Both the position numbers and the translations under genes were made by a program. A stretch of DNA of 34,364 nucleotides from an uncultured Microcaldota archaeon. Lineage in GTDB: Archaea > Micrarchaeota > Micrarchaeia > Anstonellales > Anstonellaceae. Shown piece after piece: positions 1-34,364 of the stretch (the first letter of the stretch is position 1; each line of letters begins with the position of its first letter). Location of the stretch: NCBI GenBank assembly GCA_903892905.1, contig CAITKI010000001.1:1-34364 (forward strand), in the 5' to 3' direction. The notes under the pieces were generated by a model. The model did no database searches and was not told where the DNA came from. It worked only from the letters and a program-made list of their open reading frames with translations.

Positions 1-41
1 GGAGCATTGTGAATCTCAGGGAGTAAATGCAAAATCTGCGC

Positions 42-338
42 AGTGCTTCCTAGCGGAAGCACTTGCTTTAACGACAGGAAGAAAAATTACAAAAATGAAA
101 GGCGGGCAAAGACTTTTAATTGGTCAACGCCCTAGGAAGAAAAATCAGGAGGGCCAGCGTCAAGTTGCCAGAGCAACTTGGCGAGTTCTCCAGCCCTGCT
201 GGAGAATTGTTGAGCGGAGCGCCGCTCAACATGTTTTTGAGCTAGACGAAGCCGAAGCTCAAAACCCGAGCACTAGAGTGCGATGTGCATTTTGCAGAGG
301 CAAAATGCATCAGACATTTTCGCTGAGGCGAAAATGCT
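42..338. repeat. Array of short perfect hairpins downstream of tRNA-His
   Basis: Successive inverted repeats, mostly 8-10 bp with 3-6 nt loops: 42-63, 161-180, 186-206, 209-230, 235-264 (12-nt loop), 286-309, 315-336; a weaker one at 270-281. Confidence 0.85.
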
Positions 339-341
339 GAG

Positions 342-415
342 GGCCAGGGCCGAGATTTGAACTCGGGCGAAGAGCTCCACAAGCTCCCATGCTACCAGGC
401 TACATCACCTTGGCC
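342..415 (-). tRNA. tRNA-His (anticodon GUG)
   Basis: Reverse complement folds as a cloverleaf: acceptor GCCAAGG/CCCTGGC (one A-C mismatch), D stem ATGT/GCAT, anticodon stem GGAGC/GCTCT with loop TTGTGGA, T arm CCGAG-TTCAAAT-CTCGG. An encoded G-1 opposite discriminator C73 fits tRNA-His. TATA-like stretch ~25-35 nt upstream. Confidence 0.93.
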
Positions 416-470
416 ACTAGAAGTCATTTGGAGGGCATCCATATAAAAAAGATTGGTTAAAGGCAACAAC

Positions 471-1592
471 ATGCTCAAGCGCCTGTATACCATAAACTTC
501 ATAGACGCATTCATAGTGGGGGCCACCACGGTGATTGTGCCGCTTTTGATGGCCTCGCGCGGCATAGACATCGCCACTATCGGCATTGTCTTCGCGGCGG
601 CGCCTTTTGCCAAGGCAGTGGTGCGCCTCGCAAGCGCGGGCATCGCGGATTCTTTCGGCGACAGGGTAATCTACATCGTGGCGTGCATTGCCAATTTCCT
701 GGAGACCACTACGTACATGATTTCCTCCACCGCCTCAGGGTTTGCAGCTGGAAAGCTTTTGGACGGCGCGCGCGAGTCTTTCATCTGGTCCACGGTGCGG
801 CCCAGCCTCATGGCAGCCTCGCCTGAGAAGAAGCATTTCGCCTTCACTGCGCTGCTTTCGGGAAGGTTTGTCTACAATGCGCTTGGGAGCCTGTCGGTGG
901 GCGCGCTTTTCGCGTTCGGAGGCTTTGAACTGCCCCTTGCCGCAATGGTGGCGCTGTCGGCGTACATCCTTCTTTCCTCGCTGCGCCTGAAAAACATCCA
1001 CAGGGCAGAGACGCACGCGAAGCTTTCGGATTTCACGCCTTTTGGCAGGAGCCGCAAATTCTATGAAATCGCGGGCCTCTTCACGCTGGGAAGCGCGTTT
1101 TACAGCGTGGCGTTCTACATGCTGCTGCCGCTTTACTTCGCGGCCAGGGGCTTCACGCTTGCCGAGATAGGCCTGTTCTACGCGGGTTACTTCCTGATAA
1201 TGGGTATCATGCTGCATTTCATGACGCGCCACAAGATAACCATGGGCGCGGCAGCGGCAGGCGGCGCTGCAATTTACTGTGCGGGCCTGGCAGGAGTGGC
1301 GTTCGCCCCCACCAGCCTCATCCCTGCATTCTTCCTTTCCATGGCGCTTGGCGATGCCGGTCTGGCGGTGATTTGGGAGCAGATAAACTTCATCGCCGCA
1401 AAGGAGAGCAAGAAGCGCGCAATCGACCTGTCCTTGTTAGTCACGCCGAGCTTTTTCGGAGTGATGGCAGTCTCAGGCGTATCGGGCCTGGCTGTTGCGG
1501 CATGGGGCTATGCGCCGTTCTTTGCCGCGCTTGCGCTTTCAGAGATAGGCTTTGCAGCCTGGTGCGTGCGGCTCGCCTCGATGAAAGATTAA
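471..1592 (+). CDS. MFS-type multi-pass membrane transporter
   Basis: Many hydrophobic TM segments with an MFS-like pattern; ATG at 471 chosen over the upstream TTG; TATA-like atataaaaa at ~440-450. Confidence 0.75.
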   Translation: MLKRLYTINFIDAFIVGATTVIVPLLMASRGIDIATIGIVFAAAPFAKAVVRLASAGIADSFGDRVIYIVACIANFLETTTYMISSTASGFAAGKLLDGARESFIWSTVRPSLMAASPEKKHFAFTALLSGRFVYNALGSLSVGALFAFGGFELPLAAMVALSAYILLSSLRLKNIHRAETHAKLSDFTPFGRSRKFYEIAGLFTLGSAFYSVAFYMLLPLYFAARGFTLAEIGLFYAGYFLIMGIMLHFMTRHKITMGAAAAGGAAIYCAGLAGVAFAPTSLIPAFFLSMALGDAGLAVIWEQINFIAAKESKKRAIDLSLLVTPSFFGVMAVSGVSGLAVAAWGYAPFFAALALSEIGFAAWCVRLASMKD

Positions 1593-1617
1593 ATAGGGGA
1601 AGGCACAGATATTGGAA

Positions 1618-1693
1618 GCACACTGATGATAAGACGCAGGTTTGCTGACGCCGGTCTCCGGCTATGATTTCAATCTGGAGCTTTGAGGTGTGC
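1618..1693 (+). ncRNA. Candidate C/D-box sRNA
   Basis: Terminal stem GCACAC(1618-1623)/GTGTGC(1688-1693), box C TGATGA 1624-1629, D' CTGA 1645-1648, C' ATGATTT 1664-1670, D-like TTGA 1683-1686; TATA-like gattaaatag ~25 nt upstream. Confidence 0.5.
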
Positions 1694-1831
1694 ATAATTA
1701 GCAAAAGATGTAGGAACCTATATAAATTGGGTCAACCATAATAGCACCTACGCCTTTTGCAGAATCTTTTCTGCCAGAGAATTTGCTCCATCAGACTGGG
1801 TTTGCTGCAAATGGCAAGTGGGAGTGAGAGC

Positions 1832-2032
1832 ATGACAGCCGAAACAAAAACCGAAATAATGAATGCGTGGCACAGCTACCTTTCAAACATGCAAAGGCGC
1901 CACAAGAAGAACGAGGGCAGCACTGCACAGGACGAGGACTACCGCCTTGCTTTCAAGGAGGGGATAATCAACCATGATTCCCTTTCCAAGAAGGAGAAGG
2001 TCGAGCTCCTGTCCTACATGGGAATGGCCTGA
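1832..2032 (+). CDS. Small conserved-looking hypothetical protein
   Basis: ATG at 1832 preceded by GGAGTGAG; charged helical protein MTAETKTEIMNAWHSYLSN...; ORF extends upstream to 1757. Confidence 0.55.
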   Translation: MTAETKTEIMNAWHSYLSNMQRRHKKNEGSTAQDEDYRLAFKEGIINHDSLSKKEKVELLSYMGMA

Positions 2033-2078
2033 GTTGCTTTTTTTCATCCGGAAAAAAGAATTTGGCAGCGGAAGCGCT

Positions 2079-2459
2079 TCACTTTTTCCTGCAGAGCCTT
2101 TCCCAGACTGAGATTTCGGGGTTTGAAGACATTTTCCCTGCCGTGGACAGCACAATAAGCGCCTCTTTGTCCTGCCCAAGGTGCCACAGGGATTTTGCAA
2201 GCAGGAGATAGGCGTCAACAAGCGTTTTTGAATGCCCGTCAGCCAGCGCGTAGGAATGTTCCTCAACGATGTTCTGGCAAATGGCTGCAGCTTCCGCAAA
2301 GCCGCTTCTGTCGGTGTAGGTTCCCCGGTTGAAGGAGCTTTCAGCCTTGATGTAAAGCTCGATTGCCTTTTTTGCTTCAGGTGAAACACGAAGCGGCGCA
2401 CGGCGCTGAAACTTGCCGTTGCCATCGGACGTCGGGACTGCTTTTATTTGCTTCATCAT
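2079..2459 (-). CDS. Hypothetical protein, TPR-like helical
   Basis: MMKQIKAVPTSDGN... start with upstream GGTGTC SD; helical pattern KAIELYIKAESSFNRG / DAYLLLAKSLWHLGQDKEALIVLSTAG. Confidence 0.6.
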   Translation of the reverse strand: MMKQIKAVPTSDGNGKFQRRAPLRVSPEAKKAIELYIKAESSFNRGTYTDRSGFAEAAAICQNIVEEHSYALADGHSKTLVDAYLLLAKSLWHLGQDKEALIVLSTAGKMSSNPEISVWERLCRKK

Positions 2460-2552
2460 GTTGACACCGGATGAATTGTTATAATAAGAGTTTAAATGGA
2501 TTTGCATGGCGCCATTATAAACACATGATGAGGATGCCTTGCGGTGATATCA

Positions 2553-2603
2553 ATGGCAGCTAAGAAAAAAGCAGTGAAATCAAAGGGAAAGAAGAAGAGA
2601 TAA
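2553..2603 (+). CDS. Very small lysine-rich peptide (MAAKKKAVKSKGKKKR)
   Basis: TATA-like cattataaac ~35 nt upstream, GGTGAT SD, ATG, 16 codons, stop, then GC hairpin (2613-2627) and T-rich tract. Confidence 0.5.
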   Translation: MAAKKKAVKSKGKKKR

Positions 2604-2612
2604 TCAATACTG

Positions 2613-2639
2613 GGCGGCAGCGCCGCCATTTCTGTTTTT
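2613..2639 (+). terminator. Candidate terminator hairpin
   Basis: GGCGGC-agc-GCCGCC followed by atttctgttttt. Confidence 0.5.
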
Positions 2640-2700
2640 GGCATCAGAGTCAAGTCACGTCATCACAAGTGAGTCAGGGTCGTAATGCTCATCATATGCC
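2640..2700 (-). ncRNA. C/D-box sRNA
   Basis: Minus strand: GGCAT-ATGATGA-gcattacgacc-CTGA-ctcactt-GTGATGA-cgtgacttgact-CTGA-TGCC. Consensus C, D', C', D boxes, 11-12 nt guides, GGCA/TGCC terminal stem, and TTATTTAAT ~25 nt upstream. Confidence 0.85.
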
Positions 2701-2750
2701 GAGTGGATATCACCTGCAACATTAAATAAGCTGGGCAAGAAAAGCCTGCC

Positions 2751-3491
2751 ATGGAAAAAACTGGAAGTGGCGCGCAGGGCAGACGCCTTGGGCTGAACCG
2801 CGAGATTTCGGCGTACCTTGACCTTGCAACCTGCCTGCTCATAGTGGCATTCCTTTTTTATCCGTCATTTTTCGCTTCATTCATCGATGCGAAGTTCCTG
2901 GCAGCCATGGGCTTTGTTGCGCTCCTGATTATGCTGGCTGGGAGAGGGGTTCTGGTGATGCTCCTGGCAGTGGGTCTAGAAAAATTCGGAGATTTTGCCA
3001 AAGCATCGAAAAACAGCAGCCTCGTTGCAATCCACCTGAGCGCTGAAAGAATGCTTTATTACAACTTCTTGGCGTTTACCGAGGGTCTGTTGTGGGCAAT
3101 ACCGGCATTCCTTCCGATATATGCGCTGCATTGGTATCTGCTTGGGCCGGCGAGGGCAGCACAAGGCAACACGCTCACTCTGATTGCGAATGATGCAATG
3201 GCGCCCATCTGCAATTCCTTGCTGAACTGCCACGGCGATAGTGCCTATCTTGCATTTACAATCTCAATGTTTTTCCTAGCTTCCAGCTATTTCGGGCTTT
3301 TTGCAATGAAGAAACTAGGCATCAGCCTTGGGCTGGCGCTCGTGAATGATTCGGATAAGCTGACATTCTCAAAGAGCCAGATTTCAATCGAAGAGGTAAG
3401 CAGCCGGCTGGCAGCCAGGCAGGAGGAAAACGAGGCGATAGGCATGTACCTTCATTGGATACGCGCCTATGTACGTGAAGAGGCCGAATGA
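2751..3491 (+). CDS. Hypothetical multi-pass membrane protein
   Basis: 246-aa ORF with several hydrophobic segments; TATA-like cattaaataag ~25 nt upstream. Confidence 0.65.
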   Translation: MEKTGSGAQGRRLGLNREISAYLDLATCLLIVAFLFYPSFFASFIDAKFLAAMGFVALLIMLAGRGVLVMLLAVGLEKFGDFAKASKNSSLVAIHLSAERMLYYNFLAFTEGLLWAIPAFLPIYALHWYLLGPARAAQGNTLTLIANDAMAPICNSLLNCHGDSAYLAFTISMFFLASSYFGLFAMKKLGISLGLALVNDSDKLTFSKSQISIEEVSSRLAARQEENEAIGMYLHWIRAYVREEAE

Positions 3492-3878
3492 TCACAGCAG
3501 ATCTTCAGGCTTCCTGCCCGCAAGCTTCGCCTTTGCCAAAGTTATGGTGAATGTCTTGTCCTGCTCCTCAAGCAAGTGCACCGGGAAGATGAACCAGCCG
3601 TCGCGGTTCACGCGCCAGCCGATGAGGTAGGTGATGCCTGTCACCTCTTCCCATTTTTTCATGGCAGCGGCCTTTTCCTTGGGGAACGAGAGCGAGCCCG
3701 ACTCCCATGCCTTGCATTCTATTGCATACTGCCTTCCCTGCTTGAAGGCAAGCAAGTCAGGCGAAAGCGAGTTCACGCCCGAGCCTGCCGCGCGTATCAC
3801 CTCAAAGCCGTGCGTGGAGAAGAAGTGTATGAGCTCGCGCTCCGCGCGCGCGCCTTTCTTGTATGTGCCGAATGCCAT
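3492..3878 (-). CDS. hjc: Archaeal Holliday junction resolvase (Hjc)
   Basis: KKGARAERELIHFFSTHGFEVIRAAGSG...PDLLAFKQGRQYAIECKAWESGSLSF matches the Hjc nuclease motif pattern. Confidence 0.92.
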   Translation of the reverse strand: MAFGTYKKGARAERELIHFFSTHGFEVIRAAGSGVNSLSPDLLAFKQGRQYAIECKAWESGSLSFPKEKAAAMKKWEEVTGITYLIGWRVNRDGWFIFPVHLLEEQDKTFTITLAKAKLAGRKPEDLL

Positions 3879-3953
3879 AAGGGAAAAACGCTGAAAAGAA
3901 ATAAGAACAAGGCAGTAGCTGGGGAAAAATAAAAACAGAAAAAGGATGGATGC

Positions 3954-4496
3954 CTAGACTGAGTCTTCCTCTATGCACTCCTCGCACGTGAGCTTGCCCT
4001 CCTCGCGCGTGAGCTCCTCGGAGAAGCAGCCGCATATTTCGCAGATGCCCGTGTAGTATTCATTCGGCTTGCTCTTGCGGATCTCCTGCATCTCGGAAAC
4101 CACGTCCACCATGCCGGGGTAGACGCGGAGCAAATCGCCTTCAGTTATGATGCCGACAAGCTTGCCTTTCTTGTCCACCACGGGCAGGCGCTTTATCTTG
4201 TTCGCGCGAAGCGCGGACGCGGCGGATTCCACGCGGTCGGACGCCTTTATCACTTTCAGCGGCCGGCTCATGACAGCGGAGAGCTTGGTCTTTTTTGGGT
4301 CCTTGCCCGCGGCAATCACCTTGTAGACAATGTCGCGCTCGGTGATGATGCCTTTTGCCTTGCCCTTCTGCATCACTATGATCGAGCCGATGGATGTTTT
4401 CCTAAGGAGCCTTGCGGCATCCACCACCAACTTGTCTGCAGGAAGCGTGAATACTCCGACCGTCATGCATTGGCCTACGCGAACATCCATTTTCAT
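3954..4496 (-). CDS. CBS-domain-pair protein with C-terminal Zn-ribbon-like motif
   Basis: Two CBS repeats (GIITERDIVYKV, GIITEGDLLRV) then CEICGC...CEEC; start after GGTGTCG SD. Confidence 0.85.
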   Translation of the reverse strand: MKMDVRVGQCMTVGVFTLPADKLVVDAARLLRKTSIGSIIVMQKGKAKGIITERDIVYKVIAAGKDPKKTKLSAVMSRPLKVIKASDRVESAASALRANKIKRLPVVDKKGKLVGIITEGDLLRVYPGMVDVVSEMQEIRKSKPNEYYTGICEICGCFSEELTREEGKLTCEECIEEDSV

Positions 4497-4524
4497 AGCG
4501 ACACCTCGAAAAACAGATTCGCGC

Positions 4525-5004
4525 CTAAAGCTTATAAAACGAACTTTGGCGCGCAATAGGCTCGACTGCGGGGTGCTCCACTATTTTCGGGGTGAGCGGC
4601 TTGTGCGTATACGCCTGCCTGTTGAGCAGCTTCGAGACCTCTTCCCTCTTGCCAAGAAGCAGCGGGCGGTAGATGTATGAAAATTGCGAATTTTCAAGGG
4701 GCGTCACGACTTCGCCAGGCTCGATTTTCATCCCGAATTCCATGTCGCTTGTGCGCACCTGCCTTGCGTTTTCCCCGATGGGGATGGTTTTGATTTTCTG
4801 GATAAAGCCGTCCTCGTTCCCGATGGCCTTCAATGAAAAGAAGCTGGATTGCCTGTTGATTTGCAGGCAGGCGGCCCATTTGCCGCTGCATTTGTTCCAC
4901 GCAAGCAGCTGGGGCATCGTGTGGACCCTGTTCTCAAGCCGCATGCCCTCCATTGTCCTTATGTTTGAATCTGGCTTCTGCGCGCGAATATTATACATAG
5001 GCAT
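4525..5004 (-). CDS. Hypothetical protein
   Basis: MPMYNIRAQKPDSN... with TTTTAAAC promoter-like element upstream. Confidence 0.55.
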   Translation of the reverse strand: MPMYNIRAQKPDSNIRTMEGMRLENRVHTMPQLLAWNKCSGKWAACLQINRQSSFFSLKAIGNEDGFIQKIKTIPIGENARQVRTSDMEFGMKIEPGEVVTPLENSQFSYIYRPLLLGKREEVSKLLNRQAYTHKPLTPKIVEHPAVEPIARQSSFYKL

Positions 5005-5078
5005 AGCAATCCCTCCACCTTCCCTTCCTGCCCACAACTGTTTAAAATCGTTTGGTGGGAAAAGGAAGCGGTGCGAAC

Positions 5079-5243
5079 ATGGAATTGCGGAGCTTCATGG
5101 CGGGGATACTTTGCCTTTACGGCGTGCAGGTCCTCCTGCCGGTGGCGGGAATTGCGGTGACCGTCACCACGCCAAATCCCGTCATCAACCTTGTTTTCGG
5201 CATAGTGGCGCTCGTGCTGGCATACTACTTGTTCAGGAACTGA
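5079..5243 (+). CDS. Small membrane protein (~54 aa)
   Basis: MELRSFMAGILCLYGVQVLLPVAGIAV...INLVFGIVALVLAYYLFRN: two TM helices; TATA-like tgtttaaaat ~35 nt upstream. Confidence 0.6.
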   Translation: MELRSFMAGILCLYGVQVLLPVAGIAVTVTTPNPVINLVFGIVALVLAYYLFRN

Positions 5244-5253
5244 AGAAGACGCG

Positions 5254-6702
5254 CTAATTTTTTCTCCAACTAGTGGTTCCGTCCTTCCTGTCCTCAAGCA
5301 CGATGCCGGCTTTTGAAAGTTCCGAACGGATTGCATCGGACGCGGCATAATCCTTTTTCTTTCGCGCTGAGTTGCGCGCTGAAATGAGTGCGAGGACCAT
5401 TTCGTCGAGGGAGGAGGGCGCGATGCTGAATTGCTTGCAGATTTTTTCAACTGCGCCAAGCGAGGCGCCGGCTTCTTTTGCCTCTTGCATGGGCAGCAGG
5501 TTGAAGACTCCCAGGAGCTTTTCAAGCGTGGCTGCCGCAGACGTCACTTCCTGCGCGCTTGCGCTTGCCTCTGAGCACGCTCCGCTTATTTTCCTTGAAA
5601 GCGCGAAAAGAGATGCCATTGCTGTTGGCGTGTCAAAGTCGTCGTCCATTGCCGCGATGAATTTTTTCTCCGCCTCTGCCGCCGAAGCGGCAAGCTTCCC
5701 GTCGCCCTTTGCTGATGATGAATAGGTGCGCGCGGCTGAAAGCGAGGAGTGCAGCGAGGAAAGCGCGCTCCCTGCTGCTTTTACCGCATCTTCTGAAAAG
5801 TCAATCGGGCTGGAATAGTGAGAGAGCAGGAACAGCGTGCGAAGGGGCTGTGCGCCGTATTTTTTCAGCCCGTCCTCGATGGTGATGAAGTTGCCCAGCG
5901 ACTTTGCCATCTTCTCGCCATCCACCGTCAAGAAGCCTGTGTGGATGAAGTAGCGCACAAAAGGCTTGCCTGTCGCGGCCTCGGACTGCGCGATTTCGTT
6001 TTCATGGTGCGGGAAGATAAGGTCGCGCGCGCCGCCGTGTATGTCAATGGTGTCGCCAAGCAATGACGTTGCCATTGCAGAGCACTCTATGTGCCAGCCA
6101 GGCCTTCCATTGCCCCAGGGCGAGTTGAACGTGGCGCCCGGCTCCTCGCCCAGTTTCCAAAGCGCGAAGTCCTGCGGATTTTTCTTCTCCTCGTCCACTT
6201 CAACGCGCGCGCCTGCTTTGAGCGTGTCGGATGCTTGATGGGAGAGCTTGCCGTATTCCGGGAATTTGCCGACGTCAAAGTAGACGCCGGTAGACGTCTT
6301 GTACGCAATCCCTTTCTTTTCCAGGCGGGAGATGAGCGCGATTATTTGCGGGATGGAGCCGCTCACGCGCGGCTCGATGTCAGGCTTCATGATGCCAAGC
6401 GCCGTGCACTCCTTTTCGTACTGCTTGGTGTACTTTTCAGACAGCACCGCGGGCAGCACTTTCCTTTCCTTTGCCCGGTTGATTATCTTGTCGTCGATGT
6501 CGGTAACGTTCTGAACGAAGCGGACATCGTAGCCCCTGAAGACGAGGTAGCGGCGGATGGCATCGAACGACACGAAGGTGCGCGCATGCCCCAGGTGGCT
6601 GGCGTCGTAAGGCGTGACGCCGCACACGTACATGTTCACTTTCCTGCCATGAAGCGGCGTGAACTCCTCCTTTTTCCCGGACAGCGTGTTTTGTATCTTC
6701 AA
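5254..6702 (-). CDS. cysS: Cysteinyl-tRNA synthetase
   Basis: HLGHARTFVSFDAIRRYL, WHIECSAM, HHENEIAQSEA, KMAKSLGNF motifs; full length. Confidence 0.97.
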   Translation of the reverse strand: MKIQNTLSGKKEEFTPLHGRKVNMYVCGVTPYDASHLGHARTFVSFDAIRRYLVFRGYDVRFVQNVTDIDDKIINRAKERKVLPAVLSEKYTKQYEKECTALGIMKPDIEPRVSGSIPQIIALISRLEKKGIAYKTSTGVYFDVGKFPEYGKLSHQASDTLKAGARVEVDEEKKNPQDFALWKLGEEPGATFNSPWGNGRPGWHIECSAMATSLLGDTIDIHGGARDLIFPHHENEIAQSEAATGKPFVRYFIHTGFLTVDGEKMAKSLGNFITIEDGLKKYGAQPLRTLFLLSHYSSPIDFSEDAVKAAGSALSSLHSSLSAARTYSSSAKGDGKLAASAAEAEKKFIAAMDDDFDTPTAMASLFALSRKISGACSEASASAQEVTSAAATLEKLLGVFNLLPMQEAKEAGASLGAVEKICKQFSIAPSSLDEMVLALISARNSARKKKDYAASDAIRSELSKAGIVLEDRKDGTTSWRKN

Positions 6703-6732
6703 ATTTCCACCAAACCTGGCGCTTCAAGAAAG

Positions 6733-7143
6733 CTAAACCACGCGGACTTCCACGCTCTTCTTCGCATAGTTGAGCACGTGCGAGTAGTCGCGGTAGTGCT
6801 GGCTCACTGTGAGTTGCGCGGCATATGTGCCTGCAGGCGTCTGCGAGTTTGCGCACAATGAAAAGCTCACTGTCTTTTCAGCCTGCGCGGCAAGCTCGCC
6901 TATGCGGATTTCCTTTATCTTGGCAATGCTCACGTTTTCAAATCCCAGCGGCTTTGGGACCTCGACTGCCATGGACATCATGAGCGGCGCGTCGGATGCG
7001 TTTGCCACTGTCACTAAAAGCTCCAGGCAGTTTTCCTTCCTGGCATTCAATCGGACGGGGCGCAACGATGTCGAGACGTTGAAGGGCAGGCCTTCGCGCG
7101 CAGGCGCCTCCTTCTTTCCCATCAGGTTGTCAAGAATACCCAT
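6733..7143 (-). CDS. Hypothetical protein, beta-sandwich (CARDB/Ig-like) pattern
   Basis: ENCLELLVTVANASDAPL...KTVSFSLCANSQTPAGTYAAQLTV. Confidence 0.6.
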   Translation of the reverse strand: MGILDNLMGKKEAPAREGLPFNVSTSLRPVRLNARKENCLELLVTVANASDAPLMMSMAVEVPKPLGFENVSIAKIKEIRIGELAAQAEKTVSFSLCANSQTPAGTYAAQLTVSQHYRDYSHVLNYAKKSVEVRVV

Positions 7144-7175
7144 AAGACCATTCCTCCAATTTTAGCATGAATTGC

Positions 7176-7646
7176 TCACTTTTTCCTTCCCTTCTTTTTT
7201 GCGTTCATTTTTTTAGGCTTTTGCCTCGTCTGCGCCCTGCCCTGCATTGAAGGCGGCGCCACAATCTGCGCTGAAGCATCCGCAATCCTCTGGAAATGCG
7301 GCACGTCCTCAAGCGCAAGCGAGAAGAACACGTAGAGCAGGCAGAAGAGCGAGCCTGTTTCAAACAGGCTGGATACGAACCGCGCCAGGTTGGCAGACAT
7401 GCCAAGCGGCGTGCCGAAAAGCTCGATGGAAAAGCCTATTGCAAAGCCAAGCGAGGCATACCCCAGGAAGTACGCGTGCTTGACAGCGCGCCATTTCGTG
7501 AAGAAGAAATGCACTGGAAGCCGCTGCTTTGCCGCGTTCCAGTAATGGCGGTAGTAGATGAAGATGAAAAACGCAAGCCAGGCAAGGAGCGCTTTTACAA
7601 GCAGGAGCGGGGAAATCAGGTCGGACGCGTTCAATGGGAGTGCCAT
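7176..7646 (-). CDS. Hypothetical membrane protein
   Basis: MALPLNASDLISPLLLVKALLAWLAFFIFIYY...; several TM segments, Lys-rich C-terminus. Confidence 0.6.
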   Translation of the reverse strand: MALPLNASDLISPLLLVKALLAWLAFFIFIYYRHYWNAAKQRLPVHFFFTKWRAVKHAYFLGYASLGFAIGFSIELFGTPLGMSANLARFVSSLFETGSLFCLLYVFFSLALEDVPHFQRIADASAQIVAPPSMQGRAQTRQKPKKMNAKKKGRKK

Positions 7647-7686
7647 GAGGCACTTTCGAGGGCAAGTAATTAATCTGTTTGCCCTT

Positions 7687-8127
7687 TCAGGGAAGCTTGT
7701 CCGTGGCAAGGTGCGAGCAATAGCCCAGCAGGAAAGCGCCTGATGTCAGCGCGCCGAAAAGCAAGTAGCATGCGGCTGATGCAACAAGCGCAAACGGAGC
7801 GCTGTGCATCACGCCCCTGTGGCGCGGCCGAAAGAGCAGGTCCAGCACGACAAGCACCGCCACTATTGCGGCAAATGCCATGGCAAACTCCTGCAAGCCC
7901 TTGCCTTTTGCAAAGGAGATGGAATAGGCAGCTGCAATCACTGAGAGAAGCGCAACCACGTATGTTGCCTTGGACGCCTTGCTGTTCCGAATGTCCAGGT
8001 CGGGCAAAAGCGAGGCGGCGGCGGACACTGCGCAGAAAATGGCGGCATCCGGCAGGCTGAAGCGCAATAAATATGCAGCAATTGCGCCGCATGCGACGCC
8101 TATGAAAAGATGCGCACGCCAGTTCAT
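7687..8127 (-). CDS. Membrane-bound metal-dependent hydrolase-like (YdjM/DUF457-like)
   Basis: MNWRAHLFIGVACG...LLPDLDIRNSK...RHRGVMHSAPFAL...GYCSHLATDKL. Confidence 0.75.
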   Translation of the reverse strand: MNWRAHLFIGVACGAIAAYLLRFSLPDAAIFCAVSAAASLLPDLDIRNSKASKATYVVALLSVIAAAYSISFAKGKGLQEFAMAFAAIVAVLVVLDLLFRPRHRGVMHSAPFALVASAACYLLFGALTSGAFLLGYCSHLATDKLP

Positions 8128-8187
8128 TTTCTCGCCTCGCGCAGCTTTGGTGCGCGCACCAGTTAGTGCGCCGCCCAGTGTTTAGCA

Positions 8188-8751
8188 TCAATCGGTACTT
8201 CTTAGGACTGAAGAGAAGTGCTTCTTGTAGTGGCTTATGTGGTGCGACTGCTCCTGCTCGGACATCTTCGAAAGGTTGGATGATAGGTTCAATATTTCGT
8301 GGTATGCCTCGCCGAATGCGCCTTCCGCCATCAATACCTCTTCAGGCGTGCGGCACTCGGTCGCATCGCAAAGCATGGCAAGGTAGCGGAGCTGCGACAA
8401 CGCCTCCTCGCCCCGCGCAGTCAGGCGCGCCTTTTGCCGCGCGCTTCCTCGCAGGCGCTTTTTCACCGACATGAAAAGGGAAAGCAGGTAGTCGTAGATG
8501 GATGCAAACGTTCCCGTCTTTTGAGCGGAAGACTGCGTGCGCACTGTTGCAAGCGCGGTGTCGAACATGATGTTGGTGGACGCCACAGTCTGCTCGGGAA
8601 GGAGGAGCTTTGCCTCGCGCAGCGGGTCGATGTAGGCGTCCTCGCGCTCTAAAGGCGTGCGGGGGAACCTGGGCTTGTGCACTTCCTTTGGCTCGCGCTC
8701 AAGCTCTACCTGCTGCTGCACAGCCCTGCTGGGGCTTGAAATCATTTCCAT
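8188..8751 (-). CDS. Hypothetical protein
   Basis: MEMISSPSRAVQQQVELEREPKE...; TATA-like CTATTTAAACC ~30 nt upstream. Confidence 0.55.
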   Translation of the reverse strand: MEMISSPSRAVQQQVELEREPKEVHKPRFPRTPLEREDAYIDPLREAKLLLPEQTVASTNIMFDTALATVRTQSSAQKTGTFASIYDYLLSLFMSVKKRLRGSARQKARLTARGEEALSQLRYLAMLCDATECRTPEEVLMAEGAFGEAYHEILNLSSNLSKMSEQEQSHHISHYKKHFSSVLRSTD

Positions 8752-8912
8752 GCTGGTCGCGTATCCATATTTGCCGGGAAGGTTTAAATAGAGAACGTCG
8801 CATAAGGAAAGCACGGCGATTTGATGGCGTTTTTGCATGAAAATAGCTGCTTTTACCACAACCATGCAAGGCCCAATCCGCCAGAAAAATTGGAAACGCG
8901 CGAGGTTTAGAT

Positions 8913-11900
8913 ATGTTCTTGTTCCAAACAACTAAAGCCAGTACCGGGCAAGCAGGCAGCGCCAAGGCAGACCTTGAAAGACTGAACTCAATCGCTGGGA
9001 TTCAGCAAAAGCGCACCGGCTTTTTCTTTGACGCAAACGCCACAGCATATCCCGGAGCAGTCGTGATGCCGCCGCCAAGCAAATCAATGTCAATTATTTC
9101 CAGTATGCAATACGTGGAGGCCCAAAGGCTATTCATACTCGCATCAGACAAAGCAACGGCAAGAGATGGCATGGCTGCCAAAGCTACAGCAGGCTCAAGT
9201 GAGAAGAAAAATGCACTTGCTGAAGCTGCGTGCTACAGGCAGGCAGCAGCTCTCATTGCAAACAACTTTTGGGAAGAGATATTGGCAAGGTACGACAAGG
9301 ACCATGACGTAAAAAAGGCTTGGGACGGCCTGGCTAAAGGAGACGGCGGCAGGGAATTCCTTACAAACATGATGAACATGCGCGAAATCGCAGTTGGCAG
9401 GTATTTGAGCGGATACGCCTCAGAACTATGGCAGGGGCTCAAGGACTATTCAAACTCTGCTTATGGCAGGGCAGTGGAAAGGTTGCCCGCTGCCTTTGCA
9501 ATGCCGCAGCCCGGGACAGGCGGGGCTGTCGTAGCCAGCGTGGTTGCAACCGATATATTTCATGGAGTCATAAATGCCGCCACAAATAATGGGTCGCTTT
9601 ATAACGGAAAGTTTTCTGATTTTTGGCCGATAGCAAAAGAAAGCGCGAAGGGGCTTTGGAAATTTTCAAAGGACCTGTTTGTCCCTTACTTCAACTCGAG
9701 GGAAGACTATACGGCTGCGCGCGAGACTGTGTTCCAGGTGCCCATCCCCGAGTCAGTAGAGCGGCTGGCAAAGCAGTTCACAACCACCTCAATAGATGCA
9801 ATATTCACCATAAGCATTGTGGGTGGGTTTGTGGCGGGGGCTTCCAGGAAAGTCGGGCTCAACCTGGTGCGCTTTGCCGCAATAGACGCACGCACAAACC
9901 AGCTGGTCAAGGCAGGTGTTGCTGCTGAAAGAGCCGCAGAAACCGCAAAATTCGAAGTGGATGCAGCAATAGCTGGAAGGGCATTCAAGAGTGAAAACGA
10001 GCTCACTGCTTTTTTGAACAAGAAATTCAAGATAAACGTGTCGACCCCTGCCGTGGCCAAGGAGCTTACGCAGGTCCTTGAAGATGCAACCCGCGCCCTT
10101 GCGATAAAAAGATATGGGGCTGCAAGCGAAACTGCGATGGAGAGCGCCAGAAACGAGATAAAGCGCATATTGCTCCGTCAAGCGGATAAAGAGAAGATCC
10201 TGAAGCCTGGCGAGATGCGGAAATACCTTGAGGATGAGTTCAACAAGCTTCCAGGGATGCCAAACATCGAGATCAAAGTGACAACAACCAGGCAATTTGC
10301 GTCAAACGCAGCAGGCTATTATGCCAAAAAAATGATAAACGGGGTTGACAAGGCAAAGACAAATATTCAGCGGGGGGTGGGAATCGCAGGAATATATGTC
10401 GGGAATGGCATAGCTTACATATCCAAGGATGCCGGCTGCGCTTTCGTTGATGGATGGCGTTACCTCAGGCTGACGCTGGGCAATGACTATGTTTCAAGCT
10501 TGTCAGACCTCAGAAAACAGGCGCTGTCGATTGTTGCCGAGCGCCTTCCAGGCGATGCAGGCGCAATCAGGGAAGTAAATGCGCTGTTCAAGCCAGCGGA
10601 AAAGAGTATTGCTGATTTGGCAAGCGCGGAATTTGAAAAAATATGCCCGACCCCTCTGGCCTCCTTGAACAAGCCGCTGGCAGCTGTGGCAAGGGAAATG
10701 CTCGACATGAGGATTGGCCAGCTTGTCAAAAAGGGGGTTGCCGAAGACAAAGCAGTTGGGCAGGCGCTCGGGGAAATCAAGGATATATTTGCTGCTGCAA
10801 GAGGAAATGTGGTGAAGGACATTGAAGAGAGCATGGGGGGAATACTGCGCGATTCGAGGTTCGGCTTTGCGGCAGGCGACAACAGCATCTGGGATGTTGA
10901 AGTGATGATGAGGGGCTACAAGAAAAGCGCCAGCTATATGAAGTGGGAGGCTAAGCTTCCAGCCATGCCAGTTGGCAAAGCAATAGACAAGCAGGCCATG
11001 GATGAAATACAGAGGGAGTTCCAGGAAATAAAGGCAGGCTGGTGGGCTGGGCTTGGCGACATTGGCAGCGCATTCAAGCCGGCCTTGCTCAATGGGATGT
11101 TCAAGTCGACAGCAATCAAAATCGATGAGAAAAAAGCCGGGTTTTTGGCCAAGTATAACAAGGCACTTGAAAACGCGGAAGATATATTGAAGGGGAAGGC
11201 TGTGGGCGAGAGTGCAGCCAAAAAGCTTTTTGGGAAGGCGAAAACTTCAAGGCTGAGCCAGGACCTCTGGGCAGAGATGACGAGGCAATACAACGAACTG
11301 AAGGGCCTCATGGCTCAGCGTTCAGAAGCTATTGATGAAGGCCGCACTGCCAAGGCAGACCTCAATAGACTGATGGGCAGCGGGGCTGCTTCGGACGCCT
11401 CGCACGGCATAGCAGATGCCCGCGATATATTGGGGAGATCCACGGCAAGGATTGAGGACCTCAACAAGACGATTGATGCCAGGATAGATGCCATGGAACA
11501 CGTGGCTTTGGCTGATGCTGAAATAACTGCGCGCACCGAGTTCATAAAAGAAATAAGGAAAGCCAACAGCTACCAGGGCGGAATTGCGCTCCTTGACGAT
11601 GCTGCCCAGGGCGTTGCTTTCAGCAAGGAGTTTGTAAAGGCGTATGCGGTCAGCAAGACATTCTCACACATCAGGACGCAGGCTGGAAGGGTGAAATTCA
11701 AGAACGCCCTGCTTCCATACAGCGCGGACTTCAAGGCGGAGCAGCAGGTGATTTCCGGGCTCACCAGCCAGGTGAAGGAAGTCCAGCAGTTATATAGGGA
11801 GTGGCTAGGGCTCCAGGAATCAATCGAGGCTGGAGAAACCCAGCTTGCGGCGCTTGAGAGGAAAATAAGCGCGGCTGAAACCAAGATAGCCATGGCAAAG

Positions 11901-12845
11901 AACCAGCGCGTAACAGTTCCAGGAACCGATGCCAGCGCGCTTGACCACCTCAGGGCGGACAAGCTTTTGCTGGAAAAGCAACTCTTCAGCCATCGCGCTG
12001 CCCAGGCAGGAGTATGCGCCAAGACTGCAATCTACTGGACAGGGGCGGGACTTGCAGGCGGGCTTGCCTTTGAAGCAGGCGCGGCAAGCGTAGCCCAATT
12101 CGCAGGGGCATATGGCATATGGGCGATGTACAGCATGCTGCCTGAGCTCAAGCTGGTGCCCGTGGTTGCGCTGCCGTTCAAAGAAGCGAAAAGCGGCCGC
12201 AGGGACCTTAGCAGGAGAACTGGCCCCATCCTTCTCGTTGCGGATAAGGCAGTGGCAATAGAGGGCCTCCTGAAAAACGAGGAAAAAGAGATACTCGCCG
12301 GGATTGTGCCGGTCAAAAGCCTGGGAATCACGGCTATAGTGGATGGGAAGCCGCTTTCTCTTGAGAACGCGTTCATGAATTCGCTGAATGTCCTGAGAGA
12401 GGGCAAGGGGAAAACCGAGGCTGATTTACTTGCTGAGGACGCCCTAAACACCCAGCGCGTGCTTGCCCATTTGCAAAGCAAGAAATTGACAGTGCCAAAT
12501 GAAGCGATGGTGCTGGAGCTTGATAATGTTTCGCAGGGGAGATCGGAAGTGCCTGGCCTGAGGCAGAGGGAAGCAAGTCAAGGTACTGCACCTGTAGAAC
12601 AGCAGGCCCCGGCCCCGAAGCAGACACAGGCGGAGGCAGGCGGGAAACTGGCCTGGGCAGACGTTGCACTGAGCAAAGAAGACCTCGCCAATAATAATAT
12701 CAAGCCGCTACTTTCAGATGCTGCGTTGCAGGAAAGATTCATTGCGAAAGTGAATCTGCTGATGAAGCAGAAAAGGTCTAAGGAACAGGCGATTATCGAT
12801 GAATTGGACCTGGTGAGGAAATACGGAAAGGACATTCTTAGGTGA
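8913..12845 (+). CDS. Giant hypothetical protein A (1310 aa), mainly alpha-helical/coiled-coil with hydrophobic segments
   Basis: Long uninterrupted ORF, ATG after gaggt; hydrophobic stretch WTGAGLAGGLAFEAGAASVAQFAGAYGIWAMY near the C-terminal third; no family recognised. Confidence 0.85.
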   Translation: MFLFQTTKASTGQAGSAKADLERLNSIAGIQQKRTGFFFDANATAYPGAVVMPPPSKSMSIISSMQYVEAQRLFILASDKATARDGMAAKATAGSSEKKNALAEAACYRQAAALIANNFWEEILARYDKDHDVKKAWDGLAKGDGGREFLTNMMNMREIAVGRYLSGYASELWQGLKDYSNSAYGRAVERLPAAFAMPQPGTGGAVVASVVATDIFHGVINAATNNGSLYNGKFSDFWPIAKESAKGLWKFSKDLFVPYFNSREDYTAARETVFQVPIPESVERLAKQFTTTSIDAIFTISIVGGFVAGASRKVGLNLVRFAAIDARTNQLVKAGVAAERAAETAKFEVDAAIAGRAFKSENELTAFLNKKFKINVSTPAVAKELTQVLEDATRALAIKRYGAASETAMESARNEIKRILLRQADKEKILKPGEMRKYLEDEFNKLPGMPNIEIKVTTTRQFASNAAGYYAKKMINGVDKAKTNIQRGVGIAGIYVGNGIAYISKDAGCAFVDGWRYLRLTLGNDYVSSLSDLRKQALSIVAERLPGDAGAIREVNALFKPAEKSIADLASAEFEKICPTPLASLNKPLAAVAREMLDMRIGQLVKKGVAEDKAVGQALGEIKDIFAAARGNVVKDIEESMGGILRDSRFGFAAGDNSIWDVEVMMRGYKKSASYMKWEAKLPAMPVGKAIDKQAMDEIQREFQEIKAGWWAGLGDIGSAFKPALLNGMFKSTAIKIDEKKAGFLAKYNKALENAEDILKGKAVGESAAKKLFGKAKTSRLSQDLWAEMTRQYNELKGLMAQRSEAIDEGRTAKADLNRLMGSGAASDASHGIADARDILGRSTARIEDLNKTIDARIDAMEHVALADAEITARTEFIKEIRKANSYQGGIALLDDAAQGVAFSKEFVKAYAVSKTFSHIRTQAGRVKFKNALLPYSADFKAEQQVISGLTSQVKEVQQLYREWLGLQESIEAGETQLAALERKISAAETKIAMAKNQRVTVPGTDASALDHLRADKLLLEKQLFSHRAAQAGVCAKTAIYWTGAGLAGGLAFEAGAASVAQFAGAYGIWAMYSMLPELKLVPVVALPFKEAKSGRRDLSRRTGPILLVADKAVAIEGLLKNEEKEILAGIVPVKSLGITAIVDGKPLSLENAFMNSLNVLREGKGKTEADLLAEDALNTQRVLAHLQSKKLTVPNEAMVLELDNVSQGRSEVPGLRQREASQGTAPVEQQAPAPKQTQAEAGGKLAWADVALSKEDLANNNIKPLLSDAALQERFIAKVNLLMKQKRSKEQAIIDELDLVRKYGKDILR

Positions 12846-12849
12846 TTTG

Positions 12850-15800
12850 ATGAATGGACAAGCGCAAATCAAGCAGGTGCCTGTTACTAGCCTAGAGGGG
12901 CTGCAGTTCCGCCTGGACAAGAATGACTATGCGGGGGCGCGAGTCTACCTAAATGCAATCGAAGCAGGCGCAAGGAACTACAGAAATTACGCAAGCGAGC
13001 TTCAACCAAAAATAAAGGATATGCGGGCCATGATTGACGGCAACGTGCCTATTGATATCATCAAGAAAGCCGCGAACGGCCTAACTGCTGCCCTTAACCT
13101 GCCGCTGCCAGCAGTAAAAGCACCTGCGGATACCAATGAGTTCAGGGACACAATTGATGCCAAGAAAGCGGACACCAGCGGCGCAAGCAAAAAGGCCGAA
13201 AAAGCGCAAAAGCCTGAAAAGGAAGGGGTGCTGAAAGGCGAAGACGACAAGAACCTTACCGCCGCCCTTAGTGAGATCAAGTATTTTGTTTCCAGGGGCG
13301 ACAAAGCCACGCAGGAGGACAGGAAGCGGCTGGAGGCAAGGCTTGAGAAGGTCGATGGAATTGTGGATTATTTTAGCCCTTTAAAAGAATATTATTTTTT
13401 TGAATCGAAGAACAACATCGCTGACATCAAAGCCCAGATGGCGAAGAATGGTGTACAGCATAATCTAAGCGATGATGATTTTAAAAAACTTATCAAAATT
13501 GTGAACGAAGGCTACCAGGTAGAGTGGTCTATCGGAAGCCGAAAATTTCATGCCAACCTTAATAATAATGGAAAAATAGTTTTTTACGAGATTCCTGGCT
13601 TGAAAGAGGCAATCAAAAAGGGCAATTATGATGGCGCCCGAGAGGCGGTTGAAGGCGCGTGCAAAAAATGGTTTGCAAAGGACGAATTGGCCCAGCTTTC
13701 AGGGAAAAAGGCGAATTATTATCTTGAACAAGAAAATTATGGCATTGCCGCAGAGCATGCAACGGAGGCAATAAGGCTGGACCCAGGAAATGCGATATTA
13801 TACAGTTTGAGAGGGAGTATATACGCCGCCAATGAAACGTACGACAAGGCAATTGCGGATTATACAAAAGCAATCGGGCTTGACAACAGCAATTCCGATT
13901 ATTATTCAAGCCGCGGCGACGCGTATTACGAAAGCGGAGAATACAGGAAGGCAATTGCAGACTATAAAATGGCAAAGGAGAACGCAGGCGATGGCGCCCC
14001 CGAGTATGTCGAGGATTTGAACAAACGGTTAGAGGCGGCGAATGGAAAGCTGGCTGAGGAAGGAAAAGCGCCTCAAAAAACCGAAGCCAGGGGAGGCGTG
14101 TCAGCCAAAGCCGGCCCCGAAGGCGCAGCCGAGCTTGTCAAGAGCGCCAAAAAACAGGTCCTCCCGATAAGCAAGGTGGGGGGTTTTTACGACCGTGAAG
14201 TCGCGAGGCTGGCGAACCAGACGGGCGAAAGCGTTGAGGACACCAAAGCAACTTACACTGAGGAGGAAGTAAACCGCGTATTCAAGAAGGCAGGGGACTA
14301 CGTTGCACTGCAATCAGGCGGGAAGATTCTTCCGAAAGACTGGGAAACAAAGCTCATAGGCGGGGAGCTCAAGCTTGGCCAGCAGCAGCTTGCCATCCTG
14401 GAATCCGTCTGCGCGCTCTGGCTCGGAAGGACGGAAGCATATGCAAAAGCTTCGTTTGACAATGTCCTGAAGGCAGGGGATGCGAATTCCGCGCTTTTTG
14501 CGATATATGACAAGAAAACAGGGAAATCGCAGATAGTTGAAGAAATGAAGACGGATGGCAGGAAAATAGGCGAAATAGCCACCAAATACTGGAGAGACGT
14601 TGCTTTCAAGAAGATAGCCGGGGATGTGCCGGTTGAGGCAGCAAAGAAAGAGAGGGAATTGATAGGCGGCCCGATTGGGGATATCAGGAGCCTTTTGCCA
14701 AAACAGGATTTGAGAGGGACTAGATACGAAAAGATACTCGGCGGGCAAAAGCAAGAGCCGGCAGTTGAAACTTCCAAGGCAGACCTTGCAAAAGAGGCAG
14801 CCAAGGCAAGAATAAGCGAGCTTTGCAGCATCACAAACGACATTGGCGGCGCGGTGAAGCTCGGTGTGCTTATGGAAGGAAGCAAGAGATCCGGCTTGAG
14901 AGGGAAGGGCGCAGGAGGCAGGATATTCAAATCAAATGGCAATCTCTATGCCCTGTCTGCGGAATATATTGAAACCATGGGCGTGGCAGAAGCGCTTGTG
15001 AAGGCAGAGGGCAGGAAAATCGCAAAGTCAGAGGCGCCTCTTGAAATGGGCAATGTCCAGGAATTCAGGAAGGCCGCCATAGTGAAGGAACTTGTCAAGC
15101 TGGGGGCAGTGGAAGTTGATAAGAAAAACGTCAAGGTAAACATTTCCAATATTGACCAGAAAACAGCAATTCTTGGCTACCTGAAGGATGGGAAGTTCAC
15201 GCCTGGCGTAAAGGATGCCCTGGAGAGCATTGCAGCGGGGGGCGCCAAGCTTGAGGCAGGCAAGCCGCAGGAGAAGCCGGTTGAGCGGCCCGCGCGGACC
15301 ACGATAACGCGCATCGAGGGAAAAACAGCAAGCCCTCCGCAAATCAGCGTTACACCTGAGCAAAAGCGCGAAGGGCCGAGAAAAATTGAAGAGGCGCCAA
15401 AAGAAACCGAGACAACCCAGGTTTTGACAAAGGAAGTCACTGTGTTTGGAGGCGTGTTCCTAACAGAAAAAGTCACGCTTCCGCAGTGGCTTGAGAACCT
15501 GGGCAATGATGAGGGAGTCAAGGATGCGGCACAAAAGCTTGGCTCCGAGAAGCTGACTGCATATCTCAAGACGGTATCGGATGATATTTATGGTGACAAG
15601 CCCTCGGGAAAATACAAGCAGGGGGCATTCACGGCCGCGAAGCTGGCAAAGGAGCTGGAGGTCGAGGCTGTTAAGGATAGCAAGCCACAGCTGTACGATT
15701 TGCTTGTAAACAGCTACACGGATGTTGTTAAGGCGGTTATGGCGAATGGCAAGGATGTGATTGGCACTGAGCAGAAAGCCAAGGACGCCATAGACATGTT

Positions 15801-15915
15801 TGTCAGAGAAAAGGCGTATGAAGACAAGATGTATGACGACACTAACGATGCAGCAAAGTGGGCAAACAGGATTGTCCCTTACTACCAGGCCAGCCTGCTA
15901 AAATCGACGGCATAG
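12850..15915 (+). CDS. Giant hypothetical protein B (~1021 aa) with TPR block
   Basis: SD GGTGAT overlaps the stop of protein A; TPR-like repeats (YYLEQENYGIAAEHATEAIRLDPGNAILYSLRGSIYAANETYDKAIADYTKAIGLDNSNSDYYSSRGDAYYESGEYRKAIADYKMAKENAG). Confidence 0.87.
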   Translation: MNGQAQIKQVPVTSLEGLQFRLDKNDYAGARVYLNAIEAGARNYRNYASELQPKIKDMRAMIDGNVPIDIIKKAANGLTAALNLPLPAVKAPADTNEFRDTIDAKKADTSGASKKAEKAQKPEKEGVLKGEDDKNLTAALSEIKYFVSRGDKATQEDRKRLEARLEKVDGIVDYFSPLKEYYFFESKNNIADIKAQMAKNGVQHNLSDDDFKKLIKIVNEGYQVEWSIGSRKFHANLNNNGKIVFYEIPGLKEAIKKGNYDGAREAVEGACKKWFAKDELAQLSGKKANYYLEQENYGIAAEHATEAIRLDPGNAILYSLRGSIYAANETYDKAIADYTKAIGLDNSNSDYYSSRGDAYYESGEYRKAIADYKMAKENAGDGAPEYVEDLNKRLEAANGKLAEEGKAPQKTEARGGVSAKAGPEGAAELVKSAKKQVLPISKVGGFYDREVARLANQTGESVEDTKATYTEEEVNRVFKKAGDYVALQSGGKILPKDWETKLIGGELKLGQQQLAILESVCALWLGRTEAYAKASFDNVLKAGDANSALFAIYDKKTGKSQIVEEMKTDGRKIGEIATKYWRDVAFKKIAGDVPVEAAKKERELIGGPIGDIRSLLPKQDLRGTRYEKILGGQKQEPAVETSKADLAKEAAKARISELCSITNDIGGAVKLGVLMEGSKRSGLRGKGAGGRIFKSNGNLYALSAEYIETMGVAEALVKAEGRKIAKSEAPLEMGNVQEFRKAAIVKELVKLGAVEVDKKNVKVNISNIDQKTAILGYLKDGKFTPGVKDALESIAAGGAKLEAGKPQEKPVERPARTTITRIEGKTASPPQISVTPEQKREGPRKIEEAPKETETTQVLTKEVTVFGGVFLTEKVTLPQWLENLGNDEGVKDAAQKLGSEKLTAYLKTVSDDIYGDKPSGKYKQGAFTAAKLAKELEVEAVKDSKPQLYDLLVNSYTDVVKAVMANGKDVIGTEQKAKDAIDMFVREKAYEDKMYDDTNDAAKWANRIVPYYQASLLKSTA

Positions 15916-15924
15916 GGTGAAACT

Positions 15925-18900
15925 ATGGGCAGAACAGCATATGCAACTCCAAACTTCGAGGCGCCAGATGGACAGAAGGAGATGAGTCCTGAGGCCAAGC
16001 GAATCTTCAAGCAGCATTTTGATGCCCTCCAGAAATGCAACACGCTTTCAGAGCTTAAGGGTGGAATTGAGTGGCTGTACTCTTTTGCCAAAAAGATGGA
16101 CGACCCCCAGGCGACCTCGCTTGTTGATGGCATATATGGGTATTACCTCAAGGCTGCGAAAGGCGCTGAAAGCAAGAGCCAGGACGCACAGGCAAACATC
16201 CTGAAGAACGTACAGAATTATGCGGCGCAGAGCAACAACAACCCTTTTTGGAAGGAGATTGAGGCGCAGCCCGCAGTCTCGCCAAAAAAAGGCAAGGGAG
16301 ATGGCTCCACACTTCAACTGCAAAGCGATTACGATGAAAAGATGCAGAAGATCAAGCAAACGTTTTACATCCTGGACAATTACAACTACATGGACGACTT
16401 GGCCGGGCTCAAGAACATCTTTACTGTGCTGGACGGGCAGATCACTGATTTGAGCGGATTTCTTGCAACAGAGGCCAGCAATAAAGGAAAACAGGCTAAG
16501 GTCGCTGACCTTCAGAAGACAATGCAGACGGACCTAAACGAAATGGCAGGTGGTTCCCCATACTTCAACGGCTCGGTCAAAAATGGGCAATTCAACAGCG
16601 GAGAGCTTTTGGCAAGGGTATTGGCGCTGATAAATACAGTTTCAAGCATGAACACGATCGACTCTAGAATAAATATTTTCACCCAAAGCGGAAAGGCGAC
16701 CCTCCCTAATGTCGCGCGCAATCCGACATCCGGCGCAAAGATAGAGGATTTTCAGAAGCTGGGGATTGCCATAAATGCTTCTGACCTTGCAAAAATCAAT
16801 GCAATGCCGGATGGGGGAACGCTCTCTATTTCTGCGAATGGCGTCCAATACAGCATGACGCGTGCAGGGAATTTCATACAGATATCACGCAGCACCACGC
16901 TTTCGGCTGATGAAAAGGCAGATATCCGGAGAATGATAGGCGAACTCAAGAACAACCAGGCGGCACTTGACTATATATGCACCATGAGGTTCGGGTCGCG
17001 GGGAGAGGGGTTTGTCCCGGCATACCTGGCGCTTGGAATCACGCCTAAGGAGAATGCCAGCCAGGGAGATCACTATGCGTTCCTCGCAAACGAGATGCTT
17101 GATTCCTACAAGAAAATGGGTGAGTACGCATCCAAGATGGCACTTATGTACCCACAGGCGTATTCTGTCCTCATCTCTTCCAAGGTCGATGTGAAAAGGC
17201 CGGACTCGCTTGTTGAGACAAGGGATTCGTTTGACCCTTTTGCAAGGCTCGCCATGTTCAGGACAGTGCAGGACGGCGTGATACCCGGGACCATAAGCGA
17301 TAATCTCCTCAGCCAAATGGTTCTGCGCGCAAATAACATGCCCGTCTCCACGGCAGGGCTTATACTGGGAAGCCAGAGCTTCTTCTATACGCTTGCATTG
17401 ATGCCGGATGACGACTTGCGCCAGGCTGTTTTCAACCAAGCCACCACGCTGATTTCAAACATGTATGCAAACGCCACAAATGCAAATGGAATGCACCAGA
17501 ACTATTCCAATGCGAGCAGGCTCATGAAAAAATTCGAGGAACTCAGCGCAAGCGGCACGCTGGTTAGCGATCTTGAAACAAGAAACTTCTATGGCTTGGA
17601 GCGGGGCCAAATCGGCGTCAAAACGCCATGGCAGGACATACGCTATGAGAGGGATTATTACATGTCCACTCTTGAGAGCTTCGCAAGGTCAACCCTCCAG
17701 CCGACGTCCCTGACCGGCTGGAGCATGTATACGCCGCAAGTTTTTCCAGGCGCTAGATACACGCCAACCAATGCCAAATACCTTTTCGACCAGGCGCATG
17801 GCGAAAAAACAAGGTATCTGAGGACAATGCCGTCAGCACGGTCGCTGACTGTGGATTACTCCCCAAATTCCCTGTATATGCAGGCTTCATACGGCATGAT
17901 AATCGGCAAGATGAGCGATGCCTACAATGGCATATTGAAAGAAAAGATATCAAGGCTTAAGGTTTCCTCTGCAAGCGGATCGGTGCAGGGCAGCGGCACG
18001 TCCCAGGCAGGCAGAGGCGCCGCTGTGGATGCCCAAGCCTGGTTGCAGGGGTATGTGCCAGGGCAAAACATGTATCTGGAAGGGTTCCAGAACTGGAGCA
18101 CCACGGTTGGGAGCAAATACTCGCCAGGGCAGTTCTCCAAATTTGACCAAGGCAAGTCAAATGAGACTTTCGTGCAGGCACAGGCCAACCAGATGAATAT
18201 ACTTGGCACCAATATCTGGCAAGGCTACCTGAACTACACCCGAAACAAGCAAACAAACCTCACAGACGATGGCGGCAACCCCACTACGATAGGCGGCATG
18301 GCAGACGAGCAGATGAACCGGTACATGAACATGTACCTCAATTCGACATTCCCCATGTCGCGCGACGGCACCTTGCTTGTCAACATAAGCGAATCAAGGG
18401 ATGCCAAGCGGCCAGAGGCAACATCCACCGGGGCAGGAAAAGAAACGGACGAAAGGTATGATATCGACATATATGCCAAAAAGGGGAATACCTGGGACCA
18501 CACCATAATCAAGGGAAGGTCGCGCGAATATGAGGAGAACGTGGCTGGCGAAAGCCAGACAGTAAGGGACGCTGTAAGCAAATATTTCACGCAACTCTAT
18601 TCTGAGCTTGGGAAGCGCACCACGGTGGACGCTGCGGTTGAGGTCGGAAGGCAAAAATATGGCTGGGACAAGAACAAAACAGGCATTGGAACGGACAACC
18701 GCCTTGGAGTGATGCTCATTATCCAGCCTGGAATAAACGCCGCTGCAGCCGCGGGGGTGACCACCACTGGAGACGCTGTCGTGGCAGGAGCCCTCCAGAG
18801 CAAGTTAAACGTTGCATATGCAGGATTTTACTCGTTTTCAGACCGGGACGTAGCCATGCCCGCCACAGGCAGTGCCGGGTCGCCTTACTACCAGTTTGGC

Positions 18901-20463
18901 TTGAACAACTATTACATGCCATCATACGAGCTTGATGAAAAGCAGCCAAAAGGGACAAAGGACAGGATTTATGTAGGGGACGTAACCTGGCTTGCGATAG
19001 ATAAATTCCGGGCATCAATATTTGGCGGCTGGAAAACAAGCGACAGGGGAGTCCTTGCAGGGGAGGACTTCCGCCTCAAAAATGCCAATGTTTCGTCCTT
19101 CGTGAGCTTCGACTCAACAGGGCACATAATGAACGGGATTGTTTCGGCTGGAGGCAAAACCGAGCGCGTATTTGGAATGGACAACGTGAACCTGCGCGGG
19201 CACGTCTATGCGTTGCAAGCGGTGGGCAACTTTTTGTTCAGCTCGGAACCGACGCTGGCTGCGTTCAAAGCCGCATTGGATGGCTATGGGCTGAAATCGT
19301 CATACCTTGGCGATGATGATGCCGCGGCAATTGGCAGGCTGGTGAATGAGGGGGATACCCATCACTTCACGCTTGATGGAAAGAAATACATGGTTAAGAT
19401 GAAAGACGGCATGCTAAGCATGTACTCGGGCAATCCGCAGGAGCTTGGGGCGGCAGTATCCTATAGGGTTGGAAAAGGAACCATGACCATAACCTGCAAC
19501 CTGAGGCCAGAGCAGTGGGGGAATGCTGCCATAGCGGACATCACCCTCAGAAGGCTGGTTGACAACTCGCAATCAATAGTAGATTATGTGAACACCATCC
19601 CTGCAGAGACACTGCTCGACCTTAAGCTGCGCGAGCCTGTGATGAGGGGCATCAGGGACAGGATCAGGCAGGTCGTTGCAGAGGCGGTCATGCTCAACCC
19701 AACAAATGATTTATACAAGAGCTTCCTCAACAATGTTTCAGTCGGCTATCGCGATGCCAATGTGGATTGGACGGTCACGGCTTCGACAAGCGATGATGCA
19801 CGGACTTTCCTCACAGGAATGTTTAACTACAAGGACAAGATAGGGGTTATTGGCGGGTGGAAGGTGGGCGGAAGCCTGATGCCTGAAGGCATAGATTGGC
19901 TGGCTGGCACCAAAATACGCCTAGGCAAGGGCAATACTGCATTCTCAGTCTACGTTTCCCAAACAAAAGACAAGCGCATACTCGGGAATGTGGACGTTGC
20001 AAACATGAAGGTTGGCGCTGCGGCAGTGAGCTTTGGGAAGGATTATTACCGCGTTCACATCCTGGCCGGGCCGGAAAAGTTGAGTGGAATATTCAATATG
20101 GTGTCGACGGGGACGTCCGGAACGCTTCCAGATGGAACGCCTGGAAAGTTTTCAGGCACCCTGACAAGCCAGGAATATGGCCTAAGGGCTGCGCTCTGGG
20201 CGCCTGTTTTCCTAACCATGATATATAGCCACACCCAGATATCGGGGATGAACACCGATTTGCTGCAGAACGCCCTTTACGCGACTGCAAACCAATACGG
20301 GCTCTTCCCTGAGAAGATAAATATGGACAGTTTCCAGATGGATCTTTACTTCAAGACCGGGAAAAAATCATCCTTCTCCCTGACAGGGCAGATGTTCAAG
20401 ATGAGAGGGAAGGAAAACCCCTGGGACTTCTACTTTGGAGGGAAATTCATCTGGAGCCCTTAA
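15925..20463 (+). CDS. Giant hypothetical protein C (1512 aa), beta-rich C-terminal region
   Basis: ATG 9 nt after stop of protein B with gggtga SD; no signal peptide seen; C-terminal region rich in alternating hydrophobic/polar strands (SFSLTGQMFKMRGKENPWDFYFGGKFIWSP end). Confidence 0.87.
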   Translation: MGRTAYATPNFEAPDGQKEMSPEAKRIFKQHFDALQKCNTLSELKGGIEWLYSFAKKMDDPQATSLVDGIYGYYLKAAKGAESKSQDAQANILKNVQNYAAQSNNNPFWKEIEAQPAVSPKKGKGDGSTLQLQSDYDEKMQKIKQTFYILDNYNYMDDLAGLKNIFTVLDGQITDLSGFLATEASNKGKQAKVADLQKTMQTDLNEMAGGSPYFNGSVKNGQFNSGELLARVLALINTVSSMNTIDSRINIFTQSGKATLPNVARNPTSGAKIEDFQKLGIAINASDLAKINAMPDGGTLSISANGVQYSMTRAGNFIQISRSTTLSADEKADIRRMIGELKNNQAALDYICTMRFGSRGEGFVPAYLALGITPKENASQGDHYAFLANEMLDSYKKMGEYASKMALMYPQAYSVLISSKVDVKRPDSLVETRDSFDPFARLAMFRTVQDGVIPGTISDNLLSQMVLRANNMPVSTAGLILGSQSFFYTLALMPDDDLRQAVFNQATTLISNMYANATNANGMHQNYSNASRLMKKFEELSASGTLVSDLETRNFYGLERGQIGVKTPWQDIRYERDYYMSTLESFARSTLQPTSLTGWSMYTPQVFPGARYTPTNAKYLFDQAHGEKTRYLRTMPSARSLTVDYSPNSLYMQASYGMIIGKMSDAYNGILKEKISRLKVSSASGSVQGSGTSQAGRGAAVDAQAWLQGYVPGQNMYLEGFQNWSTTVGSKYSPGQFSKFDQGKSNETFVQAQANQMNILGTNIWQGYLNYTRNKQTNLTDDGGNPTTIGGMADEQMNRYMNMYLNSTFPMSRDGTLLVNISESRDAKRPEATSTGAGKETDERYDIDIYAKKGNTWDHTIIKGRSREYEENVAGESQTVRDAVSKYFTQLYSELGKRTTVDAAVEVGRQKYGWDKNKTGIGTDNRLGVMLIIQPGINAAAAAGVTTTGDAVVAGALQSKLNVAYAGFYSFSDRDVAMPATGSAGSPYYQFGLNNYYMPSYELDEKQPKGTKDRIYVGDVTWLAIDKFRASIFGGWKTSDRGVLAGEDFRLKNANVSSFVSFDSTGHIMNGIVSAGGKTERVFGMDNVNLRGHVYALQAVGNFLFSSEPTLAAFKAALDGYGLKSSYLGDDDAAAIGRLVNEGDTHHFTLDGKKYMVKMKDGMLSMYSGNPQELGAAVSYRVGKGTMTITCNLRPEQWGNAAIADITLRRLVDNSQSIVDYVNTIPAETLLDLKLREPVMRGIRDRIRQVVAEAVMLNPTNDLYKSFLNNVSVGYRDANVDWTVTASTSDDARTFLTGMFNYKDKIGVIGGWKVGGSLMPEGIDWLAGTKIRLGKGNTAFSVYVSQTKDKRILGNVDVANMKVGAAAVSFGKDYYRVHILAGPEKLSGIFNMVSTGTSGTLPDGTPGKFSGTLTSQEYGLRAALWAPVFLTMIYSHTQISGMNTDLLQNALYATANQYGLFPEKINMDSFQMDLYFKTGKKSSFSLTGQMFKMRGKENPWDFYFGGKFIWSP

Positions 20464-20485
20464 AGAAAAAAAGTGCGATTTTGAA

Positions 20486-20687
20486 TGGACCCGGGGGGAT
20501 TCGAACCCCCGGCCTCCTGATTTTTTGAGAACCCTTTTTCACTTTTCCGCGACGTGCAAAGAGCGATGCTCTTTGCGCGCACGTTTTGCTCCGCAAAACG
20601 TTCGACGCTTTTACGAGCGAGCGTTTGTTCGGGAGCGAGTAAAAGGGTTCATGCAAATCAGGCGCGCTACCACTGCGCCACAGGCCC
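20486..20687 (-). tRNA. tRNA-Ala (UGC) with ~130-nt intron at 37/38
   Basis: Reverse complement: acceptor GGGCCTG/CGGGTCC with G3-U70, D stem GCGC/GCGC, anticodon stem CCTGA/TCAGG, loop TTTGCA|intron|A, T arm GGGGG-TTCGAAT-CCCCC, discriminator A. Intron 20522-20651; BHB: TTTG/CAAA central helix, CAT and AAA bulges, GAACCCTTTT/AAAAGGGTTC inner helix. Confidence 0.92.
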
Positions 20688-20824
20688 ATTATTCTGTCGG
20701 TACCTGGGGGTGAACCATCAGGGGGAAGCTAATGTTGTGCTTCTGCCCCCTAGGGTGCCACAGGCCCATTGTGGTCTTCTTGGAAAATAAAGGCTTTTTA
20801 TAGGTACGCCCCAGAACTTCAGAT

Positions 20825-21154
20825 ATGGGATTCCTCGACTTGGTATCAAATGCGCTTCGGCCCAAGCCGCATGCCGACAGGAAGGCAAAATGCCCCAAGT
20901 GCAATGCGGACGTGGTGCTGGGCATGGAGCGCTGCCCTTCGTGCGGCACGCATATCGACTCGATGTTTAGGATTGAGTGCCCGAAATGCAAGACGGCAAA
21001 CGACTTGAAGGCGGAAAAATGCTCCAAGTGCGGCTATGCACTGGCCGAGCAGCGCGCGCCAGGAGGCAAGGAGCAGTACCGCTGCCCCATGTGCGGCTAT
21101 GTCGCGGACTACTACATGATGTCCTGCCCGTCATGCGGCGTGAAATTCATTTAG
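20825..21154 (+). CDS. Multi-zinc-ribbon protein
   Basis: CPKCNAD..CPSCGT, CPKCKTA..CSKCGYA, CPMCGYV..CPSCGV pairs; TATA-like ctttttatagg ~25 nt upstream. Confidence 0.85.
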   Translation: MGFLDLVSNALRPKPHADRKAKCPKCNADVVLGMERCPSCGTHIDSMFRIECPKCKTANDLKAEKCSKCGYALAEQRAPGGKEQYRCPMCGYVADYYMMSCPSCGVKFI

Positions 21155-21182
21155 ACGGAGCACACCTGCGTGCAAAGATGGC

Positions 21183-21599
21183 TCACTTGGCCACTTTTTT
21201 AAGAAGCCTGAACTTGTAGCCATAGTGGATGAGCCCCTCGGGCGAGTCCTCGAGGATCTTGCGGAATATCATTTCCACCTTGTCCCCGATTTTCACGTCC
21301 TTTTCCCCAACGCCCACCACCTGCGCGGTGAGGCGCGGCCCCTCAACAAGCTCCACGATGGCAAGCACGTAGGGCACCTCAAGCTCAAAGCCTGCAGGGC
21401 CTGCCGTCACCTCGGTGAATGAGTAAACTTGCCCCTTGCCGGAGAACTGCTTGAGCATTATCTTTCCCTTGCGGCGGCACTTGGGGCAGAGCTTGCGCGT
21501 GGGGAAATAGTTTGTTTTGCAAGTCTCGCACGCGCTTCCGGTGAGGCGGTAGCGCTCTGGTATGCGCCTCCATGTTATTGCAAGGTTTTCAGATGGCAT
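21183..21599 (-). CDS. DUF35 Zn-ribbon/OB-fold protein (acyl-CoA scaffold)
   Basis: CETCKTNYFPTRKLCPKCRRKGK then OB-fold-like segment (GKGQVYSFTEV...YVLAIVELVEGPRLTAQVV); next to thiolase. Confidence 0.9.
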   Translation of the reverse strand: MPSENLAITWRRIPERYRLTGSACETCKTNYFPTRKLCPKCRRKGKIMLKQFSGKGQVYSFTEVTAGPAGFELEVPYVLAIVELVEGPRLTAQVVGVGEKDVKIGDKVEMIFRKILEDSPEGLIHYGYKFRLLKKVAK

Positions 21600-21624
21600 G
21601 GTTATCTACCTCTAAGTGTCTCAA

Positions 21625-22788
21625 TTAAGCGTCGTTTTTCATGATGTGGACGACAGCGGTCGCGCCGCTCCCTCCCACGTTGTGCGTCATCCCCACTTTT
21701 GCGTCCTTCACCTGGCGCGCGCCTGCTGTTCCGCGCAGCTGCCATACCACTTCGACAGCCTGCTTGATGCCTGTGGCGCCCACTGGGTGGCCGCAGCCTT
21801 TAAGCCCGCCTGAAGTGTTCACAGATATCTCGGCATTGAGAGCGGTCTTACCCGCAGCTGATGCAGGCCCGCCCTGCCCTTTGGGGAAAAAGCCAAGGTC
21901 CTCAATTGCCATTATTTCTGCAATGGTGAAGCAGTCGTGCACTTCCACGATGTCAATGTCCTTTACAGACACCTTTGCCTGCTCGTACGCCTTTTTCGCA
22001 GCCACCTTGGTGGCATTGAGCGAGGTCATGCTTTCGCGCGAGTGCAGCGCAAGGTAGTCTGATGCCTGCGTGGATGCGGTTATCTCGATGGGCTGCTCGC
22101 ACACCTTCTTTGCCTTGTCCAAGGGCATGAGCACCACGACAGCCGCGCCGTCGGTGATGGGCGCGCAGTCGAAAAGCTTGAGGGGCGATGCCACGTACTT
22201 GCTTTTCATCACTGTGTCAATCGTAATCTCGTTTTGGAAGTGCGCGTACTTGTTCTTCGCCGCGTTCGCATGGTTCTTCACAGCCACTGCAGCCATCTGC
22301 TCTTCGGTGGTGCCGTACTCCAGCATGTGCCGACGCGCGGTGAATGCGTAAATGGCGGGGAATGTCGCGCCCATGAAAAGCTCCCATTCCTGGTCGCCTG
22401 CGCCGCCCAGTGCAGAGGCAATTTCGTCGCCTGGCGTGTCGGTCATCTTTTCCACTCCGCCCACTGCCACGCAGTCGTGTATGCCTGATGCCACTGCCAT
22501 GTAGCCCTGGCGAAGCGCCACGCCGCCTGATGCGCACGCAGCCTCGCAGCGCGTGGAAGGGATTGGCGTAAGGCCCATGTAGTCTGCGACAAGCGCGCCA
22601 ATATGTTCTTGCCCGACAAGCGAGCCTGGCGCCATGGTGCCCACATACATCGCGTCTATTTCCGCGCCTGACATCTTGGCGTCCTCAATGGCGCGGCCGC
22701 CTGCCTCGGTGAGCATGTCACGGAAGCCGCGGGTCCATTCCTCGCCGAACTTGCTCATTCCTACGCCAACAATTGCAACTTTTCTCAT
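21625..22788 (-). CDS. Acetyl-CoA C-acetyltransferase (thiolase)
   Basis: MRKVAIVGVGMSKFGEEW..., CEAACASGGVALRQGY, C-terminal NTSGGLKGCGHPVGATGIKQ. Confidence 0.95.
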   Translation of the reverse strand: MRKVAIVGVGMSKFGEEWTRGFRDMLTEAGGRAIEDAKMSGAEIDAMYVGTMAPGSLVGQEHIGALVADYMGLTPIPSTRCEAACASGGVALRQGYMAVASGIHDCVAVGGVEKMTDTPGDEIASALGGAGDQEWELFMGATFPAIYAFTARRHMLEYGTTEEQMAAVAVKNHANAAKNKYAHFQNEITIDTVMKSKYVASPLKLFDCAPITDGAAVVVLMPLDKAKKVCEQPIEITASTQASDYLALHSRESMTSLNATKVAAKKAYEQAKVSVKDIDIVEVHDCFTIAEIMAIEDLGFFPKGQGGPASAAGKTALNAEISVNTSGGLKGCGHPVGATGIKQAVEVVWQLRGTAGARQVKDAKVGMTHNVGGSGATAVVHIMKNDA

Positions 22789-22792
22789 AGTA

Positions 22793-22843
22793 TCAACCTG
22801 CCAACCATGCGCCACTTGCGCCTGCAATCACAACTTTTCTCAT
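22793..22843 (-). CDS. Micro-ORF preceding thiolase (MRKVVIAGASGAWLAG)
   Basis: SD GGTGAT 6 nt before ATG; 16 codons; stop TGA lies 4 nt before the thiolase ATG; first codons resemble the thiolase start. Confidence 0.4.
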   Translation of the reverse strand: MRKVVIAGASGAWLAG

Positions 22844-22861
22844 GAAAATCACCAAAAATTT

Positions 22862-23929
22862 TTACATGCTCTTGAGTTTTCTCCTGTGCTTCACATACAC
22901 GCCGTAGTCAATGTATTCCTTGTGCGCGATGTAGTCTGAGAGCTGCCAGCCCACTTTCTTGAATGCCTCGCGCTTGGCAACTATGCCATCTGTCACGCGG
23001 ATGGCAAACGAGTCGCTTCCTGCGCCTGACCCGAAAGAGGTGAGAAGTATCCTCGCGCCTGGCTTTGCAATGTCAAGCACGCCTGCAAGCCCAATGGGCG
23101 AGGCGCCGGAGTACGTGTTGCCAATCACTGGCGTGAAAAGCCCTGGCTTCACTTTCTCGGTGTCAATGCCCATTTTCTTTGCAACTTCAAGAGGGAATTT
23201 GCCGTTTGGCTGGTGGAAGACAAAGTAGTCGTACTCCGCTGCCTTGGTGCCGGTCTTTTCGAAAAGCCCCTGCGTTGCACCCATGACGTGGCGAAAGTAT
23301 GCAGGCGCGCCTGTGAAGCGGCCTCCGTGTGAGGGGAACTCCGCGTGCTCGCGGCGCCAGAAGTCCGGCGTGTCGGTTGTGAATGAATATGTTGCCTCGA
23401 TCTCCGCGACAAACTCGCCTTTTTCGCGCCCTATGAGAAATGCCGCTGCGCCTGCAGCTGCTGAATACTCCAGCGCATCGCCAGGCCTTCCCTGCGAGGT
23501 GTCGGCGCCCACTGCGAGGCCGTAGCGTATCATGTTGGATGCCACCATGCCCATGCACATCTGCATGCCTGCCGTGCCTGCCTTGCATGCAAACTCCAGG
23601 TCCGCGGCAGTAAGCTCGGGCGTGGCGCCCAGCGCCTCGGCGACAATGGTCGCGGTTGGCTTTACAGCGTACGGGTGCGACTCCGAGCCCACGTAAACTG
23701 CGCCGATTGCCTGCGGGTCTATGCCTGACATGAGAAGCGCGTTCCTGCTCGCCTCCACTGCAAGCGTTGCCGCGTCCTCGTCCACATCAGGCACGCTCTT
23801 TTCAAGTATGCCAAGCCCCTTGGAAATCCTGTCGGGCTCCTCGCCCCACACGCGCGCAATTTCGCCGCTTTTGATGCGGAACTTGGGCACGCACGTGCCA
23901 TACCCTACAATGCCGACTGATTGCACCAT
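22862..23929 (-). CDS. Hydroxymethylglutaryl-CoA synthase
   Basis: [35 protein letters not shown]..., [13 protein letters not shown] active-site region, [17 protein letters not shown]. Confidence 0.95.
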
Positions 23930-23949
23930 AATATTACCTCGCAAACAAG

Positions 23950-24633
23950 CTAGATTTTATTCAGCACTTCCTTTATTTTCGCCAAGTCCATGTTGGTGGC
24001 GATGACCGGGATTTTCTCGCGCTCAGCGATTTTTATTGCCAGGGGGTCCACTTCTTTCAGCCCGTGGAGAACGACGAGGGAGGGCTTCATGGGCGTCACC
24101 CTGATGACCACCATGGGCGATCTTCCTGTCGAGACCTGGGTGAAGATGAATGCGCGCTCACTCATTGTCCCGTAGAGCTTGGGGAACTGCGAGTAGGGCA
24201 TTTCGAGGATGATTTTCAGGCTCTCCATCAGCGTGTAGCCGTAGAGCTTCTTGCTTTTCATGAGCTCCTCGTTTGCCACCACGGTTGCGTTGAGCATTTT
24301 CTGGAAGTCTATTGCCGAGATGGAGGTGGCGAACTCGTGCAGCTCGAAATACTGCTCGCTTTTCTCCACGCCCTGCTGCAGCTTGGAGAGGATGGGCGAG
24401 CCCCGCTCGGTGTCAATCTCGATGATGGCGCCCACGAAGCGCTTTATCACGCCGCTTCCTGGAGATTTCCGCCTGTTGCCCTCATAGTCCGAGATGGTGG
24501 AGGGGGAGATTTTCAGAAGCTCGGCAAGCTCCACCTGCGTGATTGCGAATATCTCGCGCCACTTCTTCATGGTGGAGCCAGGCGTGGCGCTAAGCGTGAT
24601 TTCGCCTGCCATTTCGTTCCTTATTTTCTCCAT
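23950..24633 (-). CDS. HTH (XRE-like) transcriptional regulator
   Basis: [46 protein letters not shown] helix-turn-helix followed by a C-terminal domain; first gene of the mevalonate cluster. ATG at 24633 preferred over TTG at 24651. Confidence 0.88.
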
Positions 24634-24647
24634 TGAATTTGACTCCG

Positions 24648-24683
24648 TCAAATGCTGGAGAAAATCGTTCTGATTTTCTCCAT
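24648..24683 (-). CDS. Leader micro-ORF (MEKIRTIFSSI)
   Basis: ATG preceded by GAGGTTAGGAT; duplicates the MEKIR start of the downstream regulator gene. Confidence 0.3.
   Translation of the reverse strand: MEKIRTIFSSI
24657..24681. promoter_or_regulatory. Perfect 10-bp inverted repeat in regulator leader
   Basis: ggagaaaatc-gttct-gattttctcc; a second palindrome TTTGAC-tcc-GTCAAA is at 24638-24652. Confidence 0.7.
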
Positions 24684-24776
24684 TATCCTAACCTCTAATC
24701 TGACCTCTCGACGTTTAGGGATGCCTCTAAAACCCTTTTAAAGCTATCGAAGTTCTATACGTCTTTTGGCGATGCA

Positions 24777-25448
24777 CTACTCCCAGAGCCAGAAATAAGT
24801 GGCAGCGCCCGTGCGCTTCCTTGTCCAAAAATCTGCCTCGCCAAATTCCCCGCATGCCTTCTGCGCCAGCCCGTCATTCACTATGAATGCCCTGCCTGAC
24901 TTGAAATTGTGCGCAGCCTCGGTTGCGGAAATGCCATAGGCAGGCACCACCAGAAGATGGTTTGGCTGCACGCTTCGAAGCTTCAATGTCGCCTCATAGC
25001 AGAGGAGGAAAACAATCCCATGCCCGTTTTTCTCCAGCATGCGGCGCGTTACGTCCACCCATGATGATGCATCCGCAATTTTCTTTTCCTTGCGCACCCC
25101 TTCCTTGCTTGCCAGGTAGCCGAAGTTTATTGCACCTGCGACCTGCCCTCTGCAACTTATTTCCTCCACGATGTTGAACAGCACCACGGCATCTTTTTCT
25201 TTGCAGAGCTGCGACACTTCCTTTACCGCAGGGGAAATCCTCTTTTTCATGCTGTAGCTGATTCCGAATGCGAATTCCGGGTGAGCCACCACGCGAGTGG
25301 GAAACGCACCCTTGTATGGGCTAGAGTCAAGAAGCTTGGCTGAAAGGGAAGCGAGCGAGCCTAGGGGCTGGTTGAAAATGTGGGGGCAGATGACCTCAAG
25401 CACGGGCTTTCTGCTGCCCGGGAAGATTTGCTGTTCTTTTGTGCGCAT
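24777..25448 (-). CDS. Possible nitrilase/carbon-nitrogen hydrolase-like protein
   Basis: HGIVFLLCYEATLKLRSVQPNHLLVVPAYG resembles the ICYE...DLLVVPS block of the superfamily; weak overall. Confidence 0.45.
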   Translation of the reverse strand: MRTKEQQIFPGSRKPVLEVICPHIFNQPLGSLASLSAKLLDSSPYKGAFPTRVVAHPEFAFGISYSMKKRISPAVKEVSQLCKEKDAVVLFNIVEEISCRGQVAGAINFGYLASKEGVRKEKKIADASSWVDVTRRMLEKNGHGIVFLLCYEATLKLRSVQPNHLLVVPAYGISATEAAHNFKSGRAFIVNDGLAQKACGEFGEADFWTRKRTGAATYFWLWE

Positions 25449-25549
25449 GGCGGGAAGCATGACCTACTTGTATGGGCATCCATTTTTAAACATTAATATC
25501 AACACCGAGCAGGCGCGAGTTTTTATTCGTGAGCCGTGAATTGGCTTTC

Positions 25550-26074
25550 ATGGTGCTTTCAGACAATGACATCCGCTCTGCCGTCAAGGCAGGCATCCTT
25601 CGCTTCGAGCCCGCGCTCTCCCCCGACCAGATAGGTTCTGCGTCAGTGGACCTCACGCTTGACGGGAAATACTGGGTTTTCAAGAAGAAGTATGCCGGCT
25701 CGAAAAAGCCAGTCGACTTGGCAAAAATTGATTTCACCGAGGCAACCGAGGCGCACAAGGAAAAAACAATCACGCTTGCGCCCGGCGGCATGTGCCTGGG
25801 CATCACGCGCGAGAAAATCTACATGCCCAACACTCTCATCGGCACGCTGGAGGGAAGGAGCAAGTACGCGCGCATGGGGCTTGCTGTGCACGTGACCTCG
25901 GCGCTTGTGATGCCAGGCTCGCAAAACCACCAGGTGCTTGAGATTGTGAATTTCGCGCCATTCCCAGTCACCATACATGAGGGCATGAGGATATCGCAGA
26001 TTATTTTTGAGAAGCTGGAAACGCCTACCGGCAAGCCTTATGCCAAGTTTGGGAAAGTGGCGATTAAACAATAA
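25550..26074 (+). CDS. dcd: dCTP deaminase (dUTPase-fold)
   Basis: MVLSDNDIRSAV...QIGSASVDLTLD...EGRSKYARMGLAVHVTSALVMPGSQNHQVLEIVN...EGMRISQIIFE. Confidence 0.92.
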   Translation: MVLSDNDIRSAVKAGILRFEPALSPDQIGSASVDLTLDGKYWVFKKKYAGSKKPVDLAKIDFTEATEAHKEKTITLAPGGMCLGITREKIYMPNTLIGTLEGRSKYARMGLAVHVTSALVMPGSQNHQVLEIVNFAPFPVTIHEGMRISQIIFEKLETPTGKPYAKFGKVAIKQ

Positions 26075-26104
26075 GTATAAAAGCCGGCAATGCAGAATAT
26101 TATC

Positions 26105-26326
26105 ATGGCAATAAAAGTGAGCGTTCTTTTGCACAAGGCAGACGAGGGGGGCTATTGGGTGGAAGTCCCTTCCATGCCAGAGTGCGTTTCGCAGGGAGAT
26201 ACCCGCAGCGAGGCTCTGCAGAACATACGCGAGGCGCTTCTTTTGCATCTTGAATCCCTTGGCTCCTATCGGGCGCAGAATGGCTCCCAGAAAGCCCAGG
26301 TCGCGACGGTGCTGCTGAGTGGCTAA
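26105..26326 (+). CDS. hicB: HicB-like antitoxin
   Basis: MAIKVSVLLHKADEGGYWVEVPSMPECVSQGDTRSEALQNIREALLLHLE; TATA-like gtataaaagc upstream. Confidence 0.88.
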   Translation: MAIKVSVLLHKADEGGYWVEVPSMPECVSQGDTRSEALQNIREALLLHLESLGSYRAQNGSQKAQVATVLLSG

Positions 26327-26528
26327 GCTTCCTGTTGTTTCAGGGGAAAAGCTTGCATCCGCACTCATCAAATCAAAAGGCTATGTAGTGAGAAGCAGGA
26401 AAGGAAGCCATGTCAGCCTGGTCCATAGGTTCCTGCCGCCCGTCACAGTTCCTTTACATCGCGAGCTGAAAAGAGGGCTTTTGCGCCACATAATGAAGCA
26501 GACAGGAATTTCAGAAGGCGAATTATAA
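26319..26528 (+). CDS. hicA: HicA-like mRNA interferase toxin
   Basis: KLPVVSGEKLASALIKSKGYVVRSRKGSHVSLVHR...TVPLHRELKRGLLRHIMKQTGIS; GTG start overlaps the hicB stop. Confidence 0.9.
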   Translation: MAKLPVVSGEKLASALIKSKGYVVRSRKGSHVSLVHRFLPPVTVPLHRELKRGLLRHIMKQTGISEGEL

Positions 26529-26584
26529 TCCTTCCTGCAAACCGCGCGGAAGGGTTAAAAGATTCTCCCCCCCCCGCAATAGGC

Positions 26585-27247
26585 ATGCAACTTCGTGCGC
26601 AAGGGGCAACTGAATATCTCGTTCTGTTGGCAGTCGTGCTCATTGTCGCGCTTGTTTCGATCGCGCTGCTCGGGTTCTTCCCGGGGATGGCATCTGACGC
26701 GCAGGAGACGCAGAGCAAGACGTATTGGTCAAGCGCGAGCCCGATCGCGATAACTGAATGGGGCGCGATGTCCTACAGCGCATCGGTGTTGACAAATTAT
26801 GCGATGCCGTATTTGAGGCTGAAGAACAATGGCGCTTACCCCATACGGATAACGAAGCTGCTGGGAGGAGACGGCAGGTATATGCACCAGTTTTACGATT
26901 CCGCCTCAAGCTGCCCTGGTGGGGGCAGTTGCAACCTGTCAGACTTCCTTTACCTGGCGCCAGGGGAGACAGGTTACCTTGCAGACCGGATGGATGGTGG
27001 CAGGACGCACTGGAACGTGCCATCAACGCGGTTTTTCGGGTTTTTGCCCACAGCGTTAGGAGGGGCAAGCGGGGGATACTATCTTTACGCAGCCTCAGCC
27101 ACCTGCAGCCCGTCACCGCCGTATGGCGCAGTTGTGGTGAAGAACTTCGGCTTCGAGTACATCCAATACATTGAAGGGCAGCAGATTACGAAAAGGCAGA
27201 TTGGGAGCAAGGACCTGGTAATCAAGTGCTCGCAGCCCCCAGCATAG
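26585..27247 (+). CDS. Class III signal peptide (type IV pilin-like) protein
   Basis: MQLRAQGATEYLVLLAVVLIVALVSIALLGFFPG: Q(+1)GATEY motif then hydrophobic helix. Confidence 0.82.
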   Translation: MQLRAQGATEYLVLLAVVLIVALVSIALLGFFPGMASDAQETQSKTYWSSASPIAITEWGAMSYSASVLTNYAMPYLRLKNNGAYPIRITKLLGGDGRYMHQFYDSASSCPGGGSCNLSDFLYLAPGETGYLADRMDGGRTHWNVPSTRFFGFLPTALGGASGGYYLYAASATCSPSPPYGAVVVKNFGFEYIQYIEGQQITKRQIGSKDLVIKCSQPPA

Positions 27248-27251
27248 TAAA

Positions 27252-29018
27252 TCAAATCCTCTTTGCATCCGTAATCGAGAGTATCTCCTCAAGCACAGCC
27301 AACTCGCCTGGCGGAAGCGCGGCGGTGGAAAGAAGCTCCTTGCCTTCGTCGCGCGTGATGTAAACAAGATAGTCCGAGCCTTCGCACACGTTCTTGCCGC
27401 AGATTGCGCCCTCGATGGAAATTGCCAGCTGCTCGCCAGCATGCGTTTCTTTGACAGGCTTGCCGTCCTTTTGCACCTCGCGCACCTCGCCGATGATTTC
27501 GCCTTTCCTGTCCATGAGCCGCGCGCCCTTGCGCAGGCGGCCCTCGATTATTTCCACGCCAAGTATTGCGGGCTTTGAGACGCGGAAGGTGCAGCCTGGA
27601 AGCGCGCGTATCTTTGCAGGCAGGGGCAGCCTGTCAATGGCATTGCCCGCGGCCTTCCTTTTCTCCTCTGCCACCCATGCTGTGTAATCGTCGCAAAGAG
27701 AGTAGATGACGCGCGAGGCGAATATCTTGATGCCCCTCCTTGCTGCCTCGTCCGAGGCTTCATCCATCACGTCCACGTTGAATGAGAGCACCACGCCCTT
27801 GTAAGGCTCGGCGCCTGCCACCACGGATGCGTCGGACACGTCCTTTTTCGTCACCTTGCCAATGGAGGCGCGCCTTATGTCCACGCCCTGCGTGGCCAGG
27901 AGCTTGCAAAGCGCCTCCAATGAGCCTAGCGTGTCCGCCTTCACCACTGCGCCGCTGTTCTCGGACTCGAACATGATTTTCTTGAGCATTTCGTACATTT
28001 CCGCAAGCTCGTCCTTGTTTTCCTTGCCATCGTCCACTATAAGGGGCGAGCCTGAAAGCGCGCCTTCCACGCCAGGGGAATAGACCTTGACGCCTGCAGC
28101 CGCGTGCACCTCGTCCACATATTCGTACTTGTCATTGTCGCCGGTTGCGTGCATGTTGGGTTTCAGTAGCCCCCTCACGCGCGCCTTTGCAGGCCCGTTC
28201 AATGTTGCAAATATTATCTCGTCATTTTTCCGCAAGGTGCCATCGTAAAGTATGACGTCTATGGTGGTGCCTAGCCCCTTTTCCTCCTTCACCTCAAGCA
28301 CGGTTCCCTTGCCTGGGCCTTCCACGTCCGTTTTGAGCGCGGCCTCCAGGAATTTCTGCGACAGGCCTGCGATGGAGAGGAGAAGCTCAGGAAGCCCTTC
28401 GCCTGTTTTTGCTGAAACGGGTATGATTGCCACCTGCTTGGTGAAGTCTGTGACGCGGTCAAAGCGCTCGCTTTCTATCCCGCGCTCGCTCAATTTCCCT
28501 ACCACTCCGTAGAGGAGCTCGTCCAGGCGTGTCTGCACATGCTCGGGCTGGGAATTGACATTCGTCAGCACGCTGCATGCGCCCTGCTCGTCCGTCCTGC
28601 TGCGCCAGCCTGAAATAAGGTCCACTTTATTTGCAGCCACGATAAAAGGCGTCTTGAATTCGCGCAATATCCTGATGCTCTCGATGGTTTGCGGCTGGAA
28701 GCCCTGCATGATGTCCACGACAAGCACGGCAATGTCCGCAATGGAGCCGCCGCGCTCGCGCAAATGCGTGAATGATGCGTGCCCGGGCGTGTCAATGAAA
28801 AGGAGCCCGGGTATGGTGAAGGAAGGGAGCTTCCCCCCTGTCGCCGCAGCGCAGGAGTTCCGGATGTCCTCAAGCGAGATTTCCGACGCGCCTATGTGCT
28901 GGGTGATTGCGCCTGCCTCCTTTTTTGCCACCTTGGTGTTGCGTATGGCATCCAGTAGCGAAGTCTTCCCATGGTCCACATGGCCCATGACTACCACGAT
29001 TGGCTGTCTTATCGGCAT
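27252..29018 (-). CDS. infB: Translation initiation factor aIF5B/IF2
   Basis: IVVVMGHVDHGKTSLLDAIRNT, LLFIDTPGHASFTHLRERGG, AANKVDL. Confidence 0.96.
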   Translation of the reverse strand: MPIRQPIVVVMGHVDHGKTSLLDAIRNTKVAKKEAGAITQHIGASEISLEDIRNSCAAATGGKLPSFTIPGLLFIDTPGHASFTHLRERGGSIADIAVLVVDIMQGFQPQTIESIRILREFKTPFIVAANKVDLISGWRSRTDEQGACSVLTNVNSQPEHVQTRLDELLYGVVGKLSERGIESERFDRVTDFTKQVAIIPVSAKTGEGLPELLLSIAGLSQKFLEAALKTDVEGPGKGTVLEVKEEKGLGTTIDVILYDGTLRKNDEIIFATLNGPAKARVRGLLKPNMHATGDNDKYEYVDEVHAAAGVKVYSPGVEGALSGSPLIVDDGKENKDELAEMYEMLKKIMFESENSGAVVKADTLGSLEALCKLLATQGVDIRRASIGKVTKKDVSDASVVAGAEPYKGVVLSFNVDVMDEASDEAARRGIKIFASRVIYSLCDDYTAWVAEEKRKAAGNAIDRLPLPAKIRALPGCTFRVSKPAILGVEIIEGRLRKGARLMDRKGEIIGEVREVQKDGKPVKETHAGEQLAISIEGAICGKNVCEGSDYLVYITRDEGKELLSTAALPPGELAVLEEILSITDAKRI

Positions 29019-29136
29019 TGCAAGCACCAAACAAGCAGGTGGAATTTAGGGCGAATTGTATAATAACCCTACGATACCGCCAGCGTGGCTCAGAAAGAAG
29101 ATGCATTTATATACCCATAATGCCATTAATAGACAC

Positions 29137-29748
29137 ATGAAAATCAGGCAGATGCCAGGGCAGAGAGCAGCTACCAATTTGCCAGCGAAGCTTAGACAGT
29201 GGTTTCCAGAAGGCGAAGTGATATGTGAAACCATAACTAAGAAAGGAGAGGCCCTCACTGTGCGGAGGTTCAGGCGCGGCGACCAGGAAGCGGTTTTCAG
29301 GGTCCATGAGAAAGCGCTCAGGTCTGTTGACGGATATGATTATGACGAGCGGGCAAAAGGCAATTTCTGCCAGGATATGGAAGATGTTGAGAGCAACTAC
29401 CTGACAGGCCGCAACGATTTCCTAGTGGCAGTCGTCAACGGCAAGATAGCCGGCTGCGGCGCCCTGTTTGAGAGGAAGGACAGGGAGCCAAGCATTGCTG
29501 AGCTTACCAGGATACGCGTGGACCCGGACTATTTTGGGCGCGGGATAGGGCGTGCCCTTCGCCAGGCAAGGTGCAAAGTAGCAATCAGACACGGTTTTAC
29601 TAGGGCATATTCAGACACCAGCTTCATGCAGAAAGCCAGTGTGAAATTGCACGAGAAAGATGATTGGAAGCTGATCCGGGTATGCGACAATGAATGGTCA
29701 ATAAGGCATAACACGGTCATTGTTTGCTTCGAGAAGAACTTGATTTAG
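29137..29748 (+). CDS. GNAT-family N-acetyltransferase
   Basis: IAELTRIRVDPDYFGRGIGRALRQARCKVAIRHGFTRAYSDTS; TATA-like tttatata ~25-30 nt upstream. Confidence 0.85.
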   Translation: MKIRQMPGQRAATNLPAKLRQWFPEGEVICETITKKGEALTVRRFRRGDQEAVFRVHEKALRSVDGYDYDERAKGNFCQDMEDVESNYLTGRNDFLVAVVNGKIAGCGALFERKDREPSIAELTRIRVDPDYFGRGIGRALRQARCKVAIRHGFTRAYSDTSFMQKASVKLHEKDDWKLIRVCDNEWSIRHNTVIVCFEKNLI

Positions 29749-29756
29749 CACTGCAT

Positions 29757-30242
29757 TTACTTATTTTCCCCTTTGTACTGCCCCGCGTACCCCTTGTGCG
29801 CAGCAGACTCGAGGCGCACGAACACCAGCTGCATAACTTTTGCGTTCTTGTGAAGCGTGATTCCGTGAGGCGAGTTCACCACCAGAAGCGACTCGCTCCT
29901 GCCATGGTAGCCCGGGTCCCACACCGCGCAGCGCACATCCGCGCCGCAGCGCAGGAGAGAGGAGCGCGGGAAGCCGAACGCGCACGCGTCAATGGGGACG
30001 GAAACGTATTCGTTGTAGATTATCTTGTAGCAGCCCGGCTTCAAGAGGAGCTTGCCTGAGGAATCGAACGCGAGCGCAAAGGATTTGCTGATTTTTCTTT
30101 TGCTGTTGTCAAAGTCTATCTCGCCTGCGTCTGAAAGGGAATGCACTTCCTTCAGCGTCATGTCAATGCCGCAGGGCTGCACCTGGGATTCTCCTAATGT
30201 TTCCGTTACGAACGAAATTGACTTTGAGCCAGGAATTACCAT
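29757..30242 (-). CDS. dUTPase / dCTP deaminase-family protein
   Basis: VQPCGIDMTLKEVHSL...FPRSSLLRCGADVRCAVWDPGYHGRSESLLVVNSPHGITLHKNAKVMQLVF. Confidence 0.88.
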   Translation of the reverse strand: MVIPGSKSISFVTETLGESQVQPCGIDMTLKEVHSLSDAGEIDFDNSKRKISKSFALAFDSSGKLLLKPGCYKIIYNEYVSVPIDACAFGFPRSSLLRCGADVRCAVWDPGYHGRSESLLVVNSPHGITLHKNAKVMQLVFVRLESAAHKGYAGQYKGENK

Positions 30243-30303
30243 GAGTTGCCTCCCGATGGATTGCCCTGAAACAGTATAAAAAGGTATTCGGGCGCGCCGG
30301 CCC

Positions 30304-30864
30304 TCAGCCGCCAACCAGCTTGAAAAGCAGTATGCACACCACCGCGATTATGAGGTTGTCGTCTATCCTGCTTTCCAGGCTTTCGGCAAGCGCGGCTGCA
30401 ACGCAGACAAGAAGCGCGGATGGGCCTGCGAAGAGGAAGGCAAATGGCGCGGAGAAGATGAAGAACGCAAGCGTGCCACCATATGTCTTTCGCGCGTTGT
30501 AGGGAAGCTTTTGCTTGCTTCTTTTCCCTACAATGGTGCTTGCCGCGTCGCCAATGCCGAGGATTGCGAGCGATGCGAGTATCTGCGGTTGGGAGGAAAT
30601 GAGGGTGAGGATGGCAAGCACCGCGGCATTGTAGGTGAGCGCGCCATAGCCTGCAAGCGCGCCGGGGCGCTCAAAGCGCTCGATGAGCCACTCCAGCCCC
30701 TTGCCAAGGTGCACGTAGGAGAGCTTGATGTGCACCAGTATGAGGCCTATTATGAGGGAAACGCTCACAATGTAGGCTGAAATCTCCACGCCCAGAAGCT
30801 GCACCATGGCAATGCAGGCAAGCCCTAGCGCGAGATGGAAGATTTGCCGTTCGTCCTCGTTCAT
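30304..30864 (-). CDS. Dolichol/phytol kinase-like (CTP-dependent, SEC59/VTE5-like) membrane protein
   Basis: GIGDAASTIVGKRSKQKLPYNARKTYGGTLAFFIFSAP...ALAESLESRIDDNLIIAV. Confidence 0.82.
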   Translation of the reverse strand: MNEDERQIFHLALGLACIAMVQLLGVEISAYIVSVSLIIGLILVHIKLSYVHLGKGLEWLIERFERPGALAGYGALTYNAAVLAILTLISSQPQILASLAILGIGDAASTIVGKRSKQKLPYNARKTYGGTLAFFIFSAPFAFLFAGPSALLVCVAAALAESLESRIDDNLIIAVVCILLFKLVGG

Positions 30865-30924
30865 AATCATCACTGGTTGGCGCGCAATGCGCGTTTTGCC
30901 GAATATTTGCCTTTGCCCACGATA

Positions 30925-31476
30925 TCACGTCTGGAGCTTCCCTGCCCCGTGGCGGATGTGCACTTCGGTGGGAAGCGGGAGCTTGAGCGCGCGCCAGAGC
31001 ATTTCGCAAAGCACGCAGGCGAAAAACGCAAGCGCGAAGCCTGCCGCCACCTCAGTTATGGTGTGCACGCCAAGGTAGACGCGCGAGAATGCGGTGAAAA
31101 GCGCATAAATGAGGTAATAGGGGAAGGAGCGGTTGCCCACTGCCACAATCGCAATGGTGAATGTGAGCAGGGCGTGAAGCGAGGGAAGGGCAAAGTCAAG
31201 CGGGCAGGGGATTTTGCCAGGCGTGTCCACGCACGGGCGCTCCTCCTGCAGGAGCATCTTGAATGAGACGCCAAGAAGGAGCGCGATTGCCACCGCGGCG
31301 ACCATGAAGGGAAGCAATTTTTGCTCCTTGAAAAAATAGGTGAGCACGAGGACGAGCGCGATTGAGAAGAGGACGGCAAACGCAGTGTCGTTGAGCGCAA
31401 CCGAGGCAAGGCGCACCTCAGGGCGTATGAGCCCGAATAGGGAGAGGAAAAGCGATTGGATGTCCATCAACGCCAT
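30925..31476 (-). CDS. PAP2-family membrane phosphatase
   Basis: KMLLQEERP...LPSLHALLTF...SRVYLGVHTITEVAAGF, the three PAP2 motifs. Confidence 0.9.
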   Translation of the reverse strand: MALMDIQSLFLSLFGLIRPEVRLASVALNDTAFAVLFSIALVLVLTYFFKEQKLLPFMVAAVAIALLLGVSFKMLLQEERPCVDTPGKIPCPLDFALPSLHALLTFTIAIVAVGNRSFPYYLIYALFTAFSRVYLGVHTITEVAAGFALAFFACVLCEMLWRALKLPLPTEVHIRHGAGKLQT

Positions 31477-31499
31477 GGAGCATTTACCCTTTTTATCTG

Positions 31500-31567
31500 T
31501 TTGGGCTTGTTGCCCAAATCTAAAAAACCCCGCGAGGGGTTTTTTATCCTTTGCCCCCGAAAGGGGG
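31500..31567 (+). promoter_or_regulatory. Three consecutive hairpins in a 5' leader
   Basis: TTTGGGC-ttgtt-GCCCAAA (31500-31518), AAAAAACCCC-GCGA-GGGGTTTTTT (31522-31545), CCCCC-GAAA-GGGGG (31554-31567). Confidence 0.8.
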
Positions 31568-31580
31568 GAAGTTGATTCTC

Positions 31581-32801
31581 ATGCCTGACAAGCCAAAAGC
31601 AAAAACACCCCGCCAGGTAAGCCTCCTGGACGCGGCAGAGGACAAGCCAGACGACTTGGACAAGATTGTGGCGCAGGCGTTTGATTCCGACCCCATGGTG
31701 CGGCTCAAGGTGGCAAACTCGCTTTCGAAAATAGACGACCCGCGCGCCATATTCGCCCTCATCGAGCTTTCATCGGACAAGGATGAGGCTGTAAAGGAAG
31801 TTGCGCAGCGCGCGCTTGGCCAGAGGAAGGACGAGCAGGAGGAAATCGTTTCCATCGGGAAGCTGCTTTCGGAGAGGAAGGCGCAGCCCACCTCGGCATC
31901 CCAGCCAGGCGCCCAGCAGCTGTCCACGCCTGCGCAGCAGGCTTCGCGCGCGAACATGATGCCGGCGCTTGAACGGCTGTTTGCGCATTACGAGCCCAAG
32001 AAGCGCGAGAGCGCCAAGAGGAAGCTTCTTCCGTCATTGCAAAAGCTTTTCGGCTTTCGGCCTGAGGAGCTGGACCCGCTTCGGGAGCTTGACAAGATAA
32101 GCCAAAGCCAGCAGCCGCACGAGCAGCAGAGGCAGCCTGCGCGCGAGGAGGAAGGAAGGCCGAAAAACGCCGAGAACTTCCCGTTCGGAAAGCACGAGGA
32201 GCCGCGCGAGCTGCCCCACAGGGCGGAGCACGAGGTGGAAGTTTCCGATGATGATGTCGAGCTGGTGAGCGAGGAAAAGGAGCACCACGAGGCAAGCTAT
32301 GAGGAGGAGGCGCAAGAGCCTCAGCAGGCACAGGAAGCGGCAGAACCGGGCGCCATGAGCAAATACTACGCGCTTGCTTACAGGATTGCCACCACGCCAG
32401 GCATGGGAAAGCCAGACCTGAAGCGCGAGTCCAACAGGCTGATAAACGACTTCAAGCGCGAGGTGGAGCTTGCCTTCAAGCTGGCAGGCGAGAAGGCGCG
32501 CGAGGAAGGCCTGGCGACTTTTGCCAATCTCAAGCCAGGCATGAAGAACCTCTCATTCAACGACATGCCAATCTCATCCATTTCAGAAATCGCGTACGGG
32601 CCGCGTAGGAAGCCCTACGCGCGCATCATGCTTTTTGACGGCAAGAAGGAAATCGCGCTCCTTGTCCCGAAGGAAAGGACCGCGGGAATAAGCACTGCAG
32701 ACAGGCTTGCGGCAAAGAAAGTGGCAGTGGATTTCCTGATGGAGAAGGGCGAAGTGGTGCTGCTTGCCACTGGAAAATCAAGCGTAGTTGTTTACAAGTA
32801 G
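31581..32801 (+). CDS. HEAT-repeat-like protein with charged linker and conserved-looking C-terminal domain
   Basis: DPMVRLKVANSLSKIDDPRAIFALIELSSDKDEAVKEVAQRALGQ; Glu/Gln-rich linker; ATG at 31581. Confidence 0.7.
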   Translation: MPDKPKAKTPRQVSLLDAAEDKPDDLDKIVAQAFDSDPMVRLKVANSLSKIDDPRAIFALIELSSDKDEAVKEVAQRALGQRKDEQEEIVSIGKLLSERKAQPTSASQPGAQQLSTPAQQASRANMMPALERLFAHYEPKKRESAKRKLLPSLQKLFGFRPEELDPLRELDKISQSQQPHEQQRQPAREEEGRPKNAENFPFGKHEEPRELPHRAEHEVEVSDDDVELVSEEKEHHEASYEEEAQEPQQAQEAAEPGAMSKYYALAYRIATTPGMGKPDLKRESNRLINDFKREVELAFKLAGEKAREEGLATFANLKPGMKNLSFNDMPISSISEIAYGPRRKPYARIMLFDGKKEIALLVPKERTAGISTADRLAAKKVAVDFLMEKGEVVLLATGKSSVVVYK

Positions 32802-32809
32802 GCGTCCGT

Positions 32810-33310
32810 CTAGAACTTCTTGCTCCTGTCCATTTTCAAGTAGGGGTGAAGCCATCCGTAGAAATCAGGCGAGAGCACCGCAATTTTGTTGCCCTCCTTT
32901 TTCGCGCGAAAGCCTAAGCGCAAGAGAACCATTTCGTCTGTGTCGTCTCCCAGGAAGTAGCAGTACTCCTTTCCTTTCACTTCCATTGTCCCGCCCTTGG
33001 CATCATAAACGCCTGCAAAGTAGCTGGCGGCAAAATCGTTCTTGAAGCGCAGCCGCTCGTCGCGCTTTTTCATCTCCCCGTCCAGCCACGCGCGAAGCGC
33101 GGAGTGGAAGAAGTGGCAGCTGCCGTATTCCTCGGCATTGCCCTCGGAGAACTTCATCTTGTCAGGCTCAGCGAATTTCTCGTCTAAACAAAGCTTGATG
33201 AATATCTCCAATAACTCGCGCTTGCCCTCTATGCCAACGCCGGAGGCTGTGCGCCGCGACTTCCAAAGCCCCAGGAAGTACGCGCGCGAGGGCGACATGG
33301 TGAATTTCAT
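32810..33310 (-). CDS. Degenerate LAGLIDADG-like protein
   Basis: Two LAGLIDADG-like helices: AYFLGLWKSRRT and SYFAGVYDAKGG in a 167-aa ORF. Confidence 0.55.
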   Translation of the reverse strand: MKFTMSPSRAYFLGLWKSRRTASGVGIEGKRELLEIFIKLCLDEKFAEPDKMKFSEGNAEEYGSCHFFHSALRAWLDGEMKKRDERLRFKNDFAASYFAGVYDAKGGTMEVKGKEYCYFLGDDTDEMVLLRLGFRAKKEGNKIAVLSPDFYGWLHPYLKMDRSKKF

Positions 33311-33384
33311 GCTAAGAGAAGGATGGGAAGGAATTAAAAGCGCGAAGGCTGGCGCTGAAGGTAAGAAAATCCGCAATCCCTTGC

Positions 33385-33825
33385 CTAAGACCTGACTGTG
33401 GGCTTTTCGGCATTCGAGAAGTCAACTGTGGCATCTATCGTTTCCCCTTTGATCTTGATGCTTCCGCGGGGCTTGTCAAAGTCGCAGGAAGGCATCTCCA
33501 CCACTTTTGCGAGGCGCCTCTCGAGAGGGGTCAAAAACTTCTTGGGCTCTACCTCGTTCTTTCCGGGGCTTTTCTGCTTTTGCTTAAGTATCGCCTTATA
33601 GAATTCCAGCGCTTCCTCCTTGCTCCTGATGTTCCCCAGTATCTCAAGCTTTGCCATTTCCTCATTTATGGGCTTGCTCTTTTCAATTGTGCGCAGGTTT
33701 TCCTTCAGGGTGGTCAGGTCGATTATGACCTTGTTGCGGAGCTTTTGGATGGTTTCGAGCCGGCCCTCGCCGGTGGTATCCGTGGGTATAGGAAGCGTGC
33801 GCGCGGTTTTAGCAGTGCAAATCAT
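33385..33825 (-). CDS. Hypothetical protein
   Basis: Coherent 146-aa ORF with TATA-like TTTAAATAGG ~33 nt upstream. Confidence 0.55.
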   Translation of the reverse strand: MICTAKTARTLPIPTDTTGEGRLETIQKLRNKVIIDLTTLKENLRTIEKSKPINEEMAKLEILGNIRSKEEALEFYKAILKQKQKSPGKNEVEPKKFLTPLERRLAKVVEMPSCDFDKPRGSIKIKGETIDATVDFSNAEKPTVRS

Positions 33826-33889
33826 TTTTCCACCGCATTACTTATCACGAAAACCTATTTAAAGACACAGGTTGAGAAAGCAGAAAAAA

Positions 33890-34000
33890 GCTCGCGCTAA
33901 GGAGAAAAAAATGCGTGCCGGCAAAGGCTCGCGCTAAGGGAGATAAAATGCGAAAGCGCTAACGCTTCCGCTAAGAACAATAAAAAATAAAATTCACGCT
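33890..34000. repeat. Three-copy decaying 37-bp tandem repeat
   Basis: Units begin at 33890 (gctcgcgctaaggagaaaaaaatgcg), 33927 (gctcgcgctaagggagataaaatgcg), 33964 (gcttccgctaagaacaataaaa); both spacings are 37 nt. Confidence 0.75.
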
Positions 34001-34135
34001 TCAGGTCTTAACTAGGAAAGAGAGACAAAAGCCTACACCTTGCGACACGATTTTCCTTCTAAGGTTCTCCAATCAACACTGTTATTCCATTCCAACGACG
34101 AATCGTTGAGATAGACATCCAATCATTGATTATAT

Positions 34136-34364
34136 TGGAGGTGATCTATCCGCAGGTTCCCCTACGGATACCTTGTTACGACTTAGCCCCCCTCACGAAT
34201 CTCTAGTTCGACAGCGCCAAGAAGCGCAGCCTCACTAAAAACTCGCTTGGGTGACTTGACGGGCGGTGTGTGCAAGGAGCGGGGACGTATTCACCGCTCG
34301 ATGATGACAAGCGATTACTAGGGATTCCAGCTTCATGGGGGCGAGTTTCAGCCCCCAATCCGAA
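34136..34364 (-). rRNA. 16S rRNA, 3' portion (runs off window)
   Basis: Reverse complement contains ...GACGGGCGGTGTGTGCAAGG region on the given strand and AAGTCGTAACAAGGTATCCGTAGGGGAACCTGCGGATAGATCACCTCC 3' end with anti-SD CCTCC. Confidence 0.96.

Follow-up and report, generated by a model that had tools for sequence, protein, structure and literature searches.

The cluster of short hairpins beside tRNA-His in the window (the whole 34,364-nucleotide stretch of an uncultured Micrarchaeota contig that was analysed) is probably, at roughly three chances in four, a nest of miniature non-coding mobile elements built of paired DNA hairpins and lodged at the 3' end of the tRNA gene in Micrarchaeota related to Ca. 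Burarchaeum. On alignment with copies elsewhere, positions 283-340 are shown to be one copy of a dispersed element, here termed type I, and the array to have a copy of the tRNA 3' end on either side. The features are listed in Table 1.

Table 1. Features of the hairpin array and its surroundings at the start of the window.
Feature	Positions	Strand	Basis or remark
Right end of insertion sequence (IS), terminal ...AACGCCCTA	1-133	+	Contains hairpin 42-63; outside the tRNA array
T-rich stretch (minus-strand CTGATTTTTCTTCC), likely the tRNA-His 3' flank before displacement	134-148	-	Seen in the sequence; flanks in relatives
tRNA-His 3' end repeated at the far side (minus-strand CTGGCCCTC), bounding the insertion	149-157	-	Direct repeat of 339-347
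Hairpin CGTCAAGTTGC-CAGA-GCAACTTGGCG	158-183		89% motif match at G003:C25:81512-81548
Type V two-hairpin module, stems TGTTGAGCGG/CCGCTCAACA and TTCTCCAGC/GCTGGAGAA	183-234	-	Alignment with 8 other copies
Hairpin TTTTGAGCT (12-nt loop) AGCTCAAAA	235-264		Possible counterpart of the type II TTTTGGC..GCCAAAA hairpin
Type I element ATG-(TGCATTTTGC AGAG GCAAAATGCA)-TCAGA-(CATTTTCGC TGAG GCGAAAATG)-CTGA	283-340	+	Covariance model R1, 69.4 bits
Near copy in the tRNA 3'-end duplication, running into the tRNA gene	339-347	-	Repeat of 149-157
tRNA-His (GTG), insertion target	341-414	-	tRNA annotation

With a perfect hairpin defined as a stem of at least 8 and a loop of 3-8, such structures were found at 42-63, 161-180, 186-206, 208-231, 286-309 and 315-336. 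Positions 1-340 thus hold 6, where 2000 dinucleotide shuffles averaged 0.05 and never gave more than 2, and the entire window holds 13 compared with 2.9 (maximum 6); a density above 2 per 300 nt was never reached in 30 whole-window shuffles. Shuffled sequence, the control named by an earlier sequence-only reading of this DNA, therefore gave no comparable clustering, and all the loops that reading had listed (TAGC, CAGA, AGCG, AGAG and TGAG) are present. The clustering it described is real; a seventh hairpin, at 235-264, has a stem of 9 bp and a loop of 12 nt, and the hairpin at 42-63 is part of an insertion sequence. Sequences 92-100% identical to approximately 130 bp of positions 1-133 recur at five contig ends and in L014, where the copy carries a transposase ORF; since 42-63 lies inside this right end, it does not belong to the tRNA array. 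The insertion sequence, with a DDE-type transposase by inspection and ends TAGGGCGTT/AACGCCCTA, is present in several copies and causes contig breaks.

The array proper, 158-340, is bracketed by the two copies of the tRNA-His 3' end; the repeat GAGGGCCAG, only 9 nt long here, was located at both places where it had been claimed, the near one overlapping the tRNA gene. An Rfam scan of the window returned nothing besides tRNA and 16S rRNA, the latter an archaeal gene at the right end. The stems had been described as unrelated and the array as something other than a sequence repeat family. The opposite was found, in that most of the hairpins in 158-340 recur as families in the own and related genomes, where array hairpins are present as dispersed copies.

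In a search with the region, positions 279-317 recurred many times in the own genome (G000) and in relatives. The type I element is a two-hairpin unit of ~55 nt, ATG-TGCATTTTGC(loop)GCAAAATGCA-TCAGA-CATCG..CGATG-CTG(A), and the consensus of 28 aligned copies is ATG-TGCATTTTGC-loop-GCAAAATGCA-TCAGA-CATCGnnC-loop-GnnCGATG-CTGA. In this alignment TCAG additionally pairs with CTGA, leaving one A unpaired. The stems were paired in 99.5% of 594 pair cells with 40 two-sided and no one-sided changes. A wider set of copies gave 999 Watson-Crick pairs, 7 G-T and 8 A-C. Since G-T is as rare as A-C, though constraint on a single RNA strand would favour G-U, the results indicate that pairing matters or is maintained in DNA; the stem complementarity of type I seems to be kept at the level of DNA and not RNA. 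The type V module, aligned with the 8 other copies, was paired in 100% of cells, 12 of which showed two-sided compensation.

A covariance-model search of draft genomes revealed 23 type I matches in G000, 63 in G012 and 38 in G003, with 16, 10, 9, 5 and 1 in others; the same search returned no copies in three congeners (G007-G009) and none in G010 and G011. Records carrying the element belong to Candidatus Micrarchaeota and Ca. Burarchaeum and include independent assemblies (DeMMO2, Lake Pavin, LFW-242_1 and Ca. Burarchaeum E19). The pattern was unmatched in viral contigs. A single exact match, which may reflect either chance or transfer, was seen in an alphaproteobacterial MAG (SZUA-351; L061 4366-4392).

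Filled and empty sites were compared in order to locate the junctions. A DHH-like gene in G000 and G003 shares an in-frame 54-bp type I insertion (18 codons), and the gene is empty in G004, G005, G007, G008 and G009, reading GGAAAG^AAAAGC or equivalent. Four clear paralogous empty sites, in which another copy of the host repeat or a similar tRNA region lacks the element, were recovered with joined-flank queries covering 5186 of 5980 nt: GTCCGAC^ACCGCC, GATTGTCG^AAGAAC, CAGGGGG^AAGC and TGCGCCA^ACTGC. In each resolved insertion type I has A as its first base, and A also follows in the target, so that any duplication is of one base at most. As read from these junctions, type I is shown to enter precisely, immediately ahead of an A, and to duplicate at most that A. 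All of this evidence for movement is comparative.

By their mapped positions, type I copies are also shown to concentrate at tRNA 3' ends, with some nested in other hairpin repeats. Among the matches listed for G000, G003 and G012, a copy was found within 120 nt 3' of the tRNA at 16 tRNA loci and 5' of it at 2, with 0.23 expected (per-genome binomial p 4e-7 to 5e-11), and the second hairpin faced the tRNA in 15 of these 18 copies. In the window itself the second-hairpin side of the copy is flush with the tRNA-His 3' end. The density of perfect hairpins around tRNAs was 0.8-1.2 per kb in G000, G003 and G012 compared with 0.21 in G007 (~4-5x). Type I copies were found within other hairpin repeats and within each other. 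Targeting of loops was rejected as a general rule: flanks pairing over at least 6 bp were found for 5 of 89 copies where 0.8 were expected, in a test that missed sites whose host stem spans the insertion point; nesting in hairpins is thus enriched without being the rule.

Copies of the tRNA 3' end of 12-17 nt are located downstream of several tRNAs in the element-bearing G000, G012 and G003, and a survey of 28 tRNAs in the element-free G007 revealed no such copy of at least 9 nt. The tRNA-His of G003, 98% identical to that in the window, is without the array, and the gene in relatives mostly runs straight into unrelated sequence that is often rich in T. G004 has three copies of the tRNA-His end with hairpins between. 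A cassette termed type II, which recurs in element-bearing genomes, is comprised of the tRNA end, a short spacer, an inverted tRNA-end copy, a hairpin, CTGTCGC, a hairpin and a direct tRNA-end copy; the rest of the window array matches it loosely, and a type II reading of that part is possible.

The precise, duplication-free joining and the conserved hairpins with one unpaired base suggest mobilisation in trans of a folded single strand. A recombinase supplied in trans would recognise the folded hairpins and paste them without target duplication, either by cut-and-paste or by copying of the folded strand. The bracketing repeats would have come from another process, one duplicating 8-17 nt at the tRNA 3' end and plausibly driven by tRNA-targeting tyrosine integrases, and the window array would be a tRNA-end insertion later entered by type I and type V. 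Enclosed by the tRNA on one side and a T-rich flank on the other, the array is probably transcribed in the form of a tRNA trailer, whose removal by 3' processing would explain why the array is tolerated.

The sequence-only reading had proposed a structured non-coding RNA, a 3' trailer or a hairpin-rich mobile substrate. The last is supported by the dispersed copies, the empty sites, the nesting, the tRNA-3' targeting and the identity of GAGGGCCAG as a duplicated tRNA 3' end; transcription as a trailer is only probable, and the expected RNA pairing preference was not found. The position of the array against tRNA-His, with probable co-transcription, and the strong compensatory variation in its stems are what would be expected of hairpins kept for RNA folding in stability, processing or regulation. 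This explanation is very improbable, since the elements also occur between genes, in a protein gene and beside or within other tRNA genes on either strand, G-U is not preferred over A-C, and close relatives have the same tRNA without the elements. Template switching that perfects imperfect palindromes would produce paired changes without selection and with almost no intermediates, as observed; it is improbable as the origin of the array because it would leave unexplained why copies are dispersed, share their ends and are precisely inserted, although it may still account for drift of the stems. An assembly artefact was considered because the window begins at a repeat-induced contig break and a contig of the same genome (L019 1-142, G000:C17) opens, beside tRNA-Trp, with a perfect palindrome of 142 bp formed around type I hairpins, which may be an assembly fold-back. 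The same elements in independent assemblies from other projects refute that explanation, the chance of which is negligible.

Mobile hairpins remain the preferred reading, and the alternatives within it concern the enzyme. Tyrosine integrases of tRNA-targeting elements may move the folded hairpins somewhat in the manner of integron cassettes, a possible if doubtful route. Integrases are abundant in most copy-rich genomes (11 in G000, 17 in G003 and 3 in G012), several are encoded directly 3' of tRNAs, and the tRNA-end repeats of 12-17 nt resemble att sites; however, type I copies also lie far from tRNAs at varied sites before A, G006 (80% complete) has 9 copies and no integrase match, and G010 and G011 have integrases and no copies. 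The integrase elements showed no clear distal tRNA-end copy in the stretches searched. Tandem integrase genes (~400 aa) with a repeated CTCCCCCTGCATCTTGTATCATGCACTA were observed in L268, where the pair is downstream of a tRNA, and in L274, suggesting stacked integrative elements. It is unlikely that the hairpins are instead REP-like sequences moved as single-stranded DNA by a TnpA-like enzyme of the IS200/IS605 type (Y1, RAYT/REPIN-like). Duplication-free insertion, a hairpin with an unpaired base and the dimer organisation are consistent with such an enzyme, and Y1 transposases are present in G001, G003 and G004; against Y1/RAYT as the driver, type I termini are without GTAG or CGTC, and no Y1 match was found in G000 (88% complete) or in G012, which has the most copies. 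Reverse transcriptase is likewise disfavoured, with RVT_1 present in G000, G003 and G004 and missing from G012. Casposons and CRISPR-like adaptation are similar in the use of tRNA 3' ends as target, a duplication of ~12-17 nt and the tandem arrangement in G004 (L034), but Cas1 (PF01867) was absent from the drafts of G000, G003, G004 and G012 and was rejected as the driver. Since all genomes are drafts, these absences weigh little. No autonomous relative with a gene between type I-like hairpins was seen and no parent transposon of type I was found. A bolder proposal would make the elements a self-nesting, tRNA-3'-homing hairpin family of Micrarchaeota whose folded single strands are mobilised by a tyrosine recombinase with tRNA targets, a gene-free archaeal counterpart of integron cassettes. 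We consider it unlikely. By inspection the GTTRRRY-type core of integron attC is absent from the type I consensus; the integrase counts would include any IntI.

Nested copies and compensatory stem changes occur in fungal double-hairpin elements (DHEs). The DHEs of Allomyces and other fungal mitochondria and the repetitive hairpin-forming elements (RHEs) of sponge mtDNA are short tandem stem-loops, scattered and patchy between close relatives; those of Allomyces are without flanking duplication, and the mechanism was left open with an RNA route suggested for Allomyces (PMC2800124). Type I is similar in having a pair of neighbouring stem-loops that spans a few tens of nt, stems that vary with compensation, and at most one A of flanking duplication. 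It differs in its location on an archaeal chromosome, the conserved ATG..CTG(A) ends, the insertion before A, the concentration at tRNA 3' ends and the in-frame insertion in a protein gene. Type I works like DHEs and sponge RHEs. The elements are very short and variable, and the likeness is likely one of convergence. Rickettsia palindromic elements are small palindromes inserted in frame in protein genes (PMC10969869), of ~150 bp and some ending in CGTC (PMC3733652). The insertion in the DHH-like gene, with its five empty orthologs, is of the same kind, although type I is ~55 nt, has no CGTC end and gave a single in-frame case. REP and REPIN sequences are short palindromes with stems of 5-13 bp and short loops, often dimers and some inside other palindromes (PMC3733652). 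The type I consensus ends in ATG and CTGA with no GTAG/CGTC tag and is not a REP by the definition of that paper. In common with MITEs, type I is non-autonomous, multicopy and presumably moved in trans, but it is without ordinary terminal inverted repeats or target duplication above one base; other tRNA-located hairpin repeats, unlike type I, do show the repeats of 12-17 nt.

Literature searched with partial coverage contained nothing on such elements in Micrarchaeota or other archaea. Short duplication-free hairpin elements have been described in fungal and sponge mitochondria and in Rickettsia; the same design is now seen on a chromosome of an archaeon. Its clean empty sites, its well over 100 copies in the searched genomes and its patchy distribution within one genus make it possible to correlate gain and loss with the responsible enzyme across genomes. 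The elements explain the hairpin clutter that surrounds and in places interrupts the tRNA genes of this lineage and hampers both tRNA annotation and assembly, and type I offers a route for peptides of ~18 residues into proteins.

Two-hairpin modules with other linkers (gc, gcgc, ggacc and gccc) are common in element-bearing genomes. In the window, a tRNA-Ala(UGC) recognised by inspection at 20487-20689 on the minus strand escaped both ARAGORN and the Rfam scan; its intron holds a module with a gcgc linker (20556-20601), also present in G000:C7 (L027). At the 5' end of this tRNA is a hairpin insertion of ~80 bp (CTGGGGGTGAACC..CCCCCTAGGG; 20677-20770) flanked by the 14-nt direct repeat GCCACAGGCCCATT, for which a tRNA-Ala paralog in the own genome (L344) is empty, marking this as a different family, one that duplicates its target. 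Adjacent hairpin pairs with linkers gc and tc are located at 24637-24682 and 31500-31546, and a pair sharing the tc linker is also present in another family of the order (L035). Hairpin insertions were further observed in tRNA T-loops between GTTCAAA and ATCCC (L282, L285 and L039), one with a nested type I copy, and these may be T-loop introns.
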